From positions 4,402,001 through 4,466,000 of the forward strand of contig NZ_CP047020.1 in NCBI RefSeq assembly GCF_009796285.1: a stretch of DNA of 64,000 bases, given 5' to 3'. A program made the translations under genes and the position numbers. Each line of letters opens with the position of its first letter. The first letter of the stretch is position 1. This document shows positions 1 to 64,000 of this stretch, one piece after another. This stretch comes from Streptomyces broussonetiae. GTDB lineage: Bacteria; Actinomycetota; Actinomycetes; Streptomycetales; Streptomycetaceae. Under the pieces are notes generated by a model, which was not told the DNA's origin, ran no database searches, and was given only the letters and a program-made list of their open reading frames with translations.

Positions 1-877
1 CCTTCCGGGCCCGCTCGCTCGCGCTGAGCTGCCGGGGCACCCGCTCCGGGACGGCCGCGTCGATGGTGAGCACGTTCCAGTTGAGCGGCCGGCCGGCGAC
101 CGCGCTCATCTCCACGAGCAGGTCGATCTCGTCGTCGCTGAACTGGTCCAGGCACCCGGCGACGATCGCCTCGATCTGCGTGCCCTCGTGCTCGCCGACG
201 GCCCGGGACAGGGCGAGCAGTTCGGCGGGCCGGGCGTGCCGGGAGGCGACCGGCTGTCCGTCGCCGTCGGAGTGGGTGCTCGACTGGGTGGTGGACAGGC
301 CCCAGGCACCGGCGTCCATCGCCTCGTGCAGCAGCCGTACCATCCGCTCCAGTTGCTCCGCGTCGGGCTGCCCGCCCACGGCGTCCGGTCCCATCACATG
401 CCGGCGCAGCGCGCAGTGTCCGACCATGAAGCCGGCGTTGACGGCGATCCGTCCGTCGAGGGCGTCCAGGTACTCCCCGAAGGAGTTCCAGCTCCAGGGT
501 GCCCCCTCCTCCAGCGCCACCAGGGACATCCCCTCCACCTTGGCCATCATCCGCCGGGTGTAGTCGGCGTCCTGGGGCCGGGCGGGGTTGAGCGGGGCGA
601 GCGTGAACCCGCAGTTGCCGGCGGCGACCGTGGTCACCCCGTGGTTCAGCGAGGGCGTGGCGTAGGGGTCCCAGAAGAGCTGGGCGTCGTAGTGGGTGTG
701 CGGATCGACGAAGCCGGGGGTGAGGACGAGTCCCGTGGCGTCCTCGCTCGTGCGGGCCTCCTCGGTGATCCTGCCGACGGCGGCGATCCGGCCCTCGCGC
801 AGGCCGACGTCGGCGGTGAAGCCGGGCGCGCCGGTGCCGTCCACGACGGTGGCGCCCTTGATCAGGTGGTCCAGCAT
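1..877 (-). CDS. N-acyl-D-amino-acid deacylase family amidohydrolase (3' end outside window)
   Basis: The frame opens at ATG 877 and runs off the left edge, so the C-terminus is missing. The N-terminus has the small composite beta domain of cyclic amidohydrolases, followed by DPHTHYDAQLFWDP at about residues 65-78. That is the HxH metal-binding motif of the D-aminoacylase/D-hydantoinase group. The family hydrolyses amide bonds with one or two metal ions in the cytoplasm. The gene lies 15 bp after the luciferase-like gene, with GGAGGGGG ahead of the ATG, so the two are probably co-transcribed from the operator-bearing promoter near 2061-2104. The true substrate is unknown; in this setting it may be an amide or lactam intermediate. 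Confidence 0.85.
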   Translation of the reverse strand, partial: MLDHLIKGATVVDGTGAPGFTADVGLREGRIAAVGRITEEARTSEDATGLVLTPGFVDPHTHYDAQLFWDPYATPSLNHGVTTVAAGNCGFTLAPLNPARPQDADYTRRMMAKVEGMSLVALEEGAPWSWNSFGEYLDALDGRIAVNAGFMVGHCALRRHVMGPDAVGGQPDAEQLERMVRLLHEAMDAGAWGLSTTQSSTHSDGDGQPVASRHARPAELLALSRAVGEHEGTQIEAIVAGCLDQFSDDEIDLLVEMSAVAGRPLNWNVLTIDAAVPERVPRQLSASERARK

Positions 878-892
878 CCCTGCGCCCCCTCC

Positions 893-2011
893 TCAGACGG
901 CCTGACGGAACCGGGACGTCCGGTGCACGGGATCCGTGTCGATCCTGGGGATCACATGCTCACCGATCAGCCGGATCGTCTGCAGCGTCTCCTCCTTCGG
1001 CACCCCCACCGGCAGCCCGAAGCTCAGCTGGTCCGCCCCGGCCTGCTCCCAGCGCTTGCACTGGCGCAGCACCTCGTCCGGGTCGCCGCAGATCAGCAGC
1101 TCCTCCTCGATGAGCAGCTCCACGAACTCGGGTGTGTACTCGGGCAGCGTCTCGGGCCACACCGGGAAGCCCTCCGGCCGGGGGAAGGTGTCGTGGTACC
1201 GGAAGACCAGCGAGGGCAGGTAGTGCAGCCCGCCGCCCACCGCGATCTCGATCGCCTCGGCGTGGGTCGGCGCGCAGATCGCGGTGGTCGTCACCATCAC
1301 GTTGTCGTTGACGAAGTCCCCGACCGGCTCGGCGTTCACGACCGCCGTCTTGTACTGCTCCAGCACCCACTCCATGTCGGAGACCTTCTGGATGCTGAAG
1401 CCGAGCACGCCGAGCCCCTTCTGCGCGGCCATGGCGTACGACGCGGGCGACCCGGCCGCGTACCACATCGCCGGGTGGGACTTCCCGTACGGCTTCGGCA
1501 GGACCTTGCGCGGCGGCAGCTGCCAGTGCTTGCCCTGGAAGCCCGCGTACTCGTCCTGCAGCCACATCTTGGGGAACTCGGCGATCGTCTCCTCCCAGAT
1601 CTCCTTCGTGTAGTTCATGTCGGTGATGCCGGGCAGGAAGCCGAGGATCTCGTGCGAGCCCGCGCCCCGCCCGCTGCCGAACTCGAAGCGGCCCTCGCTG
1701 AGGTGGTCGAGCATGGCGACCTTCTCGGCCACCTTCACCGGGTGGTTGACCGGCGCGAGGGGGTTGAAGATGCCGGAGCCGAGATGGATCCGCTCCGTCG
1801 CGTGCGCCAGGTAGCCCAGGAACACGTCGTTGGCGGACAGGTGCGAGTACTCCTCCAGGAAGTGGTGCTCGGAGGCCCACGCGTACTTGAAGCCGGACTG
1901 GTCCGCCTGGATGACGTACTCGGTCTCCTCCATCAGCGCCTTGTGCTCGGCCAGCGGGTCGGTCTCGGCACGCTTTCCGACGTATCCCTGTACAAAGAGC
2001 CCGAATTCCAC
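893..2011 (-). CDS. LLM-class (bacterial luciferase-like) flavin-dependent oxidoreductase
   Basis: A 372-residue protein of the luciferase-like TIM-barrel family, starting MEFGLFVQGYVGKRAETDP. Family landmarks are SEHHFLEEYSHLSANDVFLG (about residues 48-67), IHLGSGIFNPLAPVNHPVKV and FEFGSGRGAGSHEILGF, which resemble FMN-dependent monooxygenases rather than the shorter F420 group. Members use FMNH2 and O2 to oxygenate or dehydrogenate small organic substrates. GTG 2011 is chosen because GGGAAGG lies about 9 nt upstream. The operator pair at 2061-2104 sits just upstream. The flavin reductase encoded at 30571 could supply reduced flavin; that link is inferred. Confidence 0.88.
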   Translation of the reverse strand: MEFGLFVQGYVGKRAETDPLAEHKALMEETEYVIQADQSGFKYAWASEHHFLEEYSHLSANDVFLGYLAHATERIHLGSGIFNPLAPVNHPVKVAEKVAMLDHLSEGRFEFGSGRGAGSHEILGFLPGITDMNYTKEIWEETIAEFPKMWLQDEYAGFQGKHWQLPPRKVLPKPYGKSHPAMWYAAGSPASYAMAAQKGLGVLGFSIQKVSDMEWVLEQYKTAVVNAEPVGDFVNDNVMVTTTAICAPTHAEAIEIAVGGGLHYLPSLVFRYHDTFPRPEGFPVWPETLPEYTPEFVELLIEEELLICGDPDEVLRQCKRWEQAGADQLSFGLPVGVPKEETLQTIRLIGEHVIPRIDTDPVHRTSRFRQAV

Positions 2012-2060
2012 GGCGGTTCACCTTCCCGGTCCAGGTGCTCGGTGCGAGTGCCTCAAACTT

Positions 2061-2104
2061 TCTGACGTAGCGTCAGATTCGTCAATAGATGACGATCCGT
2101 CAGA
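2061..2104. promoter_or_regulatory. Paired palindromic operators (sites A1, A2)
   Basis: A1 is TCTGACGTAGCGTCAGA at 2061-2077, a perfect 7-3-7 palindrome. A2 is ATGACGATCCGTCAG at 2089-2103, with one core mismatch. The centres are 27 bp apart. A1 lies 50 bp upstream of the luciferase-like start at 2011, and A2 overlaps the stop codon of the preceding SDR gene. The same palindrome recurs at eight other promoter regions of this window. The binding protein is not known. Confidence 0.75.
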
Positions 2105-2870
2105 TGACGCTGACCCCGGCCAGCCAGCCCCCGTCGATCACGAACGGCTGCCCGGTGATGTACGAGGAGTCCTGCGAGGTGAGGAAGAGCGCCAGCCGGG
2201 CCACCTCCTCCGGCCGGCCGACCCGGCCGAGCGGCACGAGCTTGCGGTACAGCTCGTCCAGCGCGCGGCTCATCTCCTCCGGGTCTGCGTCCGGGTCCAG
2301 CCGCGCAGGGTTGGACATCGCGGTGTCGATGGCGCCGGGGCAGATCGCGTTGACCCGGATGCCCCGGTCCGCCAGCTCCAGCGCCGCCACCCGGGTCAGA
2401 CCGAGCACGGCGTGCTTGGTCGCGCTGTAGCTGCCGACGGCCGCCATGCCGGTGATTGCCGTGTAGGAGGCGGTGTTGACGATGGTCCCGCCGTCGGCCA
2501 GCTCCGGCGCCAGCGTCTTCATGCCCAGGAAGCAGCCGACCTGATTGACCTGCACGACCTGCATGAACTCGTCCAGCGGAGTGTCCACGAGGGCGTTGAA
2601 GCGCAGGATGCCCGCGTTGTTGACGAGCCCGTCGATGCGCCCGTACGCCGCCTTCACGGCCCCGACGGCCTCCCGCCAGCCGTCCTCCTCGCGCACGTCG
2701 AGGTGGACGTACAACGCGCCGATCTCCTCGGCCAGGGCCTCGCCCTGCTCGTCCAGCACGTCGGCCACGGCCACCCGGGCGCCCTCCGCCCGGAAGAGCC
2801 GTGCCTCCTGCTCGCCCTGCCCGCGCGCCGCCCCGGTGATGACGACGACGCGCCCGTCCAGCTTGCCCAT
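2100..2870 (-). CDS. SDR family oxidoreductase, hydroxysteroid-dehydrogenase type
   Basis: A 256-residue classical short-chain dehydrogenase. It shows the NAD(P)-binding TGAARGQG (about residues 12-19), an acidic residue after beta-2 (VADV) suggesting NAD preference, NNAG at about 87-90, and the catalytic Ser with YSATK around 150. Length and the TGAARGQG variant match the Streptomyces 3-alpha/20-beta-hydroxysteroid dehydrogenase subgroup, so an alicyclic alcohol/ketone substrate is plausible. It follows the F420-type oxidoreductase gene by 9 bp, with GGAGGGGG before its ATG. It is the third gene of the operon reading from the operator at 5053. Confidence 0.9.
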   Translation of the reverse strand: MGKLDGRVVVITGAARGQGEQEARLFRAEGARVAVADVLDEQGEALAEEIGALYVHLDVREEDGWREAVGAVKAAYGRIDGLVNNAGILRFNALVDTPLDEFMQVVQVNQVGCFLGMKTLAPELADGGTIVNTASYTAITGMAAVGSYSATKHAVLGLTRVAALELADRGIRVNAICPGAIDTAMSNPARLDPDADPEEMSRALDELYRKLVPLGRVGRPEEVARLALFLTSQDSSYITGQPFVIDGGWLAGVSVI

Positions 2871-2879
2871 GCCCCCTCC

Positions 2880-3803
2880 TCAGTCCAGCCGTGGTGCGAC
2901 CTCGGCCGCGAACGCGCCGATCTGGTCGATGAGTTCACTGCGGTCCCGGCTGCGGAACCGCACCTGGATCCGGTCCACGCCCATCGCCGCGTACGCCCGC
3001 AGCGACGCGGCGATCTCCTCCGGCGCCCCGGTGAGGGTCCGCCGGCCGACCTCCCAGCCGGCCCGCCCGACGTACAGCGGCTCGGTGATGGCCCCGACGG
3101 TGAACGGCCCCGCCACGCCCCGGTCCGCGCGCAGGCGGCGGATGCGGGCGATCTGCGCGGGCAGCCGGTCGCGCGGATCGCCCTGCGGCAGCCACCCGTC
3201 ACCCTTGAGTGCGGCCCGGCGTACGGCGGGGGGCGAGGAGCCGCCGACCCAGAGCGGGACCCGCCGCTGGGCGGGCCGGGGCCGCTGGCCGAGGCCGGAG
3301 AAGTCGTAGACCTTGCCGTGGTGCTCGGGGAACTCCTCCGGGCCGAGTGCGGCCCGCAGCGCGTCGATCGTCTCGTCCAGAACGGCCCCGCGCCGCTCGA
3401 AGTCCGCGCCGAGCGCGTCGAACTCCTCCCGTACGTGCCCCGCACCCACCCCGAGGACCAGCCGCCCGCCGGAGAGGTGGTCCACGGTGGCGTACTGCTT
3501 GGCGGTGATCAGCGGGTGCCGCAGGCCCACGACGGCCACATGGCTGAGCAGGCGCACCCGCTCGGTGACGGCGGCGAGGTGGGCGAGGGTGGCGACGGGG
3601 TCGTACCAGACCGTGCTCATGGCCGGGGCGAGCCGGCGCGGCACCGCCACGTGGTCGCAGACCGCGAGGTAGTCGAACCCGGCCCGGTCCGCGGCCCGCG
3701 CGACGGCCACCAGGTCCGCCGGCCCGGCCGCGTCCTCCCAGCGCTCGGCGTACAGGGTGCTCTGCGACTGGACGGGCAGCTGGATGCCGTACGCGAGGCT
3801 CAC
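2880..3803 (-). CDS. LLM-class F420-dependent oxidoreductase
   Basis: A luciferase-like TIM-barrel protein of about 307 residues. Motifs include AGFDYLAVCDHVAVPRRLAP, VRLLSHVAVVGLRHPLITAKQ, LVLGVGAGHVREEFDALGA and PLWVGGSSPPAVRRAA, typical of actinobacterial probable-F420-dependent oxidoreductases. These transfer hydride between F420H2 and an organic substrate. I chose GTG 3803: it overlaps the upstream stop as GTGA and has GTGGAGGGGG 6-15 nt before it. A start at 3818 is also open but has a poorer context. It is translationally coupled to the amidohydrolase gene. Similar genes occur in mycobacterial steroid clusters (for example Rv3520c, from memory). Confidence 0.87.
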   Translation of the reverse strand: MSLAYGIQLPVQSQSTLYAERWEDAAGPADLVAVARAADRAGFDYLAVCDHVAVPRRLAPAMSTVWYDPVATLAHLAAVTERVRLLSHVAVVGLRHPLITAKQYATVDHLSGGRLVLGVGAGHVREEFDALGADFERRGAVLDETIDALRAALGPEEFPEHHGKVYDFSGLGQRPRPAQRRVPLWVGGSSPPAVRRAALKGDGWLPQGDPRDRLPAQIARIRRLRADRGVAGPFTVGAITEPLYVGRAGWEVGRRTLTGAPEEIAASLRAYAAMGVDRIQVRFRSRDRSELIDQIGAFAAEVAPRLD

Positions 3804-5032
3804 CTCGGCCCCCTCCACAGCCCGTCCTGCGTCAGCCCCAGCAGCTCGATGGCGTTGCCGCGCACGATCCGCTCGACCACGTCGGCCGGCAGATGCCCCA
3901 TCTGCGCCTCACCGACCTCGCGGGACTTGGGCCAGGTCGAGTCGGAGTGCGGGTAGTCGGTCTCGTACAGGACGTTGCCGACGCCGATGGAGTCGAGGTT
4001 CCTCAGGCCGAAGGCGTCGTCGAAGAAGCAGCCGTAGACGTGCTCGGCGAACAGCTCCGAGGGCGGCCGGAGCACCTTGCCGGCGACCCCGCCCCAGCCC
4101 CGGTTCTCCTCCCAGACCACGTCGGCCCGCTCGAGGATGTACGGGATCCAGCCGATCTGCCCCTCCGCGTACATGACCCTGAGGTTCGAAAAGCGTTCGA
4201 ACTTGCCGCTCATCAGCCAGTCGACCATCGAGAAGCAGCAGTTGGCGAAGGTGATGGTGGAGCCGACGGCGGGCGGGGCGTCGGCGGAGGTGGAGGGCAT
4301 CCTGCTGCTGGAGCCGATGTGCATGGCGACGACCGTGCCGGTCTCGTCGCAGGCCGCGAGGAACGGGTCCCAGTCGTCGGTGTGGACGGACGGCAGGCCG
4401 AGGTGCGGGGGTATCTCGGAGAAGGCGACGGCCCGCACCCCGCGTGCCGCGTTGCGCCGTACCTCCTCGGCGGCCAGGTGGGCGTCCCACAGGGGGATGA
4501 GCGTGAGCGGTATCAGGCGCCCGTGCGCCTCGGGCCCGCACCACTCCTCCACCATCCAGTCGTTGTAGGCGCGCACGCACAGCAGCGCCAGCTCGCGGTC
4601 GCGGGCCTCGGTGAAGGTCTGGCCGCAGAAGCGGGGGAAGGTGGGGAAACAGAGCGCGGACCGGACGTGGTTGACGTCCATGTCGGCGAGCCGGGCGGGG
4701 ACGTCGTACGACCCGGCGCGCATCTGTTCGTAGGTGATGACCTCGAGCTTCACCTCGTCGCGGTCGACCCCGACGGCGGTGTCGAGCCGGGTGAGCGGCC
4801 GGCGCAGGTCCTCGTAGGCCCACCAGTCGCCCAGAGGCCCGTCGGTACTGCCGGGCTCACCCATGACGGGCCTGAAACGTCCGCCGAGGAAGGTCATCTC
4901 CTTCAGCGGGGCGCGCACGATCCGGGGCCCGGTGTCCAGGTACTTCTTCGGCAGCCGCTCCTGCCAGACGGTGGCGGGCTCCACGGTGTGGTCGTCGACG
5001 GAGATGATCAGCGGGAACTGTGGTGTCTCCAT
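3800..5032 (-). CDS. Amidohydrolase-2 family protein (paralogue of the gene at 42473)
   Basis: About 410 residues of the amidohydrolase-2/ACMSD-like TIM-barrel family. Features are IISVDDHTVEP near the N-terminus, FPTFPRFCGQTF, AYNDWMVEEWC, the metal-site segment MHIGSSS, and ETDYPHSDSTWP near the end. Members are metal-dependent hydrolases or decarboxylases, and several work in aromatic or alicyclic acid breakdown. ATG 5032 has GTGAGG just upstream; a GTG three codons earlier (5041) is possible. It is the first gene of an operon with the F420 oxidoreductase and the SDR, 21 bp from an operator. The protein encoded at 42473 shares long identical blocks, so the two are clear paralogues in separate operons. 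Confidence 0.88.
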   Translation of the reverse strand: METPQFPLIISVDDHTVEPATVWQERLPKKYLDTGPRIVRAPLKEMTFLGGRFRPVMGEPGSTDGPLGDWWAYEDLRRPLTRLDTAVGVDRDEVKLEVITYEQMRAGSYDVPARLADMDVNHVRSALCFPTFPRFCGQTFTEARDRELALLCVRAYNDWMVEEWCGPEAHGRLIPLTLIPLWDAHLAAEEVRRNAARGVRAVAFSEIPPHLGLPSVHTDDWDPFLAACDETGTVVAMHIGSSSRMPSTSADAPPAVGSTITFANCCFSMVDWLMSGKFERFSNLRVMYAEGQIGWIPYILERADVVWEENRGWGGVAGKVLRPPSELFAEHVYGCFFDDAFGLRNLDSIGVGNVLYETDYPHSDSTWPKSREVGEAQMGHLPADVVERIVRGNAIELLGLTQDGLWRGPR

Positions 5033-5052
5033 GAGCCTCACGGTAGCGCCGA

Positions 5053-5069
5053 TCTGACGGTCCGTCAGC
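5053..5069. promoter_or_regulatory. Palindromic operator (site B)
   Basis: TCTGACGGTCCGTCAGC has a perfect core CTGACG-N3-CGTCAG. It lies 21 bp upstream of the amidohydrolase start at 5032 and 164 bp upstream of the divergent afsR start. It probably controls the leftward operon; an effect on afsR is possible but not shown. Confidence 0.75.
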
Positions 5070-5232
5070 TAGTCGTGGCGCAGTGGTGTCCGGCCTCCGG
5101 GTGCGAAGACCGTGTGAGGGCCTTGTGTGCTCGGACGTGCCGGTCTGTGATCGGCGTCTCCCACGGCTGACGCAACCGCCCGGAACAAGGCAAACTGACG
5201 GGGTTGTTCGTGATGCCGAGGGGGACGAACGC

Positions 5233-8211
5233 ATGGACGGTGGGCCGCGAGTGCCTGAGCAGCGGCGTCCCGGCTCCGTGACCGTCACGGAGCAGGAGGC
5301 GCTGCGGTTCGGCGTGCTCGGTCCGGTGCGGGCCTGGCGCGGCGCGGAGCAGATCGGCACGGGCTCCCCACAGCAGCGTGCGCTGCTGGCCGCCCTGCTG
5401 CTGCGCGAGGGCCGGACGGCGACGGCGGCGGAACTCATCGACGCCCTCTGGGGCCCCGAGCCCCCGTCGCAGGCCCTGGCGGCCCTGCGCACGTACGCGT
5501 CGCGCCTGCGCAAGATCCTGGACCCCGGCGTGCTGGTCAGCGAGTCCGGCGGCTATGCGATCCGCGGGCTCGGCGAGGGCGCCCTGGACCTGGCCGAGGC
5601 CCAGGAACGGGCGGCACAGGCGGAGAAGGCCCGGGGCACGGGCGACCTCTACCGGGCCCGCGATCTGCTGAACGAGGCCCTCGGCCACTGGGACGGCGAG
5701 CCCCTGGCGGGCGTCCCCGGGCCGTACGCCGAGACCCAGCGGGTCCGCCTGGAGGAGTGGCGCCTCGGGCTGCTGGAGTCCCGCCTGGACATGGACCTGG
5801 AGCAGGGCTGCCACGCGGAGGCGGTCTCGGAGCTGACGGCACTGACGGCCGCGCACCCCCTGCGGGAGCGGCTGCGCGAGCTGCTGATGCTCGCCCTGTA
5901 CCGCAGCGGGCGGCAGGCGGAGGCCCTCGCGGTCTACGCCGACACCCGCCGCCTGCTGGCCGAGGAGCTGGGGGTGGACCCCCGCCCGGGCCTGCGGGAG
6001 CTGCAGCAGCGCATCCTCCGCGCGGACCCGGCGCTGGCGGAACCGTCCTCGCCCGCGACGGAACCTCCGGTGACGGCCGTCCGCCCGGCCCAGCTCCCGG
6101 CGTCGGTCCCCGACTTCACGGGCCGCAGCGGCTTCGTCTCCGAGCTGAGCGAGGTGCTGTCCTCGGCGTCGGTGTCCGCCGACGCCGCGGGCCGGGTGAT
6201 GGCGGTGTCGGCGCTGGCGGGCATCGGCGGCGTGGGCAAGACGACACTCGCGGTGCACGTGGCGCACCGGGCCCGTGCGGCCTTCCCCGACGGCCAGCTG
6301 TACGTGGACCTCCAGGGGGCCGGCCCCCGCCCGGCCGAGCCGGAGACGGTGCTGGGCGCCTTCCTGCGCGCGCTGGGTACGGCGGACTCGGCGGTCCCCG
6401 ACTCGTTGGAGGAGCGGGCCGCGCTCTACCGCTCGGTCCTGGACGGCCGCCGGGTGCTGGTCCTGCTGGACAACGCCAAGGACGCGGCCCAGGTACGTCC
6501 GCTGCTGCCGGGAACGGAGGGCTGCGCGGCGCTGGTGACGTCCCGCGTGCGCATGGTCGACCTGGCCGGGGCCCATCTGGTGGACCTGGACGTGATGTCC
6601 CCCGACGAGGCGCTGGCGCTGTTCACGAAGATAGTCGGCGAGGAACGGGTGGCGGCGGAGCGCGAACCGGCCCTGGACGTGGTCGCTGCCTGCGGCTTCC
6701 TCCCGCTGGCGATCCGCATCGCGGCCTCCCGCCTGGCGGCCCGCCGCACCTGGACCGTCTCGGTCCTGGCGGCGAAGCTGGCGGACGAGCGCCGGCGGCT
6801 GGACGAGTTGCAGGCCGGCGACCTGGCGGTGAAGGCGACCTTCGAACTGGGCTACGGCCAGCTGGAACCGGCCCAGGCCCGCGCGTTTCGCCTGCTGGGC
6901 CTGGCCGACGGCCCGGACATCTCCCTGGCCGCGGCGGCGGCGGCCCTGGACCTCGCGGCGGAGGACACGGAGGACCTCCTGGAGTCCCTGGTGGACACGT
7001 CCCTGCTGGAGTCCGCCGCCCCCGGCCGCTACCGCTTCCACGACCTGGTCCGGCTCTACGCGCGCGCATGCGCGGAACGCGACGAACAGCCGCCGAGCGA
7101 GCGCGAGGCCGCGATGTCGCGGCTGCTGGACTTCTACCTGGCCACGGCGGCACAGGTGTACGCGATCGAGCGCCCGGGCGACCGGCTCGTCGACCACATG
7201 GAGCCGACCGAGTATCCGGGGCTGCGGTTCGAGGAGCGGCACCTGGCTCAGGACTGGCTGTACGCGGAGGCGATCTGCCTGCTCGCCTGCGTGCGCCAGA
7301 ACGCGGCCGGCCCCGCGACCCTGGCCAGGGCCATCGACCTGCTGTGGGCAGCGCACGACCTGTCGGAATCGGGGGCCAACTCCAGGGAGTACGAGGCCAC
7401 GGCGAACGCGCTGCTGGACGCCGCCCGGTCGATGGGGCTCGCACGCGCCGAGGCCAGGGCCCTCACGACTCTGGTCAACGTGCACCACGTGGGCGGCCGG
7501 TTCGAGCTGGCCGACCAGGAGGCGGAGCGCGCGACACTCCTCGCGCAGGAGGCCGGCGACCTGCCGCCCGTCTGCTGGACCCGCAACGCCCGGGGCATCA
7601 TCGCGCTCTACCAGAACCGTCACGAGGACGGCGAGGAACACCTCTCACAGGCCATCGAGCACTTCCGCATCCTGGGCGACCGCCCCGGCGAGGCCAGCGC
7701 CCTGTGCAACCTCTCGCGCATCCATCTGGCCACCGGCCGCACGACGAGCGCCGTCGCACTCGCACAGCAGGGCATCGAGATCTACGACGCCATGGGCAAC
7801 TCCATGCGCGGCGCCAACGCCCGCTACGCGCTGGGGCTCGCGCTCACCCAGAGCGGCGAACTGCGGTCCGCGACCGACCGGCTCCAGGAAGCCCTCGGCG
7901 TGTTCCGCGACAGCCGGCAGCGCCTGTGGGAAGGCATGAGCCTGTTCCGCCTGGCCGAGGTGGATCTCGTGGCCGGACACCCGGCGCAGGCGGCCGCCAA
8001 CGCCGAGATGGCGCTCACCGTGCTGCGCGGCATCGGCGGGGAGTGGCGTCGGGGCAACGTCCTGACGGTCCTGGGTCGTGCGCTGGCGGGCATCGGGCAG
8101 CACGGCCGCGCCCAGGTCTGCTGGCAGGAAGCCGTGCGCGTCTACGACGAGTTGGGCTCGCCCGAAGCCGCGGACGTACGCGCGCTGCTGCACCCCGCCC
8201 AGGCGGCCTGA
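5233..8211 (+). CDS. afsR: AfsR, SARP-family pleiotropic regulator with NB-ARC and TPR domains
   Basis: A 992-residue protein, matching the length of S. coelicolor AfsR (993 from memory). Order: OmpR-type winged helix (about 24-112), bacterial transcriptional activator domain (about 115-260), NB-ARC ATPase with P-loop GIGGVGKTT near 331-339 and Walker B VLVLLDNAKD, then a long TPR region (about 700-980). AfsR binds direct repeats in the afsS promoter and recruits RNA polymerase. It is phosphorylated by AfsK and other Ser/Thr kinases, which raises its DNA-binding and ATPase activity. Start ATG 5233 has GAGGGGG about 9 nt upstream. afsS follows, and afsK is at 13170 rather than next to afsS. 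Confidence 0.94.
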   Translation: MDGGPRVPEQRRPGSVTVTEQEALRFGVLGPVRAWRGAEQIGTGSPQQRALLAALLLREGRTATAAELIDALWGPEPPSQALAALRTYASRLRKILDPGVLVSESGGYAIRGLGEGALDLAEAQERAAQAEKARGTGDLYRARDLLNEALGHWDGEPLAGVPGPYAETQRVRLEEWRLGLLESRLDMDLEQGCHAEAVSELTALTAAHPLRERLRELLMLALYRSGRQAEALAVYADTRRLLAEELGVDPRPGLRELQQRILRADPALAEPSSPATEPPVTAVRPAQLPASVPDFTGRSGFVSELSEVLSSASVSADAAGRVMAVSALAGIGGVGKTTLAVHVAHRARAAFPDGQLYVDLQGAGPRPAEPETVLGAFLRALGTADSAVPDSLEERAALYRSVLDGRRVLVLLDNAKDAAQVRPLLPGTEGCAALVTSRVRMVDLAGAHLVDLDVMSPDEALALFTKIVGEERVAAEREPALDVVAACGFLPLAIRIAASRLAARRTWTVSVLAAKLADERRRLDELQAGDLAVKATFELGYGQLEPAQARAFRLLGLADGPDISLAAAAAALDLAAEDTEDLLESLVDTSLLESAAPGRYRFHDLVRLYARACAERDEQPPSEREAAMSRLLDFYLATAAQVYAIERPGDRLVDHMEPTEYPGLRFEERHLAQDWLYAEAICLLACVRQNAAGPATLARAIDLLWAAHDLSESGANSREYEATANALLDAARSMGLARAEARALTTLVNVHHVGGRFELADQEAERATLLAQEAGDLPPVCWTRNARGIIALYQNRHEDGEEHLSQAIEHFRILGDRPGEASALCNLSRIHLATGRTTSAVALAQQGIEIYDAMGNSMRGANARYALGLALTQSGELRSATDRLQEALGVFRDSRQRLWEGMSLFRLAEVDLVAGHPAQAAANAEMALTVLRGIGGEWRRGNVLTVLGRALAGIGQHGRAQVCWQEAVRVYDELGSPEAADVRALLHPAQAA

Positions 8212-8223
8212 CCCTGGGCGGCA

Positions 8224-8241
8224 CGTTCATCATTCGTTTAT
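8224..8241 (+). promoter_or_regulatory. 11-bp direct repeat, probable AfsR/PhoP-type binding site of afsS
   Basis: CGTTCAT (8224-8230) and CGTTTAT (8235-8241) are repeated with an 11-bp period just after the afsR stop. SARPs such as AfsR bind 11-bp-spaced direct repeats overlapping the -35 region, and the afsS promoter is the known AfsR target in S. coelicolor. PhoP boxes share the GTTCA core and overlap this site there. The assignment rests on the repeat and its position. I cannot place the -10 hexamer with confidence. Confidence 0.6.
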
Positions 8242-8337
8242 CGCCCCGCGTCATCCTCGAAGCAGTCGATCCGCCGCGTCGGGGGGCAGGCGGGTCACTG
8301 GAGAGGCCCTCGCACTGACGAACTAGGGTGAGCGGCC

Positions 8338-8387
8338 CGGCTGATCCGTCCGGTCACGCCCGGGGGAGTGACCGGACGGATCAGCCG
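8338..8387 (+). other. Large hairpin in the afsR-afsS intergenic leader
   Basis: The arms 8338-8357 and 8368-8387 are perfectly complementary over 20 bp (left arm CGGCTGATCCGTCCGGTCAC), separated by a 10-base purine-rich loop. The hairpin ends about 22 bases before the afsS ribosome site AAGGAG. It could terminate the afsR transcript or act as a 5'-leader structure for afsS. No T-run follows. Confidence 0.6.
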
Positions 8388-8426
8388 ATCCAGCTACTCG
8401 CACCGTCTCAAGGAGAGTTGACGCAC

Positions 8427-8612
8427 ATGAGTGACGAGGTCAAGCCTCAGGACCTGCACGCCACCGGCACGAAGGACGCGGCGGTGAAGCCCGACGACCT
8501 GCACGCCACGGACGCGAAGGCGTCGCCCCAGGACCTGCACGCCACCGACGAGCCCGTCGAGACCATGGACCTGCACGCCACGTCGGAGCCCTTCACGCCG
8601 ACCAAGTCCTGA
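8427..8612 (+). CDS. afsS: AfsS (AfsR2), small sigma-like activator protein
   Basis: A 61-residue acidic protein made almost wholly of a repeated unit: PQDLHATG, PDDLHATD, PQDLHATD and TMDLHATS. S. coelicolor AfsS is a 63-residue sigma-like protein with repeats of this kind, encoded directly after afsR, and its overexpression stimulates antibiotic production. ATG 8427 has a strong AAGGAGAG about 10 nt upstream. It is expected to be transcribed from an AfsR-dependent promoter at the direct repeat 8224-8241. A 13-bp hairpin closes the unit downstream. Its mode of action is unknown in the family. Confidence 0.9.
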   Translation: MSDEVKPQDLHATGTKDAAVKPDDLHATDAKASPQDLHATDEPVETMDLHATSEPFTPTKS

Positions 8613-8632
8613 CCCTTCGCACACGGGGGAAC

Positions 8633-8669
8633 CGGCCGCGACGGCGCCGAGGGGGAGCCGTCGCGGCCG
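8633..8669. terminator. Rho-independent-like hairpin between afsS and the CoA ligase
   Basis: The arms 8633-8645 and 8657-8669 pair over 13 bp (CGGCCGCGACGGC) around an 11-base loop. It lies between convergent genes and probably ends transcripts from both sides. No U-tract, as is usual in Streptomyces. Confidence 0.6.
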
Positions 8670-8708
8670 TGGTGTGTCCGGTGCCGCCGTCGCGGCCACG
8701 GCGGCCGG

Positions 8709-10310
8709 TCACCCGGCCCGCAACACCCCTTTCACCACCTTCCCGCCGGCATTGCGCGGCAGCTCCCGCACGAACTCCACCGTCCTCGGCACCTTGTAGT
8801 TCGCCATCTCGCGGCGGGACCAGGCGATCAGGTCGTCCTCCGTCAGTACCGAACCCGGTCTGCGGACCACGAAGGCCCTGCCGACCTCGCCCAGGCGGGG
8901 GTCCGGGACGCCGATCACGGCCACTTCGCGGACGTCCGGGTGGAGGCCCAGCAGCTGCTCTATCTCCGCCGGGTAGGCGTTGAAGCCGCCGACGATGAAC
9001 ATGTCCTTGATGCGGTCCGTGATGCGCAGGTTGCCCGCCTCGTCCAGGACGCCCACGTCGCCCGTGCGCAGCCAGCCGTCCGCCGAGACCGCCTCGGAGG
9101 TGGCCCTGGGGTCGTCGTAGTAGCCGCGCATGACGTGGAAGCCGCGGACCAGTACCTCGCCCGGCACACCCGGCGGCAACAAGGTGCCCGTCGCATCCTG
9201 CACCCTCACCTCCGTCCCCGGGATCGCCCGGCCGGAGGTGGACGCGATGACCGACGGGGCATCCGCGCGCCGGCACATCGTGACGACCCCGCTCGCCTCC
9301 GACAGGCCGTACGCCGTGAGGACCGTCTCCACGCCCAGTTCCCCGCGCAGGCGTTCCACCAGGCGCAGCGGCACGACCGCCGCCCCCGTCACCACCAGGC
9401 GCAGCGCCGACAGGTCGTGACTGTCGCGGGCCGGGTGGTCCAGGAGCTGCTGGTGCAGGGTCGGCGGACCCGGCAGCACCGACACCCGCTCCGCCGCGAT
9501 GTTCGCGAGCGCCGTCTCCACGTTGAACACCGGCTGCGGGATCATCGCCGCGCCGCGCATCAGGCAGGCGATCACCCCGGCCTTGTAGCCGAAGGTGTGG
9601 AAGAAGGGGTTGACGATCAAGTAGCGGTCCGTCGGCCGCAGGCCTGCCAGGTCCGACCAGATCTCGTACGCCCGCAGCGTCTGCTCGTGCGTGATCATCG
9701 CGCCCTTGGGGCGGCCGGTCGTCCCCGACGTGTAGATGATGTCCGACACGTCCGTTCCGGCCAACTGGTCCGACCGAGCGCGGACTTCGGTGGCGCACAC
9801 CGCCTCCCCCGCCGCCAGGAAGTCCTTCCAGGCGCGGAAGTCCGACGGCGCGTCGTCCGACAGGACCACCACCTCCGCCAGCCCCGGCAGGCCGGGCAGC
9901 GGGCCCCGGGCGCCGTCCGCCGGTGCGCCCTCGCCCGCCGCCCTGCGCAGGGAGGCCACGTACGACGTGCCCAGGAACGTGCCCGTCACGAACAGCAGCC
10001 GCGCCCCGCTGCGGCGCAGGACGTCCGCCGCCTCCGTGCCCTTGAAGCGGGTGTTGAGCGGCACCAGGACCGCACCCGCCGTCACCGCGCCCAGGGCCGA
10101 GACGATCCAGTCCAGGGAGTTGGGGGCCCAGACCGCCACCCGGTCACCGGCCCGCACCCCGCTCGCCAGGCAGGCCGCCGCCGCCCGCTCGATGCGGGCG
10201 CCCAGTTCGGCGTACGTGATCCTGGTGCGCCCCTCGACCACGGCCTCCGCGTCCGCGTACCTCTCGGCCGACCACCGCACCAGCTCCGGGATGGTGTTCC
10301 ACTCGCCCAC
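8709..10310 (-). CDS. FadD3-like acyl-CoA ligase (class I adenylate-forming)
   Basis: A 533-residue AMP-forming acyl-CoA synthetase. It has the P-loop-like YTSGTTGRPKG at about 193-203, YGLSEASG, the GWLRTGDVG loop and a C-terminal Lys in NAGGKVVK. Segments such as NPFFHTFGYKAGVIACLMRG, SVLPGPPTLHQQLLDHPAR and ITDRIKDMFIVGGFNAYPAEIEQ closely resemble mycobacterial FadD3, which activates the steroid ring-C/D propionate HIP. An alicyclic carboxylate substrate is therefore likely but not proved. GTG 10310 is preferred because GGGGAGGGG precedes it; the frame is open to 10349. It is divergent from a lipid-transfer operon with two operators between them. Confidence 0.87.
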   Translation of the reverse strand: MGEWNTIPELVRWSAERYADAEAVVEGRTRITYAELGARIERAAAACLASGVRAGDRVAVWAPNSLDWIVSALGAVTAGAVLVPLNTRFKGTEAADVLRRSGARLLFVTGTFLGTSYVASLRRAAGEGAPADGARGPLPGLPGLAEVVVLSDDAPSDFRAWKDFLAAGEAVCATEVRARSDQLAGTDVSDIIYTSGTTGRPKGAMITHEQTLRAYEIWSDLAGLRPTDRYLIVNPFFHTFGYKAGVIACLMRGAAMIPQPVFNVETALANIAAERVSVLPGPPTLHQQLLDHPARDSHDLSALRLVVTGAAVVPLRLVERLRGELGVETVLTAYGLSEASGVVTMCRRADAPSVIASTSGRAIPGTEVRVQDATGTLLPPGVPGEVLVRGFHVMRGYYDDPRATSEAVSADGWLRTGDVGVLDEAGNLRITDRIKDMFIVGGFNAYPAEIEQLLGLHPDVREVAVIGVPDPRLGEVGRAFVVRRPGSVLTEDDLIAWSRREMANYKVPRTVEFVRELPRNAGGKVVKGVLRAG

Positions 10311-10353
10311 GACGCCCCTCCCCGAACTCTCCGAACTCCTCGAACACACACAG

Positions 10354-10395
10354 CTGACTGACCGTCAGATTAGCTGTAATCTGACGCACTGTCAG
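10354..10395. promoter_or_regulatory. Paired palindromic operators (sites C1, C2) in a divergent promoter
   Basis: C1 is CTGACTGACCGTCAG (10354-10368) and C2 is CTGACGCACTGTCAG (10381-10395); each has one core mismatch. The centres are 27 bp apart, the same spacing as pairs A and I. C1 is 44 bp from the leftward ligase start and C2 is 21 bp from the rightward start at 10416, so each site may serve one promoter. Confidence 0.7.
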
Positions 10396-10415
10396 GATGA
10401 CAAGAGGGGGTCGCC

Positions 10416-11570
10416 ATGGCAGTTGCCGGGCTGAAGGACGCCACCGCCATCGTCGGGATCGGGCAGAGCGCGTTCGCCAAGCACCTTCCGCAGGACGAGA
10501 AGACGCTCGCCTGCCGGGCCGTGCTCGCCGCGCTCGAGGACGCGGGGATCGCGCCCGGCGAGGTCGACGCCCTCGCCTCGTACACCATGGAGGAGACCGA
10601 CGAGGTCGAGCTGGCCAAGGCCGTCGGGTTCGGGGATCTGACCTTCTTCAGCAAGGTGGGGTACGGCGGGGGCGGCTCCTGTGCCACCGTCGGCCACCTC
10701 GCCGCCGCCATCGCCTGCGGACAGGCCTCCGTCGGCGTCGCCTGGCGGTCCCGGAAACGGGGCAGCGGGCCCCGGCCCTGGACCAACACCACCGTCCAGC
10801 TGCCCACACCCGCCCAGTGGACCCGGCCCTTCGGACTGCTGCGGCCCGCCGACGAGATCGCCATGCTCACCCGGCGGTACATGCACGAGTACGGCGCCAC
10901 CCGGGATCACCTGTTCAACGTCGCCCTCGCCTGCCGCAACCGGGCCAACCAGAACCCGGCCGCCGTCATGTACGAACGGCCGCTGACCCGCGAGATGTAC
11001 ATGACCTCCCGGTGGATCAGCGAGCCGCTCTGCCTCTTCGACAACTGCCTGGAGACGGACGGCGCCCTCGCCTGCGTGATCGTCGGCAGGGAGCGCGCCC
11101 GGGACTGCCGGCACGCCCCCGTCTATGTGCACTCCGCCGCCCAGGGGCTGCCCGCGCAACACCACGGCATGGTCAACTACTGGAACGACGACCCGCTCAC
11201 CGGGCCCGCCTGGACCGCCGCCCGGCATCTGTGGAAGCACGCCGACTTCACGCCCGACGACGTGGACGTGGCGCAGGTCTACGACGCCTTCACCGCCCTC
11301 GTGCCGCTCTCGCTGGAGGGGTACGGCTTCTGCGGGCGGGGCGAGGGGGGCGCGTTCACCGAGGGCGGTGCCCTGGAGATCGGCGGGCGGCTGCCGCTCA
11401 ACACCTCCGGCGGCGGGCTCTCCGAGGCCTACGTACACGGCTTCAACCTCGTCAACGAAGGAGTGAAGCAGCTGCGCGGCAGCAGTACCGCCCAGGTCCC
11501 CGGCGCCGCCACCTGCCTGGTCACCGCCGGCGAAGGGGTTCCCACCTCCGCCCTGCTCTTGAGGAACTGA
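10416..11570 (+). CDS. Thiolase-fold lipid-transfer protein (Ltp-type, aldolase candidate)
   Basis: A 384-residue thiolase-superfamily protein of the nonspecific lipid-transfer group. It shows TAIVGIGQSAFAK at the start, VAQVYDAFTALV, GYGFCGRGEGGAFTEGG and LPLNTSGGGLSEAYVHGFN. The tyrosine in GGGLSEAY replaces the NHPGM-like ending of true SCP-x thiolases; Ltp2-type aldolases use tyrosines rather than cysteine to cleave beta-hydroxy-CoA side chains. It is followed after 15 bp by a DUF35 protein, the usual partner of Ltp2. Retro-aldol cleavage is thus inferred. It starts an operon with DUF35 and crotonase genes, 21 bp after operator C2. Confidence 0.85.
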   Translation: MAVAGLKDATAIVGIGQSAFAKHLPQDEKTLACRAVLAALEDAGIAPGEVDALASYTMEETDEVELAKAVGFGDLTFFSKVGYGGGGSCATVGHLAAAIACGQASVGVAWRSRKRGSGPRPWTNTTVQLPTPAQWTRPFGLLRPADEIAMLTRRYMHEYGATRDHLFNVALACRNRANQNPAAVMYERPLTREMYMTSRWISEPLCLFDNCLETDGALACVIVGRERARDCRHAPVYVHSAAQGLPAQHHGMVNYWNDDPLTGPAWTAARHLWKHADFTPDDVDVAQVYDAFTALVPLSLEGYGFCGRGEGGAFTEGGALEIGGRLPLNTSGGGLSEAYVHGFNLVNEGVKQLRGSSTAQVPGAATCLVTAGEGVPTSALLLRN

Positions 11571-11585
11571 GGAGTTGAGCCCAGC

Positions 11586-11993
11586 ATGCTGACCCCTGTC
11601 ACGGACGGCGACGGCGCCCCCTTCTGGGAGTACGCGGCCCAGGGCGAACTGCGCGTCCAGGCCTGCGCCGACTGCGGCGAACCCCGCTTCCCGCCCCGCC
11701 CCTGCTGCGCGCACTGCCAGTCGTTCGCGAGCCGGTGGCGGGCGGTGTCGGGGCGGGGACGGATCTGGTCGTACGTCGTTCCGCATCCGCCGCTCCTTCC
11801 CGACTACGCGCAGCAGGCGCCGTACAACGTCGTCGTCGTGGAGCTGGAGGACGCCCCGCGGATCCGGCTCGTGGGCAATGTGGTCGACCACGCCGGTGCG
11901 GCCCTCAACTCCCTCGACACGCAACGGATCCGGATCGGCGCCCGGGTGCACGTCGTCTTCGCGGACGGGCTGCCGCAGTGGGTGCTCGCGTGA
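11586..11993 (+). CDS. Zn-ribbon/OB-fold protein (DUF35/ChsH2-like)
   Basis: A 135-residue DUF35 protein. The N-terminal zinc ribbon is visible as CADCGE...CCAHC (about residues 27-46), followed by the OB-fold domain with GRGRIWSYVV and the PYNVVVVELEDAPRI strand. DUF35 proteins bind acyl-CoA and form complexes with thiolase-fold Ltp proteins, completing their active site. This gene follows such an Ltp gene by 15 bp and overlaps the crotonase start by 4 bp (GTGA), implying one transcript. A second DUF35 protein is encoded at 24942. Confidence 0.88.
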   Translation: MLTPVTDGDGAPFWEYAAQGELRVQACADCGEPRFPPRPCCAHCQSFASRWRAVSGRGRIWSYVVPHPPLLPDYAQQAPYNVVVVELEDAPRIRLVGNVVDHAGAALNSLDTQRIRIGARVHVVFADGLPQWVLA

Positions 11994-12763
11994 GCACCGT
12001 CCGGGTCGGGACCGACAAGGACAGCGGGGTGGCCGTCGTCACGCTGGACCGGCCCGAGCGGCTCAACGCGATCGACCTGGAGATGGTGGGTGAACTCCGG
12101 GCCGTCTGGCGGGAGTTGCGTATTGACGATGCCGTGCGGGCCGTCGTCCTCACCGGTGCGGGGGAGCGGGCGTTCTGTACCGGGATCGACCGGGACGTCG
12201 TCGTGCCGCAGCCGTCGTCGCCGTACATGCAGGACGATCCGCTGCTCGCGATCGGGCCGAAGGCGAACGACCTGTGGAAGCCGGTGGTGGCCGCCGTGCG
12301 CGGGATGGCCTGCGGAGGCGCCTTCTACCTGCTCGGGGAGAGCGACTTCGTCGTCGCCGACCCCAGCGCCGTCTTCTTCGACCCGCACACCTCCTACGGC
12401 ATGGTCAGCGCCTACGAGTCCATGCTGATGGCCGCGCGGATGCCGTACGGGGAGGTGGCGCGGATGATGCTCATGGGCACCGCCGAGCGGATCTGTGCCC
12501 GGCGGGCCCTGGAGACCGGGCTGGTCGGCGAAGTCACCGAGGAGGGCGGGGCGTTGGCCGCCGCCGTACGGTGTGCGACCGTGATCGCCGGGTATCCGGC
12601 GCAGGGCGTGCAGGGGACCGTGCGGGCCCTGTGGGCCGCGCGGGAGGCGGCGCTGGCCCAGGCGTTCGCCCAGGCCCCGCACCTCATCGCCCTCGGCAAC
12701 CTGCCCCCCGCACGGCAGGCGGAACTGTTCGCCGGGCGGCGCGGGGAGTTCCGGGTGCGCTGA
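11990..12763 (+). CDS. Enoyl-CoA hydratase/isomerase family protein (crotonase)
   Basis: A 257-residue crotonase-fold protein. It has VAVVTLDRPERLNAID and the oxyanion-hole segments GERAFCTGIDRD and VRGMACGGAFYLLGESDFVVAD. The first catalytic glutamate of true enoyl-CoA hydratases (in the G-ELALA helix) is not conserved: the stretch reads GGAFYLLGESD. The later site reads FDPHTSYGMVSAYE. It may therefore isomerise, hydrate a non-standard substrate, or cleave a C-C bond. Start GTG 11990 overlaps the DUF35 stop as GTGA. It is the last gene of the operon and converges with the hypothetical gene at 12773. Confidence 0.88.
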   Translation: MSTVRVGTDKDSGVAVVTLDRPERLNAIDLEMVGELRAVWRELRIDDAVRAVVLTGAGERAFCTGIDRDVVVPQPSSPYMQDDPLLAIGPKANDLWKPVVAAVRGMACGGAFYLLGESDFVVADPSAVFFDPHTSYGMVSAYESMLMAARMPYGEVARMMLMGTAERICARRALETGLVGEVTEEGGALAAAVRCATVIAGYPAQGVQGTVRALWAAREAALAQAFAQAPHLIALGNLPPARQAELFAGRRGEFRVR

Positions 12764-12772
12764 GCCCGCCGG

Positions 12773-13162
12773 TCACTGCGGGGGCGCGTCCGGGCCGACC
12801 CGGCAGTGGTCGGCCAGGTCCCCGTTGCCCGAGCCGGTCTCCACCCTGAGCCTCGCCCTGCCCTTCGCCGGCACGGCGACATCGGCGAAACCGTGGTCGA
12901 CCTCGGCATCGGTGCGGTCCCGGAAGGAGACGTCGACGCTGAAACTGCCCTTGCGGGTGTTCGGGTTGGCGACCTCGACCGTCGCGTACGGCTTCGTCTT
13001 CGTCGCGCAGCCGATGAGCTTCGTCGTGGCGTCTCGCAGGACGGTACCGGCGCCGCTGCGCACCGCGTGGCGGCCGTCGTCCGCCGGGGGTAGCGTCAGC
13101 CCTGGGACGGCCGCCGTCTGGAGCCCCTTTCCGTGACAACCGGTACGACGGCCGTCACGCAC
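12773..13162 (-). CDS. Small hypothetical protein downstream of afsK
   Basis: An open frame of 129 residues whose C-terminal two thirds (TKLIGCATKTKPYATVEVAN onward) have normal Streptomyces codon bias and a beta-rich look (SFSVDVSFRDRTD, FADVAVPAKGRARLRVE). Cysteines occur near the start, at GCATKTK and near the end (DHCRVGP). No signal peptide is visible from GTG 13162, although the fold looks like an exported domain. The N-terminus is thus doubtful and may be degraded. It starts 8 bp after the afsK stop, with GGAGGGG near it, so it is probably co-transcribed. No function is recognised. Confidence 0.55.
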   Translation of the reverse strand: MRDGRRTGCHGKGLQTAAVPGLTLPPADDGRHAVRSGAGTVLRDATTKLIGCATKTKPYATVEVANPNTRKGSFSVDVSFRDRTDAEVDHGFADVAVPAKGRARLRVETGSGNGDLADHCRVGPDAPPQ

Positions 13163-13169
13163 CCCTCCG

Positions 13170-15509
13170 TCAAGCCGTCCGCGCCGTGCCCGTGCCCTTC
13201 TCCGCGTCCAGCGCGTACACGCAGCGGTCCTTGCTGCACGCGTACACCACACCGTCCTCGACCACCGGGGAACCGGTGATCTCGCCGCCCGTCGCCAGCT
13301 TCCAGCGCAGCCGGCCGTCGTCGGCCTTGAGGGTGTAGAGCAGGTGGTCGGTGGAGCCGAAGTGGATGCGGCCCTCGGCCACCACGGGCGCACCCACGAC
13401 GTCACCGCCCGCCTGGAAGCGCCACTTGGGCGTGCCCGTGACCGCGTCCAGGGTGTACAGGGCCTTGCCGCTCCCGACGTGGACATGGCCGGCGGCGACC
13501 AGGACCGGCTCGATCGAGGAACGGGCCTCCGTCGCGATGCGCCAGCGGTCACGGCCGTCGGTGGCGTCGAGGGCGTAGACGGTGCCCAGGTAGTCCGCCA
13601 GGTAGACACCGCCGCCCGTGACCGCCGGGCCGGGCGCGAAGGTCGGCGGGCCGAGGAAGACCGCGGGTGACTCGAAGTGCCAGCGGACCATCCCGCTCGC
13701 CGCCTCGACGGCGAGGACGCGGGTGCCGGCACAGACGTAGACGTAGCCGTCGGACGCCGGGGCGAGCCGGACGGGCACACCGCCGCAGGAGGCCGCGTCA
13801 CCGACCGGGTACGACCAGCGCTCCTCGCCGGTGCGGGCCTCCAGGGCGCGCAGCCGGGCGTCCTGCCAGACGTACACCGTGCCGTCGTGGACGAGCGGTC
13901 CGGCCTCGGGGGACTCGAAGTCGCTCTGGCAGCCGCCGATCTCCCACAGCTTCTGCCCGCTGGCAGCCTCCCAGGCCTGGACACCGCCGCCGCGGGTGCC
14001 GGTGACGACCGTGCCGCGGTCGGCCTTGAGCGAGTACACCCAGGCGTCCGTCGACAGCCGCCACAGGTCGGTGCCCTCGCGGGCGTCCAGGGCGAACAGG
14101 GTGGGGCCGTCGGAGGCATGGACACGGCCGTCCGCGACCGCCATGGACCAGGCGACGTCACGCGTCTTGAAACGCCGGCGGCCGGTGCCCACGTCCAGGG
14201 CGTGCACCTCGAAGGAGGTGACGTAGACCAGGTCGCCGCAGACCGCCGGGGTGCCCCAGACGTCGTTGGACATCCGGAACCGCCAGGGGCGCCAGCCGCT
14301 CGCCGTCTCCGGGGGCACCGCCGGCACCGGGGGTACGGCGGGGTCGGCGCCGGCCGGGCCGGGGCGCGGGCGGGACCAGGTGGCGACCAGGCCGGCCTCC
14401 GGCGGGGGCGCCTTGACGGCGGCGGCGCGGGCGTCGGCGACGCGCGGTCCGGGGCCGATGGGCACCTGGGCGCCGGCCAGCCGGACCGGGCCGGCGTCGG
14501 GGGCATGGGCGGGGACGGGCGGTGCGGGCGGGTCGTACGAGGGCGGCGGGGGCATGGCCGGGCGGCCCCCGCTGTGCGGGCCGCCGGCGGTGACGGGGGC
14601 GGGCTTGACGGCAGGGCGCCCGCCGCGCCGGGACTCGATGAGGGCGACGGCCTTCTCGGGCAGCCAGGCGGACGCGGTGCCGCTGTCGTCGGAGCCGGAG
14701 CCGAAGAGGTGCGGCGCCAGCTGGGCCTGGAGGTCGGCCGGGGAGGGGCGGCCCGCGGCCTCCATCTGCATGCAGACCTCGATGAGCGGACGCAGCTCGT
14801 CGGGCAGGCCGGTGAGGTCCGGACCCTCGCGCAGCAGCATGAAGACCGTCTCGACCGGATTGGCGCCGTGGAAGGGCGGATGGCCGGTGGCCGCGAAGAC
14901 CAGCATGGAACCGAGGGAGAAGACATCGCTGGCGCCGGTGACGCTGCGCGAGTCCTTGGCCTGCTCGGGGGACATGTAGGCGGGGGTGCCAACGGCGACG
15001 TTCGTCATGGTCAGACGGGTGTTCGAAACGCCGGAGGCGATACCGAAGTCGATCACCCGGGGGCCGTCCTCGACCACGAGCACGTTGGAGGGCTTCAGGT
15101 CGCGGTGGACCAGCCCGGCGCCGTGGATGGACTGCAGGGCTTCCGCCACTCCCGCCGCGAGCCAGCGCACGGCCTGGGCCGGGAGCGGCCCGCAGTCGTT
15201 CACTATCTCCTCGAGGGAGGGCGCGGGGACGTACGCGGTCGCGAGCCACGGCACGGCGGCGCGCGGGTCGGCGTCGACCACGGCCGCCGTGTAGAAGCCG
15301 GAGACCGCGCGGGCCGCCTCCACCTCGCGGGTGAAGCGGACCCGGAAGAGCTGGTCCTCGGCCAGCTCGGTGCGCACCGTCTTGATCGCCACGCGCCGGC
15401 CGGACGCCGAGCGCGCGAGATAGACCAGCCCCATGCCGCCGGCACCCAGCCGGCCCAGCACCTCGAACGGCCCGATCCGCCGCGGATCGTGCTGCGTCAG
15501 CTGATCCAC
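13170..15509 (-). CDS. afsK: AfsK, Ser/Thr protein kinase with PQQ-type beta-propeller
   Basis: A 779-residue Hanks-type kinase. The kinase domain (about 12-270) has the P-loop GAGGMG (22-27), Lys43 in [14 protein letters not shown] (135-142), DFG (154-156) and [12 protein letters not shown] Pro-rich linker follows, then a C-terminal eight-bladed PQQ-like propeller with repeats such as [15 protein letters not shown] and [15 protein letters not shown]. AfsK autophosphorylates at the membrane and phosphorylates AfsR; in S. coelicolor it also affects hyphal branching through DivIVA. GTG 15509 is chosen because GGGAGG lies about 10 nt upstream and the protein then begins [20 protein letters not shown]. 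Here it is separated from afsR-afsS by four catabolic genes. Confidence 0.92.
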
Positions 15510-15686
15510 TTGCCTGCCACCTCCCCGTACTGGCCGCGCCACCCCATATGTACGCGACCGACGTGCAGCGTCTCACCACCGCACCGCCGTGGCGGCACGC
15601 ACCCTGATTCTTCCTGGCCGGGCGGCAGGTTGCGAACCCGGTGATAATCAGGGTGTCTCGCCATCAATCTGACCAAAGCGGACAGT

Positions 15687-16481
15687 TCAGCGTCGCAGAA
15701 GTGCGAACGACGCCCCCTGATTGTCGGTGACGACGGCCACATGCCCGTACGACGTCTCGAAGGGCGGCGCCTGCACCCGGCCGCCGAGGCGCTGGACGGC
15801 CCCGAGGGCGTCGTCCAGGTCGGCGACCCGGAAGTGCGCGAGGAAGTGCGGGGGCATCTCGGCCGGGAAGACCTCGGTGACGGGAGCCCGGCCGAAGTCG
15901 GGCCGGGCTCCCGCACCGAACAGGGCGTCATGGAAGAGACCGCCGTAGAAGGCGTTGGCGGCGGCCGTGTCGCGCGTGTACAGCTGGGCCCAGACGAAGC
16001 TGCCGGGCTCGTGCCGCCGCCCGAAGCCGCGGTGGCTGCCCGGCTGCCACAGCCCGAACACCGCGCCCTCGGGGTCGGCAGCGAGGGCGGCCACCCCGAG
16101 GTCGCCCACCAGGAACGGGGCCATGACCAGCTGCCCGCCGGCCGCGGTGATCCGCCGGCCGAGGGCCACGGCGTCCGGGGTGGCGAAGGAGACCGTCCAG
16201 ACGGTGGGCATACGGCCGTCCAGCTTGGGGGCCAGCGAGGCGACCGGCTCCCCCGCCAGCCGGGCCCACACCGAGGAGCCGTACGCGTCCTCGAAGGTCC
16301 ACCCGAAAAGCTCACCGTAGAACCGCTTGCCCGCCTCGACGTCGGCGAGCTGGGCGTCCACCCAGCAGGGCACGCCCTCCCCGTATGCCTCTTCCGTCTC
16401 TCCCGCCTCTACCACTTCCCCCTCCAGCACCTCTTCCGCCTCTTCCGCCTCTTCGTTCCCGGATGCCCTGTTTTCGGCCAT
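15687..16481 (-). CDS. VOC (glyoxalase/bleomycin-resistance) family protein, two domains
   Basis: A 264-residue protein with an acidic N-terminal tail (runs of EEAEEAEE, residues 9-35) and two vicinal-oxygen-chelate domains. The first contains PCWVDAQLADVEAGKRFYG and the second FVWAQLYTRDTAAANAFYGG. This pattern is typical of actinobacterial CFP32-like proteins, whose ligands are mostly unknown. It lies between afsK and the divergent TetR gene. The upstream region 16482-16603 is shared with the TetR gene. Confidence 0.85.
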   Translation of the reverse strand: MAENRASGNEEAEEAEEVLEGEVVEAGETEEAYGEGVPCWVDAQLADVEAGKRFYGELFGWTFEDAYGSSVWARLAGEPVASLAPKLDGRMPTVWTVSFATPDAVALGRRITAAGGQLVMAPFLVGDLGVAALAADPEGAVFGLWQPGSHRGFGRRHEPGSFVWAQLYTRDTAAANAFYGGLFHDALFGAGARPDFGRAPVTEVFPAEMPPHFLAHFRVADLDDALGAVQRLGGRVQAPPFETSYGHVAVVTDNQGASFALLRR

Positions 16482-16603
16482 GTCGCCAAAGTAACCGGGC
16501 CGCGCGCACCCCGCAGACCTGGCACACCACCCTCAGAGCACCCGTGCACCCCATTTGCAGTCGGCCGAATCGCGCTCCGATCACCCCTCGGTAAGCTGAC
16601 GGC

Positions 16604-17251
16604 ATGACAGGACAAGTGCGTACCGTCGACGGCCGCGTGGCCGGCCGGCGTGGGCAGGCGACCCGGCAGAAGCTGCTCGACTGCCTCAGTGAGATGCTCA
16701 GCTCCTCCCCGTACCGGGATGTCAAGGTCATCGATGTCGCCCGGAAGGCGGGCACTTCGCCCGCGACCTTCTATCAGTACTTCCCCGACGTCGAAGGCGC
16801 CGTCCTGGAGATCGCCGAGCAAATGGCGACCGAGGGCGCCGGATTGACCGAACTGCTCGAAGGGCGGTCCTGGGCCGGGAAGACCGGATGGCAGACGGCA
16901 CAGGAACTCGTGGACGGGTTCCTGGAGTTCTGGCGCCGCAACGACGCCATCCTCAGAGTCGTCGACCTCGGCGCGGCCGAGGGGGACAAACGGTTCTACA
17001 AGATCCGGATGAAGATCCTGAACTCGGTGAACAACTCCCTCGCGGATTCCATCGCCGAGCTGCAGGCCAAGGGCAGAGTCGACAAGGACGTGAACCCGGC
17101 GGCGGTGGCCGGCTCACTGGTCGCGATGCTCGCGGCGGTGGCGGCCCACCAGAAGGGCTTCTCGTCCTGGGGCGTGAAGCAGGCCGAACTCAGGCCGAAC
17201 CTGGCGCTGCTGGTGCATCTGGGTGTGACCGGCAAGAAGCCGACCAGGTAA
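16604..17251 (+). CDS. TetR-family transcriptional regulator (candidate regulator of the operator regulon)
   Basis: A 215-residue TetR protein. The helix-turn-helix spans about residues 17-65 (LLDCLSEMLSSSPYRDVKVI, then GTSPATFYQYFPDVEGAVLE), followed by a helical ligand domain with conserved WRRNDAILRVVDLGAAEGD and RMKILNSVNNSLAD. TetR proteins bind 15-20 bp palindromes overlapping promoters and release on ligand binding. A weak half-conserved copy of the window's operator, CTGACG-GCA-TGACAG (10 of 12 core bases), overlaps this gene's start codon at 16596-16610. It is the only TetR gene in the window and lies between regulated operons, so it is the best local candidate, but this is inference. 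Confidence 0.9.
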   Translation: MTGQVRTVDGRVAGRRGQATRQKLLDCLSEMLSSSPYRDVKVIDVARKAGTSPATFYQYFPDVEGAVLEIAEQMATEGAGLTELLEGRSWAGKTGWQTAQELVDGFLEFWRRNDAILRVVDLGAAEGDKRFYKIRMKILNSVNNSLADSIAELQAKGRVDKDVNPAAVAGSLVAMLAAVAAHQKGFSSWGVKQAELRPNLALLVHLGVTGKKPTR

Positions 17252-17302
17252 CCCACGCCCCGGCGCGCACATTTCAAACGTCCTGACCCCAAGTCCTGTC
17301 TG

Positions 17303-17347
17303 GCAGGCGGTGGTTCACCCGCGGTGAGCGGTTGAACCACCGCCTGC
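17303..17347. terminator. Bidirectional hairpin between TetR and Lrp genes
   Basis: The arms 17303-17317 and 17333-17347 pair perfectly over 15 bp (GCAGGCGGTGGTTCA) around a 15-base loop. It lies between the convergent TetR (+) and Lrp/AsnC (-) stops. Confidence 0.7.
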
Positions 17348-17351
17348 GCCG

Positions 17352-17804
17352 CTATGCGGGCAGCGGCCGGTCCCGTACGACGTGCTTCATGACCAGCGTC
17401 GACGTCAGCCGCTGCACGCCCGGCAGGGCCGCGAGCCGGTCGTCGTACAGCCGCTGGAAGGCGGCCAGGTCGGCAGTGGCGATCCGCAGCAGGTAGTCGG
17501 GCTCGCCGAACAGCCGCTGGGCGTCGAGGACGTGCTCCAGCTCGCTGACCGCCCGCTCGAAGTCGGCGACCGTGTCCCGGTCCTCCTGCCGCATGGACAC
17601 GAAGACCAGCGCCTCGAAGTTCAGCCCGAGCGCGGTCGGGTCCACCACCGCCCGGTAGCCCTCGATGGCGCCGGAGCGCTCCAGCTCGCGCAGCCGCCGG
17701 TGACACGGCGAGACGCTGAGCCGCACCCGGGCGGCCAGCTCGGTCACGGTCAGCCGTCCATCCTGCTGCAGCTCGGCAAGGATTTTCCGGTCCATGTCGT
17801 CCAT
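17352..17804 (-). CDS. Lrp/AsnC-family transcriptional regulator
   Basis: A 150-residue feast/famine regulator. The N-terminal winged HTH reads MDRKILAELQQDGRLTVTEL with recognition helix SVSPCHRRLREL. The C-terminal RAM/ligand domain includes FGEPDYLLRIATADLAAFQR. Such proteins sense amino acids and often control a divergently encoded exporter, as here with the LysE-type gene at 17887. The shared 82-bp intergenic region holds the imperfect pair ACTTCGGGAACACTTTCGAG, a possible binding site. Confidence 0.92.
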   Translation of the reverse strand: MDDMDRKILAELQQDGRLTVTELAARVRLSVSPCHRRLRELERSGAIEGYRAVVDPTALGLNFEALVFVSMRQEDRDTVADFERAVSELEHVLDAQRLFGEPDYLLRIATADLAAFQRLYDDRLAALPGVQRLTSTLVMKHVVRDRPLPA

Positions 17805-17886
17805 GGGGTAGATCTTCCCTCAGAAGCCCGGATCATGGGCAAACTTCGGGAACACTTTCGAGCCATTCACGCCTAATGTCCCCAGC

Positions 17887-18504
17887 ATGAACTCCGGGCT
17901 GCTCCTCTCCTTCCTCGCCGTGGACCTGCTGCTGGTGTGCGTGCCGGGCGCCGACTGGGCGTACGTCATCGCGACCGCGCTGCGCGGCCGTTCGGTGCCG
18001 CGCGCGGTCGCGGGCCTGGTCTCGGGGTACGCCCTGCACACGGTCCTGGCGACGGCGGGCCTGGCGGTCCTGGTGGCGGGCTCACCCGGGCTGCTGACCG
18101 TTCTGACCGTGGCGGGCGCCGGGTATCTGCTGTGGCTGGGCTGGGGCGTGCTGCGGCGGCCGGCGGTGCCGGATGCCAGTGCCGCTCCGGCGCCGTCCGG
18201 CAGGCTCTTCCTGCGGGGCGCCACGATCAGCGGCCTGAACCCCAAGGGCCTGCTGCTCTACCTCTCCGTCCTCCCCCAGTTCCTCACCCTGCACGGCGCC
18301 CACCTGCCCGTCCCGGTCCAGACGGCCGCCTTCGGCCTGCTCCACATGGCTTGCTGCGCGGCGGTCTACTGCGCAGTCGGCGTGCTGGCCCGCGTCCTGC
18401 TGGCCGCGCGGCCGGCGGCGGCCCGGGCGGTGACCCGGACGTCGGGCGCGGCAATGCTGGGGATCGGGGCGTTTCTCCTGGTGGAACGCTTGGCCACGCT
18501 CTAG
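17887..18504 (+). CDS. LysE/RhtB-family amino-acid exporter
   Basis: A 205-residue membrane protein with about six hydrophobic helices and the family signature PGADWAYVIATALRGRSVPR near residues 20-40. The motif GLNPKGLLLYLSVLPQF lies in the middle. LysE/RhtB carriers export amino acids or related metabolites across the cytoplasmic membrane. It is divergent from the Lrp gene at 17804, the standard LysG/LysE-like arrangement, so Lrp-dependent induction by its substrate is likely. Confidence 0.9.
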   Translation: MNSGLLLSFLAVDLLLVCVPGADWAYVIATALRGRSVPRAVAGLVSGYALHTVLATAGLAVLVAGSPGLLTVLTVAGAGYLLWLGWGVLRRPAVPDASAAPAPSGRLFLRGATISGLNPKGLLLYLSVLPQFLTLHGAHLPVPVQTAAFGLLHMACCAAVYCAVGVLARVLLAARPAAARAVTRTSGAAMLGIGAFLLVERLATL

Positions 18505-18527
18505 CCCCGCAGCGGGTGCCGCACTCC

Positions 18528-19007
18528 TCAGGGGGCCGCCGTGAGCCGGAACAGCCGGATCTGCCTCGTCACCCGCTCCTGGTACGCGGCGTACGGCGGC
18601 CAGAACGCCAGGACCGCCCGCCAGACCGCCGCCCGTTCCTCCCCCGTGAGCAACCGGGCCGTGACCGTGATGTCCCGGCCCTTCCAGCTGATCGACGCCT
18701 CGGGACGGGCCAGCAGGTTGTGGGTCCAGGCCGGGTGCCCCGTCCGGCCGAAGTTGGAGCCCACGAGGATCCAGGTCCGGCCGTCCTCCTCGGGCATGCA
18801 CGCGAGCGGGGTGCGGCGGGGCAGGCCACTGCGGGCGCCCGTGGCCGTGAGGATCACCCCCGGCAGCATCCGGGCGCTGAGCAGCACCTTGCCCCGGGTG
18901 AGGCGATGGACCGTCCGGTCGAGCGCCGGGACGACGTGCGGGGCGACCCTGGCGAAGGTCCGGGTGGACGAGACCCGCTGGACGAGGCGGACACCGAGGG
19001 CGGCCAT
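18528..19007 (-). CDS. Nitroreductase-family deazaflavin (F420)-dependent oxidoreductase (DDN-like)
   Basis: A 159-residue split-barrel protein of the Ddn/F420-dependent quinone-reductase group. Typical segments are VILTATGARSGLPRRTPLAC, WILVGSNFGRTGHPAWTHNL, LARPEASISWKGRDITVTA and FWPPYAAYQERVTRQIRLFR. Members use F420H2 to reduce quinones or other organic acceptors. ATG 19007 overlaps the acyl-CoA dehydrogenase stop by one base (TGATG), so the two are translationally coupled in an operon headed by operator D. Confidence 0.9.
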   Translation of the reverse strand: MAALGVRLVQRVSSTRTFARVAPHVVPALDRTVHRLTRGKVLLSARMLPGVILTATGARSGLPRRTPLACMPEEDGRTWILVGSNFGRTGHPAWTHNLLARPEASISWKGRDITVTARLLTGEERAAVWRAVLAFWPPYAAYQERVTRQIRLFRLTAAP

Positions 19008-20200
19008 CAGACGGCCACCTCCCCGTGCGCGAAGAGCCCGGAGGTCTCGGCGGCCCGGTCCCGCAGCCGGTGCGGCGGCCCGAACAGCAGCTCGTCGCCG
19101 GCCGCCCGTTTGAAGTAGAGGTGGGCGTCGTGCTCCCAGGTGAAGCCGATCCCGCCGTGCAGCTGGATGCCCTCGGCGGCGGCCGTCCGCAGCGCCTCCA
19201 GGGCCTGTGCGAGCGCCAGCCCGCCCACGTGCTCGCCGTGCGCCGTCGCCCAGGCGGCGTAGTAGGCGGCGGACCGGGCCGCCTGCAGCGCCACGTACAC
19301 GTCGGCCAGCCGGTGCTTGACCGCCTGGAAGGAGCCGACGGGCCGCCCGAACTGCTCGCGCTGTCCGACGTACTCCACGGTCCGCTCCAGCACCCGGCCC
19401 GCCGCCCCGACCGCCTCGCAGGCGAGCACGGTGGCGACGCCGTCCCCGAGGGCGGCGAGGGCCGCGAGGACGGCCCGCTCGTCCGCCTCCTCCTCGCCCA
19501 GCAACTCGGCGCGCACGTTCCGCAGTTGGATCCGCGCCTGGCTGCGGGTCGGATCGAGGGCGGTCTGCCGGACGCACAGCAGGCCGGACGCCTGCGCCGG
19601 GACCAGGAACAGGCGCGTGCGGGACCGGGCGAACCCGCCGGTGTGCGCGGCGACGAGCAGCAGGCCCGCGCTGTGCCCGTCCAGCACCTGGTCGGCCTGT
19701 CCGTACAGCAGCCAGCCGTCCGCCGCGCGCCTGGCCTGGACGCCTCCGGCGCGCCCGCCACCGGCGGCGTACCGCTCGTTCCCGCCGGTCAGGGCGAGCG
19801 CGCCGGCGAGGGCGGGCCCCGCGACGGCGAGGGCGGCGGTGAGGCCGCCGGCGGCCAGCCGGGGCAGCAGTTCGGCGCACTGGGCCCGCGTCCCCAGGGC
19901 GAGGACCAGCGGGGCGGCTAGGACGGAGGTGGCCAGCAGCGGGGAGGGGGCGAGGGCCCGGCCGGTCTCCTCGCAGGCGAGGGCCAGTTCGGTGACCGAG
20001 CAGCCGACACCGCCGTACCGCTCGGGCAGGGCGAGCCCCGGCAGGCCGAGCTGGTCGGCGAGGGCCGACCACAGCTGGGGGTCGTATCCGGCCGGGTTGT
20101 CGACGGCGGTCCGCAGCTCCGGCGAGCCGCAGCGCTTGTGCAGCAGTTCGCGCAGGGTGCGGCGGATCCCGTCCTGCTCGGCGGTGAGGCGCGTGTCCAT
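19007..20200 (-). CDS. Acyl-CoA dehydrogenase family protein (FadE beta-type)
   Basis: A 397-residue acyl-CoA dehydrogenase-fold protein. It has ALPERYGGVGCSVTELALACEETGR in the N-terminal helical domain, REQFGRPVGSFQAVKHRLADVYV in the C-terminal domain, and GGIGFTWEHDAHLYFKRA near the end. The canonical FAD-proximal xGSD block is absent in the middle domain. This is usual for one subunit of the alpha2-beta2 heterotetrameric dehydrogenases that oxidise bulky steroid CoA thioesters in Actinobacteria. Its partner could be the protein encoded at 36006 or 41340 (inferred). Operator D is 26 bp upstream, shared with the divergent lipid-transfer gene. Confidence 0.88.
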   Translation of the reverse strand: MDTRLTAEQDGIRRTLRELLHKRCGSPELRTAVDNPAGYDPQLWSALADQLGLPGLALPERYGGVGCSVTELALACEETGRALAPSPLLATSVLAAPLVLALGTRAQCAELLPRLAAGGLTAALAVAGPALAGALALTGGNERYAAGGGRAGGVQARRAADGWLLYGQADQVLDGHSAGLLLVAAHTGGFARSRTRLFLVPAQASGLLCVRQTALDPTRSQARIQLRNVRAELLGEEEADERAVLAALAALGDGVATVLACEAVGAAGRVLERTVEYVGQREQFGRPVGSFQAVKHRLADVYVALQAARSAAYYAAWATAHGEHVGGLALAQALEALRTAAAEGIQLHGGIGFTWEHDAHLYFKRAAGDELLFGPPHRLRDRAAETSGLFAHGEVAV

Positions 20201-20225
20201 GGCCGTCCCTGCCCTTCCCTCCGTA

Positions 20226-20242
20226 TCTGACGGGGCGTCATA
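20226..20242. promoter_or_regulatory. Palindromic operator (site D) in a divergent promoter
   Basis: TCTGACGGGGCGTCATA has one core mismatch (CGTCAT). It lies 26 bp from the leftward start at 20200 and 44 bp from the rightward start at 20286, so one site could control both operons. Confidence 0.68.
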
Positions 20243-20285
20243 TTAGGGGGGTCGAAGCGAGATGCCCAGGGGGAGGAGCCCTTCC

Positions 20286-21458
20286 ATGAGTCGCGGGAGC
20301 CGGAAGGTCGCCGTGGTCGGTGTGGCCCTGTCCGACTGCGGACGCGTGCCCGATGCCACGGCGTACGCCCTGCACGCCCAGGCCGCCCGGCGCGCTCTCG
20401 CCGACGCGGGACTGGACCGCACGCTGGTCGACGGTCTCGCCTCGGCGGGCCTCGGCACGCTGGCCCCGGTCGAGGTCGCCGAGTATCTGGGCCTGCGCCC
20501 GACCTGGGTGGACTCCACCTCGGTCGGCGGCTCGACCTGGGAGGTGATGGCGGCGCACGCGGCCGACGCGATCGCGGCGGGCCGCGCGAACGCCGTCCTG
20601 CTCGTCTACGGCTCGACGGCCCGGGCGGACATCAGGGCGGGCCGCAGGACGGGTGACCTGTCCTTCGGCGCCCGCGGCCCCCTGCAGTTCGAAGTCCCCT
20701 ACGGCCATACGCTGATCGCCAAGTACGCGATGGCCGCCCGCCGCCACATGATCGAACACGGCACGACGATCGAGCAGTTGGCCGAGGTCGCGGTGCAGGC
20801 CCGGGCCAACGCGGCGCTGAACCCGCAGGCGATGTTCCGCGACCCGATCACGGTGGACGACGTCCTGGCCGGCCCGATGATCGCCGACCCGTTCACCAAG
20901 CTGCACTGCTGCATCCGCTCGGACGGCGGCGCGGCGGTGCTGCTGGCGGCCGAGGAGTACGTACGGGACTGCCGTACGGCCCCCGTCTGGATCCTCGGCA
21001 CCGGAGAGCACACCTCGCACGCGGCGATGTCCCAGTGGGCGGACTTCACGGTGTCACCGGCGGCGGTGAGCGGGCGGCTGGCCTTCGAGCGGGCCGGTAC
21101 GGGGCCGGCCGAGATGGACTTCGCGCAGATCTACGACGCCTTCACCTATATGACCCTGGTGACCCTGGAGGACCTGGGCTTCTGCGGGAAGGGCGAGGGC
21201 GGGGCGTTCGTGGAGAAGGGGCGGCTGCTGGTGCGGGGCGGGCAGCTGCCGGTGAACACGGACGGGGGCGGCCTGTCGGCCCAACACCCGGGGATGCGGG
21301 GGCTGTTCCTGCTGGTGGAGGCGGTACGGCAGCTGCGCGGGGAGGCGGGCGAACGGCAGGTGCGGGGCCGGGACGGGGACCTGCCCCGGCTCGGGGTCGC
21401 CTCGGGGACGGGGGGATGGTTCTGTTCGTCCGGGACGGTGGTGCTCGGCCGGAACTGA
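20286..21458 (+). CDS. Thiolase-fold lipid-transfer protein (SCP-x/Ltp type)
   Basis: A 390-residue thiolase-superfamily protein of the lipid-transfer group, starting MSRGSRKVAVVGVALSDCGR. It contains DFAQIYDAFTYMTLVTLEDL, FCGKGEGGAFVEKGRLLV and LPVNTDGGGLSAQHPGMRG. The AQHPGMRG ending is like true SCP-x thiolases, unlike the paralogue at 10416. Members cleave or transfer bulky acyl-CoA side chains. ATG 20286 follows GGGGGAGGAG by 8 nt. The DUF35 protein encoded at 24942 may be its partner (inferred). It heads a rightward operon with two flavin/PLP-oxidase-fold genes. Confidence 0.88.
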   Translation: MSRGSRKVAVVGVALSDCGRVPDATAYALHAQAARRALADAGLDRTLVDGLASAGLGTLAPVEVAEYLGLRPTWVDSTSVGGSTWEVMAAHAADAIAAGRANAVLLVYGSTARADIRAGRRTGDLSFGARGPLQFEVPYGHTLIAKYAMAARRHMIEHGTTIEQLAEVAVQARANAALNPQAMFRDPITVDDVLAGPMIADPFTKLHCCIRSDGGAAVLLAAEEYVRDCRTAPVWILGTGEHTSHAAMSQWADFTVSPAAVSGRLAFERAGTGPAEMDFAQIYDAFTYMTLVTLEDLGFCGKGEGGAFVEKGRLLVRGGQLPVNTDGGGLSAQHPGMRGLFLLVEAVRQLRGEAGERQVRGRDGDLPRLGVASGTGGWFCSSGTVVLGRN

Positions 21459-21541
21459 TCCACCGGGGGCCCGTGCGGGAAGACGGCTCCTGCCGGCCGG
21501 TGCTGCCGCCGGCCACGGACGAGCCGCAGGAGGAGACCGAC

Positions 21542-21967
21542 ATGGCGTTGACCCGCGAAGAGCGAGAGGCGTTCCTGGCCGAGGCCCACGTCGCCGCGCT
21601 GGCGGTGGACTCGGGTCCGGGACGGGCGCCGCTGGCCGTGCCGATCTGGTACTGGTACGAGCCCGGCACCGACCTGTGGATCATGACCGGGCAGGGCTCC
21701 CGCAAATTCGGGCTGATCAGCGCGGCGGGCCGGTTCACGCTGATGATCGACCGGGTGGAGCCGACGGTCAGGTACGTGTCGGTGGAGGGCCCGGTGGTGA
21801 GGACGGAACCGGCGACGCTCGAGGGGCTGCGGCAGATCGCGGCGCGCTATGTGCCGGCCGAGAAGCTGGACGCCTACGTCGACTTCGCCTGGAAGAACCA
21901 CGGCGAGCAGGTGGTGGTGCACATGCGTCCGCACAGGTGGGTGTCGTCGGATCTCGGCCGGATGTGA
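21542..21967 (+). CDS. Pyridoxamine-phosphate-oxidase-fold (F420/FMN-binding) protein
   Basis: A 141-residue split-barrel protein. Motifs are AHVAALAVDSGPGRAPLAVP, IWYWYEPGTDLWIMTGQGSRK and FAWKNHGEQVVVHMRPHRWVS. Proteins of this size in Actinobacteria commonly bind F420 or FMN and reduce small substrates. It is not a true PNP oxidase because it lacks the C-terminal substrate segment. It follows the lipid-transfer gene by 83 bp and precedes the PdxH-like gene by 10 bp. Confidence 0.85.
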   Translation: MALTREEREAFLAEAHVAALAVDSGPGRAPLAVPIWYWYEPGTDLWIMTGQGSRKFGLISAAGRFTLMIDRVEPTVRYVSVEGPVVRTEPATLEGLRQIAARYVPAEKLDAYVDFAWKNHGEQVVVHMRPHRWVSSDLGRM

Positions 21968-21977
21968 GCATGGGGCC

Positions 21978-22643
21978 ATGGAAACCGATCTGCCGGCGCT
22001 GCTGAGGTCGCTGCGGGTGTGGGACGCGGCCACGACGACGCTGCCCGCCTTCGACCCGGACACCGCGCCGCCGACGCCCGTGCTCCTGTTCACGGACTGG
22101 TTCGCCGAGGCGGTGGCGGCCGGGCAGCCGGAGCCGCACACGATGTCGCTGGCGACCGTGGACGAGGCGGGCGAGCCCGACGTACGGATCGTGATGCTGC
22201 ACGGCGCCGATCCGGACGGCTGGTCGTTCGCCACGCACCGCACCAGCCGCAAGGGCCGCGCCCTGGCCGCGCACCCGTACGCGGCCCTGGCCTTCTACTG
22301 GCCGGTGCTGGGCCGCCAGGTACGGGTGCGCGGGCCGGTGACCGCGGCGCCGTCGAGCGAGAGCCAGGCGGATCTGCACGCACGCTCGACGGGCGCGCTG
22401 GCCGCGGCGCTCACGGGCCGGCAGAGCGAGGAACTCTCCTCGGTGGACGAACTGCGCAGGGCGTCGCAGGCAGCCTGGGACCGCGCCCGGTCGAACCCGG
22501 CCGAGCCGTCCTCGACCTGGACCCTGTACCGGCTGCGCCCCGAGACGGTGGAGTTCTTCCAGGGCGACCCGGACCGCCGGCACGTACGGCTGGAGTACCG
22601 GAGCACGCAGTTCGGCTGGAGCCGGACGCTGCTGTGGCCCTAG
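21978..22643 (+). CDS. Pyridoxamine 5'-phosphate oxidase family protein (PdxH paralogue)
   Basis: A 221-residue protein with full PNP-oxidase architecture: PDVRIVMLHGADPDGWSFATH in the FMN-binding barrel, TSRKGRALAAHPYAALAFYWPVLGRQVRVRG, and a C-terminal TVEFFQGDPDRRHVRLEY. The canonical pdxH of the window is at 61161, and this copy is more divergent. It may oxidise another amine or phosphate. Its TAG stop (22641-22643) is part of the CTAG target into which the IS701-type element inserted, so the coding sequence is intact but its downstream region was displaced by 1.4 kb. Confidence 0.86.
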   Translation: METDLPALLRSLRVWDAATTTLPAFDPDTAPPTPVLLFTDWFAEAVAAGQPEPHTMSLATVDEAGEPDVRIVMLHGADPDGWSFATHRTSRKGRALAAHPYAALAFYWPVLGRQVRVRGPVTAAPSSESQADLHARSTGALAAALTGRQSEELSSVDELRRASQAAWDRARSNPAEPSSTWTLYRLRPETVEFFQGDPDRRHVRLEYRSTQFGWSRTLLWP

Positions 22644-24041
22644 TACTGCAACGGTGCTTGCGGTGACTGATGGCCAGGTCGGTCGTTGGTGTGGTTATGG
22701 GTGGGGACCTTGCTGATGTCAGGTTGTGGGCGGGTGAACTGGAAGCCGTACATGAGCGGTTCGTGCACCGTTTCAGCAGGTCGGAGCCGCGGGAGTCGGC
22801 ACTGGCTTATATGCGGGGCCTGATCGCTCCGCTGCAGCGCAAGAACGGCTGGACGCTGGCTGAGGAAGCCGGCCACGCAGGCCCGGACCGCATCCACCGG
22901 ATGCTGAACCGGATCGAGTGGGACGCCGATGAGGTGCTCGACGACGTGCGCCAGTACGTCATCGACCACCTTGGCGACCCGAACGCCGTCCTGGTCGTGG
23001 ACGACACGGGCTTCTTGAAGAAGGGAACGCGGTCGGCCGGGGTGCAGCGGCAGTACTCCGGCACCGCCGGGCGGACGGAGAACTGCCAGGTAGGCGTCTT
23101 CCTCGCCTATGCAACCGACCGCGGGCGGACACTGATCGACCGGCGTCTGTATCTGCCCACCTCCTGGACCGATGACCGCGAAAGGTGCCGCAGGGCCGGC
23201 ATCGACGATGAGGTCACCTTCGAGACGAAGGTGGCCATGGCCAAGGCGATGGTCCGCCGTGCCATCGCGGATAAGATTCCGTTCCGGTGGGTGACCGCGG
23301 ATGCCGCCTACGGCTTTTCCAAGGGCTGGCGATCCGAGTTGGAACGGGCGGACGTCTTCCACGTCATGGCCACCACCCGGCACGACACCGTGGTCACTCG
23401 CTGGGCGATCGACCATCCCGTCCACGACCTGTTCAACGGCCTGGCCCGGCAGAAATGGAAGCGCCGTTCCTGCGGCAATGGGGCTCACGGCCTGCGGATC
23501 TACGACTGGGCCCGCGTCGAGGTGCGGCCCTGGCACCGACCCGATCGCCGCCACTGGGTGATCGCCCGCCGCAGCGTCGCCCGCCCTCAGGAGATCTCCT
23601 ACTACATCGCCTACTGCCCCGCCGAGACCACGCTGGATGACCTGATCCGTGTCGCGGGCAGCAGGTGGGCCATCGAGGAATGCTTCCAGAGCGCCAAGCA
23701 GGAATGCGGCCTGGACGACTACCAGGTCCGCCGCTACCCCGGCTGGCACCGACACATGACCCTGGCCATGGCCGCTCACGCCTGCCTGACCGTCCTGCGA
23801 GCCCGCGAGCTGGATGCCGGGAAAGCAGAAACGGATCCTCCCAGCTCATCCACCTCAGCCTCGCCGAAATACGACGTCTGATCACCCGCCTCACCGACCG
23901 CCGGCCCACCCCCGTCGAGCACATCCTGCACTGGTCGACCTGGCGCCGACGACGACAACACCAGGCCCGCACCAGCCACTACAAACGACGCGGACACAGC
24001 CCCTGAACTGGCCATCAGTCACGGCAAGCACCGTTGCAGTA
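22644..24041 (+). mobile_element. IS701-family insertion sequence, 1398 bp, with 4-bp CTAG target duplication
   Basis: Terminal inverted repeats of 34 bp (22644-22677 and 24008-24041) match at 33 positions, outer end TACTGCAACGGTGCTTGC. They are flanked by CTAG on both sides (22640-22643 and 24042-24045), the preferred target of IS701-type elements. The single transposase gene faces right. The near-identical repeats and intact target duplication suggest recent insertion. The transposase appears frameshifted near its 3' end, so the copy may be inactive. Confidence 0.92.
22697..23881 (+). CDS. IS701-family DDE transposase, frameshifted near the 3' end
   Basis: A DDE transposase of about 394 residues from ATG 22697 (MGGDLADVRLWAGELE matches where the family usually starts; 22670 is also open but lies in the terminal repeat). 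Catalytic regions are LVVDDTGFLKKGTRSAGVQR, WVTADAAYGFSKGWR and WAIEECFQSAKQECGLDDYQ. After about 23820 the frame ends in PSSSTSASPKYDV. A different frame (to 24006) continues with LIHLSLAEIRRLITRL and HILHWSTWRRRRQH, the normal IS701 C-terminus. One base has therefore been lost or gained near 23820-23845, removing about 55 residues. Confidence 0.85.
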   Translation: MGGDLADVRLWAGELEAVHERFVHRFSRSEPRESALAYMRGLIAPLQRKNGWTLAEEAGHAGPDRIHRMLNRIEWDADEVLDDVRQYVIDHLGDPNAVLVVDDTGFLKKGTRSAGVQRQYSGTAGRTENCQVGVFLAYATDRGRTLIDRRLYLPTSWTDDRERCRRAGIDDEVTFETKVAMAKAMVRRAIADKIPFRWVTADAAYGFSKGWRSELERADVFHVMATTRHDTVVTRWAIDHPVHDLFNGLARQKWKRRSCGNGAHGLRIYDWARVEVRPWHRPDRRHWVIARRSVARPQEISYYIAYCPAETTLDDLIRVAGSRWAIEECFQSAKQECGLDDYQVRRYPGWHRHMTLAMAAHACLTVLRARELDAGKAETDPPSSSTSASPKYDV

Positions 24042-24923
24042 CTAGGTCCTGTCGTCGAACTCCCACACCGCGAAGTCCGCCACCGGACGGTAGCCGATCC
24101 GCCGGTACAGGCCGTTGCTCGTCGGGTTGGCGAGGTCGGTGAAGAGGACGACCTCGGCGGCGCCCGCCTCGCGCGCGGCCCGGCTCGCCTCCGCCGTGAC
24201 CGCGCCCGCGTAGCCGCGTCCGCGCAGCTCGGCCGGAGTGTAGACCGGGGCGAGGCGGACCTGGCCGGCGACCTGCGGGGTGGTCCCTGCCATGGAGACG
24301 GGCGTGCCGTCGGCCGTCTCCCAGAGGGTGACGCCGGCATGGGCGAGGCGGGCATCGGCCCACTCGGCCGGGTCCTGTGCGTGCCGCGCTCCGACGGCCT
24401 CGTGGAAGGCGACGTACCAGCGGGCCAGCAGCTCGCGGTCCGTGCTGTCCGCGATCCGCGCGCGCCCCTCGGGCCCGGGCTCCGGGTGTGTCAACTCCTC
24501 GAGCCGGTAGAGCCGTTGCTGCTGCCGCGGCCCGACCGTGCCGGCCGGCCCCGTCCGCCGCTGCCACGCCGCGGCGAAGGCCGCCGCCGTCTCCCGCGTC
24601 GCGGAGATCCCTGGGACGGGGCGGTCCAGGTCCGCGAGGCGGGCCACCAGCGCGTCCGTCCCGTCCTGGGCGAGCGGGGTGACATGGACGGGGAAGGGCG
24701 GGGTGTGCAACAGGACCGCCCGGATGGGATCCGCGCCGTCGCCGCCGTACAGCAGGCCGAAGAGGGGGGCTTCGGGGCCGTAGACGTGCAGGCCACGGCG
24801 GCGCAGCGCATGCGTCACCGTCAGCGGGACCGTGTGCAGCGCCGGGCGGGAGTGCAGGAAGTCGCCCGCACGGGCGAGGAATTCGTCGAGGTCTTCGGTG
24901 AGATACCACTGCTCCGGGTTCAT
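24042..24923 (-). CDS. GNAT-family N-acetyltransferase
   Basis: A 293-residue protein whose C-terminal 130 residues form a GNAT domain with the acetyl-CoA loop in LAPVYTPAELRGRGYAGAVT and the terminal NPTSNGLYRRIGYRPVAD. The N-terminal part is a poorly conserved extension. The substrate is unknown. It follows the DUF35 gene by 18 bp and may be the last gene of the DoxX-DUF35 operon. Its stop codon TAG (complement of 24042-24044) lies in the right-hand CTAG duplication of the IS element, so the gene was not damaged. Confidence 0.87.
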   Translation of the reverse strand: MNPEQWYLTEDLDEFLARAGDFLHSRPALHTVPLTVTHALRRRGLHVYGPEAPLFGLLYGGDGADPIRAVLLHTPPFPVHVTPLAQDGTDALVARLADLDRPVPGISATRETAAAFAAAWQRRTGPAGTVGPRQQQRLYRLEELTHPEPGPEGRARIADSTDRELLARWYVAFHEAVGARHAQDPAEWADARLAHAGVTLWETADGTPVSMAGTTPQVAGQVRLAPVYTPAELRGRGYAGAVTAEASRAAREAGAAEVVLFTDLANPTSNGLYRRIGYRPVADFAVWEFDDRT

Positions 24924-24941
24924 GCCTCCCGATGATCGGGC

Positions 24942-25337
24942 TCAGTCGCCCGGCTCGAACACCGGTTTTCCGTCCCGGTACGCCACCCGCAGCGCCATCC
25001 CGGCCCTCAGGTCGCCGTCCGCGCAGTGCACGATCTCCGTCATCATCCGCGGTCCCTCCGCCAGGTCGACCACGGCGGCGACGTACGGCGTGCGCTCACC
25101 GAAGGGCGGCAGGTCGTTGCGGTGGACCGTGGACCAGGTGTAGAGCACGGCCCGGCCGCTCGCCTCCTCCCAGGTCACGTCCTCGCTCCAGCAGTACGGG
25201 CAGAACTCGCGGGGGTAGTGGTGGGCCCGGCCGCAGGCGGCGCAGCGGCGGATCAGCAGCCGGCCGCCGGCCGCCGCCTCCCAGTAGGGCCGCGTGAAGG
25301 CGTCGGGCTCGGGGACGTCGTGGCGTGCCGCGTTCAT
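24942..25337 (-). CDS. Zn-ribbon/OB-fold protein (DUF35/ChsH2-like)
   Basis: A 131-residue DUF35 protein. It has a rubredoxin-like zinc ribbon CAACGRAHHYPREFCPYC (about residues 35-52), then the OB-fold acyl-CoA-binding domain with LYTWSTVHRNDLPPFGERTP and YVAAVVDLAEGPRMM. DUF35 proteins pair with thiolase-fold Ltp proteins. Here the likely partner is encoded at 20286, now separated from it by the IS element. ATG 25337 has CAGGGGTGG upstream. It lies 25 bp after the DoxX stop in the same operon. Confidence 0.88.
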   Translation of the reverse strand: MNAARHDVPEPDAFTRPYWEAAAGGRLLIRRCAACGRAHHYPREFCPYCWSEDVTWEEASGRAVLYTWSTVHRNDLPPFGERTPYVAAVVDLAEGPRMMTEIVHCADGDLRAGMALRVAYRDGKPVFEPGD

Positions 25338-25362
25338 CGGGACCACCCCTGCAGCTCCCCCA

Positions 25363-25812
25363 TCAGAACCACCCGAGCCAGGCGTCGAGCGACCAGGTCT
25401 GCCAGGACATGCCGAAGAAGGCGACCACACAGATCAGCGCCATCATCGAGTTCTGACCCTGTTCCGCCCAGTCGTGGATCATCAGGACGAAGTAGAGCGC
25501 GTTCAGCAGCAGGCCGCCGACCAGCGCCACCGGGGTCAGGAAGCCGAGGATCAGGCCGAGGCCGAGGGAGAGTTCGGCGTAGGCGACGACGTACGCCATC
25601 AGCCTCGGGCGCGGTTTCACCATCGCCTCGAAGCCGGACCGTACCGGCGCCCAGCGGTGTTTCTCCGCGATTCCCGCCGCCCACGCGATGCCGCTGCCCC
25701 GCTCGAACCAGGCCTTCTTGTCCTTGTGCCGCCAGCTCTCCAGCCACCACACCCCGAGGCCGATCCGCAGCACCGCCAGCCAGTGGGGGCCGTCCATCCC
25801 TATGGAGTCCAT
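25363..25812 (-). CDS. DoxX-family integral membrane protein
   Basis: A 149-residue membrane protein with about four hydrophobic helices and DoxX-type features: HWLAVLRIGLGVWWLESW at the start, PRLMAYVVAYAELSLGLGLI, TPVALVGGLLLNALYFVL and the closing WSLDAWLGWF. DoxX proteins associate with redox enzymes such as quinol oxidases. First gene of a leftward operon with DUF35 and GNAT genes. ATG 25812 would start only 4 bp from operator E, implying a leaderless mRNA. The internal ATG 25797 (MDGPHW) would give the roughly 20-bp spacing seen at the other operators. Confidence 0.85.
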   Translation of the reverse strand: MDSIGMDGPHWLAVLRIGLGVWWLESWRHKDKKAWFERGSGIAWAAGIAEKHRWAPVRSGFEAMVKPRPRLMAYVVAYAELSLGLGLILGFLTPVALVGGLLLNALYFVLMIHDWAEQGQNSMMALICVVAFFGMSWQTWSLDAWLGWF

Positions 25813-25815
25813 GAA

Positions 25816-25832
25816 TCTGACGGTACGTCAGA
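25816..25832. promoter_or_regulatory. Palindromic operator (site E)
   Basis: TCTGACGGTACGTCAGA is a perfect 7-3-7 palindrome, extending to 8-3-8 with the flanking A and T. It is the best copy in the window and lies 4 bp (or 19 bp, if translation starts at 25797) upstream of the DoxX start. Confidence 0.78.
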
Positions 25833-25837
25833 TAACT

Positions 25838-26050
25838 GCCGAAGCCCACCTGTGCGTCCACCCTGAATCGTCGGCGGCCACCGACACCTCGCACGTCGTC
25901 TCCGCAAACCCGGCCGCCGCCGCGGCCGGCCTCGGCGACGAGGTCGACCACCTCCACTGCTGGGACCAGGGCCACGGCGCCAACGACGACCCGGGCGACT
26001 CCATCACCTGGATCGACAAGGCCACCGGGCACCACCCCAAGAAGCGGTAG
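25838..26050 (+). pseudogene. 3' remnant of a truncated gene (possible SH3b-like C-terminus)
   Basis: From GCC 25838 to TAG 26048-26050 the plus strand reads about 70 codons with almost all third bases G or C, clearly coding. The product ends VDHLHCWDQGHGANDDPGDS followed by ITWIDKATGHHPKKR. Upstream of 25838 the codon bias vanishes and the operator/promoter of the DoxX operon begins, so no normal start or signal region is left. The ending loosely resembles secreted SH3-like proteins of Streptomyces, from memory only. I read it as a 5'-truncated remnant; a short functional gene from ATG 25802 is less likely. Confidence 0.4.
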
Positions 26051-26190
26051 CGCGCCACAACACCACGCGCCCCCCTTGGCGATTACGTCTTCACCGGTTG
26101 CACCCCTTTCCCGTACACCCGTGATCAATCCGCAACCAATTCCGGTCTTGACCGAGACCCATCAAGCGGACGGGTGGTTACGCTCCGGGC

Positions 26191-27378
26191 ATGGACCACT
26201 CACGTTCCGCTTCCACCCAGCCCTCCTCCGCCCCCGACGGCCGCCCGGTCTACGTCATCGGCGCGGGCCCGGGCGGCCTTGCCGCCGCGTACGCGCTGCG
26301 GGCCCGGGGCATACGGGCCGTGGTCCTGGAGAAGACCGACGGGGTGGGCGCGTCCTGGCGGGGCCACTACGACCGCCTCCGGCTGCACACCACCCGGCGG
26401 CTGTCCGGCCTGCCCGGCCTCAAGATCCCCCGAAAGTACGGGCGTTGGGTGGCCCGGGACGACGTGGTGCGATACCTGGAGAAGTACGCCGAGCACCACG
26501 AGCTGGAGATCGTCACCGGGGTGGAGGTCTTCCGCGTCGAGCGGAGCGGGGACGGCACCGGCTGGCTGCTGCACGCCTCCGGCGGGCGCGAGCTGACCGG
26601 CAGCGCGGTGGTCGTCGCCACCGGCTACAACCACACCCCGCGCCTGCCCGGCTGGCCGGGCGGCGAGGGCTACACCGGGGAGTTGCTGCACTCGGGCGAC
26701 TACCGCGAGGCGGGGCCGTACACGGGCCGGGACGTACTGGTCGTCGGGATCGGCAACACCGGCGCGGAGATCGCCGTGGACCTGGTCGAGGGGGGCGCCG
26801 CGCGGGTGCGGCTGGCCGTGCGGACCGCCCCGCACATCCTGCGCCGCTCGACGCTCGGCTGGGCGGCCCAGTACACGGGCGTGCTGGTACGGCGGCTGCC
26901 GGTGGGCCTCGTGGACCGGCTGGCCGGACCGCTGGCGAAGGCGAGCGTGCCGGACCTCGCGGCGCATGGGCTGCCGCGTCCGGACACCGGCCTGTACAGC
27001 AGGGTGAAGCAGGGGGCGATCCCGGTGCAGGACGTCGGCCTGGTCGACGCCGTGCGCGGGGGCCGGGTGGAGATCGTGGCCGCCGTCGAGGCGTTCGAGG
27101 GCGGCAAGGTGGTCCTCGCCGACGGCACCCGGATCTCGCCGGACGCCGTGATCGCGGCGACGGGATACAGCCCGGCACTGGAGAGCCTGGTCGGGCATCT
27201 CGACGTCCTCGACGGGCGCGGCAGGCCCCTCGTGCACGGCGGCCGGGCGCCCGCCCCGGCGCCCGGCCTGTACTTCACGGGGTTCACCAATCCGATCAGC
27301 GGGATGTTCCGGGAGATGGCGCTCGACGCAGGAAGGATCGCGCGGGCGGTCGCCGGGCAGCTGCGCCCCCAGCAGTGA
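26191..27378 (+). CDS. FAD-dependent monooxygenase (flavin-containing monooxygenase/YUC-like)
   Basis: A 395-residue flavoprotein. It has FAD-binding GAGPGGLAAAYALR (about 25-38), the GASWRGHYDRLRLHTTR segment, VVATGYNHTPRLPGWPG in place of the FMO fingerprint, a second NADPH-binding VVGIGNTGAEIAVDLVEGGA, and AATGYSPALESLVG near the C-terminus. Class B flavin monooxygenases oxygenate soft nucleophiles or ketones (Baeyer-Villiger type). It stands alone in orientation between the truncated remnant and the operator F promoter. No operator is seen directly upstream, so membership of the regulon is uncertain. Confidence 0.88.
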   Translation: MDHSRSASTQPSSAPDGRPVYVIGAGPGGLAAAYALRARGIRAVVLEKTDGVGASWRGHYDRLRLHTTRRLSGLPGLKIPRKYGRWVARDDVVRYLEKYAEHHELEIVTGVEVFRVERSGDGTGWLLHASGGRELTGSAVVVATGYNHTPRLPGWPGGEGYTGELLHSGDYREAGPYTGRDVLVVGIGNTGAEIAVDLVEGGAARVRLAVRTAPHILRRSTLGWAAQYTGVLVRRLPVGLVDRLAGPLAKASVPDLAAHGLPRPDTGLYSRVKQGAIPVQDVGLVDAVRGGRVEIVAAVEAFEGGKVVLADGTRISPDAVIAATGYSPALESLVGHLDVLDGRGRPLVHGGRAPAPAPGLYFTGFTNPISGMFREMALDAGRIARAVAGQLRPQQ

Positions 27379-27422
27379 CGTGCCGCCGCACCCAGCGGTA
27401 ACTTTGCGCGTCCGAGCAGTTC

Positions 27423-27461
27423 CTGACATTGCGTCAGTTCAGTAATCTGACACTGCGTCAG
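27423..27461. promoter_or_regulatory. Paired palindromic operators (sites F1, F2)
   Basis: F1 is CTGACATTGCGTCAG (27423-27437) and F2 is CTGACACTGCGTCAG (27447-27461). They share 13 of 15 bases, differ from the consensus core by the same single base, and have centres 24 bp apart. F2 is 37 bp upstream of the ligase start at 27498. Confidence 0.7.
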
Positions 27462-27497
27462 TTTTACTTGTGCTGTCTCACAGGAGCGGGCGGACCG

Positions 27498-29720
27498 ATG
27501 CTTGGATCAACCCACGGCACCCTCACCACCGACTCCCGCCGGGCCCGGGTCATCGCCTGCGGCGAGCAGCGGCCCGGGCCCGCCGTCCACGACCGGGTCG
27601 ACGACCTCGACGTCGGCGGGCGCCCGCTGTACGCGGACGTACCGGACCTCACCCGTTTCTTCCGGCCCGAGTCCGTCGCCGTGATCGGCGCCTCGGACGC
27701 CGAAGGACGGCCCAACACCGGGATCACCCGCCAACTGCTGGCCTGGGCCGAGCGGGTCGGGGCACGGGTGCTCCCGGTCCACCCGACCCGTCCGTCCGTC
27801 TTCGGCATCCCCTGCGCCGCCTCCGTCGCCGAACTGCCGACCGGCCAGGTCGACCTGGCCGTCCTGCTGGTCGCCGACCCGCTGCCGGTGATCGAGGAAC
27901 TGTCCGACGCCAAGGTGAAGTTCGCGGTCGCCTTCGCCTCCGGATTCGCCGAGACCGGCGAGGCGGGCGCCGAGGCCCAGGAGCGGCTCGCGCAGGCCGT
28001 ACACCGCTCGGGCCTGCGCCTGCTGGGCCCGAACACCAACCTGAACGCCTTCGAGCACTTCCGGGACGACCTGACGGGCCCGGCCATCGCGCTGATCACC
28101 CAGTCCGGCCACCAGGGCCGCCCGGTGTTCTCGCTCCAGCAGCTGGGCATCCGCCTCTCGCACTGGGCGCCCACCGGCAACGAGGCCGACCTGGAGAGCG
28201 CCGACTTCATCTCCTACTTCGCCGAACAGCCCGAGGTCGGCGCCATAGCCGCCTACGTGGAGGGCATCAAGGACGGCCGCGCCTTTCTGCTCGCCGCCGA
28301 CCGCGCCGCCCGCCGCAGGGTACCGGTGGTCGCGGTGAAGGTGGGTCGCACCGAGGCCGGTGCGCGTACGGCCGCCTCGCACACCGGCAAGCTCACCGGC
28401 GCCGACGACGTGGTGGACGCGGCGATGCGCCAGTACGGGATCGTCCGCGTCGACGCACTGGACGAACTCCAGGACACCGCCGCCCTGTTGGCACGGGCCC
28501 GGGCACCACTGGCGGACGGCGTGGCCGTCTACTCGATCTCCGGCGGCACGGGCGCGCACGTCGCCGACCTGGCCGCCGGGCTGGGCCTGCGGCTGCCGAG
28601 GCTGTCGGACGAGCGGCAGGCGGAGCTGCACCAGTGGATACCGGAGTACCTGAGCGTGGCCAACCCGGTGGACAACGGCGGGCACCCGGTGGGCGACCAG
28701 CGCGGCCGGAAGATCATCGACGCCCTCCTCGCGGACCCCGCCGTCGGCGTCCTGATCTGCCCGGTCACGGGCCCCTTCCCGCCCCTGAGCGACAAGCTCG
28801 TGGCGGACCTGGCAGCGGCGGCCGAGGAGACGGACAAACTGATCTGCGTGGTGTGGGGCTCCCCGGTGGGCACGGAGCCCGCGTACCGCGAGGTGCTGCT
28901 CGGCTCGTCCCGGGTGGCCACGTTCCGCACGGTGGGAAACTGCCTGACGGCCGTCCGCGCCTGGCTGGACCACCATGCGTTCGTGGACGGCTACCGCTCC
29001 CCCTTCGACGAGGCTCCGCGCACCCCCTCCCCCTCCTTCCGCAAGGCGGAGGCCCTGATGAGCCCGGGCCGGCAGCTCAGCGAACACGCGGCCAAGCAGC
29101 TCCTGCGCGCCTACGGCATCCGGGTCCCGCGCGAGCAGCTGGTGACCAGCGCGGCGGGGGCCGTCCGCGCCGCCGCCCAGATCGGCTACCCGGTGGTGAT
29201 GAAGGCGTCCGGCGCGCAGATCGCCCACAAGACCGAACTGGGCCTGGTGAAGGTCGGCCTGACGTCGGCCAGCCAAGTCCGGGAGGCCTACCGTGAGTTG
29301 ACGGACATCGCGCGCTACGAGGGGGTCTCGCTGGACGGGATCCTGGTGTGCCAGATGGTCGAGCAGGGCGTGGAGATGGTCGTGGGGGTCACGCACGACG
29401 ACCTGTTCGGCCCGACCGTGACGGCGGGCCTCGGCGGGATCCTGGTCGAGGTGCTGCACGACGCGGCGGTCCGCGTCCCGCCGTTCGGCGAGGACCAGGC
29501 CCACGCCATGCTCGCGGAGCTGCGCGGCCGGGCCCTGCTGGACGGCGTCCGGGGGCGCCCGCCGGCCGACCTCGACGCCCTGGTCGAGGTGATCCTGCGG
29601 GTCCAGCGCATGGCGATGGAACTCGGCGACCGCATCGCCGAGCTGGACATCAACCCGCTGATGGTCCTGCCGAGGGGGCAGGGCGCGGTGGCGCTGGACG
29701 CCCTGGTGGTGTGCCGATGA
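27498..29720 (+). CDS. NDP-forming type acyl-CoA synthetase (CoA-binding plus ATP-grasp domains)
   Basis: A 740-residue protein with acetyl-CoA synthetase (ADP-forming) architecture: a CoA-binding domain (FFRPESVAVIGASDAEGRPN, about 45-64), a succinyl-CoA-ligase-like flavodoxin domain with catalytic-His region AASHTGKLTGADDVVDAAMR, and a C-terminal ATP-grasp (GYPVVMKASGAQIAHKTELG and ELDINPLMVLP). Members form acyl-CoA from free acids and ATP. ATG 27498 follows CAGGAG by 11 nt. The gene overlaps the next crotonase gene by 4 bp (ATGA). It is the second or third distinct way of making CoA thioesters in this regulon. Confidence 0.89.
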   Translation: MLGSTHGTLTTDSRRARVIACGEQRPGPAVHDRVDDLDVGGRPLYADVPDLTRFFRPESVAVIGASDAEGRPNTGITRQLLAWAERVGARVLPVHPTRPSVFGIPCAASVAELPTGQVDLAVLLVADPLPVIEELSDAKVKFAVAFASGFAETGEAGAEAQERLAQAVHRSGLRLLGPNTNLNAFEHFRDDLTGPAIALITQSGHQGRPVFSLQQLGIRLSHWAPTGNEADLESADFISYFAEQPEVGAIAAYVEGIKDGRAFLLAADRAARRRVPVVAVKVGRTEAGARTAASHTGKLTGADDVVDAAMRQYGIVRVDALDELQDTAALLARARAPLADGVAVYSISGGTGAHVADLAAGLGLRLPRLSDERQAELHQWIPEYLSVANPVDNGGHPVGDQRGRKIIDALLADPAVGVLICPVTGPFPPLSDKLVADLAAAAEETDKLICVVWGSPVGTEPAYREVLLGSSRVATFRTVGNCLTAVRAWLDHHAFVDGYRSPFDEAPRTPSPSFRKAEALMSPGRQLSEHAAKQLLRAYGIRVPREQLVTSAAGAVRAAAQIGYPVVMKASGAQIAHKTELGLVKVGLTSASQVREAYRELTDIARYEGVSLDGILVCQMVEQGVEMVVGVTHDDLFGPTVTAGLGGILVEVLHDAAVRVPPFGEDQAHAMLAELRGRALLDGVRGRPPADLDALVEVILRVQRMAMELGDRIAELDINPLMVLPRGQGAVALDALVVCR

Positions 29721-30505
29721 CGGACATCGGGATCGACCACGAGGTCAGGGACCACGTCGCGTACGTGACCCTGTCCCGCCCGGAGTCCCTGAACGCCCTC
29801 ACTCCGCCCCTGCGGGACCGGCTGACCGAGCTGTTCACGGCGGCCTCGGCGGATCCGGGGATCCGGGCCCTGGTCCTGACCGGCACCGGCCGTGGCTTCT
29901 GCGCGGGGGCGGACCTGCGGGGTACGGGCACCGTGGAGCGGCTGCCCGGGGACGTGGCGCGAGTGCTGCGCCTGGGCGCCCAGCGCCTGATCGCGGCCGT
30001 GCTGGACTGCGAGAAGCCGGTGATCGCCGCCGTGAACGGCACGGCGGCGGGCCTGGGCGCACACCTGGCCCTGGCCTGCGACCTGGTCCTGGCCGCCGAG
30101 TCGGCGCGCTTCATCGAGGTGTTCGTACGCCGGGGGCTGGTACCGGACGCCGGCGGCGCCTACCTGCTGCCCCGCCTCCTCGGCCCGCAGCGGGCGAAGG
30201 AGCTGATGTTCTTCGGGGACGCGCTGCCGGCGGCGGACGCGGAACGGCTGGGCCTGGTCAACAGGGTCGTGCCCGACGACGACCTGCAGAAGACGGCCCA
30301 CGCCTGGGCCACCCGCCTGGCCACCGGTCCCACCAGGGCGCTCGCGCTGACCAAGCACCTGGTGAACACCTCCCTGGAGGCGGACCGCGCGACCGCCTTC
30401 GCTGCGGAGGCCTGGGCCCAGGAGATCAACATGACGACCCAGGACGCCCAGGAGGGGCTGCGGGCGTTCACGGAGCGCAGGGCGGCTCAGTTCCGGGGGC
30501 GGTGA
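29717..30505 (+). CDS. Enoyl-CoA hydratase/isomerase family protein
   Basis: A 262-residue crotonase with VAYVTLSRPESLNALTPPLR, oxyanion segments GRGFCAGADLRG and VNGTAAGLGAHLALACDLVLA, and GLVPDAGGAYLLPRLLG. The first catalytic Glu is replaced (GLGAHLAL) while the Asp in VPDAGG is present, as in PaaG-like isomerases and hydratases of aromatic or alicyclic pathways. It is translationally coupled to the upstream CoA synthetase gene by an ATGA overlap. Confidence 0.9.
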   Translation: MTDIGIDHEVRDHVAYVTLSRPESLNALTPPLRDRLTELFTAASADPGIRALVLTGTGRGFCAGADLRGTGTVERLPGDVARVLRLGAQRLIAAVLDCEKPVIAAVNGTAAGLGAHLALACDLVLAAESARFIEVFVRRGLVPDAGGAYLLPRLLGPQRAKELMFFGDALPAADAERLGLVNRVVPDDDLQKTAHAWATRLATGPTRALALTKHLVNTSLEADRATAFAAEAWAQEINMTTQDAQEGLRAFTERRAAQFRGR

Positions 30506-30538
30506 GGGCCGCGCCGGGTGTCGTCACCGGGCTTCACA

Positions 30539-30555
30539 TCTGACGTACCGTCAGC
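30539..30555. promoter_or_regulatory. Palindromic operator (site G)
   Basis: TCTGACGTACCGTCAGC has a perfect core. It lies 16 bp upstream of the flavin reductase ATG at 30571 and after the crotonase stop, giving the flavin reductase its own promoter. Confidence 0.75.
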
Positions 30556-30570
30556 TTCAATGGAGAGGTG

Positions 30571-31173
30571 ATGGGACACGCAGGAGCGGCGGCCGCCGCC
30601 GTCCGGTATCTGGGGCCGAGGGCCGTGGAGCCGTTGCCGCGGCCGGAATTGCGGTGCGTCCGGGAGGACGAGCGGGCTCCGGTGGAGCCGGGCGAGTTCC
30701 GGCGGGTGCTGGGCCACTTCGCGACCGGGGTCGCGGTCATCACCGCCCCGGGCGCCCAGGGCGAGGCGGGGCCCGCCGGCTTCGCCTGCCAGTCCTTCTC
30801 GTCCCTCTCCCTCGAACCGCCCCTGGTCTGCTTCCTGGTGGGCCGTACGTCGACCACCTGGCCGCGCATCGCCCGGGCCGGCGCCTTCTGCGTCAACGTG
30901 CTCGGCGCCGGCCAGGGCGAGCTGTGCCGGGCCTTCGCGGTGAGCGGCGCCGACAAGTTCGCGGGGGTGGCGTACGACGCGGCGCCCGTGTCCGGCTCGC
31001 CCCGCCTGACCGGTGCGGCCGCCTGGATCGACTGCACGATCCAGGCCGTGCACACCGGCGGCGACCACCTCATCGTCGTGGGCCGGGTGGACGCCCTGGG
31101 TACGGACGGGGACGGCGATCCGCTGCTGTTCCACCGGGGACGGTTCGCCCGGCTCGGCCCCGGCCCTTCCTGA
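30571..31173 (+). CDS. Flavin reductase family protein (HsaB-like)
   Basis: A 200-residue FMN-binding split-barrel protein with FRRVLGHFATGVAVITA, GFACQSFSSLSLEPPLVCFL and an LFHRGRFARLG ending, typical of small flavin reductases that feed FMNH2/FADH2 to two-component monooxygenases. HsaB plays this role in actinobacterial steroid degradation. About 40 N-terminal residues precede the domain. ATG 30571 is chosen over GTG 30568 because GGAGAGG (30562-30568) is then 5 nt away. Likely clients are the luciferase-like oxidoreductase encoded at 893 or an enzyme outside the window (inferred). Confidence 0.88.
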   Translation: MGHAGAAAAAVRYLGPRAVEPLPRPELRCVREDERAPVEPGEFRRVLGHFATGVAVITAPGAQGEAGPAGFACQSFSSLSLEPPLVCFLVGRTSTTWPRIARAGAFCVNVLGAGQGELCRAFAVSGADKFAGVAYDAAPVSGSPRLTGAAAWIDCTIQAVHTGGDHLIVVGRVDALGTDGDGDPLLFHRGRFARLGPGPS

Positions 31174-31202
31174 CCCTCACCCGGGCGCCGCCGGGGTGAG
31201 GG
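31174..31202. terminator. Hairpin between flavin reductase and MFS genes
   Basis: CCCTCACCC (31174-31182) pairs with GGGTGAGGG (31194-31202) around an 11-base GC-rich loop. It sits between convergent genes. Confidence 0.6.
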
Positions 31203-31214
31203 CCCGGCATGCGT

Positions 31215-32522
31215 TCACGCCAGTGCGGGCCGCACCACGGCCGGGGCCCTGCGGATCATCAGGGACATCAGGGCCGCTGCCGCGCACAGGGAGCCGGAGG
31301 CGTACCAGACCAGGTCGTAGGAGCCGAAGACGTCGCGGGCGAGGCCACCGAGGTAGGCGACCAGGGCCGCGCCGATCTGGTGGGAGGCGAGCACCCAGCC
31401 GAAGACGATCGCGCTGTCCTCCCCGAACTGCTCCCGGCACAGGGCCAGGGTGGGCGGGACGGTGGCCACCCAGTCCAGGCCGTAGAAGACGATGAAGAAG
31501 AGCATCGGCGGGTGGACGGCGGGGCCGAGCAGCATCGGCAGGAAGAGCAGGGACAGACCGCGCAGGGCGTAGTACACCGCGAGCAGGCGGCGCGGTTCGA
31601 AGCGGTCGGTGAACCAGCCGGAGGCGATCGTGCCGGCCACGTCGAACACGCCGATGACCGCGAGCAGCGAGGCCGCCGTGGTGACCGGCATGCCGTGGTC
31701 GTGCTCGGCGGGCACGAAGTGGGTCTGGACCAGGCCGTTGGTGGAGGCGCCGCAGATCGCGAAGGTGCCGGCGAGCAGCCAGAACGTGCCGGTGCGGACC
31801 GCGGTGGACAGCACGGCGAGGGTGCGGCGGGCGGCACCGGTGACCGGCGGCGGCTTGGGGACGAACTCCCCTGCGCCGTACGGCTTCACGCCGATGTCGG
31901 CCGGATGGTCCCGGAGCAGGATCCAGACGAAGGGGACCACCGCGAGGGCGGCCAGGGCGACCGTCACGGCGGCCGGGCGCCAGCTGTGGTGCTCGACGAT
32001 CCAGGACAGCACCGGCAGGAAGATCAGCTGGCCGGAGGCGGACGCGGCGGTCAGGATGCCGCTGACCAGGCCGCGCCGCTCGGTGAACCAGCGGTTGGTG
32101 ACCGTCGCGGCGAAGGCGAGCGCCATCGAGCCGGAGCCGAGGCCCACCAGCAGACCCCAGCACAGCCACAGCTGCCAGGCCGCCGTCATCCACACGGTCA
32201 GGCCCGAACCGACCGCGATCACGGTCAGCGCGACGGCGACCACCCGGCGAATGCCGAACCGGTCCATCAGCGCGGCCGCGAAGGGGGCGGTGAGGCCGTA
32301 GAGCGCGAGGTTGATGGAGACGGCCGCGCCGATCGTGCCGCGCGACCAGCCGAACTCCTGGTGCAGCGGGTCGATGAGCAGTCCCGGCAGGGAGCGGAAG
32401 GCGGCCGCGCCGATGATCGTGACGAAGGTGACGGCGGCGACGAACCAGGCGCGGTGCACACGGTGGCGCCGTGCGGGCGGAGCGGCCTGGGCGGGGGCTG
32501 CGGCTGGGCTTGTCTGAGTCAC
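31215..32522 (-). CDS. MFS transporter (OFA/monocarboxylate-porter-like)
   Basis: A 435-residue protein with 12 predicted membrane helices. MFS landmarks are FGWSRGTIGAAVSINLALYG, the loop 2-3 motif AALMDRFGIRRVVAV and the helix 7-12 half with TDRFEPRRLLAVYYALRG. The DHPADIGVKPYG loop is typical of monocarboxylate/oxalate-formate family carriers. It may import the acid broken down by the surrounding regulon, but no operator copy lies near its start at 32522. Divergent from the GlxA-type regulator gene at 32594 (71 bp apart), which may control it. Confidence 0.88.
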   Translation of the reverse strand: MTQTSPAAAPAQAAPPARRHRVHRAWFVAAVTFVTIIGAAAFRSLPGLLIDPLHQEFGWSRGTIGAAVSINLALYGLTAPFAAALMDRFGIRRVVAVALTVIAVGSGLTVWMTAAWQLWLCWGLLVGLGSGSMALAFAATVTNRWFTERRGLVSGILTAASASGQLIFLPVLSWIVEHHSWRPAAVTVALAALAVVPFVWILLRDHPADIGVKPYGAGEFVPKPPPVTGAARRTLAVLSTAVRTGTFWLLAGTFAICGASTNGLVQTHFVPAEHDHGMPVTTAASLLAVIGVFDVAGTIASGWFTDRFEPRRLLAVYYALRGLSLLFLPMLLGPAVHPPMLFFIVFYGLDWVATVPPTLALCREQFGEDSAIVFGWVLASHQIGAALVAYLGGLARDVFGSYDLVWYASGSLCAAAALMSLMIRRAPAVVRPALA

Positions 32523-32593
32523 GTCATCAAGCTTCCGTTCCCCGGCCTCGCACAGCGAGTGGCCCGAAGGACAGCATTCGCTAGGATCGGGCC

Positions 32594-33622
32594 ATGGCCG
32601 CTGTCGCTGAGCGATCCGAGGGTTTCCGTCCGCACCGGGTCGTCGTCCTCGCCCTGGACGGCCTCCTCCCCTTCGAGCTGGGCATCCCGCACCGCATCTT
32701 CGGCCGCCCCAAGGACGAGCGGGGGCGGCACCTGTACGAGGTCGTGACCTGCTCGGTAAGGCCGCCCGGGCCGGTCGAGACCGACGCCGACTTCACCGTG
32801 CACGTCCCGCACGGCCCGGAGGCGCTCGCCGAGGCCGACACGGTGATCGTCCCGGCGTCGTACGAACTCGGCCCGGTCTTCGAGGAGGGCCGGCTCACCG
32901 ACGACCTCGCCGCCGCCCTCGCCCTCATCCGCCCCGGCACCCGGCTCGCCTCCATCTGCACCGGCGTCTACGTCCTCGCCGCCGCCGGCTGCCTCGACGG
33001 CCGCCCGGCGACCACGCACTGGGCCGACGCCGAGCGCTTCCAGCGGATGTTCCCGCGGATCAAGGTGGACGCGGACGTGCTGTTCATCGACGACGGCGAC
33101 GTGCTGACCTCGGCCGGAGTGGCCGCCGGGATCGACCTGTGCCTGCACATCGTGCGCCGCGACTTCGGCACGGCGGTCGCCAACGACGTGGCCCGGCGCA
33201 CGGTCGTACCGCCGCACCGCGACGGCGGCCAGGCCCAGTACATCGAACGCCCCGTCCCCGACCCGCAGCTGGCGACCACGACCGCCGCCCGCACCTGGGC
33301 GCTCGGCCGCCTGCACGAGCCGATCCAGCTGCGCGACATGGCCGGGCAGGAGGCCATGTCGGTGCGCACCTTCACCCGCCGCTTCCGCGAGGAGGTCGGG
33401 ATCAGCCCCGGCCAGTGGCTCACCCAGCAGCGTGTCGAACGCGCCCGCCATCTGCTCGAGACCACCGACCTGTCCGTCGACCAGGTGTCCGGCGCGGCGG
33501 GCTTCGGCACGGCCCAGTCCATGCGCCGGCATCTCCAGCAGTGCCTGGGCGTGACACCGACGACGTACCGCCGCACCTTCCGCACGGCGGCGGACGGATC
33601 GGTCCGGGTCGGCAGGGCCTAG
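32594..33622 (+). CDS. GlxA-family transcriptional regulator (DJ-1/PfpI domain plus AraC HTH)
   Basis: A 342-residue regulator. The N-terminal DJ-1/PfpI domain (about 12-190) has the nucleophile elbow ASICTGVYVLAAAGCLDGRP. The C-terminal AraC HTH (about 230-325) has MAGQEAMSVRTFTRRFREEV and VSGAAGFGTAQSMRRHLQQC. GlxA-type proteins sense metabolites through the degenerate amidotransferase domain and usually activate nearby genes. The divergent MFS gene at 32522 is a likely target. Its TAG stop lies in the first unit of a 26-bp tandem duplication. Confidence 0.91.
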   Translation: MAAVAERSEGFRPHRVVVLALDGLLPFELGIPHRIFGRPKDERGRHLYEVVTCSVRPPGPVETDADFTVHVPHGPEALAEADTVIVPASYELGPVFEEGRLTDDLAAALALIRPGTRLASICTGVYVLAAAGCLDGRPATTHWADAERFQRMFPRIKVDADVLFIDDGDVLTSAGVAAGIDLCLHIVRRDFGTAVANDVARRTVVPPHRDGGQAQYIERPVPDPQLATTTAARTWALGRLHEPIQLRDMAGQEAMSVRTFTRRFREEVGISPGQWLTQQRVERARHLLETTDLSVDQVSGAAGFGTAQSMRRHLQQCLGVTPTTYRRTFRTAADGSVRVGRA

Positions 33623-33660
33623 CCGGGGCGTCGGGCGGCAGGGCCTAGCCGGGGCGTCGG
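33611..33660. repeat. 26-bp tandem duplication spanning two convergent stop codons
   Basis: Two identical 24-nt units (33611-33634 and 33637-33660, beginning GGCAGGGCCTAGCCGGGG) are separated by GC. The CTAG in unit 1 holds the TAG stop of the regulator gene, and the CTAG in unit 2 holds the reverse-strand stop of the MFS gene. Confidence 0.85.
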
Positions 33661-34865
33661 ACGGCCGTGCCGGGCAGCGGGGCCGGCGCCCGGCCGGGGT
33701 CCGTGCCGTGGGTTCTGCCGCGTATCTCGCCCCACCAGGCGATCGCGGTCAGGACCAGGGTCAGGCCGACGCCCGCCAGGATCGCCGTCGAGGCCGCCGT
33801 CAGCCGGAGCAGGGCCCCGGCCAGGGTGCCCGTGGCCGCGTAACCGGCGCCCACGGCCGCGTACATGACCGAGTACCCGGCGGCCAGCGCGCTCGGCGGC
33901 AGAGCCTCCCGCAGGGACAGGTTGCGGGTGAGCATCACACCCGCCTGGAACAGACCCGCCACGGCGAGCGCGGCGGCGATGCCCGGCAGGCCCGGCAGCA
34001 GCGCGACCAGGCCCACGGCGGCCGACATCCCGCACAGCAACAGCAGGCAGCGCACGGGCAGTCGGCCCGGCCAGGTCCGCAGGCCGTACAGGAAAGCGCC
34101 CACGCCCGCCGCCGCCGACATGCCGAGCAGCAGGGGGCCGGACCAGCCGACCGCGATGCCGCGCTGCTCCAGCAGGGCGGGCAGGACCAGTTCCGCGAGG
34201 GCGAGCAGGGACAGCCCCGCCGCGCCCGTGACGTACACCGGCCAGGCCGCCGCCAGCACCCTGAGCTGTGCGGTTCCGCTGTCGCGCGCCTCCTTCTGCC
34301 AGCCCTCCGGGAGCAGCCACAGGCCCGGCACCGAGGCGCCCATCAGCGCCGCCGCGAGCAGCAGCGGCACGCCGGGCGCGACGCCCAGCGCGAGGCCGGT
34401 CACCGCGGCCGGGGACACCGCCCAGACGGCGGACGTCAGCATCGACTCCACCGACAGCGCCTGCGCCGCCGCGTGCCCGGGGACCAGGGAGGTGAGCAGG
34501 GCGCGCAGGCCGCCCGAGGCCGCCGCGGGAGCAGCACCGGCGAGGAGCGCGAACGCCCCGAGGACGACGGGATGCGCGTCCGGGAGCACGCCCGGCCCGG
34601 CGAAACCGACGGCACCGGCCGCGAGCCCCGCCGCCAGCTGGGGGCGGGCCCGGCGGGCGTCGAGGCGCATGCCGAGGACCGGGGCGCCCACGATCTCGCC
34701 GATGACGTACACCGCGGCCAGGACGGCGCCCAGGGTGTAGCCACCGGGACGCTCGCGCACCAGGAAGACCAGGGCCAACGGGGCCATGGCCACCGGCACA
34801 CGCGCGGCCACGGCCACGAATGCCCAGGTCAGCACCTGTTTGGAGGCGACTTCGCGATAGCTCAT
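33645..34865 (-). CDS. MFS transporter (DHA1-like)
   Basis: A 406-residue membrane protein with 12 likely helices. The N-terminal half contains LVFLVRERPGGYTLGAVLAA and VYVIGEIVGAPVLGMRLDAR (the loop 2-3 signature in a degenerate form). The C-terminal half contains GISAAAG-like runs such as LLLGMSAAAGVGAFLYGLRT. Substrate unknown. The start ATG 34865 is followed by the short MSYREVASKQVLTW tail before helix 1. It converges with the GlxA-type gene, and its promoter region is only 91 bp from the alcohol dehydrogenase stop. Confidence 0.84.
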   Translation of the reverse strand: MSYREVASKQVLTWAFVAVAARVPVAMAPLALVFLVRERPGGYTLGAVLAAVYVIGEIVGAPVLGMRLDARRARPQLAAGLAAGAVGFAGPGVLPDAHPVVLGAFALLAGAAPAAASGGLRALLTSLVPGHAAAQALSVESMLTSAVWAVSPAAVTGLALGVAPGVPLLLAAALMGASVPGLWLLPEGWQKEARDSGTAQLRVLAAAWPVYVTGAAGLSLLALAELVLPALLEQRGIAVGWSGPLLLGMSAAAGVGAFLYGLRTWPGRLPVRCLLLLCGMSAAVGLVALLPGLPGIAAALAVAGLFQAGVMLTRNLSLREALPPSALAAGYSVMYAAVGAGYAATGTLAGALLRLTAASTAILAGVGLTLVLTAIAWWGEIRGRTHGTDPGRAPAPLPGTAVRRPG

Positions 34866-34956
34866 GCAACGACGGTACGGGCCACCACCGACACGGGGCC
34901 CCGAATTTCCCCCGGCCTGTGGACAACTCCCCGGCGCGGCCCGCGGACCCCGGGAC

Positions 34957-36006
34957 TCAGAACGTCAGGACCGCCCGGGCCACCCGCCCCTCCTCCGCGT
35001 CGGCCCGCGCCTTCTCGAAGTCCTCCACCGGATAGCGGGCAGTCACCAACTCGTCCAGCAGCAGCCGCCCTTGGCGGTACAGCTCGGCGTACAGGGCGAT
35101 GTCCCGCTGGGGGCGCGAGGAGCCGTAGCGGCAGCCGAGGACGGACTTGTCGAGGTACAGGGAGGAGACGAGGAAGGACGCCTCGGCGGTCGCCGGGGGC
35201 ACTCCGAGCAGGATCGCCTGGCCGTGCCGGTCGAGGAGGTCGATCGCCTGCCGGATCAGCTCCACCCGGCCGACGCATTCGAAGGCGTGGTCGGCGCCCG
35301 TGGGCAGGATGTCCCGCACGCCCTGCGTCGAGGTCAGGAAGTCCGTCGCGCCGAACTGCCGGGCCACCGCCTCCTTGGCCGGGTTGGCATCCACGGCGAC
35401 GATCCGGAGCGCTCCCGCGAGCCGCGCGCCCTGCAGCACGTTCAGCCCGATCCCACCGGTGCCGATGACGACGACACTGTCCCCCCGGTCCACGCGGGCC
35501 CGGTTCAGCACCGCCCCCACGCCCGTGAGCACCCCGCACCCGATCAGCGCGGCGGACTCGAGGGGAATGTCCTTGGGGATCGGCACCGCCTGTACGGCCT
35601 TGACGACCGTGCGCTGCGCGAACGCCGAGTTGGAGGCGAACTGGTGGACCGGCCCCGTACCCCGCGTGAACGGCCTGCCCGGACGCCCGATCGCCTGCCG
35701 GCACATGGTCGGCCGGCCCCGGTCGCACTCCGGGCACGTACCGCAGTTGGCGAGCGTGGACAGCGCGACATGGTCGCCGGGCGCCACATGCGTGACTCCG
35801 GCGCCGACCGCCTCGACCACCCCCGCGCCCTCATGCCCCAGCACCACCGGAACCGGGAACGGAATGGTGCCGTCCACCACGGACAGGTCGCTGTGACACA
35901 GCCCCGCCGCCGCGATCGCCACCAGCACCTCACCGGCCCCCGGCTCCCGCACCACCAGGTCGTCCACCACCTGGACCCGCTTGCCGTCGAACACCACTCC
36001 ACGCAT
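34957..36006 (-). CDS. Zn-dependent alcohol dehydrogenase (MDR family)
   Basis: A 349-residue medium-chain dehydrogenase. The catalytic-zinc site is GLCHSDLSVVDG with GHEGAGVVEAVG. The structural zinc ligands are CGTCPECDRGRPTMC (about 86-100). The NAD-binding VIGTGGIGLNVLQGAR lies near 175-190 with VAVDANPAKE. It oxidises primary or secondary alcohols to aldehydes or ketones. ATG 36006 overlaps the upstream acyl-CoA dehydrogenase stop (TGATG), so it is the last gene of the SDR-acyl-CoA dehydrogenase-alcohol dehydrogenase operon that starts at operator H. Confidence 0.91.
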   Translation of the reverse strand: MRGVVFDGKRVQVVDDLVVREPGAGEVLVAIAAAGLCHSDLSVVDGTIPFPVPVVLGHEGAGVVEAVGAGVTHVAPGDHVALSTLANCGTCPECDRGRPTMCRQAIGRPGRPFTRGTGPVHQFASNSAFAQRTVVKAVQAVPIPKDIPLESAALIGCGVLTGVGAVLNRARVDRGDSVVVIGTGGIGLNVLQGARLAGALRIVAVDANPAKEAVARQFGATDFLTSTQGVRDILPTGADHAFECVGRVELIRQAIDLLDRHGQAILLGVPPATAEASFLVSSLYLDKSVLGCRYGSSRPQRDIALYAELYRQGRLLLDELVTARYPVEDFEKARADAEEGRVARAVLTF

Positions 36007-37154
36007 CACACGGCCCCCTTGGGCTCTGCGGGCAGGCCGAGCACACGCTCGGCGATGATCGTGCGCTGGACCTGGTCCGAGCCGCCGTAGATCGTGTCGG
36101 CCCGGGAGAAGAGGAACAGGTGCTGGTCCGCGTCGAGTCCGTACGGCGCCGACGCCGACCAGTGCGCCGGCCCGGCGGAGGCCGCCGCGCCCCGGACGCA
36201 CACCGCCAGCTCACCCAGCCGCTGGTGCCAGCCGGCCCAGAGCAGCTTGGCCACACTGGGCGCGCCCGGGTCGCCGGAACCGCCGAGCGTGCGCAGGGCG
36301 TTCCAACGCAGGGCCCGCAGCTCGGCCCACTGTCGTACGAGCCGCTCCCGCACGACCGGATCCCGTACGGCGCCCGAGGCGACGGCGGTGCGCACCACCC
36401 GACCCAACTCCTCGGCGAAACCGATCTGTTGGGCCAGGGTCGACACCCCCCGCTCGAATCCGAGCAGGCTCATCGCCACCCGCCAGCCCTGCCCCTCGCC
36501 CCCGACGACATGCTCCGCGCGGGCGTACGCCCCGTCGAAGAAGACCTCGTTGAAGTCGCTGGTGCCGGTCAGCTGCCGGATGGGCCGGATGTCGATGCGG
36601 CCGGGCTGGTCCATGGGGACGAGGAGGAAGCTCAGCCCGTGGTGCCGGCGGGAGTCGGGGTCGGTACGGGCGAGCACGAAACACCAGTCGGCCTCCTGCG
36701 CGAGCGAGGTCCAGATCTTCTGCCCGCTGATCCGGTACCGCTGCCCTTCCCGTACGGCAACGGTCCGCACCCCGGCCAGATCCGACCCGGCGCCGGGCTC
36801 GCTGTACCCCTGGCACCACAGCTCCGCTCCCGCGGCGACCGGCGGCAGGAACCGCTGCTTGTGCTCCTCGGTTCCGTGCGCGAGGAGCGTGGGCGCGAGC
36901 AGGTTCTCGCCGATGTGCCCGGAGCGCGCCGGCGCCCCGGACCGCGCGTACTCCTCGGCCCAGGCGACCTGCTGCGTGAGCGTGGCGGTGCGATTGCCGT
37001 ACCCCGCCTCGGCCCAGCCGATCCCGATCCAGCCGGCCGCACCGAGGGTGCGCTCCCAACCACGCCGGTCGGCCGCGCCGTTGACGTGGCCGCCCAGCCA
37101 TTCCCGTGCCTCACGCCGAAACGCGTCGTCCTCTTCGCCGAACCCGAATTCCAT
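36006..37154 (-). CDS. Acyl-CoA dehydrogenase (FadE alpha-type)
   Basis: A 382-residue acyl-CoA dehydrogenase starting MEFGFGEEDDAFRREAREWL. It has the FAD/substrate block WCQGYSEPGAGSDLAGVRT, QKIWTSLAQEADWCFVLART, the RIDIRPIRQLTGTSDFNEVF segment and the C-terminal DTIYGGSDQVQRTIIAERVLG. This is the fuller, FAD-contacting type of the steroid-style heterotetramers. ATG 37154 has AGGTGGG just upstream; a GTG three codons earlier is possible. Second gene of the operon beginning at operator H, with an interspersed repeat between it and the SDR gene. Confidence 0.9.
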   Translation of the reverse strand: MEFGFGEEDDAFRREAREWLGGHVNGAADRRGWERTLGAAGWIGIGWAEAGYGNRTATLTQQVAWAEEYARSGAPARSGHIGENLLAPTLLAHGTEEHKQRFLPPVAAGAELWCQGYSEPGAGSDLAGVRTVAVREGQRYRISGQKIWTSLAQEADWCFVLARTDPDSRRHHGLSFLLVPMDQPGRIDIRPIRQLTGTSDFNEVFFDGAYARAEHVVGGEGQGWRVAMSLLGFERGVSTLAQQIGFAEELGRVVRTAVASGAVRDPVVRERLVRQWAELRALRWNALRTLGGSGDPGAPSVAKLLWAGWHQRLGELAVCVRGAAASAGPAHWSASAPYGLDADQHLFLFSRADTIYGGSDQVQRTIIAERVLGLPAEPKGAV

Positions 37155-37173
37155 GAAGCCCACCTGAGGTCAA

Positions 37174-37236
37174 GCGCCCCCAAGGGGCGCGGGGAACTGC
37201 GCGAGAAGCCACGACGGACCCGCAACCGCGCGACGG
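37174..37236 (+). repeat. Streptomyces interspersed intergenic repeat, copy 1
   Basis: GCGCCCC-CAA-GGGGCGC forms a 7-bp hairpin (37174-37190) followed by GGGGAACTGCGCG and AAGCCACGACGGACCCGCAA. A related element lies in the opposite orientation at 63150-63212. Elements with the GGGGCGCGGGGAACTGCGCG core are frequent between genes in Streptomyces (general knowledge); their function is unknown. Confidence 0.6.
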
Positions 37237-37250
37237 TGACGAGCCCCGGG

Positions 37251-38165
37251 CTACCGGGCGTTGGGCCGCTCACCGGCCCGCGCCGCCGATTCCATCGCCG
37301 CAAGCCGGGACAGCATGGGCATCGGGTCGATCCCCACCGATCCCGGCAGGACCGCGGCGATCCGCTCCGGCGTCCAGGCCCCCTCGGCGTAGGCCGAGCG
37401 CAGTTCGCGCGGCTGCGCCCACACCGCGATCTTCGGCCCGGCCACGGTGTACACCTGCCCGGTGATCCCCTGCTCCGCCGCCCCGTCGGACAGCAGGTAC
37501 ACCACCAGCGCGGCCACGTCCTCGGGCTCGCCGATCTCGGTCAGCTCCGTGGGAACGTTGGCGGACATCCGCGTACGGGCCACCGGCGCCACCGCGTTCG
37601 CCGTCACGCCGTACTTGTTCAGGCCGAGCGCGGCGCTGCGCACGAGCGAGATGATGCCGCCCTTCGCCGCGCTGTAGTTGGCCTGGGACACCGAACCCTG
37701 GTGGTTGCCGCTGGTGAAGCCGATCAGCGTGCCGGAGCGCTGCCCCCGCATGACCGCCGAGGCCGCCCGGAAGACGGTGAAAGTGCCCTTGAGGTGGGTG
37801 GCGACCACCGGATCCCACTCCTCCTCGGCCATGTTGAACAGCATCCGCTCACGCAGGATCCCGGCCACGCACACGACCCCGTCGACACGGCCGTACGTCG
37901 CCACGGCCGTGTCCACGACCCGCTGCCCGCCCGCCATCGTGGAGACGTCGTCGGCGACCGCGACCGCCTCGCCGCCCGCCGCCCCGATCTCCTTGACGAC
38001 CGCCTCGGCGACCTCGCTCGTGGGAGAGGTCCCGTCCGTGGAGACCCCGTAGTCGTTGACGACGACCTTCGCGCCCTCGGCCGCCGCCGCGAGCGCGACC
38101 GCGCGCCCGATGCCCCGTCCGGCACCCGTCACGGCGATCACCTTGCCTGCCAAGAAGTTCCCCAC
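37251..38165 (-). CDS. SDR family oxidoreductase (hydroxyacyl-CoA/17-beta-HSD type)
   Basis: A 304-residue SDR. Cofactor motif TGAGRGIGRAV (about 14-24), KVVVNDYGVSTDGTSP (the long beta-2 loop of MFE-2/HSD4-type dehydrogenases), and catalytic NYSAAKGG near 165. A C-terminal extension of about 50 residues ends in GIDPMPMLSRLAAMESAARA. The VNDYGV...AGG pattern resembles (3R)-hydroxyacyl-CoA dehydrogenases of peroxisomal bifunctional type, used in side-chain beta-oxidation. First gene of the operon, 22 bp from operator H, divergent from the cyclase gene. Confidence 0.9.
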   Translation of the reverse strand: MGNFLAGKVIAVTGAGRGIGRAVALAAAAEGAKVVVNDYGVSTDGTSPTSEVAEAVVKEIGAAGGEAVAVADDVSTMAGGQRVVDTAVATYGRVDGVVCVAGILRERMLFNMAEEEWDPVVATHLKGTFTVFRAASAVMRGQRSGTLIGFTSGNHQGSVSQANYSAAKGGIISLVRSAALGLNKYGVTANAVAPVARTRMSANVPTELTEIGEPEDVAALVVYLLSDGAAEQGITGQVYTVAGPKIAVWAQPRELRSAYAEGAWTPERIAAVLPGSVGIDPMPMLSRLAAMESAARAGERPNAR

Positions 38166-38186
38166 GTCCGGCCCCTTCCCGCGGTT

Positions 38187-38203
38187 TCTGACGGTCCGTT
38201 AGA
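38187..38203. promoter_or_regulatory. Palindromic operator (site H) in a divergent promoter
   Basis: TCTGACGGTCCGTTAGA has one core mismatch (CGTTAG). It is 22 bp from the leftward SDR start (38165) and 49 bp from the rightward cyclase start (38252). Confidence 0.7.
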
Positions 38204-38251
38204 TTCTAGGGCCCGTCGGACGTACGGGCACAAGCCCCGGGGAGGCACCGG

Positions 38252-39178
38252 ATGACACTGCCGGAGGAGTTCCACGAGATCGCGAGGCGCGTGAACAACT
38301 GGGGGCGCTGGGGAGCGGACGACGAGATCGGCACCCTGAACCTGATCACCGACGAGGTCCTGCGGCAGGCCGCCACCTGTGTCCGCACCGGCCGCCGCGT
38401 CCCGCTCGCGCTCCCCCTCCAGCAGGACGGCGTACAGACCGGGATGATCCCCGGCCGGGTCAACCCCCTGCACGCGATGGTGCAGATCAACCAGGAACTC
38501 TTCGGTCCGGGCACGGTGGCGTGCAGCGACGACGCCGTGACCATGGGCCTGCAGGCGGGCACCCACTGGGACGCGCTGACCCATGTCTCGCACTCCGGCA
38601 AGCTCTACAACGGCCGCCCGGCACACACGGTCACCGCGCACGGCGGCGCCGAGTTCGCCGGCATCGACAAGGCCCGGCACATCGTCTCGCGCGGGGTGCT
38701 GCTGGACGTGGCACGCGCGCGCGGCGTGGACCGGCTGGCGGGCGGGCACGCGGTCACCCCGGAGGACCTCGACGCGGCCGAGGAACTCGCCGGGACCACG
38801 GTCCGCCCCGGCGACATCGTCCTCGTACGGACCGGCCAGGTGCAGGTGTACCTCACGGGGGACAAGCAGGGGTACGGCTATCCGTCGCCGGGCCTGTCGG
38901 TGCGCTGCCCGGAGTGGTTCCACGCGCGCGATGTCGCGGCGGTCGCCAACGACACGCTCACGTTTGAGATATTTCCGCCCGAGATCGACAATCTATGGCT
39001 GCCCGTGCACGCACTGGACCTGGTGGAGATGGGGATGCTCCAGGGCCAGAACTGGAATCTCGAGGAGTTGTCCACAGCCTGTGGACAACAGGGGCGGTAC
39101 GCCTTCCTGTTGTCGGCGATGCCTGAGCCGTTCGTCGGCGCGACGGGCACACCCGTGGCTCCCGTGGCGATCCTGTGA
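38252..39178 (+). CDS. Cyclase/kynurenine-formamidase-like metal hydrolase
   Basis: A 308-residue protein of the 'cyclase' (KynB-like) family. It carries the metal-site motif MGLQAGTHWDALTHVSHSG (about 92-110), matching HxxxDxxxH-type binding, and the conserved N-terminal NNWGRWGADDEIGTLNLITD. Members are metal-dependent hydrolases that open amide, lactone or ring substrates, or catalyse cyclic dione cleavage. A single-gene rightward unit, 49 bp from operator H. GGGGAGG lies 8 nt before ATG 38252. A ring-opening role in the regulon's pathway is inferred. Confidence 0.88.
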   Translation: MTLPEEFHEIARRVNNWGRWGADDEIGTLNLITDEVLRQAATCVRTGRRVPLALPLQQDGVQTGMIPGRVNPLHAMVQINQELFGPGTVACSDDAVTMGLQAGTHWDALTHVSHSGKLYNGRPAHTVTAHGGAEFAGIDKARHIVSRGVLLDVARARGVDRLAGGHAVTPEDLDAAEELAGTTVRPGDIVLVRTGQVQVYLTGDKQGYGYPSPGLSVRCPEWFHARDVAAVANDTLTFEIFPPEIDNLWLPVHALDLVEMGMLQGQNWNLEELSTACGQQGRYAFLLSAMPEPFVGATGTPVAPVAIL

Positions 39179-39183
39179 CGGAA

Positions 39184-39234
39184 CCGGATGGCGGCGCGTC
39201 TCCCCCACCGGCATGCATGCACGCCGCCATCCGG
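39184..39234. terminator. Hairpin after the cyclase gene (first of two)
   Basis: CCGGATGGCGGCG (39184-39196) pairs with CGCCGCCATCCGG (39222-39234); 13-bp stem, 25-base loop, 5 bp after the stop codon. Confidence 0.55.
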
Positions 39235-39247
39235 CGCGACCCACACT

Positions 39248-39280
39248 CGACGAGGGCCACCGTCACCCGGGCCCTCGTCG
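39248..39280. terminator. Hairpin after the cyclase gene (second of two)
   Basis: CGACGAGGGCC (39248-39258) pairs with GGCCCTCGTCG (39270-39280); 11-bp stem, 11-base loop. It lies between convergent genes. The rest of 39179-39419 holds nothing else that I recognise. Confidence 0.6.
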
Positions 39281-39419
39281 TCCCCTCGCGGCGAATCGAC
39301 GCACACCAGCGTGTTCAGCCGATCACGTCACGTCAACGCCGGTACGGAGATTTGTTACGTACGCCCTGCTCACGACACCCGCGCACGGATGCACCACCGG
39401 CGCACCGCCGCGCCGGGCC

Positions 39420-39920
39420 CTACACCACCTCGAAAGCCAGCCCCTCGTACGCGGACAGCCCGCCCCCGTACGCCAGTTCCGCGCCCTGCCGGGGCTGTGA
39501 ACAGCGGTCCAGTTCGCACCAGATGTTCTTGCCGGCACCCTCGGGGCTCCAGCCCCAGCGGTCGGCGAGACAGGCCACGAGAGCGAGACCCCGACCGCCG
39601 GTGGCGTCACCGCGGGCACAACGCGGCACGGGAGCACGGGAGCTGGTGTCGGCCACCTCCACCCGCACCGTGACCGAGGCGACGGCCCCTTGCGGAACTT
39701 CGGCCGCAGCGCCCGGCAGGGAGAGCCGCAGCACGGCCGGACGGCCCGTGTGCACCACGGCGTTGGTCACCAGCTCGGAGACGAGCAGGATCAGGTTCTC
39801 GGCCAACGGCTCGTCGGCCGCTATGCCGAGCCCGGCGAGCCGCGAGCGCGCCCACCTCCTCGCCCGCCCCACCTCCGCGGGGTCGGGCCGGATCTCCAGC
39901 TGCACTTGAAGCACCTGCAC
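39420..39920 (-). CDS. ATP-binding protein, anti-sigma-type HATPase (GHKL)
   Basis: A 166-residue stand-alone histidine-kinase-like ATPase. It has the N-box ENLILLVSELVTNAVVHTG (about 60-78), a degenerate G1 box GGRGLALVACLADRWGWSP, and the G2-like GAGKNIWCELD. Streptomyces has many such RsbW/SpoIIAB-like proteins that bind sigma factors or signal to other regulators. Start GTG 39920 has only a weak GAGCG ribosome site and lies 3 bases after a possible small membrane-peptide frame. The partner sigma factor is not evident here. Confidence 0.87.
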   Translation of the reverse strand: MQVLQVQLEIRPDPAEVGRARRWARSRLAGLGIAADEPLAENLILLVSELVTNAVVHTGRPAVLRLSLPGAAAEVPQGAVASVTVRVEVADTSSRAPVPRCARGDATGGRGLALVACLADRWGWSPEGAGKNIWCELDRCSQPRQGAELAYGGGLSAYEGLAFEVV

Positions 39921-39923
39921 CGC

Positions 39924-40061
39924 TCACACCATCCGAACCGGCGGACTCATGACCCCGCGCCATCCGGCCGTCACGGCGGGAGCCGCGACGACGATCACGA
40001 CGAGGGCCACGATCGTAGCCATTTTCTGCATGGCCAGAACAACGGCCAGAGCAGGGGTCAC
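39924..40061 (-). CDS. Possible small single-pass membrane peptide
   Basis: A 45-codon frame from GTG 40061 (or 35 codons from ATG 40031) to TGA 39924-39926. It encodes VTPALAVVLAMQKM followed by a hydrophobic run MATIVALVVIVVAAPAVTAG and a short basic tail. AAGGGAA lies about 10 nt upstream of the GTG. It ends 3 bases before the HATPase start, so the two may be coupled. The evidence is only the hydrophobic stretch, ribosome site and spacing; it could be chance. Confidence 0.35.
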   Translation of the reverse strand: MTPALAVVLAMQKMATIVALVVIVVAAPAVTAGWRGVMSPPVRMV

Positions 40062-40470
40062 GGAACGTGATTCCCTTATGAGACAGCATGGTTGACGTAC
40101 AGTCACGCCAACAAGCGCTTCGGGCATATTCCAGCGCGAAGGAGTACGCGTGCGACATACTGTGCGACGCTCGCGCCGACAAGTCGAACAGGCGGCACCC
40201 GAAGCGGCGTCCGAAGCCACCGCCGCCTCGCGAGCAGCAACGCGCACCGCGTTGCCCGGCACCGCCCCAGGGGCATCGCCGGCCCGGCTCGCGCTCACCG
40301 CCACTCGCATCTCACACAAGGTACCGGAGCGGACGCCCGACTCCAGGCTGTTACGAGTCAAGCGAAGGACACAACCGGATATCGACGCTCCGTGATGGCG
40401 ATACGCCACGATCCGCAACATCATGGGCCATGGCTTTTCCGACGGCGCAGTCCAGGGCGGTGGCGGCCGG
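40062..40470. other. Intergenic stretch without a clear gene
   Basis: About 410 bp upstream of the HATPase unit and downstream of the dehydrogenase at 40471. A frame of 81 codons starts at GTG 40150 behind a good GAAGGAG, but its third-position bias is weak and its product (MRHTVRRSRRQVEQAAPEAA onward) is low-complexity. I do not call it a gene. The stretch is less GC-rich than its surroundings and may carry the HATPase promoter. Confidence 0.4.
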
Positions 40471-41343
40471 TCAGGCGGCCAGCCGCGCGGCGAGCAGTTC
40501 CTCACTCTGTGTGCCTCCGCCGCCACGCGCGGCCCGCAACCAGGCCCGTTTCAGGTGCAGATGGACGTCTGCCTCCCAGGTGAAGCCCATGCCGCCGTGC
40601 ACCTGGAGGCAGTCGCGGGCGCCCCGTACGGCGGCCTCGTCGGCGAGCAGCCGGGCGGCGGCGATGTCCGCCCCGTCGGCGGTGACGGCCGCCGCGTACA
40701 CCGCCGTACGGGCGATTTCCGTCCGCACCAGAAGGTCGGCGCACAGATGCTGAACGGCCTGGAAGGTGCCGATCGGGCGGCCGAACTGTTCGCGTGTCCG
40801 AGCGTGTTGCACGGCCAGCTCGCACACCCGCGCGGCCGTGCCGAGCTGTTCGGCGGCGGTGAGCAGGACGGCCAGGGGGTCTGCGGGCGTGGTGCCGGGC
40901 ACCCGGTGCAGTGGCGTCAGCGGGTCCACCGACCGCATCGCCACGGCCCCCACCGTCTCCCCCAGCACCACGTCCGCGGCCTCCAGCCACTCCACCAACT
41001 GCCCGTCCACCGCCGTCACGACCGTCTCGCCGGTGGCCGCACCCGGCACCCTCCCGGCCGCCAGGTGCGTGGCGACCAACGGGCCCGGCAGCAGGGCGCG
41101 TCCGGCCTCCTCGAAGAGCAGGGCCGCCTCCGGCAGCCCCAGGCCGACCCCGCCGTCCGGCTCGGGCAGGCGCAGGGCGAAGAAGCCCGCCTCGCCGAGC
41201 GACCGCCACAGCGCCCGGTCGAGCCGGCCCGGTGCGCCGACGGCCGCCCGCAGGGCCTCACGGTCGAAGCGGCGGTCCAGCAGCCTCCGCACTCCCGCCT
41301 GCAATGCCTGCTGGTCTTCGCTCAGTTGGAATCGCACGCTCAT
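40471..41343 (-). CDS. Acyl-CoA dehydrogenase family protein (FadE beta-type)
   Basis: A 290-residue protein, shorter than typical dehydrogenases (about 380). It starts MSVRFQLSEDQQALQAGVRR and has FFALRLPEPDGGVGLGLPEA, REQFGRPIGTFQAVQHLCAD, LQVHGGMGFTWEADVHLHLK and a Gly/Arg-rich end. The middle beta domain is much reduced (about residues 95-135) and lacks xGSD. This suits one half of an alpha2-beta2 heterotetramer with the adjacent protein encoded at 41340; the genes overlap by 4 bp (ATGA). Compare the paralogue at 19007. Last gene of the operon from operator I1. Confidence 0.88.
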   Translation of the reverse strand: MSVRFQLSEDQQALQAGVRRLLDRRFDREALRAAVGAPGRLDRALWRSLGEAGFFALRLPEPDGGVGLGLPEAALLFEEAGRALLPGPLVATHLAAGRVPGAATGETVVTAVDGQLVEWLEAADVVLGETVGAVAMRSVDPLTPLHRVPGTTPADPLAVLLTAAEQLGTAARVCELAVQHARTREQFGRPIGTFQAVQHLCADLLVRTEIARTAVYAAAVTADGADIAAARLLADEAAVRGARDCLQVHGGMGFTWEADVHLHLKRAWLRAARGGGGTQSEELLAARLAA

Positions 41344-42473
41344 CTCCCCCTGGGCAGGCCGAGGACGCGCTCGGCCACGATGGTGCGCTGGATCTGCGAG
41401 GTGCCGGCGGCGATCGTGTACGACAGGGACGACAGGCGGTCGAGAACCCACGGCCGGTCCAGGTCGAGGCAGTCCGGGCCGAGGACGTCCGCCGCCGCGT
41501 CGTACAGCTCCTGGCGGGCGTGCGAGTAGCGGAGCTTGAACACCGAGGCACCCGTGCCCGGCACTCCCCCGCCAGCCTCCGCGACGCTGACGTTCCACTG
41601 GGTCAGCCGCCACAGCGCCCGGAACTCCCCCTCCAGCCGGCCGAGGCGGCGGCGCAGCACGGGGTCGTCCCAGCGGCCGTTCTCCCGTGCCGCGCGGGCG
41701 AGTTCGCGCAGCACCCGGCGGCAGGCCACCACCTCGCCGACGAAGGCCGTACCGCGCTCGAAGGACAGGGTCACCATGGTCACGCGCCAGCCGTCGTTCT
41801 CCGCTCCGACCCGGTTGGCCACCGGCACCCGGACCTCGTCCAGGAAGACTTCCGCGAACTCGGCGGACCCGGCGAGGGTGCGCAGGGGCCGGACGGTGAT
41901 GCCCGGCGCGTCCATGGGCATGGCCAGCCAGGTGATGCCCCGGTGCCGGGGGGCGTCCGGGTCGGTGCGCACGAGCAGTTCGCACCAGTCGGCGACCTCG
42001 GCGTGCGAAGTCCAGATCTTGGACCCGCTCACCACGTAGTCGTCGCCGTCCCTGCGCGCACGCGTGCGCAGGGCGGCGAGGTCGGAGCCGGCGTCCGGTT
42101 CGCTGAACCCCTGGCACCACACCTCCTCCCCGCGCAGGACCGGCGGCAGCCAGCGCGCCCGCTGCTCGGCCGTGCCCTCGGCGGCGATGGTCGGACCGGC
42201 GTGCAGCAGGCCCACGAAGTTCGCCCCCACATAGGGCGCCCCCGCGCGCTCGGTCTCCTCCAGGAAGATCAGGCGGGTGGTCGGGGAGGCGTCCCAGTGG
42301 ACGTCGGCGTACCCGGCGTCGTGGAGCATGCGCTGCCAGCCGAGGTCGTAGGCGCGGCGGCCGGGCCAGTCGTCGGGCGAGGGCCGGTCCGGCAGCGTGG
42401 GCAGCACCTTGGCGAGCCACTCCCGCAGCCGGGCCCGGAAGTCCTCTTCCGCCGCCGTGTACGAGAGGTCCAC
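41340..42473 (-). CDS. Acyl-CoA dehydrogenase (FadE alpha-type)
   Basis: A 377-residue acyl-CoA dehydrogenase with WCQGFSEPDAGSDLAALRTR, GSKIWTSHAEVADWCELLVR, MPMDAPGITVRPLRTLAG and the terminal AAGTSQIQRTIVAERVLGLP. It closely resembles the protein encoded at 36006 in layout and motifs. Start GTG 42473 overlaps the amidohydrolase TAG by one base. It is coupled to the shorter dehydrogenase at 40471 by an ATGA overlap, so the pair very probably forms one heteromeric enzyme, as in FadE26-FadE27-type steroid side-chain dehydrogenases. Confidence 0.89.
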   Translation of the reverse strand: MDLSYTAAEEDFRARLREWLAKVLPTLPDRPSPDDWPGRRAYDLGWQRMLHDAGYADVHWDASPTTRLIFLEETERAGAPYVGANFVGLLHAGPTIAAEGTAEQRARWLPPVLRGEEVWCQGFSEPDAGSDLAALRTRARRDGDDYVVSGSKIWTSHAEVADWCELLVRTDPDAPRHRGITWLAMPMDAPGITVRPLRTLAGSAEFAEVFLDEVRVPVANRVGAENDGWRVTMVTLSFERGTAFVGEVVACRRVLRELARAARENGRWDDPVLRRRLGRLEGEFRALWRLTQWNVSVAEAGGGVPGTGASVFKLRYSHARQELYDAAADVLGPDCLDLDRPWVLDRLSSLSYTIAAGTSQIQRTIVAERVLGLPRGR

Positions 42474-43666
42474 TAGCGGTCCAGGTCCAGGCCGAGCATG
42501 CGGATGGCGTTGCCCCGCATCAGCTTGTACACGGTCTCGTCGTCGAGCCCCTTCACATGGTCGAGCGCGACCTCCTTGGTGTGCGGGAAGGTCGAGTCGA
42601 CGTGCGGGTAGTCGGTCTCGAAGGTGGCGTTGTCGCGGCCGACGACGTCGATCGAGGCCACGCCGTGCCGGTCGCGGAAGAAGCAGCAGAAGATCTGCCG
42701 GTAGTAGTACGTCGAGGGCGGCTCCGGGATCAGGTCCCTGACCCCGCCCCAGGCCCGGTGCTCCTCCCACACGTCGTCGGCGCGCTCCAGGGCGTACGGG
42801 ATCCAGCCCATCTGCCCCTCGGAGTAGGCGAGGGTGAGGTGGGGAAAGCGCACCAGGACCCCGCTGAAGAGGTAGTCCATCATCGAGGCCATCGCGTTGT
42901 TGAAGCTGAGCGAGGCCTGGACGGCGGGCGGGGCGTCCGGGGAGGCGGCCGGCATCTGCGAGCTGGACCCGATGTGCATGTTGACGACCGTGCCGGTCTC
43001 CTGGCAGACGGCGAAGAACGGGTCCCAGTGGCCGGAGTGGATGGACGGCAGACCGAGGTGGGTGGGGATCTCGGAGAAGGTCACGGCCCGCACCCCGCGT
43101 TCGGCGTTGCGCCGGATCTCGGCGACGGCCAGGTCCACGTCCCACAGCGGGATCAGGCACAGCGGAATGAGGCGTCCGCCGCTGCCCCCGCACCACTCCT
43201 CCACCATCCAGTCGTTGTAGGCGCGCACGCAGGCGAGGGCGACCTCCTTGTCGTGGGCCTCGGCGAAGGTCTGCCCGCAAAAGCGCGGGAAGGTCGGGAA
43301 GCAGAGGCTGGCCTCGACGTGGTTGAGATCCATGTCGGCTAGGCGCGCCACGGGATCCCAGCAGCCGCGCCGCATCTGCTCCCTGGTGATGCCCTCCAGG
43401 GTCATCTCGTCCCGGTCGAAGCCGACGGCGGCGATGTTGCGCTTGTACGGGAACTTCAGGTCCTCGTAGATCCACCAGTCCGTCGGCTGGCCGGCCGGGT
43501 CCATGGTGATCTGGTACTTCCCGCCGACGTAGGCGAGTTCCCCGATCCCCGCGGTCAGCGGCTTGGGTCCCCGGTCCCGGTACTTGGCCGGCAGCCAGGT
43601 CTCGAAGAGATGGGCGGGCTCGATCACATGGTCGTCGACGCTGATGATGCGGGGCAGTTCGGTCAT
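42473..43666 (-). CDS. Amidohydrolase-2 family protein (paralogue of the gene at 3800)
   Basis: A 397-residue amidohydrolase-2/ACMSD-like protein starting MTELPRIISVDDHVIEPAHL. It shares with the paralogue LADMD-NHV, LCFPTFPRFCGQTF, AYNDWMVEEWCG, NMHIGSSSQMP and ETDYPHVDSTFP. Conserved Asp/His residues at both ends suggest a working metal site. First gene of a leftward operon with two acyl-CoA dehydrogenases and 39 bp from operator I1. Decarboxylation or hydrolysis of a cyclic acid is plausible but unproved. Confidence 0.89.
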   Translation of the reverse strand: MTELPRIISVDDHVIEPAHLFETWLPAKYRDRGPKPLTAGIGELAYVGGKYQITMDPAGQPTDWWIYEDLKFPYKRNIAAVGFDRDEMTLEGITREQMRRGCWDPVARLADMDLNHVEASLCFPTFPRFCGQTFAEAHDKEVALACVRAYNDWMVEEWCGGSGGRLIPLCLIPLWDVDLAVAEIRRNAERGVRAVTFSEIPTHLGLPSIHSGHWDPFFAVCQETGTVVNMHIGSSSQMPAASPDAPPAVQASLSFNNAMASMMDYLFSGVLVRFPHLTLAYSEGQMGWIPYALERADDVWEEHRAWGGVRDLIPEPPSTYYYRQIFCCFFRDRHGVASIDVVGRDNATFETDYPHVDSTFPHTKEVALDHVKGLDDETVYKLMRGNAIRMLGLDLDR

Positions 43667-43704
43667 GGTTCCCCTCCGCGTTACCCTCCGCCGGACAGTA
43701 CTTA

Positions 43705-43747
43705 TCTGATGACCCGTCAGATATCATGGCACCTGACGGTTCGTCAG
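43705..43747. promoter_or_regulatory. Paired palindromic operators (sites I1, I2) in a divergent promoter
   Basis: I1 is TCTGATGACCCGTCAGA (43705-43721, one core mismatch) and I2 is CTGACGGTTCGTCAG (43733-43747, perfect core). The centres are 27 bp apart, as in pairs A and C. I1 lies 39 bp from the leftward amidohydrolase start and I2 23 bp from the rightward ligase start. Confidence 0.75.
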
Positions 43748-43769
43748 CCAAGTCGGTCAGGGGGCACAC

Positions 43770-45272
43770 GTGAACGAGACCCCGCACTCCCTGGGTACCG
43801 CCCGCACGCTGTGGGACCTGGTCGTCCGCCGGGCCGGCCTGACCCCCGGCCGCCCGGTGCTGCTCCAGGAGCGGCGCACGCTCACCTTCGGTGAGCTGCG
43901 CACGCGTGCCGAGCGGGTGGCGGCCGGGCTGTACGGGATGGGCGTACGCCCCGGCACGGTGGTCGCCTGGCAGCTGCCCACCCGCATCGAGACCGCCCTG
44001 CTCTCCCTGGCGCTGGCCCGCCTGGGCGCCGTACAGTCCCCGGTCATCCCGTTCTACCGGGACCGCGAGGTCGGCTTCGCGCTGCGCGCGTCCAAGGCGG
44101 AGTTCTTCGCGGTCCCCGGCGTGTGGCGGGGCCACGACCACACGGAGATGGCCCGGCGGCTCGGCGCGAGGGGGATCCTCGAGGCGTACGACACCCTGCC
44201 GGACGGCGACCCGTCGGTGCTCCCCGCCCCGCCCGCCGAGGGCACCTCGGTCCGCTGGATCTACTGGACCTCGGGCACCACCTCCGACCCCAAGGGCGTC
44301 CTGCACACCGACCGCTCCCTGATCGCGGGCGGCTCCTGCCTCGCGCACGCCCTGCGCCTGACACCGGACGACATCGGCTCGATCGCCTTCCCCTACGCCC
44401 ACATAGGCGGCCCCGACTATCTGGTGATGCTCCTGCTCTACGGCTTCCCGGCAGTGATGTTCGAGCACTTCGCGCTGCCGGACGCGCTCGCGGAGTACCG
44501 GCGGCACGGGGTCACGGTGGCCGGCGGTTCGACGGCGTTCTACTCGATGTTCCTCGCCGAGCAGCGCAAGCGGCCGCGGACGAAGGTCGTCCCGACCCTG
44601 CGGCTGCTCGCGGGCGGCGGCGCCCCGAAGCCGCCCGAGGTCTACCACGCCGTCGTGCGCGAACTGGGCGCACAGCTCACCCACGGGTACGGCATGACCG
44701 AGGTCCCGATGATCACCATGGGCGACCCCGAGGACACCCCGGAGAACCTGGCGACGACCGAGGGCCGGCCGCCCACGGGCATGGAGATCCGGGTCGTCGA
44801 CGGCGAGATACGGCTGCGCGGCGAGGCCGTCTGCCAGGGCTATCTGGACCCGGCCCAGACGGCCGCCGCGTTCGACGCCGAGGGCTTTCTGCGCACCGGC
44901 GACCTGGGCCGGGTGACGGACTCCGGGCATCTGGTCCTGACCGGCCGCATGAAGGACGTGATCATCCGCAAGGGCGAGAACATCTCCGCCAAGGAGATCG
45001 AGGACCTGCTCGCCGCGCATCCGGCGGTCGCGGACGCGGCCGTGATCGGCCTGCCCGACGCCGACCGCGGGGAGCTGGTCTGCGCGGTGGTGGAACAGCC
45101 GCCGGACGCCGCGGAGTTGACCCTGCCGGAACTCGTCTCCTACCTCCGCACGCAGGGCCTGTCGGTCCACAAGCTGCCCGAGCGGCTGGAGGTCGTGACG
45201 GCGCTCCCGCGCAACGACACGCTGCGCAAGGTGCTGAAGTACAAGCTGCGGGAGCGGTTCACGCAGCCGTGA
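43770..45272 (+). CDS. Acyl-CoA synthetase (class I adenylate-forming)
   Basis: A 500-residue AMP-forming CoA ligase. It has IYWTSGTTSDPKGVLHTDRS at about 163-182, GYGMTEVPMITMG, GFLRTGDLGRVTDSG and the C-terminal LPRNDTLRKVLKYKLRE with a catalytic-Lys position. The sequence is of the cyclohexanecarboxylate/fatty-acid ligase type and clearly different from the FadD3-like ligase encoded at 8709. GTG or ATG context: the call uses 43770, 23 bp after operator I2. A single-gene rightward unit converging with the anti-sigma gene 15 bp away. Substrate unknown. Confidence 0.89.
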   Translation: MNETPHSLGTARTLWDLVVRRAGLTPGRPVLLQERRTLTFGELRTRAERVAAGLYGMGVRPGTVVAWQLPTRIETALLSLALARLGAVQSPVIPFYRDREVGFALRASKAEFFAVPGVWRGHDHTEMARRLGARGILEAYDTLPDGDPSVLPAPPAEGTSVRWIYWTSGTTSDPKGVLHTDRSLIAGGSCLAHALRLTPDDIGSIAFPYAHIGGPDYLVMLLLYGFPAVMFEHFALPDALAEYRRHGVTVAGGSTAFYSMFLAEQRKRPRTKVVPTLRLLAGGGAPKPPEVYHAVVRELGAQLTHGYGMTEVPMITMGDPEDTPENLATTEGRPPTGMEIRVVDGEIRLRGEAVCQGYLDPAQTAAAFDAEGFLRTGDLGRVTDSGHLVLTGRMKDVIIRKGENISAKEIEDLLAAHPAVADAAVIGLPDADRGELVCAVVEQPPDAAELTLPELVSYLRTQGLSVHKLPERLEVVTALPRNDTLRKVLKYKLRERFTQP

Positions 45273-45287
45273 CACCTCCGCGGCGGC

Positions 45288-46706
45288 TCACATCCGGCTC
45301 AGTCCCGCCGCCGCGAACAGCACGTCCCTGATCGCCTGGCGGTCGCCGACCTGGCCGGCCGCCGCCTCCTCCGGCGAGATGTGACCGGCGGCGAGGCGGC
45401 AGAACTCCACGCCGTCCAGCGCCACATGGGCCACCTCGAACTCCGCCGAGCCCACCGCCGCCGGTGAGTCCAGCGGGATCAGCCACTCGCCGCCCGCCAT
45501 GCCCTCGATCTCCAGCCGGAGGCTGCGGCCCGGCGCGCCCGCCGTGACCAGATGCGGGGTCGGGCCCGGGGCGGACCGGCCGGACCGGCGCCGCTCGGCG
45601 AGCGCGGCCGGCAGCATCCGGGCCGCGAGGTCGATCATCTTGCTCAGATGGCGCGGCGCGGGCGGCTCGTAGGGGTAGTCCACCGCGTCCGCGATGTCCT
45701 CGGCGTGCACCCAGCACTCGAAGGCCCGGTCCAGCATCGCGTCGTGCAGCGGCAGCGCGAAGTCGCCGTACGACACGGGCAGTCCGCCCGCGTGGCTGCC
45801 GGTGAAGGACACCGTGCGCACCAGGCCGTGGCTCTGCTCCCGCCAGGGTCCCCGCACCGAGCGGGTCGGCGGGAAGCGCGAGGTCCGCCAGAACGCCTCG
45901 GTGCGCCCGGCCGGGCCCGACGCGACCGGGTCGCCCGCCCCGGCGACCTCGGCCAGCGGGTCCTCCAGGCCGAGCGCGACCGCTATCATCCCGTCCACCG
46001 ACAGCAGGTGCGCGATCACCCCGGCCACGGTGGTACGACGGCTGGTCGGCCCGTCGTCCTCGAACCAGCGCAGCCGGACCGGCGCATGCCACTCCGCGTC
46101 CCCGAAGTCCTGGAGCAGGGCGTCCAGCCGCGCGGCCTCGGCGTCGTACGGCGCGGCCCACGGCGGCAGCGGGATGCGCGGCGGCCGGCGGTCCAGACAG
46201 CTCTCCAGGACACGGGTGCGCAGCCCCGGATCCAGATCGAGGCTCTCCGGCTGATGCAGCAGGCCGACCGCCTCGCGCAGCCGGCGGGCCTCGTCGGCAC
46301 AGCTTCCGCACGAGCCCAGGTGGTCCTCGACGGCCGCCGTCTCCGCCGCCGAGCAGGCGGCCAGCGCCCAGGCGCCGAGGAGCGACTTCAGCACGTCGTG
46401 CGGCAGATCGAACGGCACCGGCGGAAGATCTCCCGGGTCGGCGAGGCCGGGCAGCGGACGCCCGCCGTCCTCCACGGAGGCGCGGGGCGTCGGTATGCGC
46501 GGCGGCCCGTCCGGACCGGGCCTGCCGGCGCCGGGCGGCGTCCGTCCGGAGCCGCCTCCCTCGCCGAGGCCGCCTCCCTCGCCGAGGCCGCCTCCCTCGC
46601 CGGGGCGCTCCTGCGCACCGTCGTACTCCTCGGGCCCGTCGTACTCCTCGGGCCCGTCATGTGCCTCGGGCCCGTCATGTGCCTCGAAGCGTCCCGCCCC
46701 GTTCAC
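45288..46706 (-). CDS. Zinc-finger anti-sigma factor with mycothiol-maleylpyruvate-isomerase-like domain
   Basis: A 472-residue protein. The N-terminus (1-60) is low-complexity hexapeptide repeats. A ZAS-type zinc finger, AAVEDHLGSCGSCADEARRL, follows near 130 (HxxxCxxC). The C-terminal part has the MDMPI-like DinB fold (VAGVIAHLLSVDGMIAVALG, WVHAEDIADAVDYPYEPPAP). It overlaps the sigma gene by 4 bp (ATGA at 46703-46706), the classic cognate sigma/anti-sigma arrangement, so it very likely sequesters that sigma factor and may respond to thiol or redox state. No membrane helix is visible, so it should be cytosolic. Confidence 0.87.
   Translation of the reverse strand: MNGAGRFEAHDGPEAHDGPEEYDGPEEYDGAQERPGEGGGLGEGGGLGEGGGSGRTPPGAGRPGPDGPPRIPTPRASVEDGGRPLPGLADPGDLPPVPFDLPHDVLKSLLGAWALAACSAAETAAVEDHLGSCGSCADEARRLREAVGLLHQPESLDLDPGLRTRVLESCLDRRPPRIPLPPWAAPYDAEAARLDALLQDFGDAEWHAPVRLRWFEDDGPTSRRTTVAGVIAHLLSVDGMIAVALGLEDPLAEVAGAGDPVASGPAGRTEAFWRTSRFPPTRSVRGPWREQSHGLVRTVSFTGSHAGGLPVSYGDFALPLHDAMLDRAFECWVHAEDIADAVDYPYEPPAPRHLSKMIDLAARMLPAALAERRRSGRSAPGPTPHLVTAGAPGRSLRLEIEGMAGGEWLIPLDSPAAVGSAEFEVAHVALDGVEFCRLAAGHISPEEAAAGQVGDRQAIRDVLFAAAGLSRM
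46551..46686. repeat. Two 18-bp minisatellites within the anti-sigma gene
   Basis: Three units of an 18-mer GCCGCCTCCCTCGCCGAG (46551-46604, last with one change) and nearly four units of GTCGTACTCCTCGGGCCC or its variant GTCATGTGCCTCGGGCCC (46620-46686). On the minus strand they encode repeated GEGGGL and E-AHDGP/E-EYDGP hexapeptides. The period is a multiple of three, so length changes keep the frame. Confidence 0.85.
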
Positions 46707-47275
46707 ACCGCGCCCCCGTACCCCGAAGGCGCTCCGGCGTCGTGGGCGGTGGCGAGCAGCTGCAGGCCGAGGCGGAGCCGGCGGCGGGCCTCGTCCTCGG
46801 TGACGCCGAGGTCGGCCGCCGTCTGGCGGTAGTCGCGCCGCTGGAAGTAGGCCAGCTCGAGCGCGGCGCGCAGCGGGGCGGGCATGGAGTGGACGATGAA
46901 GTCGGCGCGGGCGGCGACCGAGGCGCGGCGCACCATGCGCTCCAGTTCCTCGGCGGCGGCGCCGGACCCGCGGGGCAGCGCGGCGCTCTCGCTGTCGCGC
47001 AGCCGCTGCACGGCGAGCCGGTGGGTCACGCCGGCCACCCAGGAACGCAGCGGGCCCTGCTTGGGGTCGTAGCTCTCGGGGTGCTCCCAGACATGCGCGA
47101 AGACCTCGCGGGTGACGGTGTCGGCAGCCTTCTCGTCACCGAGGACGCGGTGGGCGAGACTGTGCACGAGCGAGGCGAACCGGTCGTACAGCTCGCCCAG
47201 GGCGGCCGCCTCACCGCGGGCGAGCCGCTGCTGCATCTTGCGGTCCCAGCGGGGTGGTACGTCCTTCGTGGCCAT
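46703..47275 (-). CDS. RNA polymerase sigma factor, sigma-70 family (ECF-like)
   Basis: A 190-residue ECF-like sigma factor. Region 2 is ALGELYDRFASLVHSLAHRV through VWEHPESYDPKQGPLRSWVA, and region 4 has the HTH LAYFQRRDYRQTAADLGVTE. ATG 47275 is used because GGGGAGGG lies about 6 nt upstream; the frame is open to 47347. It is co-transcribed with the zinc-finger anti-sigma gene. Its target promoters are unknown. Confidence 0.88.
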   Translation of the reverse strand: MATKDVPPRWDRKMQQRLARGEAAALGELYDRFASLVHSLAHRVLGDEKAADTVTREVFAHVWEHPESYDPKQGPLRSWVAGVTHRLAVQRLRDSESAALPRGSGAAAEELERMVRRASVAARADFIVHSMPAPLRAALELAYFQRRDYRQTAADLGVTEDEARRRLRLGLQLLATAHDAGAPSGYGGAV

Positions 47276-47615
47276 GCGGTCCCTCCCCTCACCTGTGCGC
47301 CGGCCCATCCAGCGTGTCTGCACCGTCCTCCCGAATGTAGTCGGCACCCCTGACAGTGCACGCCCCTTTGTGCCAATGAGCGCCCCTGAGGCATCGCAGG
47401 TGATAGTGCCCTCTTCACATAAACTTCACACGAATCACGTACACCTCTGATCGAATGAGATCGATAGTGACCGAAAAAGGCCCCTTGTCGATCACGTCCG
47501 GTTTGCTGCTCCACGTTTCAGGGAACGGCCGCTGGGCAGCCGCGCGGAAGCAAGCGTAGGAACTGCTTCCATTTCCGGGCGGTTCCTGAGTTCCGGCGAG
47601 CGGAGGGGCTGAGCC
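47276..47615. other. Divergent regulatory region between sigma and STAS genes
   Basis: A 340-bp region between the leftward sigma gene and the rightward STAS gene, with an unusually AT-rich stretch at about 47395-47500. Within it are the direct repeat GATCGA-ATGA-GATCGA (47449-47464) and repeated TCACA elements. It probably contains both promoters. I cannot assign a factor. Confidence 0.45.
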
Positions 47616-48026
47616 GTGGCATTCAACGTGACCGGCGTCGAACAGGACGGGTGGGCCGTACTCCGGGTGACCGGAGAACTGGATCTGATGACCTCGCCGG
47701 TACTGCGACAACGCGTGCACGACGTCGTCGCCGAGGGGCACCACAGCCTCGTCGTCGACCTCTCGGACGTGTTCTTCTGCGACTCCAGCGGGGTCGGCGT
47801 CCTCATCGCCGCCCGCCGGCTGATCCGCTCCTGCCAGGGCCGGCTGCGGCTGATCCTGCCGGACCGGGGCGCGGACGGGAGCGCCTCCCGTGCGAGCGAG
47901 GTCGAGCGAGGGGCGGGCTCCCACGTGAACCGGGTGCTCGGCGCGCTCGGCGTCCGCCGCCTCTTCGACGTCCGCCCCGACCTCGACTCCGCCACGTCCG
48001 AGGACGCCGGACCGCTGTCGGCCTGA
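47616..48026 (+). CDS. STAS-domain anti-sigma factor antagonist
   Basis: A 136-residue SpoIIAA/RsbV-like protein with GWAVLRVTGELDLMTSPVLR and the phosphoacceptor motif FFCDSSGVGVLIAAR (about 50-64; the Ser is the predicted phosphorylation site), followed by a poorly conserved tail. Antagonists of this family release sigma factors by binding HATPase anti-sigma proteins when unphosphorylated. The HATPase gene at 39420 is one possible but unproved partner. Start GTG 47616 has GGAGGGG about 8 nt upstream. Confidence 0.9.
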   Translation: MAFNVTGVEQDGWAVLRVTGELDLMTSPVLRQRVHDVVAEGHHSLVVDLSDVFFCDSSGVGVLIAARRLIRSCQGRLRLILPDRGADGSASRASEVERGAGSHVNRVLGALGVRRLFDVRPDLDSATSEDAGPLSA

Positions 48027-48177
48027 CACCCTCTGCGATCGCCGCGACGAGTCCACACGCTTGTCGCAGTATTCCCCCGGTCTTGGCACAACGGCCCGTT
48101 TCCCGCCATCTCGCGGCCATCCGCGTCGTACGCTCCGTGCGAGATCGACCCACGCACACTAAGGCGGCCCGACAGAC

Positions 48178-48690
48178 ATGGTCAGCACCGAGTACGAGCG
48201 CAGGATCGCCGCCCGGTTCGCCACCTTCGACCAGGACGGCAACGGCTGGATCGACCGCGCGGACTTCAGCGCGGCGGCCAAGGCGCTGCTCGCCGAGTTC
48301 GCCGTGCCCGCCCGCTCCGCCGAGGGACAGGCGCTCTACGCCGGCGCGGAGGCGTTCTGGCAGGGCATGGCCGGCATCGCGGACCGCGACGGCGACCAGC
48401 GCATCACCCGCGAGGAGTTCGTCACCGGCGCGGTCAAGCGCCTGCGCGACAACCCCGGCCGCTTCGCCGAGATCGCCCGCCCGTTCCTGCACGCGGCCCT
48501 GGCGGTCGCGGCCTGCGACTCCGACGGCCGCATCACGGTCGCCGACACCACACGGCTGCTGAAGGCCCTGCACGTACCGGACGCCGTGGCCGCGACGACC
48601 GCCGCCTCCCTCGACGCGGACGGCGACGGCGTGATCGGCGAGGCGGAGGTCGTCCCCGCGTTCGCGGAGTACTTCACCATCGCCGAGTGA
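48178..48690 (+). CDS. EF-hand calcium-binding protein (calerythrin-like)
   Basis: A 170-residue protein with four EF-hand-type loops: DQDGNGWIDRADF (about 16-28), DRDGDQRITREEF (about 64-76), a shorter degenerate DSDGRITVADTT (about 117-128) and DADGDGVIGEAEV (about 146-158). This is the calerythrin pattern of Actinobacteria, cytosolic Ca2+ buffers or sensors. It stands alone in a single-gene unit between the STAS gene and convergent purU. Confidence 0.92.
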   Translation: MVSTEYERRIAARFATFDQDGNGWIDRADFSAAAKALLAEFAVPARSAEGQALYAGAEAFWQGMAGIADRDGDQRITREEFVTGAVKRLRDNPGRFAEIARPFLHAALAVAACDSDGRITVADTTRLLKALHVPDAVAATTAASLDADGDGVIGEAEVVPAFAEYFTIAE

Positions 48691-48735
48691 CGGACGTCGT
48701 CGGGTGGGTGACGGACATCGCCGAGTGGCGGTCGG

Positions 48736-49617
48736 TCAGGCGAAGACGACCGTCCGGCGCCCGTTGAGCAGGATCCTGCGCTCGGCATGCCACTTCACGG
48801 CCCGCGCCAGCGCCTGGCACTCCACGTCGCGCCCGATGGCGACCAGCTGGTCCGGGGTCACGTCGTGCCTCACCCGCTCGACCTCCTGCTCGATGATCGG
48901 CCCCTCGTCGAGGTCGGCGGTCACGTAGTGGGCCGTGGCACCGATCAGCTTCACGCCCCGCGCGTGCGCCTGGTGGTACGGCTTGGCGCCCTTGAAGCTC
49001 GGCAGGAAGGAGTGGTGGATGTTGATGATCCGGCCGCTGAGCTGCTTGCACAGGTCGTCCGAGAGGACCTGCATGTAGCGGGCGAGGACGACCAGCTCGA
49101 CGCCCTCCTCGCGGACGATCTCCAGCAGCCTGGCCTCGCCCTCCGACTTGGTGTCCTTCGTCACCGGGATGTGGTGGAAGGGGATGTTGTAGGAGCCCAC
49201 CAGCTCCTCGAATTCCGTGTGATTGGAGACCACGCCCACGATCTCCACGGGCAGCGCGCCGATCCGGGCCCGGAACAGCAGGTCGTTCAGACAGTGCCCG
49301 AACTTGCTGACCATGAGCAGGATCCGCATCTTCGCGTCGGCCCCGTTGATCTGCCAGTCCATGTGGAAGGAGTCACCGATCGCCGCGAAGCTCGCCCGCA
49401 GCTTGTCCAGCGTCACCGACTCCTCGGCGGAGAAGTGGACGCGCATGAAGAACAGACCGGTGTCGCGGTCGCCGAACTGCTGACTGTCCTCGATGTTGCA
49501 GCCGGTCATGAACAGATAGCTGGACACGGCGTGCACGATGCCCATCCTGTCCGGGCAGGAGAGGGTGAGGACGTACTGGGCCGCCGGTGCTGCGACGGGT
49601 GCGGGCTGCTCGCTCAT
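48736..49617 (-). CDS. purU: Formyltetrahydrofolate deformylase
   Basis: A 293-residue PurU. It has an N-terminal ACT domain (YVLTLSCPDRMGIVHAVSSY) and a C-terminal formyltransferase-like domain with RILLMVSKFGHCLNDLLFR, the catalytic NIHHSFLPSFKGAKPYHQAH and the TADLDEGPII motif. It hydrolyses 10-formyl-THF to THF and formate, balancing one-carbon units and feeding formate to PurT. ATG 49617 starts MSEQPAPVAAP. A further in-frame start upstream has no ribosome site. Conserved near this position in S. coelicolor (SCO4403 from memory). Confidence 0.95.
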   Translation of the reverse strand: MSEQPAPVAAPAAQYVLTLSCPDRMGIVHAVSSYLFMTGCNIEDSQQFGDRDTGLFFMRVHFSAEESVTLDKLRASFAAIGDSFHMDWQINGADAKMRILLMVSKFGHCLNDLLFRARIGALPVEIVGVVSNHTEFEELVGSYNIPFHHIPVTKDTKSEGEARLLEIVREEGVELVVLARYMQVLSDDLCKQLSGRIINIHHSFLPSFKGAKPYHQAHARGVKLIGATAHYVTADLDEGPIIEQEVERVRHDVTPDQLVAIGRDVECQALARAVKWHAERRILLNGRRTVVFA

Positions 49618-49693
49618 GCACCACAGGTTCCCATACCGCCGCCAGGCCGTGAGTGATCGTCCCGCAGGACGGAACACCCCCTGCGGGGTCCTC

Positions 49694-50194
49694 CTACGCC
49701 GTCCGCGTCATGATCCGCAGCACTTCCAGGGTCCTGGGCGGCGTCTCCGGGTCCTCCCCGTCGCTCACCGACATCCTTACGTGCGCGTCCCGGGCCGCCC
49801 GCACCGCCTCCGGCCAGCCCTGGTGCTCCAGGTAGGCGGCGACCGGCGCGTCGGGGCCTACCTGGTGCATGATCCGCAGCACCCGCAGGACGGCGGTGTC
49901 CACGAGCGCCGCTTCCTGCGAGTCCCGGAAGATCGTGCCGACGTACTTCTCCGCGGACCAGTTGTCCAGCCAGGTGTCCTCCACCAGCCGGTACACGGCG
50001 TCGGTGACGTCGCCGTACCCGTCCACGCCGGCCAGCCAGACGTCCCGCTGGAACACCTGGTCGGAGAGCATGTGCAGCGCCGAACGCACATTGCTGCGCC
50101 AGCGCCACCACGGCATGTCGCTTAGAGGCATGCCGCCCATGGTGGAGGAGCGACGGCCGCGACGGGAAGAGTTCTCCGAACCTTGCACGGTCAT
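49694..50194 (-). CDS. Conserved hypothetical protein next to purU
   Basis: A 166-residue protein without a domain I recognise. It has a basic N-terminal tail (SENSSRRGRRSS) followed by a largely helical region rich in Trp and aromatic residues (MPWWRWRSNVRSALHML, RLVEDTWLDNWSAEKY, FRDSQEAALVDTAVLRVLRI). ATG 50194 has GAGGAA upstream; the frame is open seven codons further to 50215. Divergent from the lipoprotein gene at 50312. Probably conserved among Streptomyces because codon use and composition are normal; function unknown. Confidence 0.8.
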   Translation of the reverse strand: MTVQGSENSSRRGRRSSTMGGMPLSDMPWWRWRSNVRSALHMLSDQVFQRDVWLAGVDGYGDVTDAVYRLVEDTWLDNWSAEKYVGTIFRDSQEAALVDTAVLRVLRIMHQVGPDAPVAAYLEHQGWPEAVRAARDAHVRMSVSDGEDPETPPRTLEVLRIMTRTA

Positions 50195-50311
50195 CGATCG
50201 TACGTTCCTCGTCACACAGGCCTCACCGGCCCCCGCAATTCACTCGCGCGTCACCTTTCATTGACCGAGGGTCACTCCCGGGTTAGTGATGTGAGGGAAA
50301 CGTGGGCACAC

Positions 50312-51637
50312 ATGACCGGCAGGCCTCGCACACGTACCACCCTCGCCCGTTCCTTCTCCCGGCCCGTCAGAGCCACCGCCCTGTCCCTGGGCGCCACGGC
50401 TCTCTGTGCGTCGCTCACCGCCGGATGCGGGGTCATCCCCGGTGCCACGGGGGGCTCCGGGGACGACCCGATCAAGGTCATGACCTGGGCGCCCGAGAAC
50501 AGCGACGCCACGAACAAGCCCGGCATGCCCGCGATGGCCCGGGCCTACGGCAAGTGGATCAACGCCCACGGCGGGATCAACGGCCGCAAGCTGGAGATCC
50601 TGACCTGCAACGACCACAACGACAGCGTGGCCGCCGCCAAGTGCGCCCAGCAGGCGGCCGCCGAGAACGTCGTCGCGGTCGTCGGCTCCTACAGCCAGTT
50701 CGGCGACTCCTTCCTCGCCCCGCTGGAGAGCGCCGGCATCCCCTACATAGGCGGCTACGGCGTCACCAACACCGAGTTCACCGGTCAGATGTCGTACCCG
50801 GTCAACGGCGGCCAGCCCGTCCTGCTCGCCGGTCTCGGCCGCGCCCTCTCCGCCACCTGCGGAACCGTCGCGCTGGTCCGTCCCGACAGCATCGCCGGCG
50901 ACGAGCTGCCGCCGCTGCTGAACTCGGGGCTCAAGCAGGGCGGCCACGCGAACGCGGACGACGAGCTGGCCGCCGAGGACGCCACCGAGTACAGCGACCA
51001 GGCCGACCGGGCCCTGCACAACGCCACCAAGGACGCCCTGCGCAAGGGCTGTGTCGTGCCCGCGCTCGGGGACCGCACCGACACCTTCATGGACTCCTTC
51101 CGCCGGGCCCGCGAGCAGTACCCCGCGGTGCGCCTGGGAACCGTCCTCGGCAGCGTCGACCAGACTGTGATCAACGCCACAGGCGGAGCGAACGGCCCGT
51201 ACGAGGGGTCGTACATCACCAGCTGGTACCCGCCGGCCTCCGACGCGCGCTGGGACGCGATGAAGAAGGTGATCAACGAGGAGGCCTTCGGCGACAACCG
51301 CATCGACCCCGCGGACGCCGGAGTGCAGACCACCTGGATCGCCTACACCGTGCTCAAGGCCGCCCTGGACAAGATCGGCTCCGGTGAGGTGAGCGCCGAC
51401 GCCGTGCGGCGCACCCTCGACGGCGGCCTCAGGGTCAGCACCGGCGGCCTCACCCCGATCCTGCACTGGACCTACGAGGGCAAGCTCGCCTCCGTCGGCT
51501 TCCCGCGGCTGGTCAACGCCGACGTCACCCTCCAGGTCGTCCAGAACGGCGAACTGGTCGCGGCCCGCAAGGGCACCGGCGGCCTCGACGGGATCACCGA
51601 CATGACGCAGACGCTGGTCAACGCCGACGTGCAGTGA
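50312..51637 (+). CDS. ABC-transporter substrate-binding lipoprotein (branched-chain amino-acid type)
   Basis: A 441-residue type-I periplasmic-binding-fold protein. The N-terminus has a Tat/Sec-like basic region RPRTRTTLARSFSRPVRATA, a hydrophobic core and lipobox SLTAGC (Cys about residue 38), so it should be a surface lipoprotein. The mature part begins IKVMTWAPENSDATNKPGMP and contains LAPLESAGIPYIGGYG and WYPPASDARWDAMKK. No permease or ATPase gene is adjacent, so it may act as an orphan or sensing receptor. Start chosen at ATG 50312; a GTG at 50291 is open. Confidence 0.88.
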   Translation: MTGRPRTRTTLARSFSRPVRATALSLGATALCASLTAGCGVIPGATGGSGDDPIKVMTWAPENSDATNKPGMPAMARAYGKWINAHGGINGRKLEILTCNDHNDSVAAAKCAQQAAAENVVAVVGSYSQFGDSFLAPLESAGIPYIGGYGVTNTEFTGQMSYPVNGGQPVLLAGLGRALSATCGTVALVRPDSIAGDELPPLLNSGLKQGGHANADDELAAEDATEYSDQADRALHNATKDALRKGCVVPALGDRTDTFMDSFRRAREQYPAVRLGTVLGSVDQTVINATGGANGPYEGSYITSWYPPASDARWDAMKKVINEEAFGDNRIDPADAGVQTTWIAYTVLKAALDKIGSGEVSADAVRRTLDGGLRVSTGGLTPILHWTYEGKLASVGFPRLVNADVTLQVVQNGELVAARKGTGGLDGITDMTQTLVNADVQ

Positions 51638-51676
51638 CGCCGCCGGCACCGGTTGCGGGTGCCGGCGGCGGTGAGG

Positions 51677-53326
51677 TCACAGCTGGGTGGGCTGGCGCTG
51701 GGTCAGGCCGTACTTGCTCGCGATCGCGTTCCACAGCCCTGCCGCCTTGGCCTTCTGCTCACTGGCGGTGCCGCTCTCCCGGTTGCCGGCCTGGGTCTCG
51801 CCGGTGATGCGGGCGTGGCCCTTGCGGCAGGCCTTGTGACCGCCCTTGACCTGGTCGGCCCAGGCCGCGTAGTGGTTGTCGGCCGCGGCGGAGGCCTGCC
51901 AGGCCTTGGTCAGGGCGGCGGTGAGGTCGGCGTTGCCCGGCAGCTTGTCGACGGACAACTGGCCGAGCCGGGTGACCAGCTGGTTGCGCTGCTTGGCCGC
52001 GTCGCGCAGGTTGGAGGCGGACTGGTCGAGGTTGTCGCATCCCTTGACGTCTGCCACCGCCTTGATCACCGAGGCGCGGCTGCTGCCGCTGTCGGCGAGC
52101 AGCTTGTCCAGTTCGACGGCCTGCTGCCGGGCGGGGTCCGCGGCGCCGGAGGAACCCTGGCTCGCGACCGGGGACGCGGCGGCCACCGTCTTGCCGTCGG
52201 TGCCCCCGTCCTTGCCGCCACCGCCGCTGAGCAGCGCGCCGGCGCCCACGCCGATGACGACGATGCCGACCCCGATGGCCGCGATCAGCGGCACCCGCGA
52301 CCGCCCGCGGGGCCGGTCGTCGTCGTGCGCCGGGTCGTACGCCGGCTGCTGCGCGCCGTACGCCGGTGGGGACTGGGCATACGACGAATGCGCCGGGGCG
52401 TGCGCCTGCGCCGGGCCGGGGTAGGCGTCCGGCTGCTGGATGCGCGGCAGCTGCTGGGTGGATCCGGCCGGGCCGTCGCCGCTCGCCGGGCCGCTGCGGA
52501 AGAGGTTGTCGAACTCGGCCGGCGGGTGTCGGTCCGCGCCCTGTCCCTGCGCCTGGGCGGCGAACGGCGGGATGTACTGGGTGGCCTCGGCGTCGGACGA
52601 CGCGGGTGCGGGCGGCCCCTGCTGCGGGGTGATGCCGAGGTAGCGGGTCTCCTCGCCGTTCGACTCGGGCGGCAGCGCGCCGGCCGTCACCGGCGGGATG
52701 TACTGGGTGGCACCGTCGGCCGGGCCGGCCGGGACCGGCGGCAGGTACTGGGTCGCGCCGTCGGCCGGGGCTGCCTGCACGGGCGGGATGTACTGGGTGG
52801 CGCCCTCGTCGGCGGGGGCGGGCGGCAGCGACGGTATGTGCCCGTCCGGCAAGGCGGGCGGCAGCGCGCCGGGCACCGGGGCGGACGCGGGCGGCTGCGG
52901 ATACTGCTGCTGCGGCTGCTGGTGCTGCTGCGGCCGCAGCTCGTGCGGCTGCGGCAGCTGATGCTGCTGGTACGACGCCGGTGCGCCGTACCCGCCGGGC
53001 GGGCCGTCCGTGCCGTAGCCGGGTGTGTGACCGCCGTACGACAGGGCCGGGGCGCCCTCCGGGGGCAGCAGGCCGGGGTCCACCGCCGGCGGCTGTGCCG
53101 GGGCGTCCCAGTGCTGAGCCGGCGCCGGAGGCCAGCCCTGGTCCGGCTGGGACGGCTGCTGTCCGGGCCCCCAGGAACCACCCCAGGCCTGCCCGCCGGC
53201 CGGGGCGGCGGGAGCGGGCGCACCGCTCATGCCGGGCAGCACGGGCTCGCCTCCGTCGGAGGGCAGCACGATGCCTTCGCGCGCGGGCCGCGCCGAGGGC
53301 TCCTCGCTCTGTCCACTCTGCGTCAC
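51677..53326 (-). CDS. Pro/Gln-rich membrane protein with ATQYIPP repeats
   Basis: A 549-residue protein. Residues 1-330 are low-complexity Pro/Gln/Ala-rich with at least five ATQY(I/L)PP or near-identical repeats (ATQYIPPV, ATQYLPPV, ATQYIPPV, ATQYIPPF, plus ETRYLGI). Then comes one membrane helix, RVPLIAAIGVGIVVIGVGAG (about 340-359). An extracytoplasmic helical domain of about 190 residues follows with DKLLADSGSSRASVIKAVAD and one CDNLDQSA. The Thr-Gln-Tyr repeats look like kinase or FHA-binding motifs on the cytoplasmic side. Function unknown; the leftward gene ends 40 bp from the lipoprotein stop. Confidence 0.82.
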   Translation of the reverse strand: MTQSGQSEEPSARPAREGIVLPSDGGEPVLPGMSGAPAPAAPAGGQAWGGSWGPGQQPSQPDQGWPPAPAQHWDAPAQPPAVDPGLLPPEGAPALSYGGHTPGYGTDGPPGGYGAPASYQQHQLPQPHELRPQQHQQPQQQYPQPPASAPVPGALPPALPDGHIPSLPPAPADEGATQYIPPVQAAPADGATQYLPPVPAGPADGATQYIPPVTAGALPPESNGEETRYLGITPQQGPPAPASSDAEATQYIPPFAAQAQGQGADRHPPAEFDNLFRSGPASGDGPAGSTQQLPRIQQPDAYPGPAQAHAPAHSSYAQSPPAYGAQQPAYDPAHDDDRPRGRSRVPLIAAIGVGIVVIGVGAGALLSGGGGKDGGTDGKTVAAASPVASQGSSGAADPARQQAVELDKLLADSGSSRASVIKAVADVKGCDNLDQSASNLRDAAKQRNQLVTRLGQLSVDKLPGNADLTAALTKAWQASAAADNHYAAWADQVKGGHKACRKGHARITGETQAGNRESGTASEQKAKAAGLWNAIASKYGLTQRQPTQL

Positions 53327-53539
53327 CGGGACTCCTACTAATGGGGGACCTTGTGAATCGTCGGGTCACGCTACCGGGTCCGCCGAGCCGGGTGCCACGC
53401 ACCTCAGTGCGCGATCTTGGTCCCTGTGAGAGTGGTAACAAATCCGCCCCGCAGTGCGCTGTATCACGGCGTCCTCACGGCACCCGTCCTCCACCCGGGT
53501 TCCGTTTTCCGTGTGTTCACCGCACCGCGGGGCCAGTGT

Positions 53540-54925
53540 TCAAGCGGCCTGCTGGAGATCGAGGCGCGCCCCGAACTCCCGTACCACCGCCTCCTCCCGG
53601 AAGGGTTCCAGTCGCTGCTGGAGATCCTCCACGTATTCGGCGCCCCGGTTGGAGCGGAGCGTCTCGAGCAGTTCCACCGCCTTCAGTCCGGTGCTGCAGG
53701 CCTGTTCGATCTCACGCTGCTGCACCTGGGCCGTGGCGAGCAGCACATAGCCGATGGCGCGCCGGCGGGCCCGGGACTCGGGATGCCCGGCCAACGACTC
53801 CTCGGCGTACCGGGCCGCCTGGTCGGCCTGCCCGAGGTCGCGGTGACAGTGGGCCAACTCGTCGGCCAGGTAGGCCTCGTCGAAGTGCCTGATCCACGCC
53901 GGGTCGTCCGCGCAGGCCGCGTCCGCCCCCTCCATCGCCGTGACCGCCCGCCCGGTGGCCGCCTGGGCCGCGCGCGCGTCGCCGAGCAGGGCGTGCCCGC
54001 GTGCCTCGGCCGCGTGGAACATCGCCTCCGCGCGCGGCGTCACCTGCCCGCGCGCCCCCTCCTGCGCGGCGCGCGCCAACTGGGCGATCTCGCGCGGGTT
54101 CCCGAGCTGCGCGGCGAGATGGCTCATGGACGCGGCCAGTACGTAACCGCCGTAGCCGCGGTCCCCGGCGGCCTGCGCGAGCCGCAGCGACTGGATGTAG
54201 TACCGCTGGGCCAGGCCCGGTTGACCGGTGTCCACCGCCATGTATCCCGCCAGCTCGGTCAACCGGGCGACGGCTGCGAAGAGTTCGCGCCCGACCGCCT
54301 CCCGGTACGAGCCCGCGAGCAGCCCGGAGACGACGCTGTTGAGGTAGTGCACGACGACCGGCCGGACATGCCCGCTGCCGTACTGGTGGTCCAGGTCGGT
54401 CAGCGCCTGTGTCATGGACCGTACGGCGGCCACGTCGGCCTGGCCCACCCGCGGGCCCGCCTGCCGGGCGACCTGGGCGTCCGGCGCCGAGATCAGCCAG
54501 TCGCGGCTGGGCTCGACGAGCGCGGAAGCGGCGACGGAGGAGCCGGACAGGAAGTCCCGGCGCCCCACGTCGCTGCGCCACAGCTCGCAGACCTGCTCGA
54601 TGGCCCCCAGTACCGTCGGCGAGAACTGGAGACCGACCCCCGAGGCGAGGTTCTTGCCGTTGGCCATGCCGATCTCGTCGATCGTGACCGTACGGCCGAG
54701 CTTGCGGCCGAGCGCCTCCGCGATGATCGCCGGGGCCCGGCCCCGCGGCTGCTGTCCGCGCAGCCAGCGGGCCACGGACGTCTTGTCGTAGCGCAGGTCG
54801 AGACCGTGCTCGGCACCGCACATGTTGACCCGCCGGGCCAGCCCGGCGTTCGAGCACCCCGCTTCCTGGATGAGTGCTTGCAGCCGTTCGTTCGGCTGCC
54901 TCGCCACGAGAGGCCTTGCGGCCAT
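53540..54925 (-). CDS. XRE-type DNA-binding regulator with TPR domain (NsdA-like family)
   Basis: A 461-residue regulator. The N-terminal HTH includes LIQEAGCSNAGLARRVNM and the recognition-helix stretch DKTSVARWLRGQQPRGRAPA (about 45-64). A long C-terminal TPR region follows (AARSM-like repeats from about 190 to 440, such as QRYYIQSLRLAQAAGDRGYG). Architecture and size fit the Streptomyces family that includes NsdA, negative regulators of development and antibiotic production. I cannot say whether this is NsdA or another member. The promoter region contains the TCGGAAAGATC repeats described separately. Confidence 0.84.
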   Translation of the reverse strand: MAARPLVARQPNERLQALIQEAGCSNAGLARRVNMCGAEHGLDLRYDKTSVARWLRGQQPRGRAPAIIAEALGRKLGRTVTIDEIGMANGKNLASGVGLQFSPTVLGAIEQVCELWRSDVGRRDFLSGSSVAASALVEPSRDWLISAPDAQVARQAGPRVGQADVAAVRSMTQALTDLDHQYGSGHVRPVVVHYLNSVVSGLLAGSYREAVGRELFAAVARLTELAGYMAVDTGQPGLAQRYYIQSLRLAQAAGDRGYGGYVLAASMSHLAAQLGNPREIAQLARAAQEGARGQVTPRAEAMFHAAEARGHALLGDARAAQAATGRAVTAMEGADAACADDPAWIRHFDEAYLADELAHCHRDLGQADQAARYAEESLAGHPESRARRRAIGYVLLATAQVQQREIEQACSTGLKAVELLETLRSNRGAEYVEDLQQRLEPFREEAVVREFGARLDLQQAA

Positions 54926-55017
54926 GTACTACCCCCTGCGGTACGTTGCCGTCCCCTGGAACGCCTCTGCGCTGCCCTGGTTGCGATCCCCTGAGACGTG
55001 AAGGTCCGACCGGAGCG

Positions 55018-55062
55018 TTCCGATCGGAAAGATCCGGCCGAGCTGATGCGTTCGGAAAGATC
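55018..55062. promoter_or_regulatory. TCGGAAAGATC direct repeat and palindrome upstream of the XRE gene
   Basis: TTCCGATCGGAA (55018-55029) is a perfect 12-bp palindrome. The longer word TCGGAAAGATC occurs at 55024-55034 and again at 55052-55062, 28 bp apart. The region lies between the divergent genes at 54925 and 55274. A binding site for the XRE regulator itself is a reasonable guess only. Confidence 0.45.
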
Positions 55063-55273
55063 ACTGCCCAGCTGACATACCGTCAATGCACGACATGTGC
55101 GGTTTGCCGGGGTAAAGGCGGGTGCCAGCCTCTCCCTGGCTACCCACCCCACGCCCTGCTTCCTCCCGCGCGCCCCCGGACGTGCACCCATGCGCCCCGA
55201 CTGCGGAATCGATGCTCCACCCCCGCGCGCGGTACAGCCGTAACTACAGGTGGGTGCGGGAGTTGAGAGGAGC

Positions 55274-55939
55274 GTGGAAGAGACGATCGCGGGCGCCGAG
55301 AACAGTCAGATTGCCGGTCAGATTCCGCAGCAGCGCGGGGAATCGCTGCTGGAGACCGCCGTGCGGTACGCCGAGGAACGGCACTGGGACGTGTTCCCCG
55401 GCACCTGGCTGGAAGCCGTCGACGGGATGCAGCACTGCTCGTGCGGCGACGCCTCCTGCTCTGCGCCGGGTGCGCACCCCGCGCGCCCCGACTGGGCGAC
55501 CCAGGCGACCGGCAGTGCGACCGTGGCGCGCCGGATGTGGCAGAAGCAGCCGACCGCGTCGATCCTGCTGCCGACGGGGCGGACCTTCGACGCACTGTCC
55601 GTCCCGGAGAGCGCGGGGTTCCTGGCGCTGGCCCGGATGGAGCGGATGCAGCTGACGCTGGGGCCGGTGACCTGGACTCCCGACCGGCGCATGCAGTTCT
55701 TCGTGCTGCCGGGCGCTTCCGCGAAGGTGCCGGAGCTGGTGCGCAAGCTGGGCTGGGCGCTGCCGTCTCTCGACCTGATGGCCCTGGGCGAGGGTGCGTA
55801 CGTGGCCGCTCCCCCGACGCGGTTCGGCTCCCGCGGCGCCGTGCAGTGGGCCTGCCGGCCGACGCCCGCCAACCGGTGGCTGCCGGATGCGGAGGAGCTG
55901 ATCTCGCCGTTGGCCTATGCGTGCGGACGGGATCGGTAA
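55274..55939 (+). CDS. Bifunctional DNA primase/polymerase-like N-terminal domain protein
   Basis: A 221-residue protein (from GTG 55274) of the small prim-pol-like family common in Streptomyces. It begins MEETIAGAENSQIAGQIPQQ and has RYAEERHWDVFPGTWLEAVD, CSCGDASCSAPGAHPARPDW, ASILLPTGRTFDALSVPES and WTPDRRMQFFVLPGASAKVP. These resemble the prim-pol active-site scaffold, but no helicase or primase C-terminal domain is present, so it is probably a regulatory or specialised relative. GAGAGGAG lies close upstream; 55250 is an alternative start with a poorer ribosome site. Confidence 0.86.
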   Translation: MEETIAGAENSQIAGQIPQQRGESLLETAVRYAEERHWDVFPGTWLEAVDGMQHCSCGDASCSAPGAHPARPDWATQATGSATVARRMWQKQPTASILLPTGRTFDALSVPESAGFLALARMERMQLTLGPVTWTPDRRMQFFVLPGASAKVPELVRKLGWALPSLDLMALGEGAYVAAPPTRFGSRGAVQWACRPTPANRWLPDAEELISPLAYACGRDR

Positions 55940-56052
55940 GCAGCCGTTCGTGCGGCTCCCCGCGCTCCTTCGGGGGCACAGGGATCCGCGCGAGCAACAG
56001 GAGACGACCTGCAGCCGCCGACCAGACACCAGCCGGACGACGACCAGGCGGC

Positions 56053-56928
56053 TCAGTCCCCGGGCAGCGATTCAAGAAACGGCAGCACAGCCGCCCGCCA
56101 GGCTCCCGGCCGGTCGTAGTGGGCGAGATGCCCCGCGTCCGTCACCTCCGCGTACGCCCCGCGCGGCAGCACCCGCACCATCTCCTGGGCCTCCGCCCGC
56201 CCCAGCTCCCCGTCCAGGCCCCGTACGACCAGCGTGGGGCACCGCACCTGGGCCAGTTCCTCCCAGTGCGCGTCGTACACCCAGGTCTCACGGGAGCTGA
56301 GCATCTGCTCCGGCTCGAAGACGGGACGCCAGCCGTCGGCGCACTCGTGCATGACCTCGGCGTAGAAGGCACCGCGGGCGGGGTTCGGCCGCTCCACCCA
56401 GGGATCGTCCTCGCCGAACCACGTGCGGACGTCGGCGAGGGTCGCGAAGGGTACGGGCCAGGAGCGGAACCACTCGGCCCACTCGCGCTGCGAGGCCGCG
56501 CCGAGCGCGGAGGCCCGCATGTCGCAGATGACCAGGCCCCGCACCAGGTCGGGGCGTTTCGCGGCGAGCTGCCAGGCGGTCAGGGCGCCCATGGCATGGC
56601 CGACGAGGACGACGGGAGCGAGGCCGAGCTGCTCGACGGCGGCCTCGGCGTCCTCCACGTAGGCCTCGCGGGTGTAGGCGGCCTGCACGGACTTGTCGCT
56701 CTGGCCGTGGCCGCGCTGGTCGAGCGCGACCGCGCGGTGGCGGGCGGCGAGCCAGCGGGCGGTCGACGCCCAGTGGGAGGCACGGCCCATCAGGCCGTGC
56801 AGTAACAGCACGCCCGGAGCACGGGGCTCCGCCTCCGCCCGGTCCGGATCCCGTTTGGGGGGATCGGCGAACTCCCAGGCTGCCAGGCGCACCCCGCCCG
56901 CTCCCGTCACGTCGATACGCCGTGCCAT
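56053..56928 (-). CDS. Alpha/beta hydrolase
   Basis: A 291-residue alpha/beta hydrolase. The oxyanion region is GVLLLHGLMGRASHW, the nucleophile elbow is VLVGHAMGALTAWQ (G-H-A-M-G, where Ala replaces the usual Ser), the acid is in TLVVRGLDGELG and the His in VTDAGHLAHYDRPGAW. The Ala at the nucleophile position is unusual: it may be inactive, or use another nucleophile as some haloperoxidase-like relatives do. ATG 56928 begins MARRIDVTG; a longer frame reaches 57066 but lacks support. Ends near the prim-pol-like gene and is preceded by a palindrome at 57027. Confidence 0.84.
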   Translation of the reverse strand: MARRIDVTGAGGVRLAAWEFADPPKRDPDRAEAEPRAPGVLLLHGLMGRASHWASTARWLAARHRAVALDQRGHGQSDKSVQAAYTREAYVEDAEAAVEQLGLAPVVLVGHAMGALTAWQLAAKRPDLVRGLVICDMRASALGAASQREWAEWFRSWPVPFATLADVRTWFGEDDPWVERPNPARGAFYAEVMHECADGWRPVFEPEQMLSSRETWVYDAHWEELAQVRCPTLVVRGLDGELGRAEAQEMVRVLPRGAYAEVTDAGHLAHYDRPGAWRAAVLPFLESLPGD

Positions 56929-57026
56929 CGGCCTGGCACCCCCAGCTCCGCCTGCCTCGTACCGGTGTACTGCCGTACTCGTACTCGCTGCTGTCGCTGT
57001 CGTGCTCGCTCTGCCGCCGCAGACTA

Positions 57027-57042
57027 TCGAATGCTCATTCGA
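57027..57042. promoter_or_regulatory. Perfect palindrome upstream of the alpha/beta hydrolase
   Basis: TCGAATGCTCATTCGA, a perfect 7-2-7 inverted repeat about 99 bp upstream of the hydrolase start. A further CATTCGA half-site lies at 57071-57077. The 316-bp gap 56929-57245 also contains small GTACG-type repeats and the dmdR1 terminator; nothing else is recognised. Confidence 0.45.
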
Positions 57043-57208
57043 AAGATCCGTCTCGGCGGACAACACCCCTCATTCGAGTGACACCCCTCGATGCATGATC
57101 GCCGCCGCCCAGGGGATCTTTCTGGCGGGAGGCGGACCGCTCGGGGAAAAACGGTCCGAGGGGATGACCCTGAGAGCTCGGGGCTCCGGGTCAGCACAGG
57201 GGAGGACA

Positions 57209-57236
57209 GGCCCCGGCGCCAGTAGGCGCCGGGGCC
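57209..57236 (-). terminator. dmdR1 terminator hairpin
   Basis: GGCCCCGGCGCC (57209-57220) pairs perfectly with GGCGCCGGGGCC (57225-57236), loop AGTA. It begins 10 bp after the dmdR1 stop (read on the minus strand). Confidence 0.75.
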
Positions 57237-57245
57237 CTTCGCCGT

Positions 57246-57938
57246 TCAGCGCTTGGCGACGAAGACATGGGAGGCGATGTCCGCCTCCAGCTCGGCCGCC
57301 TCGCCGCCGCTGCCCACCAGCACCCCGCCGGCCGACTCCGTCACGCTCACCACGGAGCCGGGCTGCACACCAGCACGGCGCAGCGTGTACATCAGCTGGG
57401 CGTCCGTCTGGATCGGCTCGCCGATCCGGCGGACGACGACCGTCTTGCCGTCCGTGCCCGGGTCCAGGTCGGCCAGCGAGACCATGCCCTCGTCCAGGAA
57501 CGGGTCGGCGCCGTCCTTCTCGCCCAGCTCCTCCAGGCCCGGGATCGGGTTGCCGTACGGCGACTCGGTCGGGTGCCGCAGCAGCTCCAGCACGCGGCGC
57601 TCCACGGCCTCGCTCATCACGTGCTCCCAGCGGCACGCCTCCGCGTGGACCTGCTCCCACTCCAGGCCGATCACGTCGACGAGGAGACACTCGGCCAGCC
57701 GGTGCTTGCGCATCACGCGCGTGGCGAGCCTTCTGCCCTCGTCGGTCAGCTCCAGGTGCCGGTCGCTGGCCACGGACACCAGGCCGTCGCGCTCCATGCG
57801 CGCCACCGTCTGGCTCACCGTCGGCCCGCTCTGGTCGAGCCGCTCTGCGATGCGGGCTCGCATGGGCACGACGCCTTCCTCTTCGAGCTCGAGGATGGTG
57901 CGGAGATACATCTCCGTGGTGTCGATCAGTCCGGACAT
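57246..57938 (-). CDS. dmdR1: Iron-dependent repressor, DtxR/IdeR family (DmdR1)
   Basis: A 230-residue IdeR/DtxR protein starting MSGLIDTTEMYLRTILELEE. HTH residues include GPTVSQTVARMERDGLVSV. Metal and dimer domain: RLAECLLVDVIGLEWEQVHA, CRWEHVMSEAVERRVLELL and the HPTESPYGNPIPG segment. The SH3-like domain is at the end. DmdR1 represses siderophore and iron-uptake genes when loaded with Fe2+, including desferrioxamine genes. In S. coelicolor this gene (SCO4394 from memory) overlaps an antiparallel expressed gene, adm. An open frame also covers the opposite strand here. ATG 57938 is supported by homologous starts. Confidence 0.93.
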   Translation of the reverse strand: MSGLIDTTEMYLRTILELEEEGVVPMRARIAERLDQSGPTVSQTVARMERDGLVSVASDRHLELTDEGRRLATRVMRKHRLAECLLVDVIGLEWEQVHAEACRWEHVMSEAVERRVLELLRHPTESPYGNPIPGLEELGEKDGADPFLDEGMVSLADLDPGTDGKTVVVRRIGEPIQTDAQLMYTLRRAGVQPGSVVSVTESAGGVLVGSGGEAAELEADIASHVFVAKR

Positions 57939-58210
57939 ACGTGCCCCTCGATTACCTCTGCCGGAAGCCCGGCGCGTGCGCTGGCCCTGCCACCAATTCT
58001 GCCGGATCCCACTGACAAGCGGGGGCCTCGGCGAAAACGAGGAACGAGCGGGCGGGGCCGTGGTGCCCGCGGCGGCCCCCGGCCGGGGTGCACCGCGGCC
58101 TGCCACGCGGTCCCCGCATCCCTTCGGGCGCTCTTTTCCTGCCGTATTGACACCGCACTGGTCCAGACCGCACGGTGATCCGCGACACAGACGCTGCGAA
58201 GGGGCACCGC

Positions 58211-58966
58211 ATGAGCGACGGCACGCCTGCCGACCTGTTCTTCGACGCCGCCATCAACCTGCTGCAACGGGTCCGCGAGGAGGAGGCCGAGGCGATCGCC
58301 GCGGCCGGCACCCTGCTCGCCGACACCGTCGCGGCCGGCGGCCGCCTGTTCGCCTTCGGCGCCGGGCACTCGTCGCTGGCCGCCCAGGACGTCGTCTACC
58401 GCGCCGGCGGCCTCGCCCTGATGAACCTGCTCGTGGTGCCAGGCGTCGTCGGTGTCGACGTCACCCCGGCCACCCTCGGCTCCGCCCTGGAACGCGTCGA
58501 CGGCCTCGCGAGCGCCGTTCTCGACACCTCACCGGTCCGCGCCGGGGACGCCCTCGTGATCATCTCGCTGTCCGGCCGCAACGCCCTGCCCGTGGAGATG
58601 GCCCTCAACGCCCGCGCGCTGGGCGTGAAGGTCATCGGCGTCACCTCGGTGGCCTACGCCTCCCAGACCAGGTCCCGGCACGTCTCGGGCACGTTCCTGA
58701 AGGACCACTGCGACCTCGTCCTCGACTCGAAGATCGCCGTCGGTGACGCGGAACTCACCCTCGACACCATCCCGGCCCCCTTCGCCCCCGCCTCCACGGT
58801 GGTCACCACGGCCCTGATGCAGGCCGTCATGGCCACCGCGGCCGCCGCCCTCGCCGAGCGCGGCATCGAGCCCCCGCTGCTGCGCTCCGGGAACGTCGAC
58901 GGCGGCCACGAGTGGAACGGCCGCGTGATGCGGGAGTACGGCGACCGGATCTTCTACCGGCGCTGA
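58211..58966 (+). CDS. SIS-domain (sugar isomerase) protein
   Basis: A 251-residue SIS-domain protein starting MSDGTPADLFFDAAINLLQR. It has the phosphosugar-binding FAFGAGHSSLAAQDVVYRAG (about 49-68), VIISLSGRNALPVEMALNAR, KVIGVTSVAYASQTRSRH and GHEWNGRVMREYGDRIFY at the end. Such stand-alone proteins bind or isomerise amino-sugar phosphates, often in N-acetylglucosamine or sialic-acid metabolism, and may be regulatory. It lies between dmdR1 and the PAS gene. ATG 58211 has GAAGGGGC upstream. Confidence 0.91.
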   Translation: MSDGTPADLFFDAAINLLQRVREEEAEAIAAAGTLLADTVAAGGRLFAFGAGHSSLAAQDVVYRAGGLALMNLLVVPGVVGVDVTPATLGSALERVDGLASAVLDTSPVRAGDALVIISLSGRNALPVEMALNARALGVKVIGVTSVAYASQTRSRHVSGTFLKDHCDLVLDSKIAVGDAELTLDTIPAPFAPASTVVTTALMQAVMATAAAALAERGIEPPLLRSGNVDGGHEWNGRVMREYGDRIFYRR

Positions 58967-59002
58967 GCCCCGCGGACCCCGCGTTCACCGGACCGGCTGC
59001 TG

Positions 59003-60433
59003 CTACTCGCTGTCCTTTCGGCCGCGTACCGCCTCCGCCAGATCCAGCGCCGCCGCTATGCGGACCGCCACGTCCTCGGCATAGGCCGTGTCGGACCGTT
59101 CGAAGCGGCTGCGGCCGGAGCCGCGCAGGAAGGTCACCACGCCCAGGGTCCGACCCCGGCTGCGCAGCACCGCGCACAGGGCGTGCACCGCGTCGCCGGG
59201 CCACTGCCGGGTGAGCGCCCACTCCCGGGCCAGTTCCGGCGGGACCGACCCGGCGTCCGCGCGCACGGGACCGGCCCGCTCCACGCACTGCACGGCCGGG
59301 TGCCCGGGCTCGTAGCGCACCGGCAGCCCGGCAGCCCCGGTGAGCTGGCTCGGCCCCGGCCCCCCGGCGGGGGTCTCGGCGAGCCGCACCAGCCGTACGG
59401 GGCTCTCCTCCCCGTCCGTGTGCGGGTCCACGCGCGGGGCGCGTGCCACCCGGTCGACCAGCGCGTGGTCGGCGAAGCCGGCGAGGGCGAAGTCCAGGTG
59501 GACGATGGCCGCCTCGAGCGCGTCCTCGCACTCGGCTGCGGCTCGGGCGGCGCGGTGCAGCTGGTTGGTGCGGAACCGCAGCAGCGCCGCCTCCTGCTCG
59601 CCCTGCTTCGTCTCGGTGACGTCCTGGAACAGCCAGCCCACGCCCAGCGGCACCGGCTCCTCCGCGAGCGGCGAGGCCAGCCGGACGAAGCCGCTGCGCC
59701 AGCAGCGCCGCTTCTCGCCCTGTGCAGTCCGCAGGGACAGCCACATCTCGGCGGGCGCGGGCGGGGCGCCCTCGGCCAGGACGTGCGTGAGCGCGGCCTC
59801 CAGCTCCTCCACGCCCTGGGCGAGCAGCTCGCCGAGCGGTCTGCCCAGCGCGGACGTGCGCCCGATGCCGAGCGCCCGGGCCGCGTGCGCGTTCACCACG
59901 GCCGGCCGCAGGTCGGCGTCGATGAGGACGACGCCCCAGGCCGCGTCCTCGAACAGGGCCTCGCTCAGCGCGATGGACCGCTCGAGGTCGATCTGCGCGT
60001 GCACCTCGCTGAACGCGCAGTACAACCCGGCGGGCTTGCCGTCCGGGCCCCGTACGGCGGCGGACTGCGTGCGCACGAGGACCCGCCCGCCGTCCTTCGT
60101 GACCAGCGCGAACTCGTGCACCTGCCGGCCCGGCGCATGCATCGCGGACATCAGCCGGGACTGGACCTCCTCGGCATCGGCGCTGCGCACCGCCCAGCCG
60201 GCGAAGCCGTGCCGCCCGACCGCCTCGGCGGCCGTCCAGCCGAGGATCCGCTCGGCCTCGCGGTTCCAGTGCGTGACGACCCCGTCGGCGTCGAACGCGC
60301 ACAGGGCCGCGTCCATGCCGTCGAGCAGCGCGGCGAGCAGGTCGGAGCCGCCGGACTCACCGGGGTCACCGGGCTCGTCGGGCTCGCCCGGCCCCAGTTC
60401 GTCAGTGGTCCCACTCCGCCGGGAAGCACTCAC
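59003..60433 (-). CDS. PAS/GAF sensory protein without output domain
   Basis: A 476-residue protein with two PAS domains (LLDGMDAALCAFDADGVVTH at about 34 and LFEDAAWGVVLIDADLRPAV at about 163, including PVPLGVGWLFQDVTETKQGE) and a GAF-like region at the C-terminus (HALCAVLRSRGRTLGVVTFL). No kinase, PP2C or GGDEF domain is seen, so it is a stand-alone sensor or scaffold. Ligand unknown. Upstream (60434-60546) lies its probable promoter. Confidence 0.87.
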   Translation of the reverse strand: MSASRRSGTTDELGPGEPDEPGDPGESGGSDLLAALLDGMDAALCAFDADGVVTHWNREAERILGWTAAEAVGRHGFAGWAVRSADAEEVQSRLMSAMHAPGRQVHEFALVTKDGGRVLVRTQSAAVRGPDGKPAGLYCAFSEVHAQIDLERSIALSEALFEDAAWGVVLIDADLRPAVVNAHAARALGIGRTSALGRPLGELLAQGVEELEAALTHVLAEGAPPAPAEMWLSLRTAQGEKRRCWRSGFVRLASPLAEEPVPLGVGWLFQDVTETKQGEQEAALLRFRTNQLHRAARAAAECEDALEAAIVHLDFALAGFADHALVDRVARAPRVDPHTDGEESPVRLVRLAETPAGGPGPSQLTGAAGLPVRYEPGHPAVQCVERAGPVRADAGSVPPELAREWALTRQWPGDAVHALCAVLRSRGRTLGVVTFLRGSGRSRFERSDTAYAEDVAVRIAAALDLAEAVRGRKDSE

Positions 60434-60546
60434 CTGGACCCCCTGGAAGCTGCGTCGGCGCCCGTACGGCGCACGGTTCGCTCACTGCCCTTCATTCAAC
60501 TGGAACGTGACACAGCCCACACCCTGTTCCCGCAACTTCCCGGCAA

Positions 60547-60833
60547 TCAATCGCCGCTCCACCGCAGATCCACCCACGTGTCACGCTCCCCGTCGAGCAC
60601 ATACCGCTCGATCTCCACAAATCCCCGCCGCCCGGCGAACCGGAGCCCCTCCTCGATCACCGTCGCACCCACGAGCGCATCCCCGAGAAAGGCGTACCGC
60701 AGCCGATGACGCTCCCGCCGCTCCCGCGCGTCCGCCAGGACATCGCGGCGGGCGGGACGACGGTGTTGTGGACGTGCCGCCACCGCTCGAGAAGGGCGTC
60801 GTCGCCGACGGGGACGATACGGAGTCCTGTCAT
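60547..60833 (-). pseudogene. GNAT acetyltransferase pseudogene (frameshift and internal deletion)
   Basis: From ATG 60833 the product reads MTGLRIVPVGDDALLERWRH followed by VHNTVVPPAAMS, the normal N-terminus of a small Streptomyces GNAT. It then leaves frame near 60740. The +1-type continuation LADARERRERHRLRYAFLGD ALVG restores the family sequence. It then jumps straight to EEGLRFAGRRGFVEIERYVL, skipping about 50 residues of the acetyl-CoA domain. One frameshift (near TCCTGGCGG) plus one internal deletion leave the gene inactive. The last stop is at 60547. Confidence 0.7.
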
Positions 60834-60858
60834 GCCCGGGACCGTAGCGAAAAAACGG

Positions 60859-60887
60859 TTGAACGGATTCGGGCGGCTTCCTAGGGT
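60859..60887 (+). promoter_or_regulatory. Sigma-70-type promoter candidate
   Basis: TTGAAC (60859-60864) and TAGGGT (60882-60887) are spaced 17 bp apart, a good vegetative promoter. It reads into GGGAGG (60904) and a 12-codon frame ATG 60921 to TAG 60957-60959 (MYENRTREVAAG), a possible leader peptide. No long gene follows on this strand. Confidence 0.45.
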
Positions 60888-61040
60888 GTGGGGTACACGA
60901 GAAGGGAGGTGGTTCGGCAGATGTATGAGAACCGGACGCGTGAGGTGGCTGCGGGCTAGCGGTCCGCCACCCCATCCAGTGCGGTGCCGGACCAGCGTGT
61001 GACAGACGCGCGCAGCCGGCCCAATCCCAGGCAGTCCACC

Positions 61041-61112
61041 CGACCCGCGAACTCGCCGGTACGTCCGGCCGGCTCCCGCGCCGAGAGGCGCAGGACCCGA
61101 GTTCGCGGGTCG
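61041..61112. other. Long perfect inverted repeat in the pdxH/pseudogene gap
   Basis: CGACCCGCGAACTCG (61041-61055) and CGAGTTCGCGGGTCG (61098-61112) are perfectly complementary with 42 bases between them. It could be the pdxH terminator (that gene ends at 61161, reading leftward) or the end of a small RNA from the promoter at 60859. The 327-bp gap 60834-61160 holds nothing else I recognise. Confidence 0.5.
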
Positions 61113-61160
61113 TCTGCTGTTCCGGGCCGGTGCACGTCCGGCGCGGCGCCCCTGCGGGTC

Positions 61161-61847
61161 TCAGGGGCTCAGGCGCTCCACCTTCCAGGTGCCTTCGGGC
61201 CGTGCCGTGTAGCGCAGCCGGTCGTGGAGGCGGTTCAGGCGGCCCTGCCAGAACTCGATGGTCTCGGGGACGACGCGGAAGCCGCCCCAGTGCGGCGGCA
61301 CCGGGACCTGCTCGCCGTCGGGGTAGCGGGCCTCCAGGTCGGCGAAGGCGGTGTCCAGCGCGGCGCGGGAGGCGACCACCGAGGACTGGGTGCTGGCCCA
61401 CGCGCCCAGCTGGGAGCCGTGCGGCCGGGTGCGGAAGTAGGCGGCGGTCTCGTCGCGGCCGGTGCGGCGGGCGGTGCCGGTGACGATGACCTGGCGGGAG
61501 AGCGGATGCCAGGGGAAGAGCAGGGCGATGTGTGGGTTGTCCGCCAGCTCGCGGCCCTTGCGGGAGTCGTAGTTGGTGTAGAAGACGAAGCCGTCGCTGT
61601 CGAACTGCTTCATCAGGACCGTGCGGGAGCTGGGGCGGCCTGCCGCGTCCGCCGTGGAGACGACCATCGCGTTGGGTTCGTAGAGCGTGCCGTGCAGGGC
61701 CGCGCGGGCGGCGTCCTCGAACCAGCGGGCGAACTGGTCCATGGGACGGGTGGCGAGGTCCTGTTCGGCGAGGCCTTCGGCCTGGTACTGCTTGCGCATG
61801 GCGGCGGGATCGAAGGCGGGGTCCAGGAGGGGTTCGCGGTCGGTCAC
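61161..61847 (-). CDS. pdxH: Pyridoxamine 5'-phosphate oxidase
   Basis: A 228-residue canonical PdxH. It has [21 protein letters not shown] and [20 protein letters not shown] (FMN site), [38 protein letters not shown] (substrate-binding RxH/GSxxGAWAS) and [20 protein letters not shown]. It oxidises PNP or PMP to PLP with FMN and O2. Start GTG 61847 gives [13 protein letters not shown]; the ribosome site is weak. Divergent from citrate synthase, with a palindromic site in the shared promoter. A second, less typical paralogue is at 21978. Confidence 0.92.
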
Positions 61848-61893
61848 GCGGTCATCTTGCCGTACGTTCGCCGGAGGCTGTCTCGAACAGTCG

Positions 61894-61933
61894 TGACACT
61901 CAGTGTCGTTCGGGCTCCCCGTGTATGACACTG
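61894..61933. promoter_or_regulatory. TGACACT palindrome in the pdxH-citrate synthase promoter region
   Basis: TGACACT-C-AGTGTC (61894-61907) is a 6-bp inverted repeat around one base, and TGACACTG recurs at 61926-61933. It lies between the divergent pdxH and citrate synthase starts. The binding factor is unknown. Confidence 0.45.
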
Positions 61934-62041
61934 GGGGATATCGTGCTGGTCCCCTTGCGGTTTGGGTGACCACCGGATGACCACCGGACGATCGGGGCAT
62001 CACCGGGGTGTCCGCCGCCGACACATCACTAGGAGCCGCTG

Positions 62042-63142
62042 ATGTCCGATTTCGTACCCGGACTCGAGGGAGTCGTCGCGTTCGAGACGGAGATCGCCGA
62101 ACCGGACAAGGAGGGCGGCGCCCTGCGTTACCGGGGCGTCGACATCGAGGACCTGGTCGGGCAGGTCTCGTTCGGGAACGTGTGGGGGCTGCTGGTCGAC
62201 GGCGCCTTCAACCCCGGTCTGCCGCCCGCCGAGCCGTTCCCGATCCCGGTCCACTCCGGTGACATCCGGGTGGACGTGCAGTCGGCGCTCGCCATGCTCG
62301 CCCCGGTGTGGGGCCTGAAGCCGCTGCTCGACATCGACGAGCAGCAGGCACGGGACGATCTCGCGCGGGCCGCCGTGATGGCCCTGTCGTACGTCGCCCA
62401 GTCCGCACGCGGGCAGGGGCGGCCGATGGTGCCGCAGCGGGAGATCGACAAGGCCCAGTCGGTGGTCGAGCGGTTCATGATCCGGTGGCGCGGGGAGCCG
62501 GACCCCAAGCATGTCGCGGCCGTGGACGCGTACTGGACGTCCGCCGCCGAACACGGCATGAACGCATCAACGTTCACGGCCCGGGTGATCGCGTCCACCG
62601 GGGCGGACGTGGCCGCCGCGCTGTCCGGCGCGGTCGGCGCCATGTCCGGGCCGCTGCACGGAGGTGCGCCGTCCCGGGTGCTCGGCATGATCGAGGAGAT
62701 CGAGCGCACCGGGGACGCGGAGGCGTACGTCAAAAACGCGCTGGACCGGGGCGAACGGCTGATGGGCTTCGGGCACCGGGTGTACCGGGCCGAGGACCCG
62801 CGGGCGCGGGTCCTGCGGCGTACGGCGCGGGAGTTGGGGGCACCGCGGTTCGAGATCGCGGAGGCGCTCGAGAAGGCGGCGCTTGAGGAGCTGCACAACC
62901 GGCGGCCGGACCGGGTGCTCGCCACCAACGTGGAGTTCTGGGCCGCGATCATGCTGGACTTCGCCGAGGTGCCGGCCCACATGTTCACGTCGATGTTCAC
63001 GTGTGCGAGGACCGCCGGGTGGTCGGCGCACATTCTGGAGCAGAAGCGCACCGGGCGGCTGGTACGGCCTTCTGCGCGGTATGTGGGTCCCGGACCGCGG
63101 CGGCCCGAGGAGATCTCCGGGTTTGCGGATATCGCCCACTGA
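62042..63142 (+). CDS. Citrate synthase family protein
   Basis: A 366-residue citrate synthase-like protein. It starts [20 protein letters not shown] followed by [12 protein letters not shown]. Catalytic His regions are [20 protein letters not shown] and [20 protein letters not shown], then [18 protein letters not shown], and the acid site is in [20 protein letters not shown]. Citrate synthases condense oxaloacetate with acetyl-CoA. The shorter bacterial form may act as 2-methylcitrate or auxiliary citrate synthase. Conserved next to pdxH in S. coelicolor (SCO4388 from memory). ATG 62042 follows TAGGAG by about 8 nt. Confidence 0.9.
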
Positions 63143-63149
63143 GAAGGGT

Positions 63150-63212
63150 CGTTGGGGCGCGTGGGCGACTGCGGCGGGCGTCGTGGTTGCCCGCGCGGTT
63201 CCCCGCGCCCCC
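63150..63212 (-). repeat. Streptomyces interspersed intergenic repeat, copy 2
   Basis: Read on the minus strand, it begins GGGGCGCGGGGAACCGCGCG and continues AACCACGACGCCCGCCGCAG, matching copy 1 (37174-37236) at most positions. It lies directly after the citrate synthase stop. Confidence 0.55.
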
Positions 63213-63242
63213 GAGAATCGGGCCCTTGGGGCCCTGGTTCTC
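63213..63242. terminator. Hairpin between citrate synthase and the 2OG oxygenase gene
   Basis: An inner stem GGGCCC/GGGCCC (63220-63225 with 63229-63234) and an outer stem GAGAA/TTCTC form one imperfect hairpin. It overlaps the stop codon of the leftward oxygenase gene at 63241-63243 and lies between convergent genes. Confidence 0.5.
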
Positions 63243-64000
63243 ACGCCGCGGTCAGCAACTGCGCATGGTGCCTCTCCGCCACCAGTGGGTGAGCCCTGAG
63301 CTTGCCCTTCAACTCGTTGTAGCCGTACTGCGCGTACAGGGGGTTGGCGGGGTCGGTCGTGATGCCGGGAGCCGCTGCCGCGTGCGGGAAGGGCAGCGGC
63401 TCGATCCGCGCGTCCAGGCGGGGGTTGTAGAAGAACGGGACCGAGAAGCGTTCCGTGGCTCCGGGCGGGCTCACCACGCGGTGGTTGGTGGCGAGGAGGT
63501 AGCCGTCGGTCGCCACCTCCAGCAGTTCGCCGAGGTTGACCACGAAGGCACCCTCCAGGGGCGGGACGTCGTGGAAGAGGCCGTCCTCGCGCAGGACCTG
63601 GAGGCCGCCGATCGTGTCCTGCAGGAGCAGGGTCAGGAAGCCGTAGTCCTTGTGGGCACCGACGCCCTGGCCGGTGCCGTCGCCCGCGCTGCCGGGGTAG
63701 CGGACGAGCTTGAGGTGCGGGTGGGAGTGCGCGCCGAAGATCGGGTCGTAGAAGTCCGCCGGGGCGCCGATCGCCGTCAGCAGTTCGCGCAGGAGGCGCT
63801 GCGCGACCGCGCTCAGTCTGTCGATCCAGGCCAGGGCCGCCGTGCGCAGCTCGGGAAGGGCGGCCGGCCACTGGTTGGGGCCCTGGAGCCACCAGTACGG
63901 CGGCTCGCCGGGGGCGGGGGCGCGTGCGGGGCGTTCGGCGCCGATGTCGAGCTGGTCGCGCCAGTCGCGGGCACCGGCGGTGCGCTCGTCGCCGGTGCGG
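63241..64000 (-). CDS. 2-oxoglutarate/Fe(II)-dependent oxygenase, isopenicillin-N-synthase family (5' end outside window)
   Basis: The C-terminal 252 codons are present; the N-terminus lies beyond base 64000. The iron-binding 2-His-1-Asp triad is visible as GVGAHKDYGFLTLLLQDT (HxD) and the distal His in LLATNHRVVSPPGATERFSV, with the 2OG-binding Arg after it. The DQLDIGAERPARAPAPGEPP stretch and GPNQWPAALPELRTAALAWI match the DIOX/IPNS-like proteins found near citrate synthase in Streptomyces. Substrate unknown; the reaction should be a 2OG-driven oxidation. Confidence 0.87.
   Translation of the reverse strand, partial: RTGDERTAGARDWRDQLDIGAERPARAPAPGEPPYWWLQGPNQWPAALPELRTAALAWIDRLSAVAQRLLRELLTAIGAPADFYDPIFGAHSHPHLKLVRYPGSAGDGTGQGVGAHKDYGFLTLLLQDTIGGLQVLREDGLFHDVPPLEGAFVVNLGELLEVATDGYLLATNHRVVSPPGATERFSVPFFYNPRLDARIEPLPFPHAAAAPGITTDPANPLYAQYGYNELKGKLRAHPLVAERHHAQLLTAA

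Follow-up and report, generated by a model that had tools for sequence, protein, structure and literature searches.

The TetR-family gene in the 64,000-nucleotide stretch of the Streptomyces broussonetiae genome analysed here (the window; G000:C1:4402001-4466000 of 9.74 Mb) quite likely encodes the repressor of a catabolic regulon marked by the palindrome CTGACG-N3-CGTCAG and, via a weaker copy of this palindrome, of itself, as predicted from the motif, its placement and conservation, and its association with the TetR orthologue. In the mechanism that we propose, a TetR dimer would bind the approximately 17-bp palindrome TCTGACG-N3-CGTCAGA and repress CoA-dependent catabolic operons around and beyond the window, with acyl-CoA ligases, acyl-CoA dehydrogenases, thiolase/ChsH2-type pairs, flavin-dependent oxidoreductases, and amidohydrolases as predicted targets. 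It would also repress its own gene via the weaker copy, which spans the start codon and shares bases with a -10-like box. By analogy with EthR, FadR, and KstR-type repressors, the operator would be freed by a pathway intermediate, which is probably either an acyl-CoA or some hydrophobic precursor. A near-universal Streptomyces regulator gains in this way a specific candidate operator and directly testable target operons, and a catabolic gene set is tied together, parts of which recur with the same sites in distant actinobacteria. A description of the operator was not found among the matches listed in a literature search of open-licence papers.

The gene (16604..17251, plus strand) has an ATG start and encodes 215 amino acids according to the ORF list; its product matches TetR_N at 27 bits (cut-off of 24) and TetR_C_38 (PF19352) at 9.3e-74. 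This is the sole TetR_N match of the window, as the first-pass annotation had claimed, but being the only TetR is weak as evidence, since the whole genome contains 146 such matches. The AlphaFold2 model (mean pLDDT of 91.8) has the all-helical TetR-type fold; the closest solved fold is EthR, with a TM score of 0.73 to 0.79 and an identity of 17 to 21% across the EthR entries, and FadR structures are likewise among the fold matches. In the recognition helix, T51, S52, and A54 to F60 are invariant across 22 aligned TetR proteins, three of them from Streptomyces. The gene had also been placed beside afsK; it does lie near an afsK-like kinase gene, but a glyoxalase-family ORF (15687-16481) is located between the two.

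Thirteen palindromes with no more than one mismatch are present in the window (Table 1), compared to 0.53 expected, and none of 100 shuffles reached this number. The genome contains 21 perfect cores, five of them in the window; the reversed control gave none. The genes downstream of the strong sites are of the type of CoA-dependent catabolism; besides the CoA ligases, thiolase-like proteins, ChsH2-like partners, flavin reductase, and cyclase-family protein, they encode acyl-CoA dehydrogenases, SDRs, luciferase-like oxidoreductases, and amidohydrolases, and more strong sites of the same genome adjoin similar genes outside the window. The two sites before the gene of the ATP-grasp CoA ligase are spaced by 24 bp (27423/27447), as are those at L086:11724/11748 and L102:982/1006; three of the five cluster-bearing genomes have this site pair. 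Such exact 24-bp pairs suggest cooperative binding. A DDE-type transposase gene (Pfam DDE_5) with a lower GC3 of 0.86 is located at 22811-23881, within the catabolic cluster.

Table 1. Palindromes and promoter-like element in the window, with the genes next to them
Feature	Position	Strand	Context
Two palindromes	2062..2103		Upstream of luciferase-like monooxygenase gene 893-2011 (-)
Palindrome	5054..5068		Upstream of amidohydrolase gene 3800-5032 (-); on the other side afsR (5278, +)
Two palindromes	10354..10395		Between AMP-forming (FadD3-like) ligase 8709-10310 (-) and thiolase/lipid-transfer protein (10416, +)
-10-like TAAGCT	16592..16597	+	Six bases 5' of TetR ATG
Putative self-site CTGACGGCATGACAG	16596..16610		Overlaps TetR ATG at 16604; 10/12 core
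Palindrome	20227..20241		Between acyl-CoA dehydrogenase 19007-20200 (-) and thiolase-like gene (20286, +)
Palindrome	25817..25831		Upstream of 25363-25797 (-, without Pfam match) and ChsH2-like 24942-25346 (-)
Two palindromes	27423..27461		Upstream of ATP-grasp-domain CoA ligase gene (27498, +)
Palindrome	30540..30554		Upstream of flavin reductase gene (30625, +)
Palindrome	38188..38202		Between SDR 37251-38165 (-) and cyclase-family gene (38252, +)
Two palindromes	43706..43747		Between amidohydrolase 42473-43666 (-) and AMP-forming ligase (43770, +)

The palindrome that had been described over the TetR start codon was confirmed as CTGACGGCATGACAG, which differs at two positions from the core CTGACGNNNCGTCAG and at one from CTGACRNNNYGTCAG. 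With a matrix built from the 13 strong window sites, these score 20.8 to 35.2 bits, the TetR site 11.8 bits, and the site at 55072 10.9 bits. The caution of the first-pass annotation that the match is weak and might be due to chance is justified by the counts: 18 sites with up to two mismatches (8.5 expected) include the 13 strong ones, and the five with exactly two mismatches (16596, 22410, 50356, 51692, and 55072) are within the chance level, so that counting alone cannot support a self-site. The site at 55072, cited before as a second 10-of-12 match, is hence present but has company at 22410, 50356, and 51692; elsewhere, its best core was 8/12 in G115 and 9/12 in G044, the two genomes compared.

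Conservation is more informative about the TetR start element. All 72 named Streptomyces TetR loci found by protein homology (among the best 80 of 530 loci) have it intact, as do 79 of the 81 genus loci in a second homology-found set. The two exceptions, L162 (G133, with seven motif matches) and L121 (G120, with none), have a spacer of four instead of three bases, which should break the dyad of the putative self-site; they represent natural variants of the element. Codons 2 and 3 of the TetR gene are ACA and GGA in all 72 named loci and codon 4 is CAA in 69 of them, and since these triplets make up just 2%, 5%, and 3% of their synonymous sets among the window genes, selection seems to act on the DNA sequence itself. 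The -10-like box is found in 53 of 53 rows, which were gathered with a pattern containing part of the element and are therefore circular for the element columns; given how close it is to the ATG, the transcript may be leaderless. The site over the start codon is probably a low-affinity operator of TetR itself.

Alternatively, the match at the start codon might be a by-product of the -10 box and the first codons of a leaderless gene, and TetR may still run the regulon in this case. The low score of the start match would be in line with such an origin, and the conserved block indeed extends past the palindrome and persists in strains from which the neighbouring operons are missing; moreover, G133 and G120 retain the -10-like box and the first codons while the spacer gains one base. 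We nevertheless regard this explanation as rather unlikely, because other families have different start sequences and yet carry the palindrome at the same gene, and because the orthologue of Actinomadura xylanilytica, which is followed by four strong sites, has CTGACGGTATGCCAG across its ATG, in register with the Streptomyces element.

Within Streptomyces, the TetR was found in 149 of 150 genomes, and matches to TCTGACGNNNCGTCAGA with at most one mismatch number four or fewer in 38 genomes, five or six in two, and at least seven in 110. The one genome lacking a TetR match (G139) has 13 motif matches and an assembly of about 1,010 contigs. Four further Streptomyces genomes (G013, G093, G096, and G115) retain the cluster together with its sites, and the TetR under study is the only one that the stretches obtained from them all share, that of G115 excluding 20 kb inside its cluster. 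G044 has 21 scattered motif matches, yet lacks the cluster within the 80 kb surrounding its TetR, and G036 has a single match, yet keeps several cluster genes with degenerate sites. Among 20 site-poor genomes, 18 showed no catabolic genes of the cluster near the TetR (five of the stretches were shorter than 12 kb), the exceptions being G036 and G088, which keeps one such gene; the TetR hence does not depend on the neighbouring operons. Strains without them mostly keep the start element. According to the first-pass annotation, occurrence of the TetR in strains lacking the operons would argue against its role, and such strains do exist within the genus as far as the vicinity of the TetR is concerned. 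We consider this argument too strict, because a repressor may persist after its target genes have been lost, and most of these strains have retained the self-site element. Overall, presence and absence within the genus are not decisive, since the TetR is nearly constant and motif counts are a noisy proxy for the operons.

It was the comparison at class level that turned the verdict in favour of the TetR as regulator. Among 296 genomes of the class, 28 from the own genus and 268 from others, the perfect TCTGACGNNNCGTCAGA is present in 18 of the 268 and the TetR orthologue (E<=1e-30; identity of 41 to 57%) in 21 of the 268. Motif and orthologue go together, with a perfect motif in 14/21 genomes with the orthologue versus 4/247 without it (Fisher, 4e-15). 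Collapsed to families, the motif occurs in 4/6 with and 2/39 without the orthologue (P of 0.0014), which is the safer figure, since related genomes are not independent. At least three genomes (G160, G161, and G184) have both on the same contig, about 5 to 6 kb apart. Of the seven orthologue-bearing genomes without a perfect motif, the five of family f18 (G203, G244, G254, G273, and G383) contain weaker sites of at least 18 bits in the TetR locus, and the remaining two (G170 and G179) have no site of at least 18 bits in the orthologue locus. Together with the nearly unchanged recognition helix and the sole TetR shared by the cluster-bearing stretches, this association supports the predicted role as local regulator.

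Autoregulation, which had been assumed by analogy, fared less uniformly. Near the start, a core of at least 10/12 is present in 17/21 orthologues outside the genus versus 0/11 other TetR genes in the same loci, with the interval behind the 17/21 count, -150 to +30 of the [VAS]D[GK]R codons (the called start in 4/21), having been chosen after the sequences had been seen. Control genes, for which -120 to +60 of the called start was used, reach this threshold in 14% of 552 cases, and many of their loci were chosen for having sites. The orthologues of G170, G179, G273, and G339 have no core of at least 10/12 near the start, and that of G339 has a 12.9-bit match farther upstream. The start site is present in Parafrankia and absent from Pseudofrankia, and a MAG of the Acidimicrobiales has a strong site directly behind the TetR gene and none at its start; the named loci L212, L213, L214, and L216 are not independent of G262, G184, G281, and G383. 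In family f13 (L183 and L196-L199), a second TetR gene, without the palindrome at its start, is located about 1 kb from the orthologue in five of five genomes.

Once the hypothesis had been formulated, 16 further loci were retrieved from 14 genomes whose families are not represented in the class sample. Thirteen of them contain a site of at least 18 bits with the window-trained matrix, and the total of 21 matches contrasts with 0.33 on average and 4 at most for 200 permuted palindromes, a control that does not reflect the site density of those genomes. The helix sequence SPATFYQYF is kept in most of the 16 orthologues. Strong sites are absent from the loci of the first G696 copy, of G451, and of the first G530 copy; the helix is changed in the first two of these (MSPAAF and CSPATF, respectively) and usual in the third, and the second G696 copy has a site despite a changed helix. 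A core of at least 10/12 near the start was found in just three of the 16 loci (G560, G705, and G643), which indicates that self-regulation is less general than the association of motif and TetR. Given this proportion and the two spacer exceptions, the self-regulatory part of the proposed mechanism is less certain than the regulon part.

The palindrome might also be bound by another regulator, from the TetR or a different family, with the present TetR gene being a mere target. A target gene would equally show a site at its start, and the 146 TetR_N matches of the genome offer many candidates. Such a regulator is improbable, since the stretches fetched from site-rich clusters share no other TetR and the motif tracks this orthologue across the class; moreover, the start element is mostly kept where the neighbouring operons are missing, and the start site is lacking from all 11 other TetR genes near sites mentioned above and present at one of eight in a further set. 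This set stems from 20 loci of S. broussonetiae and three other genomes (L124-L143), in which seven TetR genes reach at most 9/12 near the start; the eighth, a KstR-type gene of G137, reaches 11/12 at a site within the gene, 58 bp from its called start, which speaks for another regulator. A by-eye comparison of places revealed no other autoregulated TetR in the S. broussonetiae genome, the sites with two mismatches being those among the matches listed (to about 3.4 Mb). The G137 match and the two spacer exceptions make the TetR of the window slightly less likely, and the rivals more likely, as an explanation.

The KstR-type TetR of S. broussonetiae itself (G000:C1:3156940) is a highly improbable regulator of the palindrome and was rejected, with the match in G137 as a reservation: two motif matches, at 3151783 and 3159652, are no more than about 5 kb away from the gene and its G137 counterpart likewise has motif matches nearby, but its own promoter carries the KstR-box-like TAGAACAAGTTTCA and G071, with 14 motif matches, has no match to it at E<=1e-20. 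Three of these 14 are located on one contig, and one is the variant TCTGACGGTCCGTTAGA, which is also found at 38188 of the window. The KstR-like TetR (L045:10940-11590) has matches at E<=1e-20 in 140 of the 150 genomes of the genus.

KstR- and FadR-type acyl-CoA-responsive TetR repressors regulate CoA-dependent catabolism. The KstR box is TnnAACnnGTTnnA, and TAGAACAAGTTTCA presumably fits it. The sites of the window differ from this operator in being of the CTGACG-N3-CGTCAG rather than the AACnnGTT type, and a separate KstR-type TetR exists, both of which argue against KstR orthology. EthR of Mycobacterium tuberculosis controls an adjacent monooxygenase gene. The TetR of the window differs in this respect, because the neighbouring flavoprotein gene, considered as a target where the operons are missing and dismissed, has no upstream site of at least 11/12 in any of 15 site-poor loci. 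In the cluster-bearing genomes G093 and G096, a perfect core is located upstream of the flavoprotein gene and shared with a divergent gene.

SAV3818 of Streptomyces avermitilis is, as we assume, the orthologue of the window TetR. Two papers refer to it as a TetR gene connected with antibiotic production. SCO4421 of Streptomyces coelicolor resembles the present gene in TetR family and position by afsK; according to the available part of PMC3878966, it is up-regulated in development, gives a signal in spore chains, has a lower expression in a whiA mutant, and can be deleted without a phenotype. It was studied there as a sporulation gene, and that part of the paper gives no operator or regulon. 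If SCO4421 is the orthologue, as its position and the near-universality of the gene suggest, the regulator is expressed in spores. Tentatively, and with considerable doubt, the TetR may be spread over several classes of Actinomycetota with a near-invariant operator and a large catabolic regulon, and have a sporulation role in Streptomyces; the retention of the TetR and mostly of its start element in strains without the operons would correspond to a second job under this sporulation-programme reading.

The strong site at 5054 has the amidohydrolase gene on one side and afsR, which encodes a global regulator, on the other, so that afsR might be touched by the repressor as well. G096 contains a pair of adjacent afsR-like genes (L098:10926-16439).
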